Position numbers and translations under genes: made by a program
Notes under the pieces: generated by a model
The model's input: only the letters and a program-made list of their open reading frames with translations
Told to the model about the DNA's origin: nothing
Databases searched by the model: none
Assembly: GCF_013522725.1 (NCBI RefSeq)
Contig: NZ_JAAMRF010000004.1
Coordinates: 62,001-126,000, forward strand
DNA: 64,000 nucleotides
Direction: 5' to 3'
Source of the DNA: Stutzerimonas azotifigens
GTDB taxonomy: Bacteria; Pseudomonadota; Gammaproteobacteria; Pseudomonadales; Pseudomonadaceae
Shown: one piece after another, positions 1-64,000 of the stretch
Layout: each line of letters opens with the position of its first letter
Numbering within the stretch: the stretch's first letter is position 1

Positions 1-1205
1 TCAATACCTGCTCGATCCGGGAGAAGGCCCAGGAAAAGGTCTTCTCGCAGCTCGGCCGCTGGCGTGAATTGAAACTGGAAAACCCGCAACTGGTGATCGG
101 CGTGGGCGGTTGCGTCGCCAGCCAGGAAGGTGCGGCCATCCGCGACCGCGCGCCCTACGTGGATGTGGTGTTCGGGCCGCAAACCCTGCACCGGTTGCCA
201 GAAATGATCGACGCGGCGCGCAGCACCCGTCAGCCCCAGGTCGATATCTCTTTCCCCGAGATCGAGAAGTTCGACCGACTCCCCGAGCCGCGGGTCGACG
301 GCCCCACCGCCTTCGTTTCGGTGATGGAAGGTTGCAGCAAGTATTGCACCTTCTGCGTGGTGCCTTACACCCGAGGCGAGGAAGTCAGCCGGCCTTTCGA
401 CGACATCCTCGCCGAAGTGATCCACCTGGCCGAAAACGGCGTGCGCGAAGTCACCCTGCTCGGGCAGAACGTCAACGGCTATCGCGGCGAGACTCATGAC
501 GGTCGCACCGCCGATCTGGCCGAACTGATCCGCGTGGTCGCAGCGATCGATGGCATCGACCGCATCCGCTACACCACCTCGCATCCACTGGAGTTCTCCG
601 ACTCGCTGATCCAGGCCCACGCGGAAGTCCCGGAACTGGTCAAATACCTGCATCTCCCGGTGCAGGCCGGCTCCGATCGCATCCTCGCGGCGATGAAGCG
701 CAACCACACGGCACTGGAATACAAATCGCGCATCCGCAAGCTCAAGGCGGCGGTGCCCGACATCCTGATCAGCTCGGACTTCATCGTTGGCTTCCCCGGC
801 GAGACCGACAAGGATTTCGAACAGACCATGAAGCTGATCGAGGACGTCGGTTTCGACTTTTCCTACTCCTTCGTCTACAGCGCCCGCCCCGGCACGCCGG
901 CTGCGGATCTGGTAGACGACACCCCGGAGGCGGTGAAAAAGCAGCGCCTGGCGATCCTGCAGCAGCGCATCAATCAGCAGGGTTTCGAAAATAGTCGACG
1001 GATGGTCGGGACCACACAGCGTATTCTGGTTACCGACTACTCTAAAAAAGACCCCGGCATGCTTTCCGGCCGCACCGAGCACAACCGTATCGTGAATTTT
1101 CGCTGCGATAACCCCCGGTTGATCGGACAGTTCGTCAACGTCCACATCGATGACGCGCTGCCCCATTCGCTGCGCGGCACACTGCTCGACGGGGTGCTGC
1201 ACTGA
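1..1205 (+). CDS. miaB: tRNA-2-methylthio-N6-dimethylallyladenosine synthase MiaB (5' partial)
   Basis: Radical-SAM methylthiotransferase that converts i6A37 to ms2i6A37 in tRNAs reading UNN codons. The gene enters from outside the window; the first complete codon is at base 3 and the visible part opens with NTCSIREKA, part of the N-terminal UPF0004 domain, whose first Cys is one of the auxiliary-cluster ligands. The radical-SAM cysteine motif CSKYCTFC lies near bases 333-356, and a TRAM-like C-terminal domain ends at TGA 1203-1205. Only roughly the first 60 residues are missing. In Pseudomonas miaB precedes ybeZ-ybeY-corC-lnt, as here. There is no sign of decay. The in-frame TTG at 69 is not the real start. 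Confidence 0.97.
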
Positions 1206-1293
1206 CCGACGCGGGCGCTCGCACTTTCATGCGCGGGCGCCTGGCGCTATTCTTCCGACTCATAGCCCTGCCGACTGGCGGCCCTCATACCCA

Positions 1294-2298
1294 TTGAATA
1301 CAGCCATAGAACCCCATCGCTTCACCCTCGAACCCTTCGAGGCCAACCGTTTCGCCAACCTCTGCGGACAGTTCGACGAACATCTGCGCCTGATTGAACA
1401 GCGCCTGTCGATCGAGATCCGCAACCGTGGCAACCAGTTCGAACTGGTCGGCCCGAGCGCCGTGGCGAAATCCGCCGAACACCTGCTCAAGCGCCTGTAT
1501 CGCGAGACCAAGAGCGCCGAGCTCTCCCCTGATCTGGTGCACCTGTATCTGCAGGAATCGGGCATGGAAGACCTGGCCAATCCCCGGTCCGACCAGGGCG
1601 TGACGCTGCGAACGCGCAAGGGCGGCATACGCCCGCGCGGCGCGAATCAGCAGCGCTACGTCAAATCGATCCTCGATAACGACATCAACTTCGGTATCGG
1701 CCCGGCCGGTACCGGCAAGACCTACCTGGCGGTCGCCTGTGCCGTCGATGCGCTGGAACGCGAGCAGGTGCGACGCATCCTGCTGGTGCGGCCGGCGGTC
1801 GAGGCTGGCGAGAAGCTCGGATTCTTGCCCGGCGATCTGGCACAGAAGATCGACCCCTATCTGCGCCCCCTGTACGACGCGCTCTATGAGATGCTCGGTT
1901 TCGAACATGTGGCCAGGCTCATCGAGAAGCAGGTGATCGAGATCGCCCCGCTGGCCTACATGCGCGGCCGCACGCTGAACGACAGCTTCATCATCCTCGA
2001 CGAAAGCCAGAACACCACCCTCGAGCAGATGAAGATGTTCCTCACCCGCATCGGCTTCGGCTCCACCGCGGTGATCACCGGCGACATCACCCAGGTCGAC
2101 CTGCCGCGCGGCACCAAGTCGGGTTTGTCGCACGTCATCGATGTACTGCGCGACGTCAACGGCATCAGCTTCACCCATTTCCAGCCCAAGGACGTGGTGC
2201 GTCATCCGTTGGTGCAACGCATCGTCGAAGCCTACGAGGCGTTCGAAAACCAGCCGCAGCCGCGAAAGGCTTCCCGCCAGGAACCTGCCGGTGATTGA
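1294..2298 (+). CDS. ybeZ: PhoH-like ATPase YbeZ
   Basis: PhoH-family P-loop NTPase of 334 residues, thought to act with the YbeY endoribonuclease in rRNA maturation and ribosome quality control. The Walker A motif GPAGTGKT and the Walker B-like LDESQNT are both present. Start: the conserved N-terminus (L/M)NTAIEPHRF begins at TTG 1294; the open frame extends further upstream but that part overlaps miaB and is not family-like. No strong Shine-Dalgarno sequence is visible before the TTG, so translation is probably modest or coupled to miaB. The stop overlaps the GTG start of ybeY by 8 bases, indicating translational coupling. Confidence 0.93.
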
Positions 2299-2761
2299 GC
2301 TCGACCTGCAGCGCGCCACCGAGGCGCCAGCACCCAGCGATGAACAGTTTCATTGCTGGTGCGAAATGGCGCTGCGCCAGCGCAGCGGCGACTCGGAGCT
2401 GACCATCCGTCTGGTGGACGAAGACGAAGGGCGCGAACTCAATCGCACCTGGCGTCACAAGGATTACGCGACCAATGTGCTTTCCTTTCCAGCAGACCTG
2501 CCCGACGGGCCGGACGGGGAACCGTTGCTGGACATTCCGCTGCTCGGCGACCTGGTAATCTGCGTCCCGGTGGTCGAGCGCGAAGCGCGTGAACAGAACA
2601 AGCAGCCCGAGGCCCATTGGGCGCACATGGTCATCCATGGCTGCCTTCATCTTCTCGGCTACGATCATATCGACGATGCCGAAGCCCAGGAGATGGAAGA
2701 CCTGGAACGCCAATTGCTGGCAGAACTGGGCCACCCCGATCCCTATGACGACCAACCCTGA
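2291..2761 (+). CDS. ybeY: Endoribonuclease YbeY (rRNA maturation factor)
   Basis: Zinc-dependent single-strand endoribonuclease, 156 residues, needed for 16S rRNA 3'-end maturation and 70S quality control. The three metal-ligand histidines of the H-x3-H-x5-H signature are visible at about 116, 120 and 126 ([11 protein letters not shown]). GTG at 2291 is chosen because it gives the family N-terminus VIELDLQRA and is preceded by AGGAA at good spacing; in-frame codons further upstream only read through ybeZ. It overlaps ybeZ by 8 bases and lies 39 bases before corC, within the ybeZ-ybeY-corC-lnt operon. Confidence 0.95.
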
Positions 2762-2800
2762 ACACTCAGGTCAACTGCAAGGACTTTCGAGTCGAACCAC

Positions 2801-3643
2801 ATGAGCGAAGATCAATCGAGCAGCGGGCATAGGTCCTGGCTGGGAAAACTCACCCACGCCTTTGCCCACGAGCCGAAAAACCGCCAGGAACTCCTGGAAA
2901 TCCTCCGCGAAGCCCATCAGAACAAACTACTCGACAGCGAAGCGCTGGCCATCGTCGAAGGTGCGATTCAGGTCGCGGACCTGCAAGTCCGCGACATCAT
3001 GGTGCCGCGCTCCCAAGTGATCAGCATCCGCGTCGATCAATCCCCCAAGGATTTCCTTCCGGCCGTGATCAGCGCGGCCCACTCGCGCTACCCGGTGGTG
3101 GGCGAGAGCCTAGACGATGTGATCGGCGTGCTGCTGGCCAAGGATCTGTTGCCGCTGATCCTGCAAGACGACCAGCTCGCCAGCTTCAGCATCAAGGACC
3201 TGCTTCGTCCGGCCACCTTCGTGCCGGAGTCCAAACGCCTCAACGTGCTGCTTCGCGAATTTCGCGCCAACCACAACCACATGGCCATCGTCATCGATGA
3301 GTACGGCGGCGTGGCGGGCCTGGTGACCATCGAGGACGTGCTTGAGCAGATCGTCGGCGACATCGAGGACGAGCACGACGTCGAGGAAGACAGCCACATC
3401 CGACCGCTGCCCAGCGGCGACTTCCTGATCAAGGCCCTCACGCCGATCGAGAGCTTCAACGAATTCTTCGGCGCAAGCTTCCCCGACGACGAGTTCGACA
3501 CCGTCGCCGGGCTGGTGATGAACGCCTTCGGTCACCTGCCCAAGCGCAACGAGATCATCGAGATAGACGGCTTCCGCTTTCGCGTGCTCAACGCCGACAG
3601 CCGCCGCGTGCACCTGCTGCGCCTGAGCCGGCTCGAGGCCTGA
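2801..3643 (+). CDS. corC: HlyC/CorC-type CBS-pair protein
   Basis: Cytosolic member of the CorC/YbeX family, 280 residues. It has two CBS domains (about residues 65-185, containing VRDIMVPRSQV and VIDEYGGVAGLVTIEDVLEQIVGDI) and a C-terminal CorC_HlyC domain with the typical ending FRFRVLNADSRRVHLLRL. It lacks the N-terminal DUF21 membrane domain, like E. coli YbeX. CorC has been linked to cobalt/magnesium homeostasis and, through its neighbours, to ribosome metabolism; the exact role is uncertain. It lies between ybeY and lnt in the conserved operon order. Confidence 0.92.
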   Translation: MSEDQSSSGHRSWLGKLTHAFAHEPKNRQELLEILREAHQNKLLDSEALAIVEGAIQVADLQVRDIMVPRSQVISIRVDQSPKDFLPAVISAAHSRYPVVGESLDDVIGVLLAKDLLPLILQDDQLASFSIKDLLRPATFVPESKRLNVLLREFRANHNHMAIVIDEYGGVAGLVTIEDVLEQIVGDIEDEHDVEEDSHIRPLPSGDFLIKALTPIESFNEFFGASFPDDEFDTVAGLVMNAFGHLPKRNEIIEIDGFRFRVLNADSRRVHLLRLSRLEA

Positions 3644-3724
3644 CGCGACCCGCCGCTGCCCGGCACTTGCCGCCGGGCACCGCTGCCGATAGCCTCGGCG
3701 GCCTCCTGTTTTCGAGGAACACCG

Positions 3725-5257
3725 ATGCGCTGGATTACCCGTCCCGGCTGGCAAGGCAATCTGATTGCGCTTGCCGCCGGCGCCCTTACCACGCTGTCGC
3801 TGGCACCATTCGGCATCTGGCCGCTGGCCCTGCTGTCGATCGCCCTGTATTACCTCGGCCAGCGCCACACCACGCCCGCTCAAGCGGCGGCACGCGGCTG
3901 GTGCTATGGCTTCGGCCTGTTCCTCTCGGGCGTCAGCTGGGTCTATGTCAGCATTCATGATTTCGGGGCCGCCTCGCCGCCGCTGGCCGGCCTGCTGACC
4001 CTCGGTTTCGTCGCCGGCCTTGCGCTGTTTCTTGCCCTGTCGGGCTGGCTCTGGGCGCGCTGGCTGCGCCGCAACGATTCGCCGCTGGCCGACGCCTTCG
4101 GCTTCGCCGCGCTGTGGCTGGCGATGGATGCTTTCCGCGGCTGGTTTCTCACCGGCTTCCCCTGGCTTTACGGCGGCTACAGCCAGCTCGACGGCCCCCT
4201 CGCCGGACTCGCTCCGCTGGCCGGCGTCTGGCTGATCACCTTCGTCCTGGCGCTCAGCGCGGCGCTGCTGGTCAACCTTGAGCAACTGCGTCGAAACAAG
4301 GCGATGCTGGCAACGGCCCTGGCCGTGCTGCTGGCGCCCTGGCTGGTGGCCCTGGGCCTGAAAGGCCATGACTGGACCGAGGCGTCCGGCGCACCTTTGT
4401 CCGTCGCGCTGATGCAGGGCAACGTCCAGCAGAGCCTCAAGTGGGACCCGGCCAAGCTGAACATGCAGTTGGCGCTTTACCGCGACATGACGCTGCGCAG
4501 CCGGCCGGTGGACCTGATCGTCTGGCCGGAAACCGCGGTACCGGTACTGCGCGACCAGGCCGAGGGCTATCTGGCAATGATGGAACGTGTCGCCGGGGAG
4601 CGTGACGCTGCGCTGATCACCGGGGTACCGATCCGCCAGGCCAACGAGCGCGGCGAATTGCGTTACTACAATGGCATCACCGCCATCGGCGAGGGCGAAG
4701 GCACCTACCTGAAGCAGAAGCTGGTGCCCTTCGGCGAGTACGTGCCGCTGCAGGATTTGTTGCGCGGGCTGATCGCCTTCTTCGATTTGCCGATGTCCGA
4801 TTTCGCCCGCGGCGAGCCGGACCAGTCATTGCTGACGGGCAAGGGCTACCGGATCGCTCCGTACATCTGCTACGAAGTGGTCTATCCCGAGTTCGCAGCC
4901 AGCCTGGCGCGGCAGAGCGACCTGCTGCTCACCGTCAGCAACGACGCCTGGTTCGGCCGCTCCATCGGCCCGCTGCAGCACCTGCAGATGGCGCAGATGC
5001 GGGCACTGGAGGCCGGCCGCTGGATGATCCGTTCGACCAACAACGGGGTCACCGTGCTGATCGACCCACAGGGCCGGATCACCGAAGAGATCCCGGCCTT
5101 CCAAGAGGGCGTGCTGTATGGCGAGGTGGTACCGATGCAAGGCCTGACGCCCTATCTGAAGTGGCGTTCCTGGCCGTTGATCACCCTTTGCCTGCTGCTG
5201 CTCGGCTGGACGCTGGCGTGCAACCTGCGCGACCGCCGCTCGCCGTCTCAGGGATAG
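3725..5257 (+). CDS. lnt: Apolipoprotein N-acyltransferase
   Basis: Inner-membrane enzyme that adds the third acyl chain to the N-terminal cysteine of lipoproteins, completing their maturation for Lol sorting. The protein has 510 residues, with several membrane segments in the first 200 residues followed by a periplasmic nitrilase-like domain. The catalytic triad can be read as E269 (VWPETAVP), K332 (KLVPFGEY) and C382 (YICYEVVYPE). A final membrane segment follows near residue 485. It is the last gene of the ybeZ operon. Its 3' end overlaps the convergent YdcF-like gene by 10 bases, with no terminator between them. Confidence 0.97.
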   Translation: MRWITRPGWQGNLIALAAGALTTLSLAPFGIWPLALLSIALYYLGQRHTTPAQAAARGWCYGFGLFLSGVSWVYVSIHDFGAASPPLAGLLTLGFVAGLALFLALSGWLWARWLRRNDSPLADAFGFAALWLAMDAFRGWFLTGFPWLYGGYSQLDGPLAGLAPLAGVWLITFVLALSAALLVNLEQLRRNKAMLATALAVLLAPWLVALGLKGHDWTEASGAPLSVALMQGNVQQSLKWDPAKLNMQLALYRDMTLRSRPVDLIVWPETAVPVLRDQAEGYLAMMERVAGERDAALITGVPIRQANERGELRYYNGITAIGEGEGTYLKQKLVPFGEYVPLQDLLRGLIAFFDLPMSDFARGEPDQSLLTGKGYRIAPYICYEVVYPEFAASLARQSDLLLTVSNDAWFGRSIGPLQHLQMAQMRALEAGRWMIRSTNNGVTVLIDPQGRITEEIPAFQEGVLYGEVVPMQGLTPYLKWRSWPLITLCLLLLGWTLACNLRDRRSPSQG

Positions 5258-6015
5258 ACGAGGGGGTAGATCAGCAGCCCGGCCGCTTCGTTGAGCAACA
5301 TGCCGCTTTGCCAGACGGCCTTGGCTTCGGGTAGCCAGCCGCCGAGCGGCCGCTCGTTGGGCACGCCAATGAAGCCGACGGGCGCAGTGATCACCTCCAG
5401 TCCGTTCTGCTCGAAGCACCAGCGGGAGCGGGGCATGTGCGGCGCGGAGGTGACGAGCACGATCCGGGAGATGCCCTCGGCCTTGAGCATTTCCGCGCTG
5501 AATACCGCGTTTTCCCAAGTGGTGCGGCTGCGCTCTTCCAGCCAGCGCACCTGGACGCCGATGTCGCGCTCGAGCAGCTCGGCGCCGATGCGTGCCTCGC
5601 TCGGTGGCCGTTTGCCGAAGTGCAACCCGCCACTGGTCAGGACCGGCAGCCCGGACGCCTTGGCGATTCGCGAGGCATAACGCAAGCGTTCCAGGGCGAT
5701 ATGGCTCGGCTGGTCCGCACCCCACGCCGGGTCGGCCTGCTCACGACCGGCGCCCAGCACCACGATCGCCTGGGCATGCTCGGCAAGGCCTTCCCAACGC
5801 GCCTCCTGCAACACGGGCGCCCGGCTTTCCAGCGCGCGCGCCGCCCACTCCACCGTCACCGGCAGGCTCATGATCCACAGCCCGCCGAGGCCCAAGGTAA
5901 AACACAGTGCTGCCAGTCGCGGCGCACGGCGGCGCAGCCACCACCCGGCGAGCAACAACAGCAGCAGGCAACCTGGCGGCATCAGTAAGTGCTTGAGAAT
6001 GTAGCGAATCGGCAT
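5248..6015 (-). CDS. YdcF/ElyC-family envelope protein (DUF218)
   Basis: DUF218 protein of 255 residues. Two N-terminal hydrophobic segments (about 10-25 and 35-52) are followed by a periplasmic alpha/beta domain with the family features IVVLGAGRE, LRYASRIAKASGLPVLTSGG, the acidic RTTWENA helix, and LVTSAPHMPRS. ElyC-like proteins affect undecaprenyl-phosphate-dependent peptidoglycan and ECA synthesis in E. coli, but whether this copy does so is inference. It converges with lnt and overlaps its end by 10 bases. ATG at 6015 gives a sensible basic, then hydrophobic N-terminus. Confidence 0.85.
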   Translation of the reverse strand: MPIRYILKHLLMPPGCLLLLLLAGWWLRRRAPRLAALCFTLGLGGLWIMSLPVTVEWAARALESRAPVLQEARWEGLAEHAQAIVVLGAGREQADPAWGADQPSHIALERLRYASRIAKASGLPVLTSGGLHFGKRPPSEARIGAELLERDIGVQVRWLEERSRTTWENAVFSAEMLKAEGISRIVLVTSAPHMPRSRWCFEQNGLEVITAPVGFIGVPNERPLGGWLPEAKAVWQSGMLLNEAAGLLIYPLVYP

Positions 6016-6087
6016 GGCGCGGCTCCAAGGCTCTGCGCCGCACTCTACCCGGCGGATAGCCGTTTGTCCGCCCTGCCGCGCCGCGGC

Positions 6088-9380
<3,293 letters not shown>

Positions 9381-9429
9381 TCCAGACCGGCGCCCGACCC
9401 GGCGCCGGTTCAAAAGGGGATAACAAAAG

Positions 9430-10035
9430 ATGATCACACGCAATCTGCTGGTACTGGGCTTCGCCGCGCTGCTAAGCGCATGCGGCTTTCAACTGCGGGG
9501 CACTGGCGCCACCGATTTTGCGCTCGACGAACTCGGCGTGCAGGCGCGCAACTCCTACGGGGAAACCGTCAAGGAGCTCGAGCGTGTACTGAAGGACAAT
9601 GGCGTACGGGTCACCGACGCGTCGCCGTATCGCCTCAACCTAGCGCGCGAGCAAAGCCGCCAGCGCACCGCGAGCTACAACACCTCTGGCCGCAGCGCCG
9701 AATTCGAGCTGACCAACAGCCTGGATTACGAATTTCTCGACCGCAACGGCCTGCTCTTGATGCAAGACCGCGTGGAAGTGCAGCGCATCTACGTGCACGA
9801 CGAAAGTAACCTGATCAGCTCCGCCCAGGAGGCGGACCAGCTGCGCACGGAAATGCGCCGCGAGCTGATTCAGCAACTGGCGATGCGCATCCAGCGCGTC
9901 ACACCGGCTCAGCTCGAGCACCTGCAGCAGACCGCTCAGGCCAAGGCCCGTGCCGACGCCGAAGCACGCGACGCCGCGCGTCGGGCCCTCGAGTCCCAGC
10001 CGCAGCAGTCGCCCCTGCAGCTGCCCATCCAGTGA
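9430..10035 (+). CDS. lptE: LPS-assembly lipoprotein LptE
   Basis: Outer-membrane lipoprotein that plugs and assembles the LptD translocon for LPS export. It has 201 residues with a signal peptide and lipobox ending LLSAC, so Cys18 should be lipidated. The mature start CGFQLRG is the LptE hallmark. The C-terminal 40 residues are Ala/Gln/Arg-rich and probably disordered. The ribosome site is GGGG before ATAACAAAAG-ATG. It lies 49 bases after leuS and 40 before holA, the conserved leuS-lptE-holA order. Confidence 0.95.
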   Translation: MITRNLLVLGFAALLSACGFQLRGTGATDFALDELGVQARNSYGETVKELERVLKDNGVRVTDASPYRLNLAREQSRQRTASYNTSGRSAEFELTNSLDYEFLDRNGLLLMQDRVEVQRIYVHDESNLISSAQEADQLRTEMRRELIQQLAMRIQRVTPAQLEHLQQTAQAKARADAEARDAARRALESQPQQSPLQLPIQ

Positions 10036-10075
10036 ACCGTTGCGGGCCGCGTCCGGCGGCTCGCACCATACCTTC

Positions 10076-11104
10076 ATGAAACTTCAGCCCGCCCAACTGA
10101 CCAAGCACCTGCAGGGAGCACTGGCGCCTGTCTATGCCGTGAGCGGTGACGAGCACCTGCTCTGTCAGGAGGCCTGCGACGCCATCCGCGCCGCCACCCG
10201 CGCCCAGGGCTTCAGCGAACGGCAGGTATTCAATGCCGAAGCGAGCTTCGACTGGAGTCAGCTGATCGAGGCCGGCGCCAGCCTGTCGCTGTTCGCCGAA
10301 AAGCGCCTGTTGGAACTGCGCATTCCCAACGGCAAGCCCGGCGACAAGGGCACTGCCGCCCTGCTCGAATACCTTGCACGTCCCGCCGAAGATACCGTCC
10401 TGCTGATCAGCCTGCCCAAGCTCGACGGCAGTGCCCAGAAGACCAAATGGGCCAAGGCACTGATCGAAGGTCCCCAAGTACAGTTCCTGCAGATCTGGCC
10501 AGTGGATGTCGCCCAGTTGCCCCAGTGGATTCGCCAACGCCTGTCCCAGGCGGGACTCGCTGCCAACCAGGAAGCGGTCGAACTGATCGCTGCACGGGTC
10601 GAGGGCAACCTCCTGGCTGCCGCCCAGGAGATCGAGAAACTCAAGCTCCTCGCCGAAGATGGCCAAGTGACCGTCGACACGGTGCAGGCAGCCGTCGCCG
10701 ACAGCGCTCGCTATGACGTCTTCGGCCTCATCGATGCGGTGCTTAATGGACATGCAATACACGCCTTGCGCATGCTCGAAGGCCTGCGCGGGGAAGGTGT
10801 CGAAGCACCCGTGATCCTCTGGGCGCTGGCCCGCGAAGTGCGCACTCTGGGCAACATCGCCCTGCTACACAGTCAGGGCACGCCCCTGGATCGGGCGTTC
10901 AGCCAGGCACGGCCGCCGATCTGGGACAAGCGCCGCCCCCTCGTGAGCAAGGCCCTGCAGCGCCACAGCGCCGCACGCTGGAGCCGGCTGTTGATCGACG
11001 CCCAGCGAATCGACGCGCAGATCAAGGGCCAGGCCGAAGGGGATCCCTGGACCGGGTTGTCCAACCTCTGCCTGCAGCTCTGTGGCCAGCGGCTCGGTGC
11101 CTGA
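10076..11104 (+). CDS. holA: DNA polymerase III subunit delta
   Basis: Clamp-loader delta subunit, 342 residues, which opens the beta sliding clamp. The N-terminus MKLQPAQLTKHLQ and the motifs LAPVYAVSGDEHLLCQEA, LFAEKRLLELRIP and SARYDVFGLIDAVL are typical of HolA; the C-terminal collar helices end at RLGA. ATG 10076 is used because it gives the family N-terminus; the frame is open further upstream only as lptE overlap. It is third in leuS-lptE-holA. Confidence 0.96.
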   Translation: MKLQPAQLTKHLQGALAPVYAVSGDEHLLCQEACDAIRAATRAQGFSERQVFNAEASFDWSQLIEAGASLSLFAEKRLLELRIPNGKPGDKGTAALLEYLARPAEDTVLLISLPKLDGSAQKTKWAKALIEGPQVQFLQIWPVDVAQLPQWIRQRLSQAGLAANQEAVELIAARVEGNLLAAAQEIEKLKLLAEDGQVTVDTVQAAVADSARYDVFGLIDAVLNGHAIHALRMLEGLRGEGVEAPVILWALAREVRTLGNIALLHSQGTPLDRAFSQARPPIWDKRRPLVSKALQRHSAARWSRLLIDAQRIDAQIKGQAEGDPWTGLSNLCLQLCGQRLGA

Positions 11105-11183
11105 CAGCCGGCACCCGGCACCTCTGTACATTGACCGGTCGATTGTCGATGATGCGCGCCCACCCAAAACGCAGGACACCCTG

Positions 11184-11342
11184 ATGAGCAAGCCAAGAAA
11201 AAGGCCCAACAAGGCCAAGTCACTGGCGGCACAACCGCTGTTCCGCAGCCGCCAGGAACAACCCCGAAAAGGCAAAGGCAGCTACCGACGCGAAGCCTCC
11301 CCGTCCAACGACTGGGAGGCTTCGGTCTTTCTGGCGGCTTGA
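11184..11342 (+). CDS. arfA: Alternative ribosome-rescue factor ArfA
   Basis: A 52-residue basic protein with the ArfA signature: PLFRSR, then KGKGSYRR, then WEAS. ArfA binds the A site of ribosomes stalled on non-stop mRNA and recruits RF2, backing up tmRNA. ATG 11184 is preceded by GGAC at proper distance. The last third of the gene contains a perfect 11-bp hairpin (11291-11324) followed by a short T-rich stretch, ahead of the TGA at 11340. In E. coli an in-gene hairpin makes arfA mRNA itself non-stop, so that ArfA accumulates only when tmRNA fails; the same logic is inferred here. Loss of the region after the hairpin would leave the KGKGSYRR core intact. Confidence 0.88.
   Translation: MSKPRKRPNKAKSLAAQPLFRSRQEQPRKGKGSYRREASPSNDWEASVFLAA
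11291..11330 (+). terminator. Hairpin/terminator inside arfA
   Basis: Inverted arms CGAAGCCTCCC (11291-11301) and GGGAGGCTTCG (11314-11324) form a perfect 11-bp stem with a 12-base loop, followed by GTCTTT. It lies wholly inside the arfA reading frame, upstream of its stop codon, so termination or RNase III cleavage here would generate non-stop arfA mRNA. Confidence 0.75.
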
Positions 11343-11404
11343 AAAAGCCAAGTAGAACAAAGCGTGATAAGGTCTTCTACCGACCTCACGATCGAGAGTG
11401 GTGC

Positions 11405-12718
11405 ATGCTTTTCACCTACGTCCCGGTGCTGCTGTTGCGCAGTCTGATCGCCGCCTCTGCCTTCAGCCTGGTGGTGGCCTGCGCCGCAGAACCTCTACAG
11501 CAGACGGACTCATCTCAGCCTACCCGCCCTAATCTCACGATTTCGACTTTGACGTCAGCTTCGCCGGAAGAGGCCGTGCCCGAGATCGAGCAGAGCTTCG
11601 ATCAGTGGCGCGACCAGTTTCGCGACGAGGCGCTGTCCGCTGGCGTATCGGCCGATCTCTTCGATCGCACCTTCGCCGGCATGACGCCGGACCCCAGCGT
11701 AGTCGCCGCCGACCGCAGCCAGCCGGAGTTCACTCGCCCGGTCTGGGAGTACCTGGAAGGCGCCATATCGAAACAGCGCGTACAGAGCGGCCGCCGCCTG
11801 CTCGATCAACACGCCGCGACCCTTGACGGCATCGAGGCACGCTACGCCGTGGATCGCAACGTGCTCGTCGCGATCTGGGGGCTGGAGAGCAGCTTCGGTC
11901 AGATCATGGGCGACAAGTCGGTGATTCGCTCGCTGGCCACCCTGGCCCATGAAGGGCGGCGCCCAGGTTTCGCCCGCGCCCAACTGCTCGCCGCGCTGCA
12001 GATCCTCCAGGAGGGGGACGTCACGCCCGAGCGGATGCGCGGCTCGTGGGCTGGAGCGATGGGACAGACGCAATTCATCCCCACCACCTACCACACCCAT
12101 GCCGTGGACTTCGACGGTGACGGCCGGAGGGACATCTGGACCAGCACGCCCGATGCCCTCGCCTCCGCTGCCCATTATCTGCAGGCGTCTGGCTGGAAGC
12201 ACGGTCAGCCTTGGGGCTTCGAAGCGGGCCTGCCCAAGGGGTTCGATTATTCGTTGGCCGATGCCGAAATACGCAAACCGCTGGCGCAGTGGCGAGCGCT
12301 TGGCCTGACCGGCCTGCCGCAAGGCTATGACGAGGCCTCGGCCAGCCTGCTGCTGCCAGCCGGCCACCGCGGACCCGCGTTCGTGGTCATGGATAACTTC
12401 CGCGCCATCCTGCGCTATAACAACTCGTCGTCCTACGCCCTGGCGATAGGCCTGCTGTCGCAGAACTTCGACGGTCAGGGGGCGATCCGGGCCAGCTGGC
12501 CGCGCGGCGAGCTGCCGTTGAGCCGCTCCGAGCGTCTGGAGCTGCAGGAGCGCCTGACCCGCCAAGGCTTCGACACCGGCACGCCCGATGGCATCATCGG
12601 TGCCAACACCCGCCGTGCCATCCGCGGCTTCCAGCAGCAACTGGGCTGGCCGGCCGACGGCTATCCCACCCAGGAATTGCTGGGCCGCTTACGTGCGGAG
12701 AAGAAACCGCAGTCGTAA
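11405..12718 (+). CDS. sltB3: Lytic murein transglycosylase (SltB3/MltB-like lipoprotein with PG-binding domain)
   Basis: Cleaves peptidoglycan glycan strands to 1,6-anhydroMurNAc products. The protein has 437 residues: signal peptide with a lipobox-like end (LVVAC, Cys about 28), an SLT_2/MltB catalytic domain with the Glu in AIWGLESSFGQ and the motifs GSWAGAMGQTQFIPTTY and VDFDGDGRRDIW, and a C-terminal PG_binding_1 domain (LQERLTRQGFDTGTPDGIIG to GRLRAEKK). This C-terminal domain sets it apart from the second MltB paralogue at 17065-18084. It lies downstream of arfA and is followed at once by a heptamer repeat, whose first base is the last base of the TAA stop. Confidence 0.93.
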   Translation: MLFTYVPVLLLRSLIAASAFSLVVACAAEPLQQTDSSQPTRPNLTISTLTSASPEEAVPEIEQSFDQWRDQFRDEALSAGVSADLFDRTFAGMTPDPSVVAADRSQPEFTRPVWEYLEGAISKQRVQSGRRLLDQHAATLDGIEARYAVDRNVLVAIWGLESSFGQIMGDKSVIRSLATLAHEGRRPGFARAQLLAALQILQEGDVTPERMRGSWAGAMGQTQFIPTTYHTHAVDFDGDGRRDIWTSTPDALASAAHYLQASGWKHGQPWGFEAGLPKGFDYSLADAEIRKPLAQWRALGLTGLPQGYDEASASLLLPAGHRGPAFVVMDNFRAILRYNNSSSYALAIGLLSQNFDGQGAIRASWPRGELPLSRSERLELQERLTRQGFDTGTPDGIIGANTRRAIRGFQQQLGWPADGYPTQELLGRLRAEKKPQS

Positions 12719-12766
12719 GCTGGTAGCTGGTAGCTGGTAGCTGGTAGCTGGTAGCTGGTAGCTGGT
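12718..12766 (+). repeat. Heptamer tandem repeat, seven copies of AGCTGGT
   Basis: Seven perfect, uninterrupted copies of the 7-base unit AGCTGGT begin at the last base of the sltB3 stop codon and end at 12766, followed by AGGC. The tract lies between convergent genes (sltB3 and lipA) and encodes nothing. Such a perfect short repeat is expected to vary in copy number by slippage. Confidence 0.97.
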
Positions 12767-12804
12767 AGGCGAGTCTTGGGTGCCACTCGGTGTTGGTTAA
12801 TCAC

Positions 12805-12838
12805 CGCTTTTACTTGCCGCTTGCGGCTTGTAGCCCAC
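12805..12838. repeat. Dispersed intergenic element, copy A (core GGCTTGTAGCC)
   Basis: Contains GGCTTGTAGCC at 12825-12835, preceded by CTTGCCGCTTGC. The same 11-mer occurs in reverse complement at 53655-53665, and a one-mismatch copy at 43313-43323. All three lie between genes. This copy directly precedes the lipA terminator. Confidence 0.5.
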
Positions 12839-12866
12839 AAAAAAGGCGACCCCAGGGTCGCCTTTT
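12839..12866 (-). terminator. Intrinsic terminator of lipA
   Basis: Stem GGCGACCC/GGGTCGCC (12845-12852 with 12855-12862) flanked by A and T runs. On the minus strand it ends in TTTTTT and sits 14 bases beyond the lipA stop, closing the long mrdA-lipA run. Confidence 0.88.
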
Positions 12867-12879
12867 CATTGCGCGTCGA

Positions 12880-13854
12880 TCAGATGATCTTGTTGCCATG
12901 CGCCTGCTGGTCGGCATGGTAGGACGAGCGTACCAGCGGTCCCGAGGCCACATTCTTGAAGCCCATCTGCTCGCCCTGCTCGGCGAACCAGGCAAAGGTG
13001 TCCGGGTGGACGAAGCGCTGAACCGGCAGGTGGTTACGCGACGGTTGCAGGTATTGGCCGAGGGTCAGCATGTCGATGTCATGCTCGCGCATGCGTTGCA
13101 TGACTTCGATGACTTCCTCGTCGGTCTCGCCGAGGCCGAGCATCAGGCCCGACTTGGTCGGTACGTGCGGGACCATTTGCTTGAATTTCTGCAGCAGATC
13201 CAGCGACCACTCGAAATCCGAACCGGGGCGCGACGACTTGTACAGCCGCGGTACCGTCTCGAGGTTATGGTTGAAGACGTCCGGCGGCTCGGCCGCGGTG
13301 ATTTCAAGCGCAACGTCCATCCGCCCACGGTAATCGGGCACCAGCGTCTCGAGCTGGATGCCCGGACTCAGAAGACGGATCTCACGCAGGCAGTCAGCAA
13401 AATGCTGGGCGCCACCATCACGCAGGTCGTCGCGGTCCACCGAGGTGATCACCACGTACTTCAAGCGCAGGTCGGCGATGGCCACCGCGAGGTTCTTCGG
13501 CTCGTCCGGGTCTAGTGCGTTCGGCCGGCCATGGCCAACGTCGCAGAACGGGCAGCGACGGGTGCAGATGTCACCCATGATCATGAAGGTAGCGGTGCCG
13601 CCAGAGAAGCACTCGCCCAGGTTCGGGCAGGACGCTTCCTCGCAGACGCTGTGCAGCTTGTGCTTGCGCAGCAGTTGCTTGATGCGGTCGACCTCGGGGG
13701 ATACCGGAATGCGGACGCGGATCCAATCGGGCTTCTTCGGCAATTCCTCGGTGGGAATGATCTTCACCGGAATGCGGGCGACCTTCTCGGCCCCGCGCAG
13801 TTTGACGCCGGCTTCCACTTTCGCGGGGCGCTTGTCCACGGTTTCCACTGTCAT
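12880..13854 (-). CDS. lipA: Lipoyl synthase
   Basis: Radical-SAM enzyme that inserts two sulfurs into octanoyl groups on lipoyl domains, 324 residues. Both clusters' cysteine motifs are visible: the auxiliary [12 protein letters not shown] and the radical-SAM [10 protein letters not shown]. The C-terminal RSSYHADQQ contains the conserved serine that ligates the auxiliary cluster. Its ATG overlaps the lipB stop (ATGA), so the two are translationally coupled in the order lipB-lipA. The intrinsic terminator lies just after the stop. Confidence 0.97.
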
Positions 13855-14495
13855 AGATTTTCCAGTCCGCCCGTCAGGGTCTTCTGTTCAGCGTAGCCGA
13901 GCTGCCGCACTAGCTGCTCGCGCAGCCGCTGACACACTTCGGCGAAATCGACCGGCCCGGCCAGGTCGCGCAATTGGGTCATCGCCAGTCCTGCGTATCC
14001 ACAGGGATTGATGCGCCGGAAAGGCTCCATGTCCATGTCGACGTTCAGCGCCAGGCCATGAAAGGAGCGTCCGTTGCGAATGCGCAGACCCAGCGAGGCG
14101 ATCTTCGCACCGCCTACATAGACGCCCGGTGCATCGGGACGGGCCACAGCCTCGATATCATATTCAGCGAGAAGGGCGATCAGGCTTTGCTCGATACGGC
14201 TGACCAACTCACGCACGCCGATACCCAGGCGGCGCACGTCGAGCATCAGGTAGCCAACCAGTTGGCCGGGCCCATGATAGGTCACCTGGCCGCCACGATC
14301 GACCTGCACGACCGGGATATCTCCGGGAAACAGCAGATGCTCGGCCTTGCCGGCCTGGCCTTGAGTGAATACCGGCGGATGCTGGAGCAACCAGAGTTCG
14401 TCGCGAGTATCGGGCCCGCGGGTGTTGGTGAAATGCTGCATCGCCTGCCAGGTCGGCTCGTAGTCCACCAGGCCGAGCTCGCGCACCGCGATCAT
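13851..14495 (-). CDS. lipB: Octanoyl-[ACP]:protein N-octanoyltransferase
   Basis: Transfers octanoyl from ACP to lipoyl domains, giving the substrate of LipA; 214 residues. Family motifs are [45 protein letters not shown] and the catalytic cysteine in [11 protein letters not shown] 14495 gives the conserved opening [19 protein letters not shown]; the frame is open further upstream only across the preceding gene. It overlaps both the ybeD-like stop (TGATG) and the lipA start (ATGA). Confidence 0.96.
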
Positions 14496-14773
14496 CAGAG
14501 CACCATGTGGACGCGGCCAGTGGCGCGCAGGTCGACATGGATGGCCTGCAGCTGCTCGACGCCAGTCGCGGTGATCAGCACCTGCACGGACAAGAAACGA
14601 CCGTTGCGGCTGTCGCGCATGACCAGGGTGGAGGCGTCCAGATCCGGCGCGTGCCGGCCGATCACCTCGAGGACCAGTTCGCGAAAGCCCTCGCCGGCAT
14701 CGCCGATCACCTTGATCGGGTAGCGCTCGCAGGGAAATTCGATTTTCGGGGCTTGTACGTCGGTATCGGTCAT
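14495..14773 (-). CDS. ybeD: YbeD-like DUF493 protein
   Basis: Small ACT-like ferredoxin-fold protein of 92 residues (DUF493/YbeD). It shows the conserved [27 protein letters not shown] and the C-terminal [11 protein letters not shown]. Its role is unproven; it sits between dacA and lipB in many gammaproteobacteria and is often assumed to act with the lipoate genes. The stop overlaps the lipB start by one base (TGATG). Confidence 0.9.
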
Positions 14774-14843
14774 GGCTCTCAGGCGGACTCGTGATCCGCA
14801 TGCGCGCCCGGCCCGGTCGGCCAGGGCGCGCGCAAGGAAATGA

Positions 14844-16007
14844 TCAGTTGAACAGGCCGAAGAAGAACAGCCGCAGACTGTCCCAGAGGCGACGGAACAA
14901 CCCGCCCTCTTCGACTGCTTCCAGCGCGATCAGGTCGGTGCTCTGCACCACCTCGTCGCCCAGCTTCACTTCGACCTTGCCGATCACATCGCCTGCGGCG
15001 ATCGGCGCAGTCAGCTGCGGATTGATGTTCATGCTCGCAGCCAGCTTTTCCAGCTGTCCTTTCGGCAAGGTCATGGTCAGGTCCTGGGCCAGGCCGGCCT
15101 TGACCTTGTCCTGCTCACCCTTCCAGACCTGTGCCTGGGCAAGCTCGGTGCCCTGCTTGTAGAACGTGCGGGTTTCGAAGAAGCGGAAGCCGTAGGTCAG
15201 CAGCTTCTGCACCTCGGCTGCCCGCGCCTGCTCGCTGACGGTTCCGAAGACTACCGCGATCAAGCGCATGCCGTCGCGCACGGCCGAAGCCACCAGGCAG
15301 TAGCCGGCTTCTTCGGTATGGCCGGTCTTCAGGCCATCGACCGTCTTGTCGCGCCACAGCAGCAGGTTGCGGTTCGGCTGCTTGATGCCATTCCAGAAGA
15401 ATTCCTTCTGGGCGTAGATGGCGTAGTGGGCCTGATCTTCATAGATGATCGCCCGCGCCAGCTTGGCCATGTCGCTGGCCGACGAATAATGCTCGGCGTG
15501 CGGCCAGCCAGTTGCGTTGACGAAGTGGGTGTTGGACAGGCCCAGGCGTTGCGCGTGGGAGTTCATCATGTCGGCGAAGCCTTCCTCGCTACCGGCGATG
15601 TGCTCCGCGATCGCGACGCTGGCGTCGTTGCCTGACTGGATGATGATGCCATGCAGCAGGTCGTCGACCGACACCTCCTTGCCAACCTCGATGAACATCT
15701 TCGAGCCGCCCATGCGCCAGGCCTTCTCGCTGATGCGCACCATGTCGCTTTCCTTGATCTGCCCGCGGTTGATCTCCAGCGTGGCGATATAGGCGGTCAT
15801 CAGCTTGGTCAGGCTCGCCGGCGGCAGGCGTTCGTCACCATTGGTCTCGACCAGCACCTGACCGCTGGCGGCATCCATCAGGACATAGGACTTAGCCGCC
15901 AGTTGCGGCGCGGCAGGCATGACGGGCTCGGCTGCCGAGGCCAGAGCGGAGTTCAGCAACAGGGTGGCAGGCAAAAGAAAGCGGCGCGCTAAGGTGGTGA
16001 TATTCAT
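14844..16007 (-). CDS. dacA: D-alanyl-D-alanine carboxypeptidase (PBP5/6 type)
   Basis: Class C low-molecular-mass PBP that trims the terminal D-Ala from peptidoglycan stem peptides. It has 387 residues with a cleavable signal (ALASAA), S65-L-T-K68, S125-G-N127 and KTG (LKTGHT). The beta-rich C-terminal domain is followed by an amphipathic aromatic anchor ([14 protein letters not shown]) typical of PBP5/6. ATG 16007 is preferred over an upstream in-frame ATG at 16031: it gives a proper signal peptide and follows GAGAGACGG. It lies 53 bases downstream of rlpA. Confidence 0.95.
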
Positions 16008-16060
16008 CCGTCTCTCAAGGTAGTTGGGCAAACGGGCCCTCGTGGGGCCGCAGGTTGATT

Positions 16061-17068
16061 TTAATCCGGCTGGACCCGGCGTGGCTGGCCCAGATTGGCC
16101 AAGCGTACGCTCTCTTCCAGTTGCGTTGCCTCATCCGGCGTTTCGATCGGTCCGAGTCGCACCCGGTGCAGAACCTGCTGGTTGTGCGTCACTGAGCTGA
16201 TGAATACCGGGGCACTCACCATGCTGCTCAGCTTGGACTTGAGCAGCTCTGCAGCGTCCGGATTGGCGAAGGCGCCAACTTGGAGAAACAGGCCAGAGAC
16301 TGCGACTGAAGCGTTTTTTTTTGAGTCGATTTGAGCAGGTACTACCGCGGCGGCGTGCTGCGCTGGCGGCGGCGTGTACTTCTCGACCGGCTGGGTCATC
16401 GAGGCGGTCAGCGGCGGCTGGGTCGCCACCTTTTGCGGCTGCGCCAGCACCATCGGTACCGGGCGGCCTTGCTGGGCCCACCACTCGGCCGGATCGATCC
16501 CTTCGACCTTCACTTTAGCGGTGCCGCTCTCGGCGTAGCCGAGCTTCTTGGCCGCGGCGAAGGACAGGTCGATGATGCGATCGGAGTAGAAAGGTCCGCG
16601 ATCGTTCACACGCAATATCACGCTTTTTCCGTTTTCCAGGCTGGTGACCTTCACGTAGCTGGGCAAGGGCAACGTTTTGTGCGCCGCGCTCATGCCGTAG
16701 AGATCGTATTTCTCGCCGTTGGCCGTGGCCTGACCATGGAACTTAGTGCCGTACCAGGAGGCCGTGCCGGTGGCCGAATAGCGACGGCCGTCCGGAATCG
16801 GATAGTAGGTCTGGCCAAGCACCGTGTAGGGGTTGGCCTTCACCGGACCATAGTGCGGCATGGGGGTGGCATCGGGAATGCGCGATACGTCGACGTCCCA
16901 CCAGGGCGCGCCGTCCTTGCTCGGCCGGGAGTAATCGATCGGGCCGCTGATTCCGCTGGAGGCAGAAGGCGCCGGGCTTTGCGGTGCGCGGCCGGATGAA
17001 CAGCTGGCCAGCAGCACGACGCTGGTACCGAGCGCGACGAGGTGCAACACGGTGCGTGCAACCATCAT
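16061..17068 (-). CDS. rlpA: Septal-ring lytic transglycosylase RlpA
   Basis: Outer-membrane lipoprotein, 335 residues, that in P. aeruginosa cleaves denuded glycan strands at division sites. Lipobox LLASC, a double-psi beta-barrel domain (GTASWYGTKFHGQATANGEKYD, with the catalytic-region HKTLPLPSYVKVT and NDRGPF), a Pro/Gln-rich linker and a C-terminal SPOR domain (about 255-335) that binds denuded peptidoglycan. The start overlaps the mltB stop (ATGA). A run of seven Ts on the + strand near 16315 encodes the lysines just before the SPOR domain. Confidence 0.95.
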   Translation of the reverse strand: MMVARTVLHLVALGTSVVLLASCSSGRAPQSPAPSASSGISGPIDYSRPSKDGAPWWDVDVSRIPDATPMPHYGPVKANPYTVLGQTYYPIPDGRRYSATGTASWYGTKFHGQATANGEKYDLYGMSAAHKTLPLPSYVKVTSLENGKSVILRVNDRGPFYSDRIIDLSFAAAKKLGYAESGTAKVKVEGIDPAEWWAQQGRPVPMVLAQPQKVATQPPLTASMTQPVEKYTPPPAQHAAAVVPAQIDSKKNASVAVSGLFLQVGAFANPDAAELLKSKLSSMVSAPVFISSVTHNQQVLHRVRLGPIETPDEATQLEESVRLANLGQPRRVQPD

Positions 17069-18084
17069 TGTTCTCCACGCGCATCGGCGAGACGCTGGGA
17101 CAGCTGGTGAACCGCCATCGCGTACATCACGCTGCGGTTGTAACGGGTGATGACGTAGAAATTCGGCAAGCCGACCCAGTACTCATCGCCCTCGGCACCT
17201 TCCAGCCTGAAGGCGGTGACACGTGTTTCGGTCGGTACGGCACTCTCGGTATGCCAGCCCAGCTCGGCGAGCTCGCCGGCATTCTTGGCCGACTCGAGCC
17301 CTTCGGTCAGACCTTCTTCGAAGCGCTCTCCGCTGACCTTGGCCCGCGCCACCACGGACTCGCCTGCTTTCCAGCCGTGCTGCTTGAAATAGCTGGCCAC
17401 GCTGCCGATCGCATCGACCGGATTGTTCCAGATGTCGATACGACCATCGCCGTCGAAATCCACGGCATAGGCGCGAAAGCTCGAAGGCATGAACTGCGGC
17501 AGGCCCATGGCACCGGCATAGGAGCCTTTGAGGGCCAGCGGGTCGACCTGCTCCTCGCGCACCAGCAGCAGGAACTCCTTGAGCTGCTGACGGAAGAAAG
17601 GCTGACGCGGCGGGTAGTCGAAGCCGAGGGTGGAGAGCGCATCGATGACGCGGTAGCTGCCGGTGTTGCGCCCGTAGAAGGTCTCGACGCCGATGATCGC
17701 GACGATCACTTCGGCGGGAACGCCATATTCGGTCTCGGCGCGGCTGAGCGCCTCCTCGTGCTGGCGCCAGAAATCGACGCCCTGGGCGATGCGCGAATCG
17801 GTGATGAAGATCGGGCGGTATTCCTTCCAGGGCTTGGTGCGTTCGGCCGGCCGGGAGATCGCATCGAGGATCGCCTGCTTGCGCTCGGCCTGCTTGAACA
17901 GGTCGCCCAGCTGTTCGCCGGCGAAGCCGTAATCGCGGGTCATCTCCTCGATGAACTCGGAAACCTTCGCGCCTTCGTAATCGGCCGCCAGGGTTGGCTG
18001 GGCGACGGCCGCGACAGCGGCAACCCCCAGGGCGCGTGCGACACGAGACATCCAGCTACGCGGTAATGTGGTCAACTGATTCAC
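17065..18084 (-). CDS. mltB: Lytic murein transglycosylase B (SltB1/MltB)
   Basis: SLT_2-family lytic transglycosylase of 339 residues. Motifs: IIGVETFYGRNTG (catalytic Glu), GSYAGAMGLPQFMPSSF, VDFDGDGRIDIWNN, and the C-terminal NFYVITRYNRSVMYAMAV. There is a cleavable signal peptide ending near QPTLAA without a lipobox, so it is probably soluble periplasmic or membrane-anchored by the uncut signal. GTG 18084 is chosen, five bases after the rodA stop; ATG 18051 (MSRVARALG) is an alternative. It lies in the elongation operon between rodA and rlpA. Confidence 0.92.
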   Translation of the reverse strand: MNQLTTLPRSWMSRVARALGVAAVAAVAQPTLAADYEGAKVSEFIEEMTRDYGFAGEQLGDLFKQAERKQAILDAISRPAERTKPWKEYRPIFITDSRIAQGVDFWRQHEEALSRAETEYGVPAEVIVAIIGVETFYGRNTGSYRVIDALSTLGFDYPPRQPFFRQQLKEFLLLVREEQVDPLALKGSYAGAMGLPQFMPSSFRAYAVDFDGDGRIDIWNNPVDAIGSVASYFKQHGWKAGESVVARAKVSGERFEEGLTEGLESAKNAGELAELGWHTESAVPTETRVTAFRLEGAEGDEYWVGLPNFYVITRYNRSVMYAMAVHQLSQRLADARGEQ

Positions 18085-18089
18085 TCTTA

Positions 18090-19235
18090 TCAAACCTGTG
18101 CGATCCACTTGCGATGGGTGTGGATCGACATCAAAACCCCGAACCCTGCCAGCAGGGTCACCAACGATGTGCCACCGTAACTGATGAACGGCAGCGGCAC
18201 GCCCACCACGGGCAACAATCCGCTGACCATACCGATGTTGACGAAGACGTAAACAAAGAACGTCATGGTCAGCGCACCGGCAAGCAATTTGCCGAACAAG
18301 GTCTGCGCTTGCAAGGTAATGACCAGGCCGCGCGCGATCAGCAGCAGGTAGACCAGCAACAGCAGACAGACCCCGACCATGCCGAACTCCTCGGCAAGGA
18401 CCGCAATGATAAAGTCCGTATGGCTTTCGGGCAAAAAATCCAGGTGCGATTGTGTACCAAGAAGCCACCCCTTGCCGAATACGCCCCCCGAACCGATGGC
18501 CGCCTTCGACTGAATGATGTTCCAGCCGGTACCCAGCGGATCGCTTTCCGGATCGAGAAAGGTCAGCACCCGCTGCTTCTGATACTCGCGCAACACGAAG
18601 AACCACATTGCCACCGCGATCGGCACCACCGCCGCGACCGCACTGATGATCCAGCGCCAGCGCAGACCGCCGATGAACAGCACGAAGGCGCCGGAGGCCA
18701 GAATCAACAGAGAGGTGCCCAGATCCGGCTGTGCAAGGATCAGCACCCAGGGAACCGCCACCAGCGCCAGCCCGACCGCGGTGTGCTTGATGTTGGGCGG
18801 CAGGCTGCGCTTGGACAGGTACCAGGCGATGGTCGCGGGCATGATGATCTTCATGAACTCCGACGGCTGGAAGCGGATCACTCCTGGAATGTTGATCCAG
18901 CGCGTCGCCCCCATCGCGTTGTGACCCATGACATCCACCACCACCAGCAGCGCAACGCCAACGACGTAGGCCAACGGCACCCAGCGCGCCATGAAACGCG
19001 GCTCGAGCTGCGCGATGATGATCATCCCTACCAGCCCGATGCCGAAGGAAATCGCTTGTTTGGTGACCAAGTCCCAGCTCTTCCCGCTCGCCGAATAGAG
19101 CACCGTCAGCCCGACGGCACCGAGAATCAGCAGAAGGATCAGCAGCTGCCCGTCGATATGCAGTCGGTGCAGGAAGCTGGCACGCCGACGCAGCACGTCT
19201 TCGTTGGACAGGTTACGGTCGAAATTGCCATTCAT
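18090..19235 (-). CDS. rodA: Peptidoglycan glycosyltransferase RodA
   Basis: SEDS-family polymerase that works with PBP2 in lateral-wall synthesis, 381 residues with about ten membrane segments. SEDS motifs: VIRFQPSEFMK, LAQPDLGTS, TDFIIAVLAEEFG (catalytic-loop Asp region) and VGVPLPFISYGGTS near the C-terminus. The start overlaps the mrdA stop (TGATG), which couples production of the two partner enzymes. Confidence 0.97.
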   Translation of the reverse strand: MNGNFDRNLSNEDVLRRRASFLHRLHIDGQLLILLLILGAVGLTVLYSASGKSWDLVTKQAISFGIGLVGMIIIAQLEPRFMARWVPLAYVVGVALLVVVDVMGHNAMGATRWINIPGVIRFQPSEFMKIIMPATIAWYLSKRSLPPNIKHTAVGLALVAVPWVLILAQPDLGTSLLILASGAFVLFIGGLRWRWIISAVAAVVPIAVAMWFFVLREYQKQRVLTFLDPESDPLGTGWNIIQSKAAIGSGGVFGKGWLLGTQSHLDFLPESHTDFIIAVLAEEFGMVGVCLLLLVYLLLIARGLVITLQAQTLFGKLLAGALTMTFFVYVFVNIGMVSGLLPVVGVPLPFISYGGTSLVTLLAGFGVLMSIHTHRKWIAQV

Positions 19236-21121
19236 CAGGGGTGCACCTCCGCACTGATCGGAGGCTGGAACTCTGGCTTGAGCTGGCCGTTCTCATCGAG
19301 CAACCACGCATCCATGACCTTTTTCACGACCGGCGCGGCGACACCCGAGCCGGACTCACCGTTCTCCACCATCACCGCGACGACGATCTGCGGATTGTCC
19401 GCAGGCGCAAAGCCGACGAACAGCGCGTGGTCGCGATGGCGCTCGTTGAGCTTCTTGCTGTCGTACTTCTCGCCCTGCTTGATGGCCACCACTTGCGCCG
19501 TACCGCTCTTGCCGGCGATGCGGTAGACCGCGGTGTCGCCGACCTTCTTGGCGGTACCGCGCGGCCCATGCATGACCTGCTCCATGCCACGCCGTGAATA
19601 GTCCCAGAAGCGCGTATCGCGCAGTTCTATATCAGGCATCGGTTCCGGATCGTGCGGCGGCGATCCGTCGATGGTGCGTGCCAGGTGCGGGCGAATCCAC
19701 TTGCCCTTGCTGGCGATCAGGGCAGTGGCCTGCGCAAGCTGCAGCGGCGTGACCTGCATGTACCCCTGGCCGATGCCGAGGATCACCGTCTCGCCGGGAT
19801 ACCAAGGCTGGCGATAGCGGGCGCGCTTCCATTCACGCGACGGCATCAGGCCGGCGGTTTCCTCGAACATGTCCAGCGCGACCCGCTGACCGAGACCGAA
19901 GCGGGTCATGTAATCGTGCATGCGGTCGATGCCCATCTTGTGGGCCATGTCGTAGAAGTAGGTGTCGTTGGAGCGGGCAATCGCATATTCCAGATCCACC
20001 CAGCCATCCCCGCTGCGGTTCCAGTTCCGGTACTTGTGGCTGACGTTCGGCAGCTGGAAGAAGCCCGGATCGTATACACGGGTTGTCGGCGTGACGACGC
20101 CGGAATCCAGTCCGGCGATCGCCATCATCGGCTTGATCGTCGAACCGGGCGGATAGAGCCCACGCAATACGCGGTTGTAGAGCGGGCGGTCGATGGAATC
20201 GCGCAGCTCGGCGTAAGCCTTGAAGCTGATCCCGGTGACGAACAGGTTGGGGTTGAAACTCGGCTGGCTGACCATCGCCAGCACCTCGCCCGTACTGGGC
20301 TGCAACGCGACCACCGCGCCTCGGCGACCGGCCAGCGCCTCCTCGGCTGCTTCCTGCAGATCCAGATCCAGGGTTAGGGTCAGGTCCTGCCCGGGCACCG
20401 GATCGGTGCGTTTGAGCACGCGCAGGACGCGACCGCGGGCATTGGTTTCGACTTCCTCGTAGCCCACCTCGCCATGCAGTGCATCCTCGTAGAACTTCTC
20501 GATGCCGGTCTTGCCGATGTGGTGCGTGCCGCTGTAATTGATCGGGTCGAGGGCCTTGAGCTCGGCTTCGTTGATGCGCCCGACGTAACCGACCGAATGG
20601 GCGAAGTGCTCGCCCTGCGGATAGTGGCGCACCAGCTGCGCAGAGACCTCGACACCCGGCAGGCGGAACTGGTTGACCGCCACCAGGGCGATCTGCTCTT
20701 CGGACAGCTCGAAGAGGATCGGCACCGGCTCGAACGGGCGGCGCCCCTGCAGCACCCGTTTCTCGAACAGACCGCGCTCCTCGGGGGAGAGGTGCAGCAC
20801 CTCGACCACCGTATCCAGCACCTGCCGCCAGTCTCCAGCGCGCTCGCGGGTCACCGTCAGGCTGAAGCTCGGGCGGTTGTCGGCGATGATCCGCCCATCA
20901 CGGTCATAGATCAGTCCGCGGGTCGGCGGGATCGGTTGCACATGCACCCGGTTGTTTTCCGAAAGCGTCGAGTGGTGCTGGTACTGCACGACCTGCAGGT
21001 AATACATGCGGGCAATCAGCACCAGCATCAGCAGCAGCACCACGACGATGCCCACAAGCACCCGCCGACGCACCAGGCGGGCGTCCTTTTCGTGGTCCTT
21101 GAGGGGAATCGGCTGCGGCAT
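19235..21121 (-). CDS. mrdA: Penicillin-binding protein 2 (transpeptidase)
   Basis: Class B PBP of the elongasome, 628 residues. One N-terminal membrane helix (about 20-40), a pedestal domain, then the transpeptidase domain with the nucleophile S327 in PPGSTIKPMM, SxN as RSNDTYFYD, and KSGTAQVV. Lies 20 bases after rlmH and overlaps rodA by one base. Beta-lactams such as mecillinam act on this protein in other species. Confidence 0.97.
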   Translation of the reverse strand: MPQPIPLKDHEKDARLVRRRVLVGIVVVLLLMLVLIARMYYLQVVQYQHHSTLSENNRVHVQPIPPTRGLIYDRDGRIIADNRPSFSLTVTRERAGDWRQVLDTVVEVLHLSPEERGLFEKRVLQGRRPFEPVPILFELSEEQIALVAVNQFRLPGVEVSAQLVRHYPQGEHFAHSVGYVGRINEAELKALDPINYSGTHHIGKTGIEKFYEDALHGEVGYEEVETNARGRVLRVLKRTDPVPGQDLTLTLDLDLQEAAEEALAGRRGAVVALQPSTGEVLAMVSQPSFNPNLFVTGISFKAYAELRDSIDRPLYNRVLRGLYPPGSTIKPMMAIAGLDSGVVTPTTRVYDPGFFQLPNVSHKYRNWNRSGDGWVDLEYAIARSNDTYFYDMAHKMGIDRMHDYMTRFGLGQRVALDMFEETAGLMPSREWKRARYRQPWYPGETVILGIGQGYMQVTPLQLAQATALIASKGKWIRPHLARTIDGSPPHDPEPMPDIELRDTRFWDYSRRGMEQVMHGPRGTAKKVGDTAVYRIAGKSGTAQVVAIKQGEKYDSKKLNERHRDHALFVGFAPADNPQIVVAVMVENGESGSGVAAPVVKKVMDAWLLDENGQLKPEFQPPISAEVHP

Positions 21122-21141
21122 CGGGACTGCTTTGCGAACTG

Positions 21142-21609
21142 CTATTTGTGATAGGGATGACCGGACAAGACCGTCCAGGCACGGTAAATCTGCTCGCCGA
21201 TGAGGATGCGCACCAGCGGATGCGGCAGCGTCAGCGGCGACAGCGACCAGCGTTGCTCGCTGCGTGCGCAGACCTCCGGCGCCAGCCCCTCGGGGCCGCC
21301 AACCATGAGATTGACGGTACGCGCATCGAGCCTCCAGCGCTCGAGCTCGGTCGCCAGTTGCTCCGTGCTCCAGGGCTTGCCCGTGACTTCCAGGGTCACG
21401 ACCCGCTCACCGGGTTGCACGCGCGCCAGCATCGCTTCGCCTTCCTGACGAATCAAGCGCGCTACGTCGGCATTCTTGCCACGGGTGCTCAACGGAATCT
21501 CTACCAACTCGAGACCGAGCTCAGGCGGCATCCGCTTGGCGTACTCCTGCCACCCGTCCTCTACCCAGCGCGGCATCTTCGATCCGACTGCGATCAGCTT
21601 GATGCGCAC
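21142..21609 (-). CDS. rlmH: 23S rRNA (pseudouridine1915-N3) methyltransferase RlmH
   Basis: SPOUT methyltransferase of 155 residues acting on 70S ribosomes. Conserved [13 protein letters not shown], the SAM-site FxGGxEGL equivalent [12 protein letters not shown], and the C-terminal [18 protein letters not shown]...HPYHK. Starts with GTG at 21609, nine bases after the rsfS stop. Conserved neighbour of rsfS and mrdA. Confidence 0.96.
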
Positions 21610-21618
21610 GGTCGCGGT

Positions 21619-21978
21619 TTACTCCGGATCGCCCAGATGCTGCGCACGGCTCTGCTCGGCGCCCTGCCACAGGCGCTCGAGGTCGTAGAACTGGCGGGTC
21701 GGGACCTGCATCACGTGAACCACCACGTCGCCGAGGTCTAGCAATGCCCACTCGCCACCGTCCAGGCCTTCGCTACCCAAGGGCCGTACGCCCTGCTCCT
21801 TGACCTTTTCGAGCACGTTCTCGGCCAGGGATTTGACGTGACGGCTCGAGGTGCCGCTGGCGATGACCATGAAATCGGTCACGCTGGTCTTGCCGCGAAC
21901 ATCGATGTTTACGATGTCCTGAGCCTTCAGATCTTCCAGCGCGGCGATTGCCAGCTGGACCAGGGATTCATTTTGCAT
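21619..21978 (-). CDS. rsfS: Ribosomal silencing factor RsfS
   Basis: RsfS/Iojap/YbeB protein of 119 residues, which binds L14 on the 50S subunit and blocks subunit joining in starvation. Family motifs: [28 protein letters not shown] and [16 protein letters not shown]. Lies 15 bases after nadD and just before rlmH, the usual bacterial order. Confidence 0.96.
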
Positions 21979-21993
21979 AACGTGAAAACAACC

Positions 21994-22638
21994 TCAGTTC
22001 GGCGCACGGTACAGTCCGTGCGCATTGATATAGGCCAGTACGGCGTCGGGGACCAGGAATCGGACCGACCTGCCACTGGCGAGAAGCTGGCGAATCTGCG
22101 TGGCGGACACTTCCAGCGGCGTTTGCCAGACGAAGGCGATCTGTCCACTGCTGCCCAACAACGCCTGGGGATCGCTGACGCTGCGGCCGGCGAGCAGGTC
22201 GCGCAGCGCTTCGGGGGCCTCCATGTCCGCATCCGGACGCTGCAATACCAGGATATGGCAGTGCTCGAGCAACTCTTCCCAGCGCCGCCAACCCGGCAGA
22301 CCGCAGAAGGCATCCCAGCCGAGCAGCAGGTACAGCCTGTCGTCCGCCGACAGCTCGGCACGCAGCGATTCCAGCGTGTCGATGGTGTAGGACGGCCGGT
22401 CCCGCCCCAACTCGCGCGCATCCACCGTCAGCGGCGGCAGGTCGGCTACCGCGCACTGCACCATCGCCAGACGATCGGCGGCACTGCTGCTGGGCACACC
22501 CCGGTGCGGCGGCTGCGAATTGGGAATCAGGCGCAGCTCGTCCAGAGCGAACTGCTCGGCAACCTCCAGCGCGCCGCGCAGATGGCCGATGTGTACCGGG
22601 TCGAAGGTCCCTCCCAGGACACCAATTCGCCGTCCCAT
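21994..22638 (-). CDS. nadD: Nicotinate-nucleotide adenylyltransferase
   Basis: Forms deamido-NAD from nicotinate mononucleotide and ATP; 214 residues. Nucleotidyltransferase motifs [13 protein letters not shown] (H/TxGH) and the C-terminal signature [21 protein letters not shown] (ISxTxxR) are clear. ATG 22638 overlaps the proA stop (TGATG), and the upstream open frame is only proA read in another phase. Confidence 0.96.
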
Positions 22639-23903
22639 CAGGTACGGATGTGACCGTCGCCGAAGACCACATATTTTTCGCTGGTCAGTCCTTCGAGGCC
22701 GACCGGGCCACGGGCGTGCAGCTTGTCGGTGGAGATGCCGATCTCGGCGCCCAGCCCGTACTCGAAGCCGTCGGCAAAACGGGTCGAGGCGTTGACCATC
22801 ACCGAACTCGAATCGACTTCGGTGAGAAAGCGGCGCGCATCGCTGAAGTGCTCGGTCACGATCGCATCGGTGTGCTGCGAACCGTAGCGGTTGATGTGCT
22901 CGATGGCCTCGTCCAGTGAATCGACGAGGCGAATCGACAGGATCGGCGCGTTGTATTCGGTGGACCAGTCTTCCTCGCTGGCGGCCAGCGCATCGCTGCC
23001 GAGCAGCTCGCAGGTCCGCGGGCAACCGCGCAGCTCGACACCCTTCTGGCGATAGATGTCGGCCAGCGGCGGCAGCACCTTCGCGGCCATCGCCTGGTGC
23101 ACCAGCAGCGTTTCCATGGTGTTGCACGGGGCGAAGCGCTGGGTCTTGGCGTTGTCGGCGATACGGATGGCCTTGCCCACATCCGCCGCCTGATCGACAT
23201 AGACGTGGCAGATGCCGTCAAGGTGCTTGATCACCGGAACCCGCGCTTCGCGACTGATGCGTTCGATCAACCCCTTGCCGCCGCGCGGGACGATCACATC
23301 GACATAGTCCGGCATGCTGATCAGCGCACCGACCGCCGCTCGATCGGTGGTCTCGACCACTTGCACCGCCGCTTCCGGCAGCCCGGCTTCGGCCAGACCG
23401 AGGCCGATGCAGCGGGCGATCGCCTGGTTGGAATGAATCGCCTCCGAACCGCCACGCAGGATGGTGGCGTTGCCAGACTTCAGGCAAAGGCTGGCGGCGT
23501 CGATGGTCACGTTGGGTCGCGACTCGTAGATGATGCCCACCACGCCCAGCGGCACGCGCATCTTGCCGACCTGAATTCCGGAGGGCAGAAAGCGCATGTC
23601 GCGGATCTCGCCGATCGGGTCGGGCAACGTGGCGACCTGGCGCAGGCCTTCGATCATGTCGTCCACCCGCGCCGGCGTCAGCGCCAGGCGATCGAGCATG
23701 GCCGCGCCCAGCCCGCTGGCCCGGCCCGCCTCCAGGTCGCGCGCGTTGGCCGCGGCCAATTCCGGGCGCGCCGCATCCAGGGCCGCCGCGGCGGCCTGCA
23801 GGGCGCGATTCTTCTGGGCGGTGCTGGCTCGTGCGAGTACCCGCGACGCCTCGCGCGCCGCGCGACCCAAGCGGGTCATGTAGTCGAGTACGGACTCGGT
23901 CAT
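22638..23903 (-). CDS. proA: Gamma-glutamyl phosphate reductase
   Basis: Second step of proline synthesis, NADPH-dependent reduction of glutamyl-5-phosphate; 421 residues. The ALDH-like catalytic cysteine is in [14 protein letters not shown]; other landmarks are [15 protein letters not shown] and [13 protein letters not shown] 23903 gives MTESVLDYM, a normal ProA start. It appears to be the first gene of the leftward run that continues through mrdA-rodA to lipA; the 200 bases upstream, shared with the divergent DedA-PAP2 gene, should hold the promoter. Confidence 0.96.
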
Positions 23904-24106
23904 GGTGGAGCTGGCCTGGCTGGAGGGAAAGCCGCTGATTATAACCGTCGCGCCAAGCCACGCACAGCGGCGCTCGCCGGATGGGCGAAATATCCTGGAT
24001 GCGGGGATACTGCAAGGGCATAGCTCGCAGGCGACGGGCTGTCGCCTGACTGAAACCACGACAGCCCGACCGGGTCGAAGCTGCACCGCCGAACAAGGAA
24101 ACGTGC

Positions 24107-25426
24107 ATGGGCCAGTGGCTCGAAACACTCACCGGCTGGCTGGGCGCCCAACCGCACTGGCTCGGTCTTGCCCTGCTGATCGCCGCCTGCGTCGAATGCC
24201 TGGCCATTGTCGGCCTGCTCGTCCCCGGAACCGTCCTGCTGTTCGCCATCGCCATGCTGGCGGGAAGTGGCGCGCTGGGCCTGGGCGAAACGCTGCTGCT
24301 GGGCTATATCGGAGGCCTGCTGGGCGATCTGATCTCCTATGCCCTGGGCCGACGCTATCACCAGAACATCCGTAAGATCCGCCCCCTGCGCAACCACCCC
24401 GAATGGCTGCTGCGGGCCGAAGGCTACTTCCAGCGCTACGGGGTGGCGAGCCTGCTCGTGGGGCGCTTCATCGGCCCGCTACGGCCGATGCTGCCGATGA
24501 CCGCGGGCATGCTGGACATGCCTTTCGGTCGCTTCCTGCTGGTCAGCCTGCTGGCGTCGGCCGGCTGGGCGATGGCCTATCTGCTGCCCGGCTGGACGGC
24601 AGGCGCTGCGTTTCGCCTGCCACTGCCGGAGGGTTTCTGGAGCGAGGCGGCGATCATCGTCGGCGGCCTGCTGCTGGTGATCGGCGTGACCGTACACGGC
24701 AGCCTGTATCGGCTGCGCTCGACCAGCCGACTGGCCGCGCTGCTCAGCGGCTGCGCGTTGCTCGCGCTGTTTCTCGCGTGGCCGCACTTCAAGGAGTTCG
24801 ACGAGGGCCTGCTGGCGGTGATCCAGGGCGAACGCAGCCTCGGCTTGGATCGTTTTATGGTGGTGGTGACCCGCTTTGGCGATTTTCGCGCTCAGTTGCT
24901 GGCCGGGGTACTGCTCTGCTCGCTGCTGCTGGTGCTGCGTCAATGGCGCGCGGCGCTGTTCGCGATCATCGCGCTGCTCGGTACGGCACTGGCCAATGGC
25001 ACACTGAAAGCGTCCTTTGCCCGAATGCGCCCGGAGGTGATTCTCGAGCCGCTGAGTTCCTACAGCTTCCCCTCGGGTCACGCCTCGGCCAGCTTTGCGT
25101 TCTTCCTCGTGCTCGGGCTGCTCGCGGGGCGTGAGCAGCCCCCACGAATGCGCCTGACCTGGCTGCTGCTTGCCAGCCTGCCGGCCACGGCAATCGCCCT
25201 TTCGCGCGTTTATCTGGGGGTGCACTGGCCGACCGACGTGATCGGCGGCGCCTTGCTGGCAGCGACGTTCTGCGCAGCCGCGCTGGCGCTCAGCCAGTGG
25301 CGTGCTCCGCTTAGCGCGCTGCGGCCGAAGGTCTGGTGGATCCTGATGCCGGCCTGCCTGGCCATGCTCGGCGCCTATGCCCTGTGGGCCTTGTCCGGCG
25401 CCTTCGAGCTGTATCGCTACGAATGA
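24107..25426 (+). CDS. DedA-PAP2 fusion membrane protein
   Basis: Polytopic membrane protein of 439 residues with two fused domains. Residues about 1-185 form a DedA/SNARE-associated domain ([40 protein letters not shown]). Residues about 215-415 form a PAP2 phosphatase with its three motifs: K301 in [13 protein letters not shown]322-325, and SRVYLGVH with H373. DedA proteins of the UptA group flip undecaprenyl phosphate, and membrane PAP2 enzymes dephosphorylate undecaprenyl pyrophosphate, so the fusion could couple both steps of lipid-carrier recycling; that is inference. Phosphatidylglycerophosphate or LPS-related substrates are alternatives. It is divergent from proA. Confidence 0.88.
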
Positions 25427-25430
25427 CGGC

Positions 25431-26018
25431 TCAGTCGCCACCATCCTGCAGCTGTTCGAGAAACGACTGGATCAGATCGAGCTGCACCTGCGGCTCGCCC
25501 AGTTGCAGCAGGTGCAGCTTTTGATCGGGCTGAAACGGTAACAGGTAAGCCAGCTGGCTCGCCAGAGCCCGCTGGCCGGCCACCGTTCCGCCCATGCCGA
25601 GCGCCTCGACCAGCGGGTGCTGACCCAGCGCCTCGAGCAACGCGACCAGATCGGCGTGCTCGGCCTGTAGCGGCAGCTCCTGCTCCGGCTCGAGCCACTC
25701 GACCTCGGCGACGGTGAGCTGGTCGCGCTGTACCTCTGCGCTGAGCACCTTGAAACGTCGCCCGCCCTCGACCCGAATGCCCAGCAGCCCATTGGGGCGC
25801 TGCTGCCAGTCACGAATCAATGCCTCGCAGCCGAAGGTGGAGAACGATGAGGCCGCCTCGCCCACCTCCTTGCCCTCGACGATGCTGACCACGCCAAAGC
25901 CGTGGCCTTCCTTCATGCAGCGACTGACCATATCCAGGTAGCGCGCCTCGAACAGCTGCAGGTCGAGCTTGCAGCCGGGGAAAAGCACCGTATCAAGGGG
26001 AAACAGGGGTAGCGTCAT
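25431..26018 (-). CDS. LON N-terminal (substrate-binding) domain protein
   Basis: Stand-alone LON_substr_bdg (PF02190) protein of 195 residues with no ATPase or protease domain. It opens LPLFPLDTVLFPGCKLDLQLFEARY, the typical first motif, and has a helical C-terminal half. Such proteins may recognise substrates or be remnants of Lon-like regulation; no function is assigned. ATG 26018 follows TGGAG at 7 bases; an ATG at 26030 overlapping the lrgB stop is possible but less well placed. Last gene of the lrgA-lrgB-LON run. Confidence 0.88.
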   Translation of the reverse strand: MTLPLFPLDTVLFPGCKLDLQLFEARYLDMVSRCMKEGHGFGVVSIVEGKEVGEAASSFSTFGCEALIRDWQQRPNGLLGIRVEGGRRFKVLSAEVQRDQLTVAEVEWLEPEQELPLQAEHADLVALLEALGQHPLVEALGMGGTVAGQRALASQLAYLLPFQPDQKLHLLQLGEPQVQLDLIQSFLEQLQDGGD

Positions 26019-26029
26019 GACAGGCTCCA

Positions 26030-26746
26030 TTACAACAACAGGCTGACAGCCAACGGCAACAGCACCGCAGTCATCACGCCCATCAGGCTCATCGCAAGGG
26101 CCGCAAAGGCACCGCACTCCTCACTCTCCTGCAACGCCTGGGCCGTGCCGACCGCATGCGCACTCAACCCCAGCGCCATGCCGCGGGCCGCAGGATGCTG
26201 AACACCAAAGCGGCGTAACAGTTCCGGCCCGAGGATGGCGCCCAGCACGCCGGTGATCATCACGAAGACCGCCGCCAGCGCAGCGATGCCGCCGATCTGC
26301 CCAGCCACCAGCATGGCGATGGGCGAGGTCACCGACTTGGGCGCCAAGGTCATCAGCATCAGACGCTCAGTGCCGAACGCCCAGGCCAGGGCCATGCCCA
26401 AGGCCGTCGCGCTCGCTCCACCGATGAGCAAGGTCAGCATGATCGGAGAGAACAGCTCGCGAATCCGCCGCAAATTCAGATAGAGCGGCACCGCCAGGGC
26501 CACGGTCGCCGGCCCGAGCAGCACGGTCAGCCACTGGGCACTCGCGGCATATTCGGTGTATTCGATACCGCACGCCAGCAGCACACCGATCACCAGCACC
26601 ATCGACACCAGCACCGGCTGCAGGAATACCCACCGGGTTTTCTCATAGGCGGCGCAGGCCAACTGATACACCGCCAGGGTGATTGCCACCGCGAACAGCG
26701 GATGATGAACCACCGCTTGCCACGCAGCCTGCCATTGCAATGTCAT
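26030..26746 (-). CDS. lrgB: LrgB/CidB-family membrane protein
   Basis: Inner-membrane protein of 238 residues with about six to seven hydrophobic segments and the LrgB signatures LAPKSVTSPIAM and GMALGLSAHAVGTAQALQ. In Staphylococcus, CidB/LrgB act with the holin-like CidA/LrgA on murein hydrolase activity and cell death; in other bacteria they have been linked to glycolate or pyruvate transport. The start overlaps the lrgA stop (ATGA). Which of the two roles applies here cannot be read from the sequence. Confidence 0.9.
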   Translation of the reverse strand: MTLQWQAAWQAVVHHPLFAVAITLAVYQLACAAYEKTRWVFLQPVLVSMVLVIGVLLACGIEYTEYAASAQWLTVLLGPATVALAVPLYLNLRRIRELFSPIMLTLLIGGASATALGMALAWAFGTERLMLMTLAPKSVTSPIAMLVAGQIGGIAALAAVFVMITGVLGAILGPELLRRFGVQHPAARGMALGLSAHAVGTAQALQESEECGAFAALAMSLMGVMTAVLLPLAVSLLL

Positions 26747-27105
26747 GCGACCTCCCGACGGCGCTGCTGGCGCCGGATCAGGGCCTGCATCAACCAGCCG
26801 GTGAACACCAGCGAGATCACCAGCGACAACACCAGCACGCCGACGATCGCCCAAAAGTCCCGCACGATCGCTCCGGTATAGGCCATCACACCGACCGCTG
26901 GCGGTACCAGCAATAGCGGCAGATAACGCAGCAGGCTGCTCGCCGCGAGCTGCAACGATTGGCCGGCGCTACCACGCACCAGCAAGGTCACGAACAACAG
27001 CAGCAGCCCGACGATCGGCCCCGGCAGGATGGACAGAAACAGCACGTTGATCGCCGTACCCAGCAACTGAAACAGGACCAGCCAGGTCAGGCCACGTAGC
27101 AACAT
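26743..27105 (-). CDS. lrgA: LrgA/CidA-family holin-like protein
   Basis: Small membrane protein of 120 residues with four hydrophobic segments and the CidA/LrgA motif LPGPIVGLLLLF. ATG 27105 is preferred because GAGGAGG stands 7 bases upstream; an open frame reaches 27147 but without a ribosome site. It is first in a three-gene operon with lrgB and the LON-domain gene. No LysR-type regulator of the CidR kind adjoins it. Confidence 0.9.
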   Translation of the reverse strand: MLLRGLTWLVLFQLLGTAINVLFLSILPGPIVGLLLLFVTLLVRGSAGQSLQLAASSLLRYLPLLLVPPAVGVMAYTGAIVRDFWAIVGVLVLSLVISLVFTGWLMQALIRRQQRRREVA

Positions 27106-27281
27106 CGGAAGCCTCCTCAAAAAGTGGGCGGGCATTATAAAGGGCATACCGGTATCGCCCAGTTGCCACCCTCGACAGCACGCTATGGCAGGTCATTCGC
27201 CACGGCCATGCTTGGTTGACCCTCTGCAAAGCGCATGCTGATCTACCGAACCCCCATAACAAGACCTCTTCAGGAGGACGC

Positions 27282-27737
27282 ATGCCGCAAGTTCCCGTTA
27301 CAGAACTAAAGGACTATATAGGCAAGGACCTCGGCCGGTCCGAGTGGTTGACCATCGACCAGGATCGCATCGACCGCTTCGCCGATTGCACAGGCGACCA
27401 CCAGTTCATCCATGTTGACCCGGAAAAGGCCAAGCTCACTCCCTTCGGCACCACCATCGCCCACGGCTTTCTCTCTCTCTCGCTGATCCCCATGCTGATG
27501 GGGGACCTGCTGGTGCGCCCAGAAGGCACGAAGATGGGCATCAACTACGGGCTCGACAGCGTGCGCTTCATTCAGCCGGTCAAGGTCGGATCGCGGGTGC
27601 GCCTGAACGTGACGCTGCTCGACGCCTACGAGAAGAACCCCGGCCAGTGGCTCCTGAAAGCGCGCGTCGAGATGGAGATCGAGGGCGGCGACAAGCCGGC
27701 CTACATCGCCGAGACCCTGGCACTCTGCTTCGTCTGA
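27282..27737 (+). CDS. MaoC-like (R)-specific enoyl-CoA hydratase
   Basis: Single hot-dog-fold MaoC dehydratase domain, 151 residues. The hydratase 2 motif is present as FADCTGDHQFIHVDPEKA followed by FGTTIAHGFLSLSL, with Asp and His as the likely catalytic pair. Such enzymes hydrate trans-2-enoyl-CoA, and PhaJ-type members feed PHA synthesis; the substrate here is unknown. Good ribosome site CAGGAGG before ATG 27282. It is divergent from lrgA. Confidence 0.88.
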   Translation: MPQVPVTELKDYIGKDLGRSEWLTIDQDRIDRFADCTGDHQFIHVDPEKAKLTPFGTTIAHGFLSLSLIPMLMGDLLVRPEGTKMGINYGLDSVRFIQPVKVGSRVRLNVTLLDAYEKNPGQWLLKARVEMEIEGGDKPAYIAETLALCFV

Positions 27738-27810
27738 GTGCAACGCTCCGGCTGATATCGACAAAGCCGCTTTGCGGCATACTGCTGGCACCCGAACGCC
27801 GAGAGCCCGT

Positions 27811-29493
27811 ATGCGCCGCCTGCTGTCCTTCACACTTGCCCTGCTCCTCGCCGCCTGCGGCGAGGGCGAACCCCTGATCCCGCCCGATGCCCGGCTGCCC
27901 GACGGCGGGCGCTACCGAGGCGAGCTTGTCGGCGGCCTACTGCAAGGCGAAGGGCGTATCGATTACGCCAACGGCAGCTTCTACAGCGGGAGCTTCAAGG
28001 CCGGCCAGTTGAGCGGGCCAGGGATCTGGGAGGGACCCAGCGGCGACCGCTACGAAGGAGAGTTCTCCGCCGGACTGTTCGAGGGTGTCGGGGTCTTCCG
28101 CTACGCCGAGGGCGCCGTCTACGAAGGGCAGTTCCGCCTCGGCCGGATGGAAGGCAAAGGTGTCTTCAGCCAGGGCGGCATGCGCTACGAAGGCGACTTT
28201 TTGCGTGACCGCTACCATGGGCAGGGCCGCCTGACCTATCCCGACGGACAGGTATACGAAGGCCAGTTCGCCAACGGCCAGCCACACGGCGAAGGCATGC
28301 GCCGCGAGGGTACGGACACCTACCAGGGACACTTCGTCAATGGCGTGCTCGACGGCCAAGGCAGCTTCAGCTCCGGCGACGGCGAACGCTACGAAGGCGG
28401 CTTCGCCAATGACCGCATGGATGGCCAGGGACGCTACGAAAGCGCCAGCGGCGATATCTGGAGCGGCACCTTCAGCGAGGGTGAACTGACCGGACAAGGC
28501 CAGCACATCGGCAGCGACGGCAGCCGCTACGAAGGCGGCTTTCGCGGCTGGCGCTACCACGGCCAAGGCCGCCTCGACTTTCCCGATGGCAGCCATTACC
28601 AGGGCGGCTTTCGCTACGGTCAGTTCCACGGCAAGGGCGAACGCGTGCTGGCCGACGGGCGCAGCGAATCGGGAAACTGGCGCGGCGGCCGTCGCGTCAG
28701 TGATGAGCAGGGCCAGCCGCTGGCCGATCCTCTGGAAATCGGCCTGCTGAATCAGGGCCGCCTGCTCGACGAAGCGCTCCAAGCCCTGCCCGCCTCGACA
28801 CCTGCTGCCGAACTCTACAGCCTGACCTTCGCCGGCGACGGCCAGCAGAGCGTGTTCCTGCGCGAGGCCGATTTCGTCAGCCGACTACTGAGCGAACGCT
28901 ACCGCGCCCGCGGACAGATCACGCTGGTCAACCACCGCGACCACCTCGCCGACCGCCCCCTGGCGACCCGGGAGAACCTTCGCCGGGCAATCGAGGCCCT
29001 TGCCAAGGCCAGCGGGCCGGAGGACCTGCTGTTCTTCTATTTCACCAGCCACGGCTCGGCGGATCACCAACTGGCCATCGACCAGCCGCGTCTGACGCTG
29101 GATAACCTGCCGGCGGCCGATCTTGCCCAGCTATTGCAACCGCTGGCAGATCGCAACAAGGTCGTGATTATCTCGGCCTGCTATTCGGGCGGTTTCATCG
29201 AGCCGCTCAAGAATGCGCATACCCTGGTGATGACCGCCGCTCGAGCCGACCGGGTTTCCTTCGGCTGTTCGGAAGAGAGCGATTTCACCTATTTCGGCCG
29301 CGCGCTGTTCGCCGAGGCACTGACCCGCACGGACGATCTGGCCGAGGCCTTCGAACTGGCGAAAGCCCATGTTGCCGAACAGGAACAGGCTGAGCAGTAT
29401 CAGCCATCGGAACCCCAGCTCTGGGCCCCCGAAGGGGTACTTGCCCACTGGCGCAGGCTACAGGACACCCAGCCCGCCCACTCGGATGACTGA
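27811..29493 (+). CDS. MORN-repeat lipoprotein with C13 (caspase-like) peptidase domain
   Basis: Predicted lipoprotein of 560 residues. Signal peptide with lipobox LLLAAC (Cys16). Residues about 33-285 hold eleven recognisable MORN repeats of 22-23 residues (YEGxFxxGxxxGxG pattern) plus a degenerate twelfth. Residues about 320-530 form a legumain/C13-type caspase-fold domain: the catalytic His414 lies in FTSHGSAD after the strand LLFFYF, and Cys457 in IISACYSGGF. Both residues of the dyad are intact, so it is probably an active envelope cysteine peptidase. MORN repeats bind lipids or proteins in other systems. ATG 27811 starts the signal peptide; upstream frame is not signal-like. Substrate and biological role are unknown. 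Confidence 0.88.
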   Translation: MRRLLSFTLALLLAACGEGEPLIPPDARLPDGGRYRGELVGGLLQGEGRIDYANGSFYSGSFKAGQLSGPGIWEGPSGDRYEGEFSAGLFEGVGVFRYAEGAVYEGQFRLGRMEGKGVFSQGGMRYEGDFLRDRYHGQGRLTYPDGQVYEGQFANGQPHGEGMRREGTDTYQGHFVNGVLDGQGSFSSGDGERYEGGFANDRMDGQGRYESASGDIWSGTFSEGELTGQGQHIGSDGSRYEGGFRGWRYHGQGRLDFPDGSHYQGGFRYGQFHGKGERVLADGRSESGNWRGGRRVSDEQGQPLADPLEIGLLNQGRLLDEALQALPASTPAAELYSLTFAGDGQQSVFLREADFVSRLLSERYRARGQITLVNHRDHLADRPLATRENLRRAIEALAKASGPEDLLFFYFTSHGSADHQLAIDQPRLTLDNLPAADLAQLLQPLADRNKVVIISACYSGGFIEPLKNAHTLVMTAARADRVSFGCSEESDFTYFGRALFAEALTRTDDLAEAFELAKAHVAEQEQAEQYQPSEPQLWAPEGVLAHWRRLQDTQPAHSDD

Positions 29494-29511
29494 ACAGAGA
29501 GGGAGCACGCT

Positions 29512-30153
29512 ATGTATCTGACGCCCCAGCGCATTCTGCTTGCCGGCGCCACAGGCCTCACCGGCGAGCATCTGTTGGACCGACTGCTCAACGAGCCCAC
29601 GGTGGAGTGCGTGTTGGCGCCCACCCGCCGCCCTCTGGCCGAGCATCCACGCCTGGAAAACCCGGTCGGCGAACTGGAGGCGCTGTTGCCACAGCTGTCC
29701 GGGGACATCGATACCGCCTTCTGCTGCCTGGGCACCACGATCAAGCAGGCCGGCAGCGAAGAGGCCTTTCACGCCATCGACCATGACCTGATTGTCGCCT
29801 TCGCGCAGCGCGCACGGGAGCTGGGCGCCCGACATCTGCTGGTGATCAGTTCGCTGGGTGCGGACGTGGATTCGCGTTTTTTCTACACCAGAGTCAAGGG
29901 CGAGGTCGAACGCGACCTGATTGCCCAAGACTGGCCCCAACTGACTATCGCGCGGCCTTCGCACCTGCTTGGCACGCGCATCGAGCCGCGCCTGAGCGAG
30001 CAGCTTGCTGGGCCGCTCACGCAATTGCTGCCGGGCAAGTATCGCGGCATCGACGCCTGCGCCCTGGCCTGGGCACTTTGGCGGCTTGCCCTCGAGCAGG
30101 GCAACGGCGTCAGGATCGTAGAGTCCGACGAGCTGAGAAAACTCGGTCAGTAA
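29512..30153 (+). CDS. NAD(P)-binding SDR-like oxidoreductase
   Basis: Atypical short-chain dehydrogenase/NAD(P)H-binding protein, 213 residues, resembling the HTATIP2/TIP30-type family. The Rossmann motif is [14 protein letters not shown], followed by [23 protein letters not shown], the YTRVKGEVE active-site-like YxxxK, and [11 protein letters not shown]. Its substrate is unknown. It starts 18 bases after the MORN-C13 gene with a GAGAGGGAG ribosome site, so the two are probably co-transcribed. It converges on orn with only 9 bases between stops. Confidence 0.88.
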
Positions 30154-30162
30154 CCGCAGACG

Positions 30163-30705
30163 TCAGATCTTGATGAAATGCTCGCGATAGTGGCGCAGCT
30201 CGGCGATCGAGTCGCGGATGTCGTCCATCGCCAGATGCGAGCTGCTCTTCTTCACGCCATCGCGTACGTGCGGCGCCCAGCGCGCGGCAAGCTCCTTGAG
30301 CGTCGACACGTCCAGGTTGCGGTAATGGAAATAGGCTTCGAGCCTGGGCATGTGGCGATAAAGAAAGCGCCGGTCCTGGCAGATGCTGTTGCCGCAGATC
30401 GGCGAAACACGCGCCGGCACCCATTGCTCCAGAAACGCCAGGGTCATCGCCTCGGCCTGGGCGGCGTCGATGCGGCTTTCCCTGACCCGCTGCGTCAATC
30501 CCGAACCGCCGTGCTGACGGGTATTCCACTCATCCATCGCGCCCAGCACCTCGTCACTCTGATGAACCGCGATTACCGGCCCTTCGGCCAGGACGTTGAG
30601 GTCACTGTCGGTCACGATGGTCGCCATCTCGATGATGACATCGTTGTCCGGATCCAGACCGGTCATTTCCAGGTCGATCCAGATCAGGTTCTGTGGGTTT
30701 TGCAT
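30163..30705 (-). CDS. orn: Oligoribonuclease
   Basis: DEDDh 3'-5' exonuclease of 180 residues that degrades diribonucleotides, including pGpG from c-di-GMP breakdown, and so influences c-di-GMP signalling. Motifs: [11 protein letters not shown] (D, E), [15 protein letters not shown] (third acidic), and [11 protein letters not shown] (His and Asp). It is an essential or near-essential core gene in Pseudomonas. Here it starts the block orn...rsgA-motAB...serB, known from P. aeruginosa. Confidence 0.97.
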
Positions 30706-30757
30706 GGCGGGGCTCCTTGGCTCGGATGTGCAGTTTAGCCAGTTACCCCTCGGGCCG

Positions 30758-31540
30758 TCAGGCCCCGGCGGCCGGACGCCAGATCAGCAGCCGCGAATGA
30801 CGCCAGTCATTGAGCGACAGCGCCTCGAGCGGCTCGACGCCGGGGATGGCGAAGGTGTTGGAAATCAGCAGCGCCGAGGGCTTCATTTCGGCACGCGCCT
30901 TGTCCCACAGGGCAGGCATCGGCGCAGGAGACAGGAAGCAGTACACCACGTCGTACGCGCCAAGATCGACACGCCACAGGCTGACGAAACGCACCCGGCA
31001 ATTGCGCCGCGGCAGGCAGCGCAACCAGGACAGCACGAAGGTCAGCGGCGCCGTTTCGACGCCGACAAAGGTTGCCGCCGGATAGGCGCGCGACAGGCGC
31101 ACCAGCGTTCCGGCCAGCCCACTGCCCAGGTCGATCAGACGAAAATCGGCAGACAGCTCGGCAAGCCGGGAACGCAGACGCTGCTCGGTACCCGTGCCCG
31201 TGAGATAAAGCGGCACACGTTCGCCGAACGCGTTCCAGTTCAGCAACAGCAGCAACAGGAAACCACTCAGGGGCAACCATGGCGGTATCGCGTACCAGAA
31301 CAGCCCGACCAGGCTCGGCACGAACAGCAGATTGATCGCCAGCCACCAGCGCGACAGCCCCAGGCACTGGCCGATGACTGCAGCCAGAACCCCTTGCAGC
31401 CAGGCGGCGCCGAGCATGCCGAGCGGCCACTGAAGCTGCCGCGCCGCCAACAGCGCCAGCCAGGTCAGGCCGAGAGCGAGCAGATGGGCGAGCAAGGCAC
31501 GCAGGGCGGGATAGGAAGAGCGGATCGGCATGGGCGTCAT
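30758..31540 (-). CDS. Membrane-anchored class I SAM-dependent methyltransferase
   Basis: Protein of 260 residues. The first 100 residues contain about three hydrophobic segments (about 12-33, 42-60, 66-102), after which comes a cytosolic class I methyltransferase-like domain with the SAM loop [25 protein letters not shown], and [15 protein letters not shown] in place of a typical motif. The substrate is unknown; the membrane anchor suggests a lipid, quinone or membrane protein. It is upstream of orn on the same strand with a 52-base gap and divergent from rsgA. The ribosome site is weak; an ATG three codons later is an alternative start. Confidence 0.8.
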
Positions 31541-31647
31541 CGATCGGAGCGAGTCGTCAGTTTAACCTCACCCCGCGCAGTCGGCGGCACCGGCTGTGGT
31601 AGGGCCGCGTGCTAAACTCGGCATCCATCATTCCATAAGCGCACCCC

Positions 31648-32679
31648 ATGGCCAAACGGCACCTGAGCCGCCGGCAAAGCTGGCGTATCGAGAAAATCCA
31701 GGAAGAACGTGCGTCCCGAGCGGCGCGACGTGAGTCGAAAGCGCTCGAAGAACTCGAAGGCGGCGACCTGGGTCCGGAACAGACCGGCCTGGTGATCGCG
31801 CATTTTGGCGTCCAGGTCGAAGTCGAAGCCCAGGACGGCGAGCTGGCCGGCAACGTGTTCCGCTGCCACCTGCGGGCCAACCTGCCGGCCCTGGTGACCG
31901 GCGACCGGGTGGTCTGGCGTGCGGGCAACCAGGGCATCGGCGTCATCGTCGCGCAACTGCCACGCCAGACCGAGCTGTGCCGACCGGACAGCCGCGGCCA
32001 GCTCAAGCCAGTGGCCGCCAACGTCGACCTGATCGTGATCGTCTTCGCACCGCTGCCCGAACCCCATGCGAACCTGATCGACCGCTACCTGATCGCCGCC
32101 GAACATGCCGGCATCCAACCGCTGCTTCTGCTGAACAAAGCCGATCTGGTCGATGAGCAGAACCAGGCGCCGCTCGAGGCGCTGCTGGCTGTGTACCGCA
32201 CGCTCGGCTATCCATTGCTGGAAGTGTCGGCGCGTCAGGGCCTCGGCATGGACCAGCTCAAAGAGCGACTCAACGGCCAGGTGAGCGTCTTCGTCGGCCA
32301 GTCAGGGGTGGGCAAGTCATCGCTGGTCAACACGTTGCTGCCTGGGGTCGATACCCGGGTCGGGCGGCTCTCGGAGCTGACCGGCAAAGGCACCCACACC
32401 ACCACCACCGCCCGGCTGTTCCACTTTCCCGGCGGCGGGGAGCTGATCGATTCGCCCGGCATTCGAGAATTCGGCCTCGGCCACGTCAGCCGCGACGACG
32501 TCGAAGCGGGTTTCATCGAGTTCCGCGACCTGCTCGGACATTGCCGCTTTCGTGACTGCAAACACGACCGCGAGCCGGGTTGCGCACTCTTGAAGGCGCT
32601 CGAAGAAGGCCGCATCCAGCCACAGCGGATGGCCAGTTACCGGCATATCCTCAGCAGCCTGCCGGAGCCGGAATACTAA
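31648..32679 (+). CDS. rsgA: Ribosome small-subunit-dependent GTPase RsgA
   Basis: Circularly permuted GTPase that checks the 30S decoding centre late in assembly, 343 residues. OB-fold N-terminal region, then permuted G motifs NKAD (about 170), GQSGVGKSS (about 219) and DSPGIREFG, then a zinc knuckle CRFRDCKH...GC at about 300. Preceded by a -10-like TAAACT (31613-31618). Conserved neighbour of orn and motAB in Pseudomonas. Confidence 0.96.
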
Positions 32680-32697
32680 CGGCTAGGCAGCCTTGCC

Positions 32698-33708
32698 CTA
32701 GCCCTCCGGCTCATCAAAGCCGAGCACGCCACTTTCGAAGATGTTCAGCTTCTCGCGCAATTCGCGCGGCTGCATCGGCTCACCTTCGACGGGCGAAACC
32801 GACCCGGGGGTGGCCGAGGATGGCGGAGGCGTCTGAGGTGGCTGCTCGCCACCGGCTGGCTGCTCGCCCTCGATCGACCGCTGCGCCCTCTTCGTCAACA
32901 CCAGAATATCGATTCGCCGATTGACCGGATTGAGCGGATTCTGCCGGTCGAACAACGCCGACGAGGCGTAGCCCACCACACGCGCAATCTGTGCGTCGGG
33001 GTAACCGCCATAGACCAGTGCGCGTCGCGCGGCATTGGCGCGGTTGGCCGACAGTTCCCAGTTGCCGAAATCCCCACGCCCGGCGAAGGGCTTGGCGTCG
33101 GTGTGCCCGCTGACGCTGATCTTGTTTGGCACGGCGCTGATCGTCTCGGCCATGGCCAGCAGGATATCTTCGAAGTACGGCTGCAGTTGCGCGCTGCCAA
33201 GGGCGAACATGGGCCGATTGTCGGCGTCCATGATCTGGATGCGCAGACCGTCCTTGGTAATCTCGAACAGGATCTGGTCCTTGAAACGCTTGAGCTCCGG
33301 GTTCTCGTCGACCTTGTTCTGCAGCTCCTGCAGCAGCAGATCGAGGCGTTCGCGCTCGAGTTGCTCGGACAAGGTTTCCACCTGCGCCGCGTCGATCGGA
33401 GCGACATCGGTCTCGACGGGGTGCTCCTGCACCTCGGGGTTGAGGGTCTTTTCCGGCGACGGCGTCGGCGTGCCGCCAAGGTCGATTACATAGGGGCTCG
33501 CGCTTTCGCTGAAACCGATCGGGTCCTGGAAGTAACCGGAGATGAGTTTCTTCTGCTCGGGCGTCGCCGAACTCATCAGCCACATCACCAGGAAGAACGC
33601 CATCATCGCCGTGGCGAAGTCGGCAAAGGCAATCTTCCAGGCACCGCCGTGATGGCCCCCAGCGGTCTTCTTGACCCGCTTGATGATTATCGGTTGGTTG
33701 TTGTCCAT
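32698..33708 (-). CDS. motB: Flagellar motor stator protein MotB
   Basis: Proton-channel stator subunit, 336 residues. One membrane helix with the proton-binding Asp30 in FADFATAMMAFFLVMWLMS; the residue pattern is of the H+-driven type. The C-terminal OmpA-like peptidoglycan-binding domain (about 150-285) has SGHTDAKPF and NWELSANRANAARRAL. A Pro/Gly-rich tail of 50 residues follows. Nine bases after motA; together they form the MotAB stator. Confidence 0.96.
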   Translation of the reverse strand: MDNNQPIIIKRVKKTAGGHHGGAWKIAFADFATAMMAFFLVMWLMSSATPEQKKLISGYFQDPIGFSESASPYVIDLGGTPTPSPEKTLNPEVQEHPVETDVAPIDAAQVETLSEQLERERLDLLLQELQNKVDENPELKRFKDQILFEITKDGLRIQIMDADNRPMFALGSAQLQPYFEDILLAMAETISAVPNKISVSGHTDAKPFAGRGDFGNWELSANRANAARRALVYGGYPDAQIARVVGYASSALFDRQNPLNPVNRRIDILVLTKRAQRSIEGEQPAGGEQPPQTPPPSSATPGSVSPVEGEPMQPRELREKLNIFESGVLGFDEPEG

Positions 33709-33717
33709 GATCGGCTC

Positions 33718-34569
33718 TTAGCTGCCACGCATGGTCTGCTCGAGCTCGACGAAGCTCGGGCGATGGGCCGGGAACAGGACCTTTCGACCGAACTCCACGG
33801 CCAGGGTCGGCGGCATGCCGGAGGCCGAAGCGACCAGCGTCGCCTTGATCGACTCGTAAACGTTCAATTCCTCCTTGGCGTCATGCTCCAGCGCGCCGGC
33901 CAACGGGCCGAAGAAGCCGTAGGAAGCCAGGATACCGAGGAAGGTACCGACCAGCGCGGTCGCCACCTTTTCGCCGATCTCGGCGTTGCTGGCATCGGCC
34001 AGGATCGACATGGTGATCACGATACCCAGCACCGCCGCGACGATACCCATTGCCGGCAGTCCGTCGGCAACCTTCGCCACCGCATGGGCGGGGTGCTCGA
34101 GATCTTCCTTGATGCTGTTCAACTCCATGTCGAACAAGCCTTCCAGCTCGTGGGGCGCCATGTTGCCCGAGGCCATGATGCGCAGGTAGTCGGCGGTGAA
34201 TGCCGTCATCCGCTGATCCTTGAGCACGCTGGGGTACTTGCTGAAAATCGGGCTGGCCGCCGGGTCCTCGATATCGGCCTCGATCGCCATCATGCCTTCG
34301 CGCCGGCTCTTGTTGAGGACCTCGTAGAGCATCCCGAGCACTTCGAGGTAGAACTTGTGGGTGAAGCGGGAGCTGAACATGCTCAGCGACTTCTTCAGCA
34401 CCAGCATGGTGGTGCTGCCCGGGTTAGCCTGCAGGAAACCGCCCAGCGCGGCGCCGCCGATGATCATGATCTCGAAGGGGTGGATCAGCGCGCCGATCTT
34501 CCCGCCGGAGAGCACGAACCCGCCTAGCACGCTGGCGAAGACGACAATGATGCCAATGATTTTTGCCAT
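33718..34569 (-). CDS. motA: Flagellar motor stator protein MotA
   Basis: Four-helix inner-membrane stator subunit, 283 residues. It has the family start MAKIIGIIVVFASVLGGF, the cytosolic loop with charged residues that touch FliG (SRREGMMAIE, PSVLKDQRMTAF), and the helix 3-4 region GLPAMGIVAAVLGIVITM. ATG 34569 matches family members; an open frame to 34617 has no homologous extension. The ribosome site is weak. A sigma-28-like promoter lies about 110 bases upstream. Confidence 0.95.
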   Translation of the reverse strand: MAKIIGIIVVFASVLGGFVLSGGKIGALIHPFEIMIIGGAALGGFLQANPGSTTMLVLKKSLSMFSSRFTHKFYLEVLGMLYEVLNKSRREGMMAIEADIEDPAASPIFSKYPSVLKDQRMTAFTADYLRIMASGNMAPHELEGLFDMELNSIKEDLEHPAHAVAKVADGLPAMGIVAAVLGIVITMSILADASNAEIGEKVATALVGTFLGILASYGFFGPLAGALEHDAKEELNVYESIKATLVASASGMPPTLAVEFGRKVLFPAHRPSFVELEQTMRGS

Positions 34570-34676
34570 AAGAGGTACTTCTAAAACCTGATTAGCGGAC
34601 CACAAAACCCGGCGCATGACAGCGCGCCGCCTATTAACGACCGAGCAAGAGGGCGGGATTGAAAGAATTATTCTGG

Positions 34677-34703
34677 TTATCGGAACTTTTGCGCCAGACT
34701 AAA
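34677..34703 (-). promoter_or_regulatory. Candidate FliA (sigma-28) promoter of motAB
   Basis: On the minus strand, TTTAGTCT (34696-34703), an 11-base spacer, and TCCGATAA (34677-34684) resemble the flagellar sigma-28 consensus TAAAGTTT-N11-GCCGATAA, matching 5 of 8 and 7 of 8 positions. It would start transcription about 100 bases before motA, as expected for a late flagellar operon. Confidence 0.45.
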
Positions 34704-34738
34704 GGCCATCCCGGCGAAAAACCAGTTTGGCTCCGCTC

Positions 34739-36262
34739 ATGACCGATTCCGCACCCCCGCCTCGCTCGATTCCCGGCTGGATCAAAGTACTCGACCGTGT
34801 CCAACTGCCGGCGCTGGCGGGCTCTCACGCTCGCGTACGTCATGCGCTCGGTGACAGCAGCCGTTCGCTGCGCGAGATTGCCGATCTGATCCAGGCAAGC
34901 CCGGTATTGGCCCTGAGCGTACTGCGCGAAGCCAATCGCAGCGTCAACAGCCTGAGCGAAGCCGCCGAGAGCCTGGAGGTAGCCCTCAGCCGCATCGGCC
35001 TCAAACGCACCGAGGCGGTGCTTGCGCGCATCCCGGCACTGGAGCCGGCACAGATTCCCGCGAGCTTGCGCCAGATAGTGGTGATCAGCCAACACGCCAG
35101 CCAGCAGGCCAACGGCCTGTTCGCCGCCCGACTGGCCCGGCTCTGGCAGGACATCCACTGGGGCAGCCTGCTTTTCCTGTCTCCAATCTGGACGCTGGCG
35201 GCCGCCTATCCGGCGCTCTTCGAAAGCTGGGAGCACCGCGTGCTGGCAGGCGGCGAGCCGGCTACACGCGTCGAGCAGGAGTTGCTCGGCGTCAGCCTGC
35301 TCGAATTGTGTCTGGCGGTTGCCGAGCACTGGCGCCTACCCGAGTGGATCGTTCAGGGCTACCACCTGCTGAGCGGTGACCGCCGCCGCCTGATCAAGGC
35401 CCTGCACATCGCACGCGACAATGAGCATCCGCTGCACCAGCAGCAGATGCTGGATGCCGATCCCGACCTGCGACGCTGGCTCACCCTGCCCAGCAACACG
35501 ATCGTGCTGGCCAACGGCCTGGCCTTGTCGGCCCACCACAGCTGGAGCGGCATCCACAGCCTGCGCTGGCAACGACTGACCGGCCTTTATTTGCAGCTGC
35601 CCTTGGCGACGGTGCAGCAACTCATCCACCAGCAGGCCGCGCAGAGCGCGCGCAGTTACCCGATACCGGGCACCTGGCATCCCGCGCAGGGCCTGTTGAT
35701 GCCATGGGACAGCCGTTTCCAGCAGGCGCCTGCAAAGCCCAAGCCCAAAGTGCCGGACGCGAGTGCGATGGACCGTTGGCGCACGCACTGCGCGCAGCTT
35801 CTACGCGAGCCGAGCGCCTTCAGCAACGCCCTGCAACTGACCACCACTGCCCGCCAGGCCTTCACCGCTGCCGGGATGCAACGCGTGCTGCTGTTCCTGG
35901 CCGACCGCACACAGAGTCGCCTGGTGACGCAGCAGGAGACTCTGGACAAGACTGCCGCCGGGCTCACGCTCGACCCGACGCAAAGCCCGCTGCTACGCAA
36001 ACTGTTGGAAAAGCCCGCCCTGCTGCGCCTGAAGTCCGATAACGCGGCGCAATACTCGGCGCTATTGCCCGGTGCCCTGAAGGAGCGCTTTTCGACGGAG
36101 AACCTATTGCTGCGTTCGATCGGCACGAACGGTCGCGTCAGCGTGCTGGTGGTGGCCGACCAAAACGGCGAGCCATTCACCGACACCGCCCTGCAGGCAT
36201 TCGAGAAAACCGCGCAATGCCTGGAGCGGGCATTAGGCAGTTTCAGCAAACGCGTGCGCTGA
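34739..36262 (+). CDS. HDOD-domain signalling protein
   Basis: Protein of 507 residues with an N-terminal HDOD domain (about 15-215: IPGWIKVLDRVQLPAL, LREIADLIQASPVLALSVLREANR, ALSRIGLKRTEAVLARIP, HWRLPEWIVQGY) and a C-terminal GAF-like region (about 340-505). HDOD domains are HD-related but lack the catalytic residues and act as scaffolds in signalling and cell-cycle control. Position beside motAB and rhdA is conserved in Pseudomonas. ATG 34739 is chosen; a TTG four codons upstream is also in frame. Confidence 0.82.
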   Translation: MTDSAPPPRSIPGWIKVLDRVQLPALAGSHARVRHALGDSSRSLREIADLIQASPVLALSVLREANRSVNSLSEAAESLEVALSRIGLKRTEAVLARIPALEPAQIPASLRQIVVISQHASQQANGLFAARLARLWQDIHWGSLLFLSPIWTLAAAYPALFESWEHRVLAGGEPATRVEQELLGVSLLELCLAVAEHWRLPEWIVQGYHLLSGDRRRLIKALHIARDNEHPLHQQQMLDADPDLRRWLTLPSNTIVLANGLALSAHHSWSGIHSLRWQRLTGLYLQLPLATVQQLIHQQAAQSARSYPIPGTWHPAQGLLMPWDSRFQQAPAKPKPKVPDASAMDRWRTHCAQLLREPSAFSNALQLTTTARQAFTAAGMQRVLLFLADRTQSRLVTQQETLDKTAAGLTLDPTQSPLLRKLLEKPALLRLKSDNAAQYSALLPGALKERFSTENLLLRSIGTNGRVSVLVVADQNGEPFTDTALQAFEKTAQCLERALGSFSKRVR

Positions 36263-36307
36263 TCTTTTTCGCTACACTGCGCTTTTGGCGATTTTCAGGG
36301 GTCTGCC

Positions 36308-37123
36308 GTGTCCGCCTTCTCCAACTTGCCGCTGGTCATCGAACCTGCGGACCTCGCCGAGCGCCTCACTGCGCCAGAACTCATACTGGTCGATCTGACC
36401 AGCGCCGCCCGCTATGCCGAAGGGCATCTACCAGGCGCCCGCTTCGTCGATCCCAAGCAGACTCAACTGGGCCAACCGCCAGCGCCGGGCCTGCTGCCGC
36501 CCAAGGCACAGCTCGAAGCACTGTTCGGCGAGCTCGGCCACCGCGCCGATGCCGTCTATGTCGTCTATGACGATGAAGGCGGCGGCTGGGCCGGGCGCTT
36601 CGCCTGGTTGCTCGATGTCATCGGCCACCACGCCTATCACTACCTCAACGGCGGCCTCACTGCCTGGATCACCGAGCAGCGCCCGCTGACGCATGAGACT
36701 CCGGTGCCGGTCAACAAACGCGTCGAACTGGAGCTCGACAATACCCCCATTGCCACCCGTGAATATATCGAGAGCCGCCTGGGCGCCGATGACGTGGTGA
36801 TCTGGGATGCCCGCTCACCTGGCGAATACCGTGGCGAGCGGGTACTTGCCGCGCGTGCTGGCCACATTCCCGGGGCGATCAACTTCGAGTGGACCGCCGC
36901 AATGGACAGCGCGCGCGCGCTACGCATCCGCGAAGACATTGCCGAGCAGCTCATCGCACTGGGCATCACCCCGGACAAGGAAATCATCACCCATTGCCAG
37001 ACGCATCACCGCTCGGGTTTGACCTATCTGCTCGCCAAGGCGCTGGGCTACCCGAGGATCAAGGGATACGCCGGTTCCTGGGGCGAATGGGGCAACCTGC
37101 CAGACACACCAATTCAGCAATGA
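36308..37123 (+). CDS. rhdA: Thiosulfate sulfurtransferase RhdA (rhodanese)
   Basis: Two-domain rhodanese of 271 residues. The inactive N-terminal domain covers about 1-140, and the active C-terminal domain carries the catalytic loop CQTHHRS with Cys230. Both the length and the CQTHHR loop match the Azotobacter vinelandii RhdA, where the loop distinguishes it from vertebrate rhodaneses (CRxGxT); that protein is linked to redox balance and sulfur mobilisation. Starts with GTG 36308. Its TGA overlaps an in-frame ATG of psd, but psd more likely starts 15 bases later. Confidence 0.94.
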
Positions 37124-37134
37124 AAAGGCCTTCC

Positions 37135-38052
37135 ATGAAAGACCGCTTGTTCGTTATCAGCCAGTACCTGCTCCCCCATCACCTCATCTCGCGTGCCGCC
37201 GGTTGCCTGGCCGAATGCCGACTGCCCTGGGTGAAGAACACCTTCATCAAACTGTTCATCCGCCACTTCAAGGTGGATATGCGTGAAGCGCTGATCGAAG
37301 ACCCGACGCGTTTCGAGCACTTCAATGCCTTCTTCACCCGCGCCCTCAAGGATGGCGCGCGCCCACTCGACCCGACGCCGGGCGCCATCCTCAACCCGTG
37401 CGACGGTGCCGTCAGCCAGCTCGGCCTCATCGAGCAGGGCCGTATTTTCCAGGCCAAGGGCCACAGCTACAGCGTGATGGAACTGCTGGGAGGAGACGCC
37501 GAACGGGCAGCGCCATTCATGGGCGGTGACTTCGCCACCATCTACCTGTCGCCCAAGGATTACCACCGTGTGCACATGCCGCTGTCCGGCACTCTGCGCG
37601 AAATGATCTACGTTCCCGGCCGGATCTTTTCGGTCAACACGGTGACCACCGAGGGCGTCCCGGAACTGTTTGCCCGCAACGAACGGGTGGTTTGCCTGTT
37701 CGAGACCGAGCGCGGGCCGATGGCGATGGTGCTGGTCGGCGCCATGATCGTCGCCAGCATCGAGACGGTCTGGGCAGGCCTGGTGACGCCGCCCAAGCGC
37801 AGCCTCAAGACCTTCCGCTACGACGAGACGGCGCGTGCGCCGATCCACCTCGAAAAGGGCGCAGAAATGGGTCGTTTCAAGCTCGGATCGACGGTCATTC
37901 TCCTGTTCGGCCCCGAGCAAGTACGCTGGGCCGAAGGGCTCGCCGCCCTGAGCCCGGTAGCCATGGGCGAAGGTCTGGGTCAGGTCAAGAACCCCGATTA
38001 CGCGCCGCCAGTGACCGATGAGCCATCATCGAGTATCGAACCAGGGCAGTGA
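37135..38052 (+). CDS. psd: Phosphatidylserine decarboxylase proenzyme
   Basis: Inner-membrane enzyme making phosphatidylethanolamine, 305 residues as a proenzyme. Self-cleavage occurs at the LGST motif, giving a pyruvoyl group from Ser252. Other landmarks are [23 protein letters not shown] and [13 protein letters not shown] 37135 is preferred (AAAAGG at 7 bases); ATG 37120, overlapping the rhdA stop, would add MKRPS. An acidic and Ser-rich tail follows the conserved part. Confidence 0.96.
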
Positions 38053-38165
38053 CGTGATAGGAAACGACCGCGAGCTTGTAGTAGCTTATTGACATCATCT
38101 AGGAGCTGTCAGCGCGGCGAGTAGCTGCTAGAGTCTTAAACCAATGAGCAGGCAGGCTGTACGCC

Positions 38166-39983
38166 GTGGAGTTTTCAAGTTTGGATAGACAGAGCCATCA
38201 CCTCCTGTTGCGCGTATCGACGCCCACCCGGCAGGCACTGTCTTTTTGCGATCCGACTGTGCGCGACATGAAGCGCTGGATCGCCCACCTGCCGAAGGCC
38301 AACATTGGCGAGACCGCGCGACAGCTGTACCAGGCATTGCTCGAGTTCAACCAGCTGCTCACCCCCTCGGACAACCGGCTGCAATTGCTGGAGCTGCTTC
38401 GTCCGGAAGTGCACTTCGTCTGCAAGCAGCTGGAAAAACATTTCCTTAATCAACCCATCGTGCTCGACGAGCGGCCCCGCAAAGTCGCCAGTCTGTGCCA
38501 GGCGCTGCAGAATCACCTGGCCGGCGGCTACAAGCTGATCGTCGCGCGAGTCGCTTCGACGACACAAAGGAAAGAGCGACAGCCCCTGCTGACGATTGCC
38601 TTGCAGCGAGCAATGCATAGCCTCCGCGGCCCGCTGATCCGAGCCAACCAGTTGTACTGCCCGGTACCCGAAGGGCTATGGCTGGAGATGCATCAACTTT
38701 ACGAGATAGCTTGCGAACGAGACGTTCACCGCAGCGTCGTGCGTGACGACCTTGCACACCATACACAGGGCATGAGCGTCGAACAGAGCTACATCGTGGC
38801 CCTGCTTTTAGGGTGTGCACGCTGCAATCAGATGCGCCAGCAAAGCATTGCCCGCTTGTCCGAGGTGCTCGAACCCTGGAGCTCGCTGGTCAACCTGCAG
38901 TTGGCGAGCGACCCGCGCAGCCTGTTCGCCTTGTCGCCTCTGGTCGATGGTCCGCCACGCTACCGCTCTCTTTTTCAGACCAATGAATTGCCGAGCCTGC
39001 TGGGTATCGACCCTCAGCCGTTGGTGGACGCCATCAAGCAACGCCTGGACGATCCGGAAAAATCCACACCGAAGCTACTGGTCCCGGAAGGGATCAGCAT
39101 CGACCTGCTGCAGCACCTGGGCGCCGCCTGGGGAGACATTTCCGAGCGCACCTTCCAGCGCACGCCCGGCCAGGGCAAGCTGACCCTCTGCATAGGCATG
39201 AGTCCGCTGCATTACTATCTGGCGGGGGAACGCTCGTTCAACGACCTGCTCAAGAGTCCGCAAGCGCCCAAGACGGCCACGTTCAAGCTGCAGAACGGAG
39301 CGCCGGACATTTGGGCCAACGCATTTGATGCCCAGAGCTCTACTTGGGAAGGCGTAGTCCCCTACGAGGAAATCGAGTTCACTCCCTCCTCCGCGACGGC
39401 TGAAAAAGCTCAGGCATCGACCGGCGAAAGCAGCTTTGCCACCTACCCGCTGCAGATCATCAACCACAGCCCCGGCGGCTATTGCCTGTCGTGGCCGAAG
39501 GAAGTGCCGAGCCAACTTCAGGCGGGCGAACTGCTCGGCCTTCAGGATCCCGGTAGCCAGGGCTGGAGCGTCGCCGTGGTGCGCTGGATCCGCCAAGTGC
39601 GCGGCGGCGGCACGCAGATGGGTATCGAACTGGTCGCACCGCACGCTCAGCCATGCGGCCTGCAACTGGTACGCAAGGCCGATCAGGGCAGCCACTACCT
39701 GCGCGCCCTGCTATTGCCCGAGATCAGCGCCATCTCGCGGCCGGCGACCCTGATCACACCGCGCCTTCCATTCCAGGAAGGCCACAAGGTGCAGATCAAC
39801 CAACAGGGCGAAGAGCATCGTGCTCTGCTCAGCCGGCGACAGACCAGCACGGGCAGCTACAGCCAGTTCGAATACCGCATCGTCGGACAGGCTGAGGCCA
39901 GGCAGGAGAATCCGATCACAGCCCAGCAGAACCAGAAGCCTGGCGGGGAGGAAGATTTTGACTCGCTCTGGAAGTCACTGTAG
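38166..39983 (+). CDS. Conserved protein with PilZ-like C-terminal domain, upstream of fimX
   Basis: Protein of 605 residues starting at GTG 38166. The first 370 residues are helical with no family I recognise firmly (QLYQALLEFNQLLTPSDNRLQLLELLRP; LALQRAMHSLRGPLIRANQLY). The C-terminal part (about 420-560) contains IINHSPGGYCLSW at about 430, which fits the N/DxSxxG motif of PilZ domains, followed by the beta-rich GELLGLQDP and VRWIRQVRGGGTQMGIEL. The upstream RxxxR motif of PilZ is not obvious, so c-di-GMP binding is uncertain. Being 64 bases before fimX and co-directional suggests a role in c-di-GMP-controlled twitching motility. In Xanthomonas FimX works with a PilZ protein, a parallel but not evidence of homology. 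Confidence 0.75.
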   Translation: MEFSSLDRQSHHLLLRVSTPTRQALSFCDPTVRDMKRWIAHLPKANIGETARQLYQALLEFNQLLTPSDNRLQLLELLRPEVHFVCKQLEKHFLNQPIVLDERPRKVASLCQALQNHLAGGYKLIVARVASTTQRKERQPLLTIALQRAMHSLRGPLIRANQLYCPVPEGLWLEMHQLYEIACERDVHRSVVRDDLAHHTQGMSVEQSYIVALLLGCARCNQMRQQSIARLSEVLEPWSSLVNLQLASDPRSLFALSPLVDGPPRYRSLFQTNELPSLLGIDPQPLVDAIKQRLDDPEKSTPKLLVPEGISIDLLQHLGAAWGDISERTFQRTPGQGKLTLCIGMSPLHYYLAGERSFNDLLKSPQAPKTATFKLQNGAPDIWANAFDAQSSTWEGVVPYEEIEFTPSSATAEKAQASTGESSFATYPLQIINHSPGGYCLSWPKEVPSQLQAGELLGLQDPGSQGWSVAVVRWIRQVRGGGTQMGIELVAPHAQPCGLQLVRKADQGSHYLRALLLPEISAISRPATLITPRLPFQEGHKVQINQQGEEHRALLSRRQTSTGSYSQFEYRIVGQAEARQENPITAQQNQKPGGEEDFDSLWKSL

Positions 39984-40047
39984 ATTCGAGGCCTCCCTTG
40001 TTCCCGCCTGTTCGCGTTCGTTCGGCGCTATCTAAGCTGCTGTTGCC

Positions 40048-42117
40048 ATGTCCCTGGAAAAAAAAACCATCCGCCTGTTGATTCTCGAGGATTCGCAGAA
40101 CGAAGCCGAGCGCCTGGTCAGCCTGTTCCGCAACGCCGGACGCGCCACCCGCGTGCATCGGCTGACGTCCAACGATGACCTGGCCGATGCCCTGCTGCAA
40201 AGCTGGGACCTCCTGATCAGCGCACCCCATAGCGACAACCTGCCCCCGAGCGATGCGCTCAACGCGATCCGGCGTCAGGCAAAGGACATCCCGTTCATCC
40301 AGCTGCTCGAGAGCAACGACACCGACCTGATCACCGAAGCGCTGATGCTCGGCGCCCAGGATGCATTGCCCCAGGGTGAAGACGAGCGCCTGGTGCTGGT
40401 GGCCAATCGCGAGTTGAGCAACCTGGAAGAGCGACGCGCGCGCAGGGCTGCCGAGGTCGCGCTGCGCGAGGCAGAGAAGCGTTGCCAGCTGTTGCTGGAC
40501 AGTTCGGTCGATGCGATCGCCTATGTTCATGACGGCATGCATATCTACGCCAACCGCGCCTACCTCGAACTGTTTGCTTACGAAGACGTCGAGGAGCTGG
40601 AAGGAATGCCGATGATCGATCTGATCGCCTCGTGCGACCAGGTCAACTTCAAGGATTTCCTCAAGAACTACCAGAGCATCGAGGGCAGCGCCGAGCTGAG
40701 CTGTGGCGGCGTACGCGCCGACGGCGGCAACTTCAAGTCGCGCATGCACTTCTCCCCAGCCGCCTATGACGGCGAGCCTTGCATCCAGGTGGTGATCCGC
40801 GCCGAAGTCGACAACGCCGAGCTTGAAGAGAAGCTGCGCGAAATCAGCAGCCAGGATCTGGTCACCGGCCTGTACAACCGCAGCTATTTCCTGGAGTTGA
40901 TGGACAGCGCCGTCGAACGCGCCGTCAATGCCGGGCAGTCCTCCTGCCTGGCCTACATCCGGGTCGATCGCTTCGCCAGTCTGCTGGCCGAGATAGGCCT
41001 GGCAGACTCGGACCTGCTGCTGACCGATATCGCCAACATGCTGCGTGCGCATTTCGGTGAGAGCGTGCAACTGGCACGCTTCGGCGATGACGTTTTCGCA
41101 GCGCTGCAACACGGCGTGACGCCGCAACAGGCCGAACCCGAGTTGACCGCACTGCTGCGCAAGGTCGAAGGGCACCTGTTCGAAATCGGCAGGCGTACGG
41201 TGCAGACCACCCTCACCATCGGCGTAGCCGGCCTCGACGAGAAGACCGCCAAGGCGCAGGAAGTCGTCGATCGCGCACATCGCTGCGCAGACGAACTCAA
41301 TGACGGGAACGCGCTGAAGATCTACAACCCCGCCGACGAACTGGCCGCGGCCGCCAACCGCGGGAATCTCGTGGCCATGGTTCAGCAGGCACTCGAGAAC
41401 AACCAGTTCCGCCTGCTGTTCCAGCCGGTGATCAGCCTGCGGGGCGACACGCACGAGCATTACGAAGTGCTGCTGCGGCTACTCAGCCCGCAGGGCGAGG
41501 AAGTGCCGCCCACGGAGTTTCTCGCAGCCGCGAAGGACGCCGGCCTGGCAACGAAAATCGACCGTTGGGTGCTGCTCAATTCGATCAAGTTGCTGGCCGA
41601 GCACCGCTCCAAGGGGCACAGCACGCGGCTTTTCGTTCACCTGACCAGCGCCAGCGTCCAGGACCACACACTGCTGCCCTGGCTGAGCGTGGCGCTGAAA
41701 GCAGCCCGCCTTGCATCCGATTCGCTGGTCGTACAGCTCAGTGAGCCGGACGCCATCGCCTATCTGAAGCAGGCCAAGGCGCTGACCCAGGGCCTTGCGC
41801 AACTGCACTGCAAGGCGGCGCTGAGTCAGTTCGGCTGCGCGCTGAACCCGTTCAACACCTTGAAGCACCTGAGCGTCGACTACGTGAAGATCGATGGCTC
41901 CTTCACCCAGGATCTGTCGCGACCCGAGAGTCAGGAAGCGCTGAAAGCCATGCTCGCCACGCTGCACGAGCAGTCCAAGCTGAGCATCGTGCCCTATGTC
42001 GAAAGCGCCAGCATGCTGGCGACGCTCTGGCAGGCGGGCGTCAACTATATCCAGGGCCACTACCTACAGGGCCCCAGTCAGTCGATGGACTACGACTTCT
42101 CGTCCGGCGAGGAGTGA
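40048..42117 (+). CDS. fimX: c-di-GMP receptor FimX (REC-PAS-GGDEF-EAL)
   Basis: Regulator of type IV pilus assembly and twitching, 689 residues. Domains in order: REC-like (about 8-125, without the usual phospho-acceptor pattern), PAS (about 145-260), GGDEF (about 265-430) and EAL (about 440-685). The GGDEF signature is degenerate (FGDDVFA at about 345) and the EAL motif reads EVL (about 473), as in P. aeruginosa FimX, where the EAL domain binds c-di-GMP with high affinity but does not hydrolyse it efficiently. It should therefore be a receptor rather than an enzyme. Followed by an accessory dehydrogenase before serB. Confidence 0.95.
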   Translation: MSLEKKTIRLLILEDSQNEAERLVSLFRNAGRATRVHRLTSNDDLADALLQSWDLLISAPHSDNLPPSDALNAIRRQAKDIPFIQLLESNDTDLITEALMLGAQDALPQGEDERLVLVANRELSNLEERRARRAAEVALREAEKRCQLLLDSSVDAIAYVHDGMHIYANRAYLELFAYEDVEELEGMPMIDLIASCDQVNFKDFLKNYQSIEGSAELSCGGVRADGGNFKSRMHFSPAAYDGEPCIQVVIRAEVDNAELEEKLREISSQDLVTGLYNRSYFLELMDSAVERAVNAGQSSCLAYIRVDRFASLLAEIGLADSDLLLTDIANMLRAHFGESVQLARFGDDVFAALQHGVTPQQAEPELTALLRKVEGHLFEIGRRTVQTTLTIGVAGLDEKTAKAQEVVDRAHRCADELNDGNALKIYNPADELAAAANRGNLVAMVQQALENNQFRLLFQPVISLRGDTHEHYEVLLRLLSPQGEEVPPTEFLAAAKDAGLATKIDRWVLLNSIKLLAEHRSKGHSTRLFVHLTSASVQDHTLLPWLSVALKAARLASDSLVVQLSEPDAIAYLKQAKALTQGLAQLHCKAALSQFGCALNPFNTLKHLSVDYVKIDGSFTQDLSRPESQEALKAMLATLHEQSKLSIVPYVESASMLATLWQAGVNYIQGHYLQGPSQSMDYDFSSGEE

Positions 42118-42229
42118 CCCGCCGGGTCCCGCCTTGCACCGATCCGCCCGGCTGCTGACCGGGCTCATCTGTCGGCCCCCGCTGGACTAGAGTATCCGGA
42201 CGCCTTTCTTTCGAAGAGGAGTCCGCACC

Positions 42230-43303
42230 ATGACCATGATGAAAGCGGCCGTGTTCGTCGAACCGGGCCGCATCGAACTGCACGACAAGCCCATCCCCGA
42301 GATCGGCCCCAACGACGCCTTGCTGCGCATCACCACGACCACCATCTGCGGCACCGACGTGCACATTCTCAAGGGTGAATACGCAGTGGCGCCCGGCCTG
42401 ACCATCGGCCACGAGCCGGTGGGCGTCATCGAGAAGCTCGGCAGCAACGTCAGTGGCTACGAGGAAGGACAGCGCGTGATCGCCGGCGCTATCTGCCCGA
42501 GCTTCACCTCCTACGCCTGCCAGGACGGGCTCGCCTCGCAGGACGGCGGCTGTGCCTGCCATGGCTACAAGCCCATGGGCGGCTGGCGCTTCGGCAACAG
42601 CATCGACGGCACCCAGGCCGAGTACGTGCTGGTGCCCGACGCCCAGGCCAACCTGGCGCCAGTACCCGATGGCCTGACCGACGAACAGGTACTGATGTGC
42701 CCGGACATCATGTCCACCGGCTTCGCCGGCGCCGAGGCGGCCAACATCAGGATCGGCGACATCGTGGTGATCTTCGCCCAGGGGCCGATCGGGCTCTGCG
42801 CCACGGCCGGCGCCAGGCTGCGCGGCGCCGGCACCATCATCGCGGTGGACGGCGTCGATGCGCGGCTGGACATCGCCCGGCGGATGGGCGCCGATGTCAC
42901 CTTGAATTTCAGGAACGTCGACGTGGTCGACGAGGTGCTCAAGCTCACCGGCGGACGCGGCGCCGATGCGTCGATCGAGGCACTGGGCCTGCAATCGACC
43001 TTCGAGAACGCGCTGCGGGTGCTCAAGCCGGGCGGCACGCTGTCGAGCCTGGGCGTCTATTCCAGCGATCTGACCATTCCGCTGAGCGCCTTCCACTCCG
43101 GCCTCGGCGACAACAAGATCGTCACGTCGCTGTGCCCCGGCGGCAAGGAACGCATGCGCCGCCTGCTCAACGTGGTGGCCTCCGGCCGCGTCGACCTCGG
43201 CCCACTGGTGACCCACCAGTACGCGCTGGACGACATCGTGGAGGGCTACGACCTGTTCGCCAACCAGCGCGACGGGGTGTTGAAGGTAGCGATCAAGCCG
43301 TAA
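42230..43303 (+). CDS. Zinc-dependent alcohol dehydrogenase (TbADH-like)
   Basis: Medium-chain dehydrogenase of 357 residues. The catalytic zinc ligands appear as C40 (TICGTDVH), H61-E62 (GHEP) and D159 (CPDIMSTGF), the Cys-His-Asp set of the Thermoanaerobacter/Clostridium secondary alcohol dehydrogenases. The structural-zinc cysteine cluster of classical ADHs is absent, though a CxxH-like CACHG occurs near 110. A nucleotide-binding GxGxxG variant lies at FAQGPIGLCA. Substrate unknown; isopropanol/acetoin-type secondary alcohols are plausible. Ribosome site GAGGAG is strong. It sits alone between fimX and serB, where P. aeruginosa has no such gene, so it looks acquired. Confidence 0.9.
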   Translation: MTMMKAAVFVEPGRIELHDKPIPEIGPNDALLRITTTTICGTDVHILKGEYAVAPGLTIGHEPVGVIEKLGSNVSGYEEGQRVIAGAICPSFTSYACQDGLASQDGGCACHGYKPMGGWRFGNSIDGTQAEYVLVPDAQANLAPVPDGLTDEQVLMCPDIMSTGFAGAEAANIRIGDIVVIFAQGPIGLCATAGARLRGAGTIIAVDGVDARLDIARRMGADVTLNFRNVDVVDEVLKLTGGRGADASIEALGLQSTFENALRVLKPGGTLSSLGVYSSDLTIPLSAFHSGLGDNKIVTSLCPGGKERMRRLLNVVASGRVDLGPLVTHQYALDDIVEGYDLFANQRDGVLKVAIKP

Positions 43304-43312
43304 AGAGCTGAA

Positions 43313-43382
43313 AGCTTGTAGCCGGAAGCTGGAAGGGGAGCCTTGGACCGACACAGCCCAGAGCTTCTAGCTTCCGGCTGCC
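43313..43382. repeat. Dispersed intergenic element, copy B, with inverted repeat
   Basis: Core AGCTTGTAGCC (43313-43323, one mismatch to copies A and C). AGCCGGAAGCT (43320-43330) and its exact reverse complement AGCTTCCGGCT (43369-43379) can form an 11-bp stem around a 38-base loop. It lies between the convergent adh and serB genes and may serve as a weak bidirectional terminator. Confidence 0.6.
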
Positions 43383-43383
43383 T

Positions 43384-44598
43384 TTATTCCGTGCCGTCCC
43401 GATCCCTGAAGCCCAGCAGATACAGGATTCCGTCCAGTCCCAGCGTCGAGATCGCCTGCTTGGCGGACTGCTTGACCAGCGGCTTGGCCCGGAAGGCCAC
43501 GCCCAGCCCGGCGATACCGAGCATCGGCAGGTCGTTGGCGCCGTCGCCGACCGCAATCGTCTGCTCCAGCCGCAGGCCCTCGCGCTCGGCCAATTCGCGC
43601 AACAGATCGGCCTTGCGCTGCGCATCGACGATCGGCTCCACCGCCACGCCAGTCAGGCAGCCATCCTCGATCTGCAGCTCGTTGGCGAACACGTAATCGA
43701 TGCCGAGCCGCGCCTGCAGTTGCTTGGCGAAATAGGTGAAGCCGCCAGAGAGGATTGCCGTCTTGTAGCCAAGGCGCTTGAGCTCGGCAAACAGCACCTC
43801 GGCCCCCTCGGTCAGGCGCAGCGTGGCGCCAACCTCCTCGAGCGCCGACTCGGGCAAGCCCTTGAGCAGCGCCAGGCGCTCCTTGAAGCTCGAGCGGAAA
43901 TCCAGCTCGCCGCGCATCGCTCGCTCGGTGATTTCCACGACCTGCACACCGACCCCGGCGGCCTTGGCCAGCTCGTCGATGACTTCCGCCTCGATCAGCG
44001 TGGAGTCCATATCGAAAACCGCCAGGCGCCGATTGCGGCGAAACACCGAGTCGCGCTGGAAGGCGATGTCGACGTTCAGCTCCTGGGCCACGCTGAGGAA
44101 CTCGGCGCGCAACGCCGCGGTATCGGCAGGCTCGCCGCGCACCGAGAATTCGATGCAACCCTTCCCCTGCTCGTCAGGTGTGTCGAGCGGCATGCGTCCG
44201 GAAAGCCGGTCAATGTGATCGATATTCAGGTCGTATTTGGCCGTGATCGCACTGACCCGCTGCAGCTGCTCGGCGGTCACCTTGCGCGTCAGCAGCGTGA
44301 CGATATGGCGCGGCTTGCCCTGCCCGGCTACCCATTGCTGGTAATCCTCTTCGGCAACCGGCGTGAAGCGCACCTGCTGGTCCAGCTTGTAACCGGTGAA
44401 CAGCACATCCTTGAGCACCGACGAGGCACGTTCGGTATCGGGAATCTCCACCAGAATGCCGAACGACAGCGTGTCATGGATGACCGCCTGGCCGATGTCG
44501 AGGATATTCACGCCTCCCTGGGCGAGGACACCGGTGATCGCGGCCGTCAGCCCAGGCCGATCTTCCCCGGTGATGTTGATCAGGACGATTTCGCGCAA
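43384..44598 (-). CDS. serB: Phosphoserine phosphatase SerB
   Basis: Last step of serine synthesis; 404 residues. Two N-terminal ACT-like domains (IVLINITGEDRPGLTAAITGVL; HIVTLLTRKVTAEQL) are followed by a HAD phosphatase: AVFDMDSTLIEAE (nucleophile Asp), LSGGFTYFA, and GDGANDLPML. The long two-ACT form is typical of Pseudomonas. Translation starts at TTG 44598, supported by GGGAG 7 bases upstream and by the family N-terminus MREIVLI. Divergent from the YtjB-like gene, as in E. coli. Confidence 0.96.
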   Translation of the reverse strand: MREIVLINITGEDRPGLTAAITGVLAQGGVNILDIGQAVIHDTLSFGILVEIPDTERASSVLKDVLFTGYKLDQQVRFTPVAEEDYQQWVAGQGKPRHIVTLLTRKVTAEQLQRVSAITAKYDLNIDHIDRLSGRMPLDTPDEQGKGCIEFSVRGEPADTAALRAEFLSVAQELNVDIAFQRDSVFRRNRRLAVFDMDSTLIEAEVIDELAKAAGVGVQVVEITERAMRGELDFRSSFKERLALLKGLPESALEEVGATLRLTEGAEVLFAELKRLGYKTAILSGGFTYFAKQLQARLGIDYVFANELQIEDGCLTGVAVEPIVDAQRKADLLRELAEREGLRLEQTIAVGDGANDLPMLGIAGLGVAFRAKPLVKQSAKQAISTLGLDGILYLLGFRDRDGTE

Positions 44599-44728
44599 GG
44601 CGCAGCTCCCATGACAAAAGTGGGCGGCATTCTACAACAGCTGCGCAGCCCGATTGGGCGCGCATCCACGCCCTGAAGCCGCGCCATCGGAGCCCCGACG
44701 CCTTTTTGTCATCTTTGGACCGCCGACC

Positions 44729-44757
44729 TTCAGCCCATACACCGCTTTCCGTATACT
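44729..44757 (+). promoter_or_regulatory. Candidate sigma-70 promoter of the ytjB-like gene
   Basis: -35 TTCAGC (44729-44734), 17-base spacer, -10 TATACT (44752-44757). Transcription would begin about 30 bases before GTG 44793, which supports that start over any earlier in-frame codon. Confidence 0.5.
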
Positions 44758-44792
44758 GCTCGACAATTCCCTTCGAGAAAGAGCCGCGCTCT

Positions 44793-46361
44793 GTGAACCG
44801 GCCCCCATCCGTAAAACCCGATAATTTCTTCCTGCTGATCTACCGCGCCCTGCGTCAACGGCGTGTTCCTCTGGTGCTGCGCATCGCCAGCCACACCCTG
44901 TTGCTGGTAACCCTGGCACTGATCATCTACTCCTGGGTCATGGGCATGCAGTTCAAGCAGGCCATGGAGCAGCAGGCCGACGCGCTCGGCCAGAGCCTGA
45001 TCACCCAGACCGCCGCCTCGGCCACGGAGCTGTTGGTCGCCAATGACATCCTCAGCCTCAACGTACTGCTCAGCAACCTGGTGAGAAATCCCATGGTCGC
45101 CCATGCCGCCATCTATAGCGTGGGGGACAACCGGGTTCTGGCCGAGTCCGGCACGCGCCCGTCGCGCAACCTGCTCAACGACGATACCGGCATCTATTCC
45201 ACGCCGATCACGTTCCAGGAAGTCATTGCCGGCGATCTGCGCATCACCCTCGACATGCAGCAGTTCCAGCAACCGATGACCATCAGCCTGCAGAGCATGG
45301 GGCTGCTCAGCCTGATCCTGCTGGCGCTGACGCTGTACCTGAGCATGCGCCTGGGCCGGCAGATCTCCATTCCCCTGATGCAGCTGCGCATCTGGGTGCG
45401 CGATCCGGACGACCCGGCCCCGGGCTCCGGGCGCCTGGACGAAATCGGCGATCTGGCGCACCAACTGCAGGCACGCCTGGTACCGGAAAAGCCCGAACCC
45501 GAATACGACGACGAGCCAGATTACGAAGACGACGAGCTGTTCGACGGCGACTATGCCGACGAGCCCGATCAGGACGATGGCGGCCCCTTGCGCCAGGCAT
45601 CCGAGCCCTTCGATGAGGACGAGCTGGACGAGGAAGTGGATTATCTCGACGAGCCCGAGCCACGCCGCGGCGTTCGCCACGCCCCGCTCGACGAGGACGA
45701 CGAATACGATCCCTTCGATGAGGAGCTCGACGCGCCGGCCGTTGCCGACAAGCCGGCGGCATCCAGAGCCGTGGCCCCGCCAGCCCCGAGCAGGAGCGCG
45801 GTACTGGCGGTACAGCTCGGCGCCCAGGAGCAACTGCGCCGGCTGCCACGCAGCCAGCTGATGGACCTGCTGCAGCGCTATCGCGATTGCCTCGAGCAGG
45901 CCGCCACGCTCTACCAGGCCGAGCTGCAAACCCTCAACGACGGCAGCAGCCTGATGCTATTCCACAGCCAGGACGACGAAGAAAACTACCTGACCCACGC
46001 CCTGTGCTGCGGGGAGCTGTTGCGCGCCCTGGGCCATGCGCTGCAGATTGAGGTTGCCGATACCGGCATCACCCTGCAGCTGCAACTGGGGCTGACGCTG
46101 GGCAGCGATCTGTCCGACCTGAGTCAGGGCGAACTGCTGCTCAGCGAGCCGGCTCAAGCTGCCCTGGCCATGTCGCAGCACAGCCGCAACCTGCTGCTCG
46201 TCGAGCGAGCCATCGGTGAAGATGCGCTGGTACGCCAACGTGCGCGCATTCGCCCCATTGCGAGCCCTGAGGGCGCCTGCTGCGTCGAGCGTCTGCTGGA
46301 GCCCTACCCGGCCCTGCTCGAGCGCCAGCTGGCACGTATGCACGAGCTGCGCAACCGCTAA
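44793..46361 (+). CDS. YtjB/SMP-like membrane protein with acidic linker and degenerate cyclase-like domain
   Basis: Protein of 522 residues divergent from serB, the position of ytjB (smp) in E. coli. The N-terminal part has two membrane helices (about 32-52 and 170-192) flanking a periplasmic sensor-like domain (QADALGQSLITQTAASATELLVAND). A strongly acidic stretch with many Asp/Glu (about 233-320) follows. The C-terminal 160 residues (about 335-500) resemble a class III nucleotidyl cyclase fold: LNDGSSLMLFHSQDDEENYLTHAL and LQLQLGLTLGSDL. The two metal-binding aspartates are not evident, so it is probably inactive or a regulator. GTG 44793 is chosen for its GAGAAAGAG ribosome site and the promoter just upstream. 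Exact function unknown. Confidence 0.78.
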   Translation: MNRPPSVKPDNFFLLIYRALRQRRVPLVLRIASHTLLLVTLALIIYSWVMGMQFKQAMEQQADALGQSLITQTAASATELLVANDILSLNVLLSNLVRNPMVAHAAIYSVGDNRVLAESGTRPSRNLLNDDTGIYSTPITFQEVIAGDLRITLDMQQFQQPMTISLQSMGLLSLILLALTLYLSMRLGRQISIPLMQLRIWVRDPDDPAPGSGRLDEIGDLAHQLQARLVPEKPEPEYDDEPDYEDDELFDGDYADEPDQDDGGPLRQASEPFDEDELDEEVDYLDEPEPRRGVRHAPLDEDDEYDPFDEELDAPAVADKPAASRAVAPPAPSRSAVLAVQLGAQEQLRRLPRSQLMDLLQRYRDCLEQAATLYQAELQTLNDGSSLMLFHSQDDEENYLTHALCCGELLRALGHALQIEVADTGITLQLQLGLTLGSDLSDLSQGELLLSEPAQAALAMSQHSRNLLLVERAIGEDALVRQRARIRPIASPEGACCVERLLEPYPALLERQLARMHELRNR

Positions 46362-46395
46362 GCGCTTCGACAGGCGCCGCACCTGGCACCGAAAC

Positions 46396-46427
46396 GAAAA
46401 CGCCCCGACCTGGATCGGGGCGTTTTT
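46396..46427 (+). terminator. Intrinsic terminator after the ytjB-like gene
   Basis: Stem CGCCCCGA/TCGGGGCG (46401-46408 with 46415-46422) with a six-base loop, preceded by AAAA and followed by TTTTT. It can act in both directions and also lies 39 bases beyond the stop of the convergent PqiC-like gene. Confidence 0.9.
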
Positions 46428-46465
46428 CATTTCAACGGTGCCTGGACGGCTGATCGCCTAGGCCA

Positions 46466-47176
46466 TCAGAAGCGAAACACTTCCATTTCAGTACGGATCG
46501 TTTCAAGCGCGGGAATGCGGGGCGCGGCAGCCTCGGTGTTGCGGCCGCTATCCGACTTGGACTTGGCGGCGGTTTTAGGCTTTTCCCGGGCACTGGCGGC
46601 AGCCACCGGCTCGATCGCCGTGGCGAGCTGCTCGCCGAGACGCTGCAACAGCAAGCTTTGCGCACGCACCTGATCAGCCGTGGACCCTTCATGCTCTTCC
46701 TGAAGGCGTACCAGGCGACTCACCTGCTGCTTGCCGTCCTTGTCCAACAATTTCCACTGCGCCTCGAGCACCGCAGGCTGCTGCGGCCCAGAATCGAGGC
46801 GGGTGATCGCCAGCTGTACCTGAACGTCGGGCACGAAACCCGAGGCATCCCCCAGGGCCAGGCGCTGGGTATCGAGTCGCCAGGCCAGCTGGCGCAACAT
46901 CAACTGATCGACGCCCTGCCCGAGCGGCCCCACCCAACGGGCATCCGCGCCAACCGGCGCCAGACTCCCATCGGCCCGACGCTGAAGGATGTCCTCGCGC
47001 TGCAGATAGTCGGCCAGCTTGACCGGAGCAAGCAGCACCGCCGCGCCGTCGGCCCGCTCCGGAAGCTCGGCGACACCGTTATCCAGCGAGTACAGCGGGA
47101 TCGAATGAGGACTCACACAGCCAGCCAGCACCGAGGCCAGCAGCAGAGCGATGGGGTAACGCACCAGGTTCATCAT
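46466..47176 (-). CDS. PqiC-like ABC-transport auxiliary lipoprotein
   Basis: Lipoprotein of about 236 residues with lipobox LAGC. The mature part (about 25-185) fits the PqiC/ABC_trans_aux family: SIPLYSLDNG near the start, VLLAPVKLADYLQREDIL, WVGPLGQGVDQLMLRQLAWRL, and VQVQLAITRLD. A Lys/Ala/Ser-rich tail ends in a conserved-looking TEMEVFRF. Relatives partner MCE-type lipid transporters, but no MCE or permease gene adjoins, so the partner is unknown. The start may be ATG 47176 or 47173 (adjacent ATGs) or 47185. Confidence 0.72.
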   Translation of the reverse strand: MMNLVRYPIALLLASVLAGCVSPHSIPLYSLDNGVAELPERADGAAVLLAPVKLADYLQREDILQRRADGSLAPVGADARWVGPLGQGVDQLMLRQLAWRLDTQRLALGDASGFVPDVQVQLAITRLDSGPQQPAVLEAQWKLLDKDGKQQVSRLVRLQEEHEGSTADQVRAQSLLLQRLGEQLATAIEPVAAASAREKPKTAAKSKSDSGRNTEAAAPRIPALETIRTEMEVFRF

Positions 47177-47333
47177 CACATCCATAACAGCAGCCAGGGC
47201 GGACACATGGCGCATCCGGCCCTGTGCGAATCATTCTTCGAAGTGCTGGCGCCGATTCGCCCAGGCACATCGACCCTGCGGGTTGAAGGCCGTTATCTTC
47301 CGGGATAACGCCCGCCGACACCAGCACCTGATG

Positions 47334-49598
47334 TCAGTTCACCCGGCCGTTTTCGACAAGCAGTCCATCGACCCGCTGGAAGCCACGCGGCAGTTTGTTG
47401 CCACGACGGCCGCGCTCGCCCTGGTAATGCTCGAGGTCTTCGGCCTTGAGCGACAGCGTGCGCTTACCCGCCTGCAGCACGAGGGTCGCACCCGGCGGCA
47501 GCACGGCGATATCGGTGACGTACTCCTCGCGGCTGGCGACCCGGTCACCCGGAATGCCAATGATCTTGTTGCCCTTGCCTTTGCCCAGCTGTGGCAGATC
47601 GGCCACCTTGAACAACAGCAGCCGTCCTTCCGTCGTGACGGCGGCCAGCCAATCTTCCTCTCGATTGGCCAGTGGCCGCGGTGCCATCACCTTCGCCCCG
47701 GCAGGCAGATTGAGCAGCGCCTTGCCGGCCTTGTTCTTGGCCTGTAGGTCCTCGCCCTTGACGACGAACCCATAGCCGGCGTCCGAAGCGATCACGTACA
47801 GCGCCTCGTCATCGGGAAGCAGTACACATTCGAAGCTGGCGCCTGGCGGAGGCGCGAGGCGCCCGGTCAGCGGCTCGCCCTGGCCCCGCGCGGAAGGCAA
47901 GGAATGTGCAGGAAGCGAATAGCTGCGCCCGCTCGAGTCGATGAATACCGCGTACTGGTTCGAGCGGCCGGCGGCGGCTGCCTTAAAGCCATCGCCAGCC
48001 TTGTAGGAAAGTCCCGTGGCGTCGATGTCGTGGCCCTTGGCGCAGCGCGCCCAGCCTTTCTCGGAAATCACTACGGTCACCGGCTCGGATGGCAGCAGCT
48101 CGTTTTCCGACAGCGCACGGGCTTCGGCACGCTCGACGATGGGAGAGCGGCGCTCGTCGCCGTAGGTCTCGGCGTCCTCGAGCAGCTCCTTGCGCACCAG
48201 TTTCTTGAGCCTAGCTTCGCTGCCGAGCAGGCTCATCAGCCGGTCGCGCTCCTTGGCCAGCTCGTCCTGCTCACCGCGAATCTTCATCTCCTCCAGCCGC
48301 GCCAGCTGACGCAAACGGGTATCGAGGATGTAGTCGGCCTGCAGCTCGGACAGCTCGAAGCGGGCCATCAGCACCGGCTTGGGCTGATCCTCGGTGCGGA
48401 TGATGTGGATCACCTCGTCGAGGTTGAGGAAGGCGACCAGCAAGCCTTCCAACAGGTGTAGACGCCGTTCCACCTTATCCAGGCGGAACTGCAGGCGCCG
48501 GCGCACCGTACCGATCCGATAGACCAGCCACTCGCTGAGTAGCGTGCGCAGATTCTTGACCTGCGGCTTGCCGTCGAGCCCGATGATGTTGATGTTCACC
48601 CGGTAGCTGGACTCGAGGTCTGTGGTGGCGAACAGGTGCTGCATCAGTTCGGCGGCGTCGACGCGATTGGAGCGCGGGATGATGACGATGCGGCAAGGAT
48701 TCTCGTGGTCCGACTCGTCACGCAGGTCGGCAACCATCGGCAGCTTCTTGGCCTGCATCTGCGAGGCGATCTGCTCCAGCACCTTGGCACCGGAGACCTG
48801 ATGCGGCAGCGCCGTCACCACCACGTCTCCATCCTCGACACGGTACACGGCGCGCATGCGTACCGAACCGCGGCCGGTCTCGTAGACTTTCAGCAGGTCC
48901 GCGCGCGGCGTGATCACTTCGGCTTCGGTGGGAAAGTCCGGGCCCTGGATGTGCTCACAGAGCTGCTCCACTGTAGCGCCCGGCTCGTCGAGCAGTCGCA
49001 CACAGGCCGTGGCCACTTCACGCAGGTTGTGCGGCGGCACGTCGGTGGCCATGCCCACTGCGATACCGGTGGTGCCGTTGAGCAGCAGGTTGGGCAGGCG
49101 CGCCGGCAAGGTGGCAGGCTCATCGAGCGTGCCATCGAAGTTCGGCACCCAGTTGACCGTGCCCTGCCCCAGCTCGCTGAGCAGCACTTCGGAATAGCGC
49201 GACAGCCGGGCCTCGGTGTAGCGCATGGCCGCGAAGGACTTCGGATCGTCCGGTGCGCCCCAGTTGCCCTGGCCGTCGACCAGCGTGTAGCGGTAGCTGA
49301 ACGGCTGCGCCATCAGCACCATGGCTTCGTAACAGGCCGAATCACCATGGGGATGGAACTTGCCGAGCACGTCGCCGACGGTGCGCGCGGACTTCTTGTG
49401 CTTGGAGTCGGCGCTGAGACCCAGCTCGCTCATGGCATAGATGATGCGCCGCTGGACGGGCTTGAGGCCGTCTCCGATGTGCGGCAGCGCGCGATCCATG
49501 ATCACGTACATCGAATAGTTGAGATAAGCCTGCTCGGTGAAGTCGGCGAGCGAGCGACGCTCAACGCCTTCGAGGCTCAGGTCCAGGGTTTCGCTCAT
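47334..49598 (-). CDS. parC: DNA topoisomerase IV subunit A
   Basis: Catalytic subunit of topoisomerase IV, which decatenates daughter chromosomes; 754 residues. Active-site Tyr127 in [10 protein letters not shown]. The quinolone-resistance-determining region reads [10 protein letters not shown] with Ser87 and Glu91, the wild-type (susceptible) residues. The C-terminal beta-pinwheel domain is present. The ATG overlaps the retropepsin stop (ATGA), making it the last gene of parE-esterase-retropepsin-parC. A small hairpin (47291-47310) follows about 25 bases after the stop. Confidence 0.98.
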
Positions 49599-50122
49599 GG
49601 TCGTTCCGTGGCGTGTTGGCGCAGCACCAGGGTGCCGGCGCGCTGAGTGAATTCAAGTTGTCGCAGGGCGCTCATGCCGAGCAGCACCTGCTCGCCGGGA
49701 AAGCCCGGTACCACGAGGGCGCGCACGTCGTGCAGCACGATCTCGCCGAGACCGAGGGTCCTGAGCACGGTGCGGTAGCCGGTGGCCGGGCCGTTGGCGG
49801 TCTGCACCTGCACCGGTCGCCCGTGTTCGAGATTCAGCCGCTCGGCAAGACCCTGCGGCACGGCGACGTCGGTCGCGCCGGTGTCCAGCAGGAACACCAC
49901 GTCTTCGCCGTTGATTTGTCCCGTCACGATGAAATGGCCTTGGGCATTGCCGGCCAGCTGCACCTCGATCTGGTCACCCTCGATACGCGAGACAGGGTCG
50001 CGATTGGGGTTGTAGCGTCCCTCCTCCCAATCGCCAAAGAATCGCGCGGCCAGCCATAGCCCAATGCCCCAGGCGAGCACCAGCATCACCCGGCCGGCCC
50101 GGCGCCCGGCGGTCTGGCTCAC
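49595..50122 (-). CDS. Membrane-anchored retropepsin-like aspartic protease
   Basis: Protein of 175 residues with one N-terminal membrane helix (about 11-29) and a single retropepsin-type domain. Catalytic motif D80-T-G-A-T in [13 protein letters not shown]; second half-site signature [13 protein letters not shown]. As with other single-domain members (TIGR02281-like), activity would require dimerisation. GTG 50122 is chosen since it overlaps the preceding stop as GTGA; its own stop overlaps parC by ATGA. The substrate is unknown. Confidence 0.88.
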
Positions 50123-51102
50123 CGCCGCGCGCTCCAACCGCCCTTGGGCGCCGCGAAACGCCAGACGATCGGCCGCGACTCGCCGTCCTTGCGAGTCAGT
50201 TCGTTGTTGTCGAGACCGATCCAGGCGCCATCGGCGTCGATCCAGAGCGACTCGACCGTGCTATAGGGCGAAGCGTACAGGCGGTGTTCCTCGGAAGCGG
50301 TCTCGGCAAAGGACCAGCAGCGCTCGACCGCGCCCGTCGACGCGGTGCGGCGACAGACACGCAGCGCGAAGCGCTCGAGGGTAAAAAGCTTGTCTTCGAA
50401 AAACGCCAGGCCGGAAAAATCGCGCTGCAGCGACTGGCCGTCCAGCGGATGCGGCGGATTCTCCCGCCCACCCTCGGACATCAGCACGCAGCCACCGGTA
50501 CATACCCAGCGCGACTGCCGACGATGGACCACTAGCAATCCACGGCGCTCACGCTCGGCGGCAAGCCACATCCGATCTCCGGCCGGGTCGACCGCGATCC
50601 CTTCGAACAAGGCGTTGAACTTGAGCAGCATGCCGCTGGCACGTGCCTGACGCACCAGGCTGTCGGGCAGGGTCAGCCACTCGGCGGTTCCAGCGGGATT
50701 GAGCTTGAGCACGCCGGCATAGGTCTCGCTGACCAGGTAACGGTTGCCCAGGCTGTCGCAGCTCATGCCTTCAAAATCCATGTGGCCGCCGCGCACCAGC
50801 CCCATCACCCAGCTGCGCACCCGCACGCCCCACGGCAACCCGGCGTCCGGTGGAGGCGGAAGCTCGAAAGTCTCAGCTTCGGCTCGCCAGACGCTCTCAC
50901 TGGCATCGAAGCGGTAGACGATATTGTCGTCGCGGTCCGAAACGCCCCAGAGCGCGTCGCCGCACCAGGCCATACCTGACAGGTTGCCTTGCGCCATGCC
51001 CTCGACCGGGTGCTCGCTGAGCAACTCGAGCTCCGGGAGTGGCTCCTGGGCCATGGCCGGCATCGTCAGGAGGCAGGCCAGAGACAACCAGCGGCGGATC
51101 AA
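50119..51102 (-). CDS. Secreted esterase-like phytase-family protein (DUF/PF13449)
   Basis: Periplasmic protein of 327 residues with a signal peptide (LSLACLLTMPAMAQ) and a beta-propeller-like body matching the 'esterase-like activity of phytase' family: LSGMAWCGDALWGVSDRDD, DFEGMSCDSLGNRYLVSE, FEGIAVDPAGDRMWLAAE, DFSGLAFFEDKLFTLER. Four or more cysteines suggest disulfides. It starts with TTG 51102, overlapping the parE TGA (TTGA), and its stop overlaps the retropepsin GTG. The reaction is not established; its placement inside the topoisomerase IV operon is conserved in Pseudomonas. Confidence 0.86.
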   Translation of the reverse strand: MIRRWLSLACLLTMPAMAQEPLPELELLSEHPVEGMAQGNLSGMAWCGDALWGVSDRDDNIVYRFDASESVWRAEAETFELPPPPDAGLPWGVRVRSWVMGLVRGGHMDFEGMSCDSLGNRYLVSETYAGVLKLNPAGTAEWLTLPDSLVRQARASGMLLKFNALFEGIAVDPAGDRMWLAAERERRGLLVVHRRQSRWVCTGGCVLMSEGGRENPPHPLDGQSLQRDFSGLAFFEDKLFTLERFALRVCRRTASTGAVERCWSFAETASEEHRLYASPYSTVESLWIDADGAWIGLDNNELTRKDGESRPIVWRFAAPKGGWSARR

Positions 51103-52985
51103 ACCAGAACCTCGGCCAGGTCGCCCTTCGATTCGAGCCAGCTCTTGCGATCACCGGCGCGCTTCTTGGCCAGCAGCATGTCCATCATTTCGGTGGTGCC
51201 TTCGAAGTCATCGAGGGTCAGCTGCACCAGCCGCCGGGTGTTCGGGTCCATGGTGGTTTCGCGCAGCTGCAGCGGATTCATCTCGCCCAGGCCCTTGAAG
51301 CGGGTGACCTGAGGCTTGCCGCGCTTCTTTTCGGCGACCAGCCGATCGAGGATGCCATCGCGCTCGGCTTCATCCAGCGCGTAGTGGATTTCCTTGCCAA
51401 GGTCGATGCGATAGAGCGGCGGCATGGCGACATACACATGCCCCGCATCGACCAGGGGGCGAAAATGCCGGACGAACAGTGCGCAGAGCAGCGTGGCGAT
51501 GTGCAGGCCGTCGGAATCGGCGTCGGCGAGGATACAGATCTTGCCGTACCGCAACTGGGTCAGGTCGGTCGCGCCCGGGTCGACACCGATGGCCACGGCA
51601 ATATCGTGGACTTCCTGGCTCGCGAGCACCTCGCCGCCGTCCACTTCCCAAGTGTTAAGGATCTTGCCCCGCAGCGGCATGATCGCCTGGAATTCCTTGT
51701 CCCGCGCCTGCTTGGCGCTACCACCTGCAGAGTCGCCCTCGACCAGGAACAACTCCGAGCGCATCGGATCCTGCCCGGCGCAGTCGGCCAGTTTGCCCGG
51801 CAATGCGGGGCCCTGGGTAATCTTCTTGCGCTCGACCTTCTTGCCGGCCTTCAGGCGGCGGCCGGCGTTGCTGATCGCCAGCTCGGCGAGCTGCATGCCC
51901 AGTTCGGGATGGGCATTGAGCCACAGGCTGAACGCGTCCTTCACCACACCGGACACGAAAGCAGCGGCTTCGCGGGAGGACAGGCGTTCTTTGGTCTGGC
52001 CGGAGAATTGGGGCTCCTGCAGCTTCATCGAGAGAACGAAGGCGATGCGCTCCCAGATGTCCTCCGGCGCCAACTTCACCCCGCGAGGCAGCAGGCTGCG
52101 GAACTCGCAGAATTCACGCATCGCATCGAGCAGCCCCTGGCGCAGCCCGTTGACGTGGGTTCCGCCCTGCGCGGTGGGAATCAGGTTGACGTAGCTTTCC
52201 TGCAGGCTATCGCCGCCCTCGGGCAGCCACAGCAGAGCCCAATCCACGGCCTCGGTATTACCGGCCAGGCTGCCGATGAAAGGCTCGCCAGGCAGGCGCA
52301 CGAACTCGCTGACCGCATCGACCAGATAGGAGCGCAAACCATCTTCGTAATGCCACTCGATCTTCTCGCCGCTGGCCTCGTCCAGGAACGTCACGCTGAG
52401 CCCAGGACAAAGCACCGCCTTGGCCTTGAGCACATGTTTGAGCCGGCTGACGGAGAACTTCGGCGAATCGAAATACTTAGGGTCGGGCCAGAAATGCACG
52501 CTGGTACCGGTGTTGCGCTTGCCGACGGTCCCGATGACTTCCAGATCGCTGGCCTTGAAGCCATCGGCGAAGGTCATGCGGTATTCGTTGCCGTCGCGCT
52601 TGACGCGCACTTCGACGCGGGTCGACAGCGCGTTCACCACCGAAATCCCCACACCGTGCAAGCCGCCGGAAAATTGGTAGTTCTTGTTGGAGAACTTGCC
52701 GCCCGCATGCAGCTTGGTGAGGATCAGCTCGACGCCGGGCACCCCTTCGTCCGGGTGGATATCCACCGGCATACCGCGGCCGTCGTCGATCACTTCCAGG
52801 GAATTGTCCGCATGAAGGATGACCTGCACCGAGCGCGCATGGCCGGCTAGCGCCTCGTCGACACTGTTGTCGATGACTTCCTGGGCCAGGTGGTTGGGCC
52901 GCGAGGTGTCGGTGTACATGCCTGGGCGCTTGCGCACCGGATCGAGGCCGGAGAGGACCTCGATGGCTTCTGCGGTGTAAGACAT
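51099..52985 (-). CDS. parE: DNA topoisomerase IV subunit B
   Basis: ATPase subunit of topoisomerase IV, 628 residues. GHKL ATPase motifs: NSVDEA (VIDNSVDEALAG), DDGRGMPVDIHPDE, GGLHGVGISVVNAL; TOPRIM domain with EGDSAGGSAKQARD and LADADSDGLHI; C-terminal GLGEMNPLQLRETTM. Longer than some because of the N-terminal MSYTAEAIEVL start, which is normal for the family. First gene of the four-gene parE-parC operon. Confidence 0.98.
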   Translation of the reverse strand: MSYTAEAIEVLSGLDPVRKRPGMYTDTSRPNHLAQEVIDNSVDEALAGHARSVQVILHADNSLEVIDDGRGMPVDIHPDEGVPGVELILTKLHAGGKFSNKNYQFSGGLHGVGISVVNALSTRVEVRVKRDGNEYRMTFADGFKASDLEVIGTVGKRNTGTSVHFWPDPKYFDSPKFSVSRLKHVLKAKAVLCPGLSVTFLDEASGEKIEWHYEDGLRSYLVDAVSEFVRLPGEPFIGSLAGNTEAVDWALLWLPEGGDSLQESYVNLIPTAQGGTHVNGLRQGLLDAMREFCEFRSLLPRGVKLAPEDIWERIAFVLSMKLQEPQFSGQTKERLSSREAAAFVSGVVKDAFSLWLNAHPELGMQLAELAISNAGRRLKAGKKVERKKITQGPALPGKLADCAGQDPMRSELFLVEGDSAGGSAKQARDKEFQAIMPLRGKILNTWEVDGGEVLASQEVHDIAVAIGVDPGATDLTQLRYGKICILADADSDGLHIATLLCALFVRHFRPLVDAGHVYVAMPPLYRIDLGKEIHYALDEAERDGILDRLVAEKKRGKPQVTRFKGLGEMNPLQLRETTMDPNTRRLVQLTLDDFEGTTEMMDMLLAKKRAGDRKSWLESKGDLAEVLV

Positions 52986-53003
52986 GGGCGTCTCGTGCTG
53001 TCC

Positions 53004-53621
53004 TTATAGATCGGAGAAATCGACGTCGCGCCAGTGCGCAGAGTCGAAGCCGGCAAATGCCAGCAGGGCCGGCAGCCGCTGGGCAAAACCCTGGAAGCCG
53101 TGATCGCCGCCGGCCTGGATGCGCAGCGAACAGCCCTCGTAGAAGCGTTCGGCATGACGGTAATCCAGGGTTTCGTCGGCCGTTTGCAGCCAGACCTGAT
53201 AACGCTGGGGATCGGCCGGCGCGGGCACTTCCAGTTCGGCGAGCGCGGTGACGTGGTCCTCGGTGAGCTCCCAGACTTCGCCGCTGTAGAAATTGGTCTG
53301 CGGTCCCAGGTAGCCGTCGAACAGACAGTGCGGGTTAACCGCCGGATTGATCAGCAACGCCTTGAGCCCGTGCCGCTCGGCAAGGTGGGTCGCATAGTAG
53401 CCGCCGAGGGAGCTGCCGACCAGTACCGGACGCCCTAGCTCGGCTATGACGGCCTCCAGCTGGGCGATCGCCTCGCGCGGGTGATGATGAAGCGCAGGTA
53501 CCCGCAGGCGGTCGGCCAGCCCCACACGCTCAAACCCGGCGCTCAGCTGGCGAGCCTTTTGCGAGGCCGGCGAGCTGTTGAAACCGTGAAGATAGAGAAG
53601 GGATGCAGGATTGCGGGACAT
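53004..53621 (-). CDS. yqiA: YqiA-like esterase
   Basis: Alpha/beta-hydrolase of 205 residues in the YqiA (UPF0227) family. It opens SLLYLHGFNSSP with the oxyanion-region HGF, then the nucleophile elbow GSSLGGYYA and the catalytic His in GGDHGFQGF. E. coli YqiA has esterase activity on short acyl esters, and also lies next to parE and cpdA. ATG 53621 is chosen over an upstream in-frame codon at 53639 because it gives the family N-terminus. Confidence 0.93.
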   Translation of the reverse strand: MSRNPASLLYLHGFNSSPASQKARQLSAGFERVGLADRLRVPALHHHPREAIAQLEAVIAELGRPVLVGSSLGGYYATHLAERHGLKALLINPAVNPHCLFDGYLGPQTNFYSGEVWELTEDHVTALAELEVPAPADPQRYQVWLQTADETLDYRHAERFYEGCSLRIQAGGDHGFQGFAQRLPALLAFAGFDSAHWRDVDFSDL

Positions 53622-53650
53622 TCGGGCTCGGCTTGCCAAAGGGTAGAGGC

Positions 53651-53690
53651 GGAAGGCTACAAGCCTCGGCCCGATGGCTGCAAGCTAACC
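53651..53690. repeat. Dispersed intergenic element, copy C (core GGCTACAAGCC)
   Basis: GGCTACAAGCC (53655-53665) is the exact reverse complement of the core at 12825-12835, followed by the related GGCTGCAAGC. It lies between yqiA and cpdA. Confidence 0.5.
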
Positions 53691-53751
53691 CACCGAGTGG
53701 AATGGCACGAGGTGTAAATGGGCGAGCGGCTCTGCGCATCGGCCGCCACGT

Positions 53752-54564
53752 TCAGTAGCCCTTGACGCTGTAGTCCACCTTGAAATCGATGCCGCTGACG
53801 CGCGACACACCGGTTTCGAGCTGCCCGTCGTCATGCAAGCGCAACCAGCGGTAGCCCGGCGACAGCGAATCGACAAGGAAGTCGGCGCTGCCCGGTGCGA
53901 ACTGGATGCCGGTCGACGGTGAAGCGAGTAGCCGCACGCCGTTGCGCCACTGATCGTATTCCTGATGAATATGCCCCCAGAGCACGGCACGCACCTGGGG
54001 ATAACGGTCCAGCACCTCGAACAGGGCGTCGGCGTTGCGCAGCCCGATAGTGTCCATCCAGCGGCTGCCGATTTCGACCGGGTGGTGGTGGAAGCTGACC
54101 AGATGATGACGGTCGGGCGCCTCGCGCAGCGCGCGGTCGAGCAGCTCGAGCTGCTCGTCGGCCAGATACCCAGCCACCGCGCCCGGAATCTGGGAGTCGA
54201 GCATGATGATTCGCCAGCGCCCAATATCCAATACCGGGTCCATCAGGTCGCTGTCCGCGACCACGGCGCGCATGGCATCGAGCTCGTCGTGGTTACCCGG
54301 AAACCAGCGCGCGGGCGCGGGGATACGCGAAGTGAGGGACTGAAAACGCAGATACGAGGAGACGGAGCCATCCTGGGAAAGATCGCCGCTGGCCAGGATC
54401 AGATCGATATCGCCCTGCTCGTCGAGCACCAGATCGATCACCCGATCCAGACTATAGCCAGTATCCATACCCAACAGCTTGCCGCCCTGATCGGCGAACA
54501 GATGGCTGTCGGTCAACTGCACCAGCAGCACCGAATCAGCAGCTGTTGTGGGGGTCGTACTCAC
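53752..54564 (-). CDS. cpdA: 3',5'-cyclic AMP phosphodiesterase CpdA
   Basis: Class III calcineurin-like phosphodiesterase of 270 residues that hydrolyses cAMP and so restrains Vfr-dependent virulence and twitching in P. aeruginosa. Metallophosphoesterase motifs: LTDSHLF, SGDLSQDGS, PGNHDE, SFHHHP and GHIHQE. GTG 54564 (after GGAGAAGGG) gives the normal start STTPTTAADSVLLVQLTDSH; the frame is open further upstream but not family-like. A TGTGAT half-site lies about 90 bases upstream of the start on the same strand. Confidence 0.95.
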   Translation of the reverse strand: MSTTPTTAADSVLLVQLTDSHLFADQGGKLLGMDTGYSLDRVIDLVLDEQGDIDLILASGDLSQDGSVSSYLRFQSLTSRIPAPARWFPGNHDELDAMRAVVADSDLMDPVLDIGRWRIIMLDSQIPGAVAGYLADEQLELLDRALREAPDRHHLVSFHHHPVEIGSRWMDTIGLRNADALFEVLDRYPQVRAVLWGHIHQEYDQWRNGVRLLASPSTGIQFAPGSADFLVDSLSPGYRWLRLHDDGQLETGVSRVSGIDFKVDYSVKGY

Positions 54565-54678
54565 CAAGACCCTTCTCCTCGGGACGTATTTCGCGGTGGA
54601 ATTATGGTGCCATACGCGCCGCAGGGTAAGTGCAGGAAACGGGGCACGGATCACAGTTGTAGATTTGTAGTGGCAGTT

Positions 54679-54715
54679 AAAAAAGGCGTCACGGGAGCGG
54701 CGAAAGCCGCACGCC
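54679..54715 (-). terminator. Terminator of the nudF-DUF1249 operon
   Basis: Read on the minus strand, outer arms GGCGT/ACGCC enclose an inner GCGGC/GCCGC hairpin, followed by TTTTTT. It lies about 85 bases beyond the DUF1249 stop. Confidence 0.6.
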
Positions 54716-54799
54716 AACAGCGCCATATCGGCTACGCAGAACCCTTGAAAGCGGAGATTTGAACGCCCGTGAACGGCGTGCCGGAAGCGCCCGGACTCC

Positions 54800-55246
54800 C
54801 TACATCACCGGCTCCAGCTCGTGGCCGCATGCCAGGCAATGGCCAAGCCACTCGCCGAGGAAGAGATTCAACTGCGCCTTCTCATCAGGCTGATGCATGT
54901 GCGCATTGGGATAGGCGTAGATGCCGCGAAACTGCCGCGCGTTCTGCGAGCCGACCACTTCGGCCATGCGTGCATCATGGTAGACACGTACGTCGAGGGT
55001 CGGCACCGGCAGCCAGCTCAGGCAATGCTCCTGGCGAACCTGAACGGTCGTGGTATAGGGGCAGGTCTCCAGCACTTCGAGCACCAGCACCCCCAGCAAC
55101 CGATCGCCCTGGCTGATCGCCACGCGTCGGGCATCCGGCTGGCTGCGCATCGCCGGCAGCAGGCGCATGAGGCGGGCGTAGTTGGCTTCACAGGCCGCCT
55201 GCAACTCCAGCAGGTCGACCCGATAACGCTCGCGCACCAGTCTCAT
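54800..55246 (-). CDS. DUF1249 protein (YqiB-like)
   Basis: Protein of 148 residues in the DUF1249/YqiB family. Conserved segments: ERYRVDLLELQAACEANYARLMRLLP, YTTTVQVRQE and HDARMAEVVG, with a C-terminal CLACGHEL. Function unknown, although the gene always lies with nudF and cpdA in this lineage. ATG 55246 overlaps the nudF stop (ATGA), arguing for translational coupling with the ADP-ribose pyrophosphatase. Confidence 0.9.
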   Translation of the reverse strand: MRLVRERYRVDLLELQAACEANYARLMRLLPAMRSQPDARRVAISQGDRLLGVLVLEVLETCPYTTTVQVRQEHCLSWLPVPTLDVRVYHDARMAEVVGSQNARQFRGIYAYPNAHMHQPDEKAQLNLFLGEWLGHCLACGHELEPVM

Positions 55247-55860
55247 TTCCACATCCCGCGCACTTCGCTGCGGTTCAGTGCCAGCCACTGCAGAGCGATG
55301 ATGCTCGCCGCATTGTTGATTCGCCCGTCGCGCACCGCCTGCAAGGCGGTCTCCAATGGCCAGACATGCACGCGAATGTCCTCGCCCTCTTCCTCGAGAC
55401 CGAATACGCCGCCCGCACCCGCACTGTCACAACGACCGATGAACAGGTGGACCTTCTCGTCGCTACCGCCCGGCGAAGGGAAATACTGGGTGACCGGCCA
55501 CAATGCACCAAGCTCCAGTCCAGCCTCCTCGACAGCCTCGCGCCGCGCCACTTCCTCGGGCTGCTCGTCCTTGTCGATCAGCCCGGCCACCAGCTCGATG
55601 AGCCAGGGATTGTCGGCCTTGCCAAGGGCACCTACGCGAAACTGCTCGATCAGCACCACCTCGTCACGCAGCGGATCGTAGGGCAGCACGCAGACCGCAT
55701 CGTGGCGCACGAACAATTCGCGATCGATCTCGGCCCCCATCTGCCCGTTGAACAGACGGTGACGCAGATACAGGCGCTCCAGCTTGTAAAAGCCCTGGAA
55801 GCATTGTTCCCGGCGGATGATCTCGACATCATCCCGGTCGGGCTTGAAGGTATCGATCAT
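55243..55860 (-). CDS. nudF: ADP-ribose pyrophosphatase NudF
   Basis: Nudix hydrolase of 205 residues cleaving ADP-ribose to AMP and ribose 5-phosphate. The Nudix box is complete: G-x5-E-x7-REAVEEAGLE in GLIDKDEQPEEVARREAVEE. It also has the N-terminal FQGFYKLERLYLRHRLF and VLIEQFRVGA of the NudF subgroup. ATG 55860 is preferred; ATG 55872 (MREPM) is also in frame. It heads the nudF-DUF1249 pair. Confidence 0.95.
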   Translation of the reverse strand: MIDTFKPDRDDVEIIRREQCFQGFYKLERLYLRHRLFNGQMGAEIDRELFVRHDAVCVLPYDPLRDEVVLIEQFRVGALGKADNPWLIELVAGLIDKDEQPEEVARREAVEEAGLELGALWPVTQYFPSPGGSDEKVHLFIGRCDSAGAGGVFGLEEEGEDIRVHVWPLETALQAVRDGRINNAASIIALQWLALNRSEVRGMWK

Positions 55861-56057
55861 GGGTTCTCGCATAATCTGGTAAGTGATCGGCCGATTGCGG
55901 CACTCAAGCATATTGAGCTCATCCTAGCGCGCCTGCGCGCCAGCTGCAGCCCTAAACAACCTTTGTCCCGGCGATGCGCATCGGTCCGCGCAACGCAGCG
56001 AACTTCATGCCCTCGGCAGGTTCGAATCGGCACCCATACAGGAGCTTTCGCATCACG

Positions 56058-56804
56058 ATGACTTCACCGCTCACATGCAGGGTCCTCGCCCTTTCAGGGC
56101 TGGCTCTGCTACTCGGCGCCTGCCAGAGCCAGGCACCCGATACACGGCAGCCGCAAGTACAGGTTCGACAAGTCCTCTCCGAACAGCGTCCGCAAGGCTG
56201 CACAGCTGACGATTGTCCCTTAGTGAACATCGATACGCTGCAGTTCGCCGACGAACCGGCATTGAACCAGCTAATCGACGCGCGGTTACGCGCCATGACC
56301 CGCTCACGCCCGGACGATCAGATACCGCCCACCCTCGACAGCTACCGTCAGCAGTACCTGCAGGAAGCGGCCCCTGGCTGGACCAGTTATCTACAAGCCA
56401 AGGTGCGTGACCAGTATGGCTCGATCCTGGTCATCGAACTGTCCAGCTATCTGTTCGAAGGCGGCGCCCATGGCATGCCCGGACGCGGCTTCATCAATTA
56501 CGACCTCGAACAGAACCGCGAACTGGTGCTCAGCGACCTGCTCGAACCGGGCGCCGGCGCCGACTTCTGGCAACAGGCAGAAAAGGCCCATTGGCGCTGG
56601 CTGGAAGCGAACGAGCATGCCGGCGACGCCAACTTCCTCGAGCACTGGCCCTTCCAGCCGACCCCGCACGTCGCCCTGCTGAGCGATCGCATCCTGCTCA
56701 AGTACGACGTGTACAGCATCGCCCCCTACGCCAGCGGTCATCCTGAACTGGAGATTCCGCTGAGCGATCTCAAGGGCATCCTGCGCCCCGAATACCTGCA
56801 CTGA
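56058..56804 (+). CDS. RsiV-like DUF3298 lipoprotein
   Basis: Lipoprotein of 248 residues with lipobox LLLGAC. The mature part begins with a Gln/Val-rich stretch and a short CTADDC motif, then a DUF3298-type domain (about 70-245): VIELSSYLFEGGAHGMPGRGFINYDLEQNRELVLSDLL and LLSDRILLKYDVYSIAPYASGHPELEIPL. DUF3298 domains occur in anti-sigma factor RsiV, which binds lysozyme, and in PdaC; function here is unknown. ATG 56058 starts the signal peptide. Divergent from nudF. Confidence 0.85.
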   Translation: MTSPLTCRVLALSGLALLLGACQSQAPDTRQPQVQVRQVLSEQRPQGCTADDCPLVNIDTLQFADEPALNQLIDARLRAMTRSRPDDQIPPTLDSYRQQYLQEAAPGWTSYLQAKVRDQYGSILVIELSSYLFEGGAHGMPGRGFINYDLEQNRELVLSDLLEPGAGADFWQQAEKAHWRWLEANEHAGDANFLEHWPFQPTPHVALLSDRILLKYDVYSIAPYASGHPELEIPLSDLKGILRPEYLH

Positions 56805-56805
56805 C

Positions 56806-56838
56806 AAAAAAGTCGGCTGCGCCCAAGCGCAGCCGACT
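56806..56838 (-). terminator. Strong terminator of the gmd-rmd operon
   Basis: Perfect 12-bp stem AGTCGGCTGCGC/GCGCAGCCGACT (56811-56822 with 56827-56838), CCAA loop. On the minus strand it ends in TTTTTT, 26 bases past the rmd stop; it also separates the convergent DUF3298 gene. Confidence 0.92.
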
Positions 56839-56863
56839 CGTCACAGCATGTCGAACTCGCCCT

Positions 56864-57759
56864 TCAAGCGCTGGTGAGCATCCAGCGCAGGGTTTCTTCG
56901 AGCGGCGGCGTGTCCCATTCTCCGAGCAATGCGCGCAGCTTCGACGCATCGCCACTGAGCGTTTTCACCTCGTTGTCGCGGACGAATGCCGGATTCACCT
57001 CGATGCGAATCTCATGGCCGGTAATCGCCTGACACATCGAAACAGCTTCGCGCAGCGAATGCGTGCGCCCGGAGCTGACGTTGACCGTCTGCCCCAGCGG
57101 CCTGGCTTCGAGCAACCCGCGATAGGCCTGCGCCACGGCACGCACATCGCTGAAATCGCGCCAGACGTCGAGGTTGCCCAGTTCGATCTTTTGCGCCCGG
57201 CGGCGAAAGTGGGAAACGATCTTGGGTAACAGGAAGTTCTCCGCCTGCCCAACACCGGTGTAGTTGAAGGGTCGCGCGATCACGATCGGCAACCGCGGCA
57301 TCCACAGACTGGCCATGTACTCCATCGACAGCTTGCTCACCGCGTAGTCGTTGGCCGGCGCCGGCGCCGTCGTCTCGCTGAGCATGCCTTCGGAGGCGTT
57401 ACCGTAGACGTTGGCGCTGCTGGCCAGGAGCACGCATTCCGGCGGCGTGCTCGCCGCGGCGAGAGCCTCCAGAAGATTGCGCGTCCCGATCAGGTTGACC
57501 TCGTAGAAGCCATTGGCGTCGCCGTGGCCGACGAACGCCAGAGCCGCAAGATGCACCACTACCTGGGGCCGCAACTCCTCCACCAGGATGCGTAGCGCAC
57601 CGGCGTCGGTGAGATCGGCCTGGTAGTAGCCAGGCGTGTTCCCCGCCTGGCTGCCCAGTCCGATGACTTCATAACCATTGGATGCCAGCTCGGCCGCCAT
57701 GTAGCGGCCGGTGAATCCGCGTACGCCGGTGATCAACGCTCGCTTGGGGGCGTTCGTCA

Positions 57760-57760
<1 letters not shown>
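56864..57760 (-). CDS. rmd: GDP-6-deoxy-D-mannose reductase (Rmd-like)
   Basis: Extended SDR of 298 residues. N-terminal Rossmann motif ITGVRGFTGRYMAAEL, active-site YAVSKLSMEY (YxxxK), SSANVYGN, and RPFNYTGVGQAENF-x-LPKIV, a typical Rmd pattern. Reduces GDP-4-keto-6-deoxy-D-mannose, made by Gmd, to GDP-D-rhamnose; the pairing with gmd (stop/start TGATG) makes this likely. A GDP-L-fucose synthase (Fcl) is less likely, as its extra epimerase motifs are absent. D-rhamnose is a component of the A-band LPS of pseudomonads. Confidence 0.88.
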
Positions 57761-61168
<3,408 letters not shown>

Positions 61169-61355
61169 CGGGTCGAGTCTAATCAAGAGTTGTCGACTTT
61201 GCCACGACGCTTGACGAGCAATGCACTCGAAGCCGGCCCGAGACGACATTCGCGCCCGTGAACGACCCGCAGGGCGCGCCCTGCGACTCTTCTTGACCCC
61301 CTGTCGGACCCGGCATAGCCTTGCCGTCTTCTTGCCCGCCTCATGGATAGATGCA

Positions 61356-62810
61356 ATGTTGCGCAGACTCTCTCTGGCAATCGCGGTGGCCGCTGCGGCC
61401 GGTATCGCCAGCGCTCAGCAAACCGCGGCTCCACTTCCCCTTCGCACGGATCTGGTCAGCGTCTATCGCGAGGCGGTCGCCAACAACGCCGACCTCGCCG
61501 CCGCCCGTGCGCAGTTCAACGCCTTGCAGGAAGTGGTGCCCCAGGCACGCGCCGGCCTGCTACCGCAGCTGAGCGCCGGGGCCGAGATCAGCAATACGCA
61601 CACCGATGTCGACACCAGCATGGGCTCGCAGTCGATTTCGCGCAGCGGCAACCTCTACCAGGCCAGTCTGAGCCAGCCGCTGTTCCGCGCCGATCGCTGG
61701 TTCGGACTCAAGGCCGCCGAAGCCACCAGTGAGCAGGCAGCCCTGGAGTTCTCCATCGCCCAGCAAGACCTCATCCTGCAGAGCGCGCAAAGCTATTTCG
61801 CGGTGCTGCGCGCCCAGGACAACCTGGCCGCGGTGAAATCCGAGGAGGCGGCATTCAGGCGCCAGCTGGACCAGGCCAACGAGCGCTTCGAGGTCGGTCT
61901 CTCGGACCGCACCGATATGCTCGAAGCCCAGGCAGGCTATGACACCGCGCGCGCAAACCGAATGCTTGCCCAGCGCCAGGTCGACGACGCCTTCCAGGCG
62001 CTCTTCACCCTGACCAACCGTGAATACATCGCCCTCGAAGGCATCGAGCACAGCCTGCCGGTACTCGCGCCCGTCCCCAACGACGCCAAGGCCTGGGTGG
62101 ACACCGCGGCCCGCCAGAACCTGAACCTGCAAGCGGTCAACCACGCGGTGACCGCCGCCGAGGAGACCCTGCGCCAGCGCCGTGCCGGACATGCCCCCAC
62201 CGTCGATGCAGTGGCCTCCTATCGCCGCGGCGACAACGACAGCCTGGGCTTCACCAATACCGGCGTTTCGGCGGTGCCCGGCTACCCGCGCTACAACGGC
62301 GACGTCGAGCAGCGCACCATTGGGCTGCAGCTCAACATCCCGCTCTACAGTGGCGGCCTGACCACCTCGCAATCGCGCGAAGCCTACCACCGCCTCGACC
62401 AGACCGAGCAGCAGCGCGAGAGCCTACGCCGCCAAGTCGTGGAAAACACCCGCAACCTGCACCGGGCGGTGAATACCGACGTGGAACAGGTCCAGGCCCG
62501 TCGCCAGTCGATCGTTTCCAACCAGAGCGCGCTGGAAGCCACCGAAATCGGCTATCAGGTCGGTACCCGCAACATCGTCGATGTACTCGACACCCAACGT
62601 CGCCTGTTCGCCGCCGTGCGCGACTACAACAACGCGCGCTACGACTACATCCTCGACAACCTACGGCTCAAGCAGGCGGCCGGCACGCTAAGCCCGGCAG
62701 ACCTCGAGACGCTCGGCCAGTACCTCAAGCCGGACTACGACCCGGACACCGACTTCCTGCCACCAGACCTGTCGCAGAACCTTGGCCGCCCGACCAACTT
62801 GGATCGCTGA
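61356..62810 (+). CDS. tolC: TolC-family outer-membrane channel protein
   Basis: Outer-membrane efflux/type I secretion channel of 484 residues. Signal peptide (LAIAVAAAAGIASAQQ) followed by a duplicated TolC fold: LVSVYREAVANNADLAAARAQFN, LSQPLFRADRWFGLKAAE, SAQSYFAVLRAQDNLAAVKSE in the first half; GLQLNIPLYSGGLTTSQSREA, VGTRNIVDVLDTQRRLFAAVRDYNNARYDYI in the second. In Pseudomonas the TolC homologue (OpmH) also follows thiC on the opposite strand and precedes waaA. ATG 61356 gives the signal peptide; the upstream open frame is not signal-like. Confidence 0.95.
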   Translation: MLRRLSLAIAVAAAAGIASAQQTAAPLPLRTDLVSVYREAVANNADLAAARAQFNALQEVVPQARAGLLPQLSAGAEISNTHTDVDTSMGSQSISRSGNLYQASLSQPLFRADRWFGLKAAEATSEQAALEFSIAQQDLILQSAQSYFAVLRAQDNLAAVKSEEAAFRRQLDQANERFEVGLSDRTDMLEAQAGYDTARANRMLAQRQVDDAFQALFTLTNREYIALEGIEHSLPVLAPVPNDAKAWVDTAARQNLNLQAVNHAVTAAEETLRQRRAGHAPTVDAVASYRRGDNDSLGFTNTGVSAVPGYPRYNGDVEQRTIGLQLNIPLYSGGLTTSQSREAYHRLDQTEQQRESLRRQVVENTRNLHRAVNTDVEQVQARRQSIVSNQSALEATEIGYQVGTRNIVDVLDTQRRLFAAVRDYNNARYDYILDNLRLKQAAGTLSPADLETLGQYLKPDYDPDTDFLPPDLSQNLGRPTNLDR

Positions 62811-62812
62811 CG

Positions 62813-62841
62813 AAAAAGCCCGGCATCGCCGGGCTTTTTTT
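62813..62841. terminator. Bidirectional terminator between tolC and waaA
   Basis: AAAAA, then stem GCCCGGC/GCCGGGC (62818-62824 with 62828-62834) with a three-base loop, then TTTTTTT. It serves tolC on the + strand and waaA on the - strand. Confidence 0.93.
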
Positions 62842-62853
62842 CGGCCTACAGGT

Positions 62854-64000
62854 TCAGGCGCGCGCCAGGGCCGCACCGAGAGTTTCCAGCAAACGCCGCA
62901 ACGCTCCCTGATTGGCCTTGACCACCGAGAGCCCGGCCTCGCGCATCCGTGCCGCCGCCGCGTCATCTGCCCATAGGCGCAGCAGGTGCGCATGGAGCCC
63001 TTCGGCGTCGTCGACCTGCACCAGCGCACCGCCTTCGCGCAGCCGCGCGGCGATCTCCTCGAAATTGAATAGGTGCGGGCCGCTTAGCACCGGTTTGCCC
63101 AGCGCTGCCGGCTCGAGCAGGTTGTGCCCACCGTTGGGCACTAGGCTGCCGCCGACGAAGGCAAGATCCGCCAGCGCATAGAGATAGAGCAGTTCACCCA
63201 TGGTATCGCCGAGCAGAACCTGGGTATCGGCGTCGACCGGCTCGTCGAGCGATCGCCTGACCGTGGCGAACCCTTGCCTGCGCGCCAGCGCGTGCACGTC
63301 GCCGAACCGCTCGGGATGACGCGGCACCAGAATCAGCAGCGCGTCGGGACGATCCGCCAGGAGCTGGCGGTGAGCCGAGAGGACGACCTCGTCTTCGCCA
63401 CGATGGGTACTGGCCGCGATCCACACCGGCCGCCCCTGCCATGCCTGCCGCTGATGGGTGGCGCGCTCAGGGAGCTGGGGATCGATGGCCAGGTCGTACT
63501 TGATCGACCCGGTCACCTGCACCGCTTCCGCGCGCGCGCCCAGCGCCCGGAAGCGCTCGGCCTCGGCCTCGGTCTGCACGGCGATGCAGGCCAGTTCGGC
63601 CAGCATCGGCGCGACGAGCCCGCCGAGCCGCCCATAACCGCGGGCCGAACGCTCGGACAACCGCGCGTTGGCCAGAACCACCGGGATACCGCGCCGGGCA
63701 CACTGATGGATGTGGTTGGGCCACAGCTCGGTTTCCATCACCACCGCCAGCTGCGGGCGCAGGCGATCGAGAAAGCGCGCCGCAGCCCAGGGCAGGTCAT
63801 AGGGCAGATAGCAATGCTGGACGCTGTCGCCGAACAGCGCCTGGATGCGCTCGGAACCGGTGGGGGTCATACAGGTGATGGTGATCGGCATTTGCGGATA
63901 CCGCGCCATCAGCTCGCGGATCATCGGGGCGGCGGCAATGCTTTCGCCCACCGAGACCGCATGCACCCAGATGCCGCCCTGGCGCAGGGGTGGCGGGCCA
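62854..64000 (-). CDS. waaA: 3-deoxy-D-manno-octulosonic acid (Kdo) transferase WaaA (5' partial)
   Basis: GT-B glycosyltransferase that adds Kdo to lipid IVA. The visible 380 residues reach the window end in frame (RQGGIWVHAVSVGES), so only the N-terminal membrane anchor and about 45 residues lie outside. Motifs: HAVSVGES, VVMETELWPN, GSIKYDL, AASTHRGEDEVVL, LVPRHPER, LGDTMGEL, GGHNLLEPAALGKPVLSGP. The GTG near 63966 is inside the gene, not its start. It ends against the bidirectional terminator shared with tolC. Confidence 0.95.
   Translation of the reverse strand, partial: GPPPLRQGGIWVHAVSVGESIAAAPMIRELMARYPQMPITITCMTPTGSERIQALFGDSVQHCYLPYDLPWAAARFLDRLRPQLAVVMETELWPNHIHQCARRGIPVVLANARLSERSARGYGRLGGLVAPMLAELACIAVQTEAEAERFRALGARAEAVQVTGSIKYDLAIDPQLPERATHQRQAWQGRPVWIAASTHRGEDEVVLSAHRQLLADRPDALLILVPRHPERFGDVHALARRQGFATVRRSLDEPVDADTQVLLGDTMGELLYLYALADLAFVGGSLVPNGGHNLLEPAALGKPVLSGPHLFNFEEIAARLREGGALVQVDDAEGLHAHLLRLWADDAAAARMREAGLSVVKANQGALRRLLETLGAALARA

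What the first reader, a model, noticed from the sequence alone, without database searches (positions are those of the whole stretch)
27811..29493. Lipoprotein joining about eleven MORN repeats to an intact C13 caspase-like peptidase
The sequence shows a lipobox, a continuous MORN array over about 250 residues, and a legumain-type domain with His414 (SHG) and Cys457 (SACYSGG). C13 and caspase-fold peptidases are rare in bacterial envelopes and usually mark processing, GPI-transamidase-like or cell-death roles. MORN arrays are mostly eukaryotic membrane-binding modules. An envelope-tethered protease with a long lipid- or protein-binding arm is an undescribed architecture as far as I can say, and nothing nearby names its substrate.
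Basis: partly seen in the sequence, partly recalled or inferred. Interest (0 to 1): 0.75.

Follow-up and report, generated by a model that had tools for sequence, protein, structure and literature searches.

The report
Envelope lipoprotein carrying caspase-like protease
A conserved Pseudomonas-type envelope lipoprotein holds a caspase-like cysteine protease on a rod of eleven repeats; it is common in its group, but its substrate is unknown.

Summary
The 560-residue ORF (27811-29493, +) has a lipobox ending at Cys16, 11 MORN repeats (aa 35-285) and a C13 peptidase domain with His414 and Cys457. The C13 fold is supported by Pfam, Foldseek and VIA-align 2, although the domain model is low-confidence.

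It is not rare. It hits 133 of 198 sampled Pseudomonadaceae genomes and lies in a conserved MaoC, C13, oxidoreductase gene order. The P. aeruginosa orthologue is already annotated "peptidase C13"; counting back from mpl (PA4020) it is PA4016. In 81 aligned family members His and Cys are present in every row. Across Gammaproteobacteria the same catalytic domain is held by different anchors: lipoprotein plus MORN, one transmembrane helix plus MORN, or a polytopic membrane domain without MORN. The last is the Acinetobacter form, probably Abrp, whose loss is reported to alter membrane permeability.

Legumain's asparagine pocket is not kept where it could be aligned. The MORN arrays are acidic and look like scaffold, not anionic-lipid binders. 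The most likely role is a membrane-tethered periplasmic protease for envelope maintenance. The substrate is unknown. I found no paper describing the MORN-C13 architecture.

The parts
27811..29493 (+). CDS of the MORN-C13 lipoprotein, 560 aa
   Evidence: homologues over nearly the full length
27811..27858 (+). lipoprotein signal peptide, lipobox LAAC with lipidated Cys16 (codon 27856-27858); +2 to +4 are G-E-G, which by the recalled Lol rule predicts the outer membrane
   Evidence: sequence; in 46 distinct family members the pattern gave C-G-[ED]-[GS] in 37, another sequence or place in 6 and nothing in 3
27913..28665 (+). 11 MORN repeats, aa 35-285, modelled as a continuous beta-hairpin rod
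   Evidence: model pLDDT about 84-96 over aa 31-290; Foldseek to MORN1 structures 6t69/6t68, TMt 0.86-0.87
28801..29445 (+). C13 peptidase domain, about aa 331-545
29050..29052 (+). codon of His414, predicted catalytic His
   Evidence: 81 of 81 rows
29179..29181 (+). codon of Cys457, predicted nucleophile
   Evidence: 81 of 81 rows
29266..29268 (+). codon of Cys486, second invariant cysteine (S-F-G-C motif)
   Evidence: 81 of 81 rows
29512..30153 (+). NAD(P)H-binding oxidoreductase immediately downstream, same strand
   Evidence: Pfam HIM1 / NAD_binding_10; next to the C13 gene in 41 of 41 Pseudomonadaceae loci examined
27282..27737 (+). MaoC-like dehydratase upstream, same strand
   Evidence: PF01575; 37 of 41 loci
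26072..27147 (-). LrgB and LrgA genes, divergently oriented neighbours
   Evidence: LrgA seen in 39 of 41 loci

Best explanation
It is a membrane-tethered periplasmic cysteine protease for routine envelope maintenance. Shown: lipobox, 11 MORN repeats, C13 domain with invariant His and Cys, strong conservation. Inferred: after signal peptidase II and Lol sorting the protein sits on the periplasmic face, most likely of the outer membrane. The MORN rod (about 10 nm if each repeat adds one beta-hairpin; my estimate) holds or dimerises the protease away from the membrane or docks it on a partner. The His414/Cys457 dyad cleaves one or a few envelope proteins at a site that is not the asparagine of legumain. 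Other lineages do the same job with an inner-membrane polytopic anchor (Acinetobacter form, probably Abrp) or a single transmembrane helix. Loss would disturb envelope integrity and permeability without being lethal.
For: Domain and fold calls. Residues F349, H414, G415, C457, G460, S483, G485, C486, E525, S533 and P535 in 81 of 81 rows, with the C13 region more conserved than the MORN region in the family (median pairwise identity 72.6% against 54.2% in 46 members). Tethering kept while the anchor changes: 42 MORN, 23 polytopic and 16 other N-termini among 81. One C13 locus per genome in 50 of 52 positive genomes of the order, and no genome with both a MORN and a polytopic form in the 51 of these whose architecture I read. 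PA4016 is listed in a P. aeruginosa envelope proteome table (PMC7835679, table passage). abrp, a C13 gene of A. baumannii, is reported to affect membrane permeability, growth and antibiotic susceptibility (reviews PMC10203620, PMC5346588, PMC10838990; passages). The A. baumannii C13 gene is the polytopic form.
Against: No activity, substrate or localisation has been shown for this protein. The C13 domain model is poor (mean pLDDT 58.2; loops of His and Cys under 50). Identity of the A. baumannii gene with abrp is inferred, and its C13 domain lies in a different part of the tree from the MORN forms. The reviews disagree on the direction of the abrp susceptibility change. 65 of 198 family genomes, and G015 among the 32 same-genus genomes listed (the window's own included), showed no hit, so the function is dispensable. 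A PA4016 insertion attenuated C. elegans killing in one allele, in a delta-exoU background, but not in a second one (PMC3406104, passages).
Confidence: 0.5

Rival explanations
1. It is a transpeptidase, not a hydrolase: like the GPI8/PIGK subunit of GPI transamidase or the plant peptide ligases of family C13, it cuts an envelope protein and joins the new end to an amine, anchoring or cross-linking it.
Against: Caspase, metacaspase and legumain rows are tied with it (Z within 1). No acceptor or sorting signal was sought or found. No GPI exists in these bacteria (recalled).
Confidence: 0.15
2. The MORN array is a lipid-binding arm that bridges or senses membranes, and the protease responds to lipid state.
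For: MORN was named for membrane occupation; TbMORN1 interacted with individual phospholipids (PMC7725318, abstract); a DedA/PAP2 gene lies nearby in the family.
Against: Net charge of the MORN region is negative in 41 of 42 members; non-motif positions are poorly conserved (0.59 against 0.96 for motif positions); TbMORN1 did not bind membranes or vesicles.
Confidence: 0.12
3. It is a cell-death or anti-phage effector: a caspase-like protease set off by envelope damage, perhaps with the neighbouring LrgA/LrgB holin-like pair.
For: Caspase fold; weak PADLOC caspase match (30 bits, E 7.4e-8); LrgA lies beside it in 39 of 41 family loci.
Against: Conserved synteny, mostly one copy per genome and purifying selection look like housekeeping. 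Of six neighbours scanned (LrgB was not among them), five gave no PADLOC match and oligoribonuclease matched a general exonuclease model. No match to the Lrg proteins was found near the C13 gene in the 34 loci of other families. NCBIfam's EACC1-caspase model scores 41 of the 140 bits required.
Confidence: 0.1
4. It is an exported or surface-exposed protease acting on hosts or competitors.
For: Lipoproteins can reach the surface; one PA4016 insertion mutant was attenuated in worms (PMC3406104).
Against: The second allele did not confirm it; present in 133 of 198 sampled genomes of the family; no secretion-system gene among the immediate neighbours identified.
Confidence: 0.08

Closest known systems
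P. aeruginosa 'peptidase C13' (CP109682.1, OI911_00450; PA4016 by counting back from mpl = PA4020)
   Same: Orthologue: 58.7% identity over 96% of the query, 11 MORN repeats, lipobox, SHG and SACYSG, same gene order
   Different: Nothing important seen; also of unknown function in the passages I read
Acinetobacter baumannii peptidase C13 family protein (CP040048.1, FDE89_18865), probably Abrp
   Same: C13 domain, 36% identity over aa 315-536, SHG and SACYSG; PF01650 128.6 bits
   Different: Four predicted membrane helices and no MORN (the lipobox pattern hits once, at frame position 51, not in an N-terminal signal); other neighbours (fghA, then ribulose-phosphate 3-epimerase)
Legumain / asparaginyl endopeptidase (MEROPS C13)
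   Same: Same Pfam family and fold; His and Cys align
   Different: S1 residues Glu187 and Asp231 (numbers and roles recalled) align with Ser455 and Arg497; no C-terminal prodomain, since the ORF ends soon after the C13 match
GPI transamidase subunit GPI8/PIGK
   Different: No partner subunits or GPI substrate known here
MORN1 proteins of trypanosomes and Apicomplexa
   Same: Repeat rod, TMt 0.86-0.87 for the best-fitting chains
   Different: No protease domain; eukaryotic, cytoplasmic (recalled)

Membership tests
Peptidase C13 (PF01650) | profile match over the curated cut-off | tested here: met
   127.6 bits against 22.8
Peptidase C13 (PF01650) | catalytic His and Cys | tested here: met
   H414 and C457, 81 of 81 rows
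Peptidase C13 (PF01650) | caspase/legumain fold with His and Cys adjoining | tested here: inconclusive
Peptidase C13 (PF01650) | peptidase activity | not testable with these tools
   needs an assay
Legumain (asparaginyl endopeptidase) | S1 residues for asparagine (Glu187, Asp231; recalled numbering) | tested here: not met
   They align with Ser455 (Ser in 80 of 81) and Arg497 (R 33, K 11, E 11, D 10, Q 6, N 4, A 3, G 1 of 81); the pocket residues nearer the N-terminus were not covered
Legumain (asparaginyl endopeptidase) | C-terminal prodomain (recalled) | tested here: not met
   Protein ends at residue 560, 103 residues after Cys457
MORN repeat proteins (PF02493) | tandem 23-residue repeats over the cut-off | tested here: met
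   141.5 bits; 11 units
Bacterial lipoprotein | signal peptide with lipobox | tested here: met
   LAAC16; clear C-G-[ED]-[GS] in 37 of 46 family members by pattern; no predictor run
Bacterial lipoprotein | lipidation and outer-membrane sorting | not testable with these tools
   needs labelling and fractionation
Abrp orthologue group | same architecture and sister position | tested here: not met
   Different N-terminus and a separate branch of the C13 tree; functional equivalence stays open
EACC1-associated caspase (NF047832) | score over 140 bits | tested here: not met
   41.3 bits
Anti-phage caspase systems (PADLOC) | partner defence genes nearby | tested here: not met
   Six neighbours scanned; only a general exonuclease match

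The most novel reading that the evidence does not exclude
Much of the Gammaproteobacteria that carries a C13 gene has one envelope caspase-like protease per genome doing a single conserved job. The membrane address of the protease has been rewired in evolution by swapping the anchor and arm: inner-membrane polytopic, inner-membrane helix plus MORN rod, or outer-membrane lipoprotein plus MORN rod. The MORN rod would be a reach and docking device that lets an outer-membrane protease act on the same substrate as the inner-membrane forms, a bacterial parallel to membrane-tethered C13 enzymes such as GPI transamidase.
Probability: 0.3. Interest if true: 0.65.

Novelty: new variant of a known kind. 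Interest (0 to 1): 0.45.

Why it matters
C13 enzymes are best known from lysosomes, plant vacuoles and GPI anchoring (recalled). A conserved, tethered C13 protease in the envelope of Pseudomonas-type bacteria with no known substrate points to a processing step in envelope maintenance that has not been mapped. The reported permeability effect of the Acinetobacter C13 gene makes the question testable, and the repeated exchange of anchors offers a natural experiment on how far from the membrane the enzyme must act.

Tried and rejected
Substrate from gene neighbours: rejected. The gene order is kept only within Pseudomonadaceae; among 34 loci of 14 other families, with genes picked as the longest non-overlapping frames, no neighbour cluster recurred in more than two families.

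Functional pair with the downstream oxidoreductase: adjacent in 41 of 41 family loci (three pairs of these loci are the same genome fetched twice), but the oxidoreductase is found in more genomes than the protease (162 of 198 at E <= 1e-20, against 133 of 198 at E <= 0.001; for example G015 has it without a C13 hit). It does not depend on the protease, and I draw no mechanism from it.

Single origin of the MORN fusion: a strict one-clade model is rejected (p-AU 6.7e-5, 41 against 36 rows; four rows left out: three short f44 proteins and the long-branch L099). The tree needs at least four changes and has many weak forks.

Confident structure of the catalytic domain: not obtained.

Promoter and terminator scan: no promoter-like site, 3 terminator-like sites against 2.0 expected, so uninformative. 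Rows dropped before the 81-row set: L035 and L078 (fragmented frames), L111 (no C13 hit), the weak class-level hits L138-L142, and near-duplicate family loci. The first paper search was useless because 'morn' matches 'morning'. A survey of prokaryotic caspase homologues has no occurrence of MORN, C13 or legumain (PMC3501461, word search of the text). Papers were read as passages, except PMC7725318 (abstract and passages); the primary abrp paper (Li 2016) was not available and is known here only through reviews and reference lists.

Full report
WHAT IS THERE. The ORF at 27811-29493 (+) encodes 560 aa. It begins MRRLLSFTLALLLAAC, a lipoprotein signal with Cys16. Eleven MORN units run without a break from aa 35 to 285. 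Pfam finds MORN (141.5 bits), Peptidase_C13 (127.6 bits, aa 400-541) and, weaker, caspase C14 (38.1 bits), all over their cut-offs. The protein has only three cysteines: 16, 457 and 486. The closest named relative found is S. nosocomialis at 89% identity, so the window is most likely from Stutzerimonas. Between these two dN/dS is 0.11-0.16 for the whole gene and similar for both halves.

ACTIVE SITE. In 81 aligned C13 domains (the window's own and relatives from the family, order, class, phylum and plasmid searches; fragmented frames and weak hits left out), F349, H414, G415, C457, G460, S483, G485, C486, E525, S533 and P535 are present in every row, and S455 in 80. In the profile alignment with legumain, Ser455 stands where legumain has the Glu two residues before its Cys, and Arg497 where it has the Asp of its S1 pocket (residue roles recalled). 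Position 497 varies (R 33, K 11, E 11, D 10, Q 6, N 4 of 81). I therefore do not expect asparagine specificity. The N-terminal part of legumain's pocket was not covered by the alignment.

DISTRIBUTION. 133 of 198 sampled Pseudomonadaceae genomes hit the protein at E <= 0.001; by my count of the listed rows 102 of them do so in one match spanning nearly the whole query, and some of the rest are weak (G012, E 2.3e-4). PF01650 is found in 52 of 293 genomes of the order, the C13 profile in 33 of 369 genomes of the class (25 of these, the own genome included, below E 1e-40), and PF01650 in 62 of 398 of the phylum, 59 over the cut-off. It is common in its family and patchy outside. One genome of the same genus (G015) gave no hit.

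IDENTITY OF KNOWN RELATIVES. A P. aeruginosa record carries an orthologue annotated 'peptidase C13' in the order DedA/PAP2, LON, LrgB, LrgA, MaoC, C13, oxidoreductase, YceK lipoprotein, ubiX, mpl. A paper table gives mpl as PA4020 (PMC10187892, passage), so counting back makes the C13 gene PA4016, assuming the same gene calls. PA4016 was a hit in a C. elegans killing screen that a second allele did not confirm (PMC3406104, passages), and it appears in an envelope proteome table with values 0.19 and <0.05 for two MFS-pump overproducers, which I read as lowered abundance (PMC7835679, passages). The C13 gene of A. baumannii shares 36% identity over the C13 part and starts with predicted membrane helices instead of MORN. 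On the tree it falls among the four f35 loci (SH-aLRT 98), three of which also share two downstream neighbours that I read by eye as fghA- and rpe-like, its own annotated neighbours. Each of the eight f35 genomes with a hit has one C13 match, so I take the A. baumannii gene to be abrp, by inference. Reviews report that abrp deletion raises membrane permeability and slows growth (PMC10203620, PMC5346588, PMC10838990; passages). They disagree on which way susceptibility moves. A second study lists a peptidase C13 gene among early polymyxin-response genes (PMC4872528, passages).

ANCHORS CHANGE, THE PROTEASE STAYS. Of the 81 proteins, 42 have at least three MORN repeats (3 to 12), 23 have three or more predicted membrane helices and no MORN, and 16 have neither. 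By simple pattern and hydropathy each of the 42 MORN forms carries a lipobox, one or two hydrophobic stretches, or both. By the positive-inside rule the polytopic f35 type ends with the C13 domain in the periplasm (my reading of the L054 sequence). On the C13 tree the MORN label needs four changes against a shuffled mean of 27.1 in 81 rows; a single clade is rejected on 77 rows. Fifty of 52 positive genomes of the order have one C13 locus; the other two (G335, G352) have two, all of MORN type; and in the 51 of these genomes whose architecture I read (all but G470) no genome has both types. This fits one shared function with exchangeable tethers, but does not prove it.

WHAT THE MORN ARM DOES. 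Within 46 distinct family members the MORN region has a median pairwise identity of 54.2% against 72.6% for the C13 region. MORN motif positions are 0.96 conserved and the rest 0.59. Net charge is negative in 41 of 42 arrays. Repeat number drifts. This looks like a scaffold or docking rod. The MORN1 structural study found no binding to membranes or vesicles, some interaction with individual phospholipids, and proposed protein-protein interaction and dimerisation (PMC7725318, abstract and passages).

NEIGHBOURS. In 41 family loci the oxidoreductase follows in 41, MaoC precedes in 37 and LrgA is near in 39 (three pairs of loci are the same genome fetched twice). In the 34 loci of other families none of the other thirteen window genes compared had a match near the C13 gene. 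The C13 and oxidoreductase genes may be co-transcribed, since the gap is about 18-20 bases in 28 of 41 loci (range 11-113), but the oxidoreductase is found in 162 of 198 genomes, more than the protease.

CONCLUSION. Anatomy is settled (0.9). Function as a tethered periplasmic protease for envelope maintenance is my best reading (0.5). The architecture is conserved and annotated in databases but, in the papers I could search, I saw no description of a MORN-C13 protein. It is a new variant of a known kind, not a new kind.

Noticed in passing
window 26072-27147 (-): LrgA/LrgB (CidA-like holin pair) genes divergent from the MaoC-C13-oxidoreductase run, conserved beside it in Pseudomonadaceae
   Followed up: partly
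window 24107-25426 (+): Fusion of a DedA/VTT domain and a PAP2 phosphatase domain, kept near the C13 locus in several family genomes
   Followed up: no
L111 1399-3495: Azospirillum argentinense protein with the reverse order: N-terminal caspase (C14), SH3, C-terminal MORN repeats, beside a kinase and a PP2C phosphatase
   Followed up: no
L037 5755-7692: Deltaproteobacterial protein with a long run of MORN repeats behind a likely signal sequence, no peptidase domain seen
   Followed up: no
L035 5926-7715: In S. stutzeri RM2 the C13 gene and several neighbours (rsgA, motB) are split into pieces, which looks like assembly errors, not gene decay
   Followed up: no
L094, L098, L101: A distant short C13 group (241-290 aa frames) with GHG and SACFSG and no MORN or polytopic anchor
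   Followed up: no
L083, L164, L085, L161: Two genomes (G335, G352) each carry two MORN-C13 genes
   Followed up: partly
L090, L093, L097, L100: In one family (f43) the MORN-C13 gene sits near a run that I read by eye as YhdP-, nitrilase- and TldD/PmbA-like genes (recalled names, not scanned)
   Followed up: no
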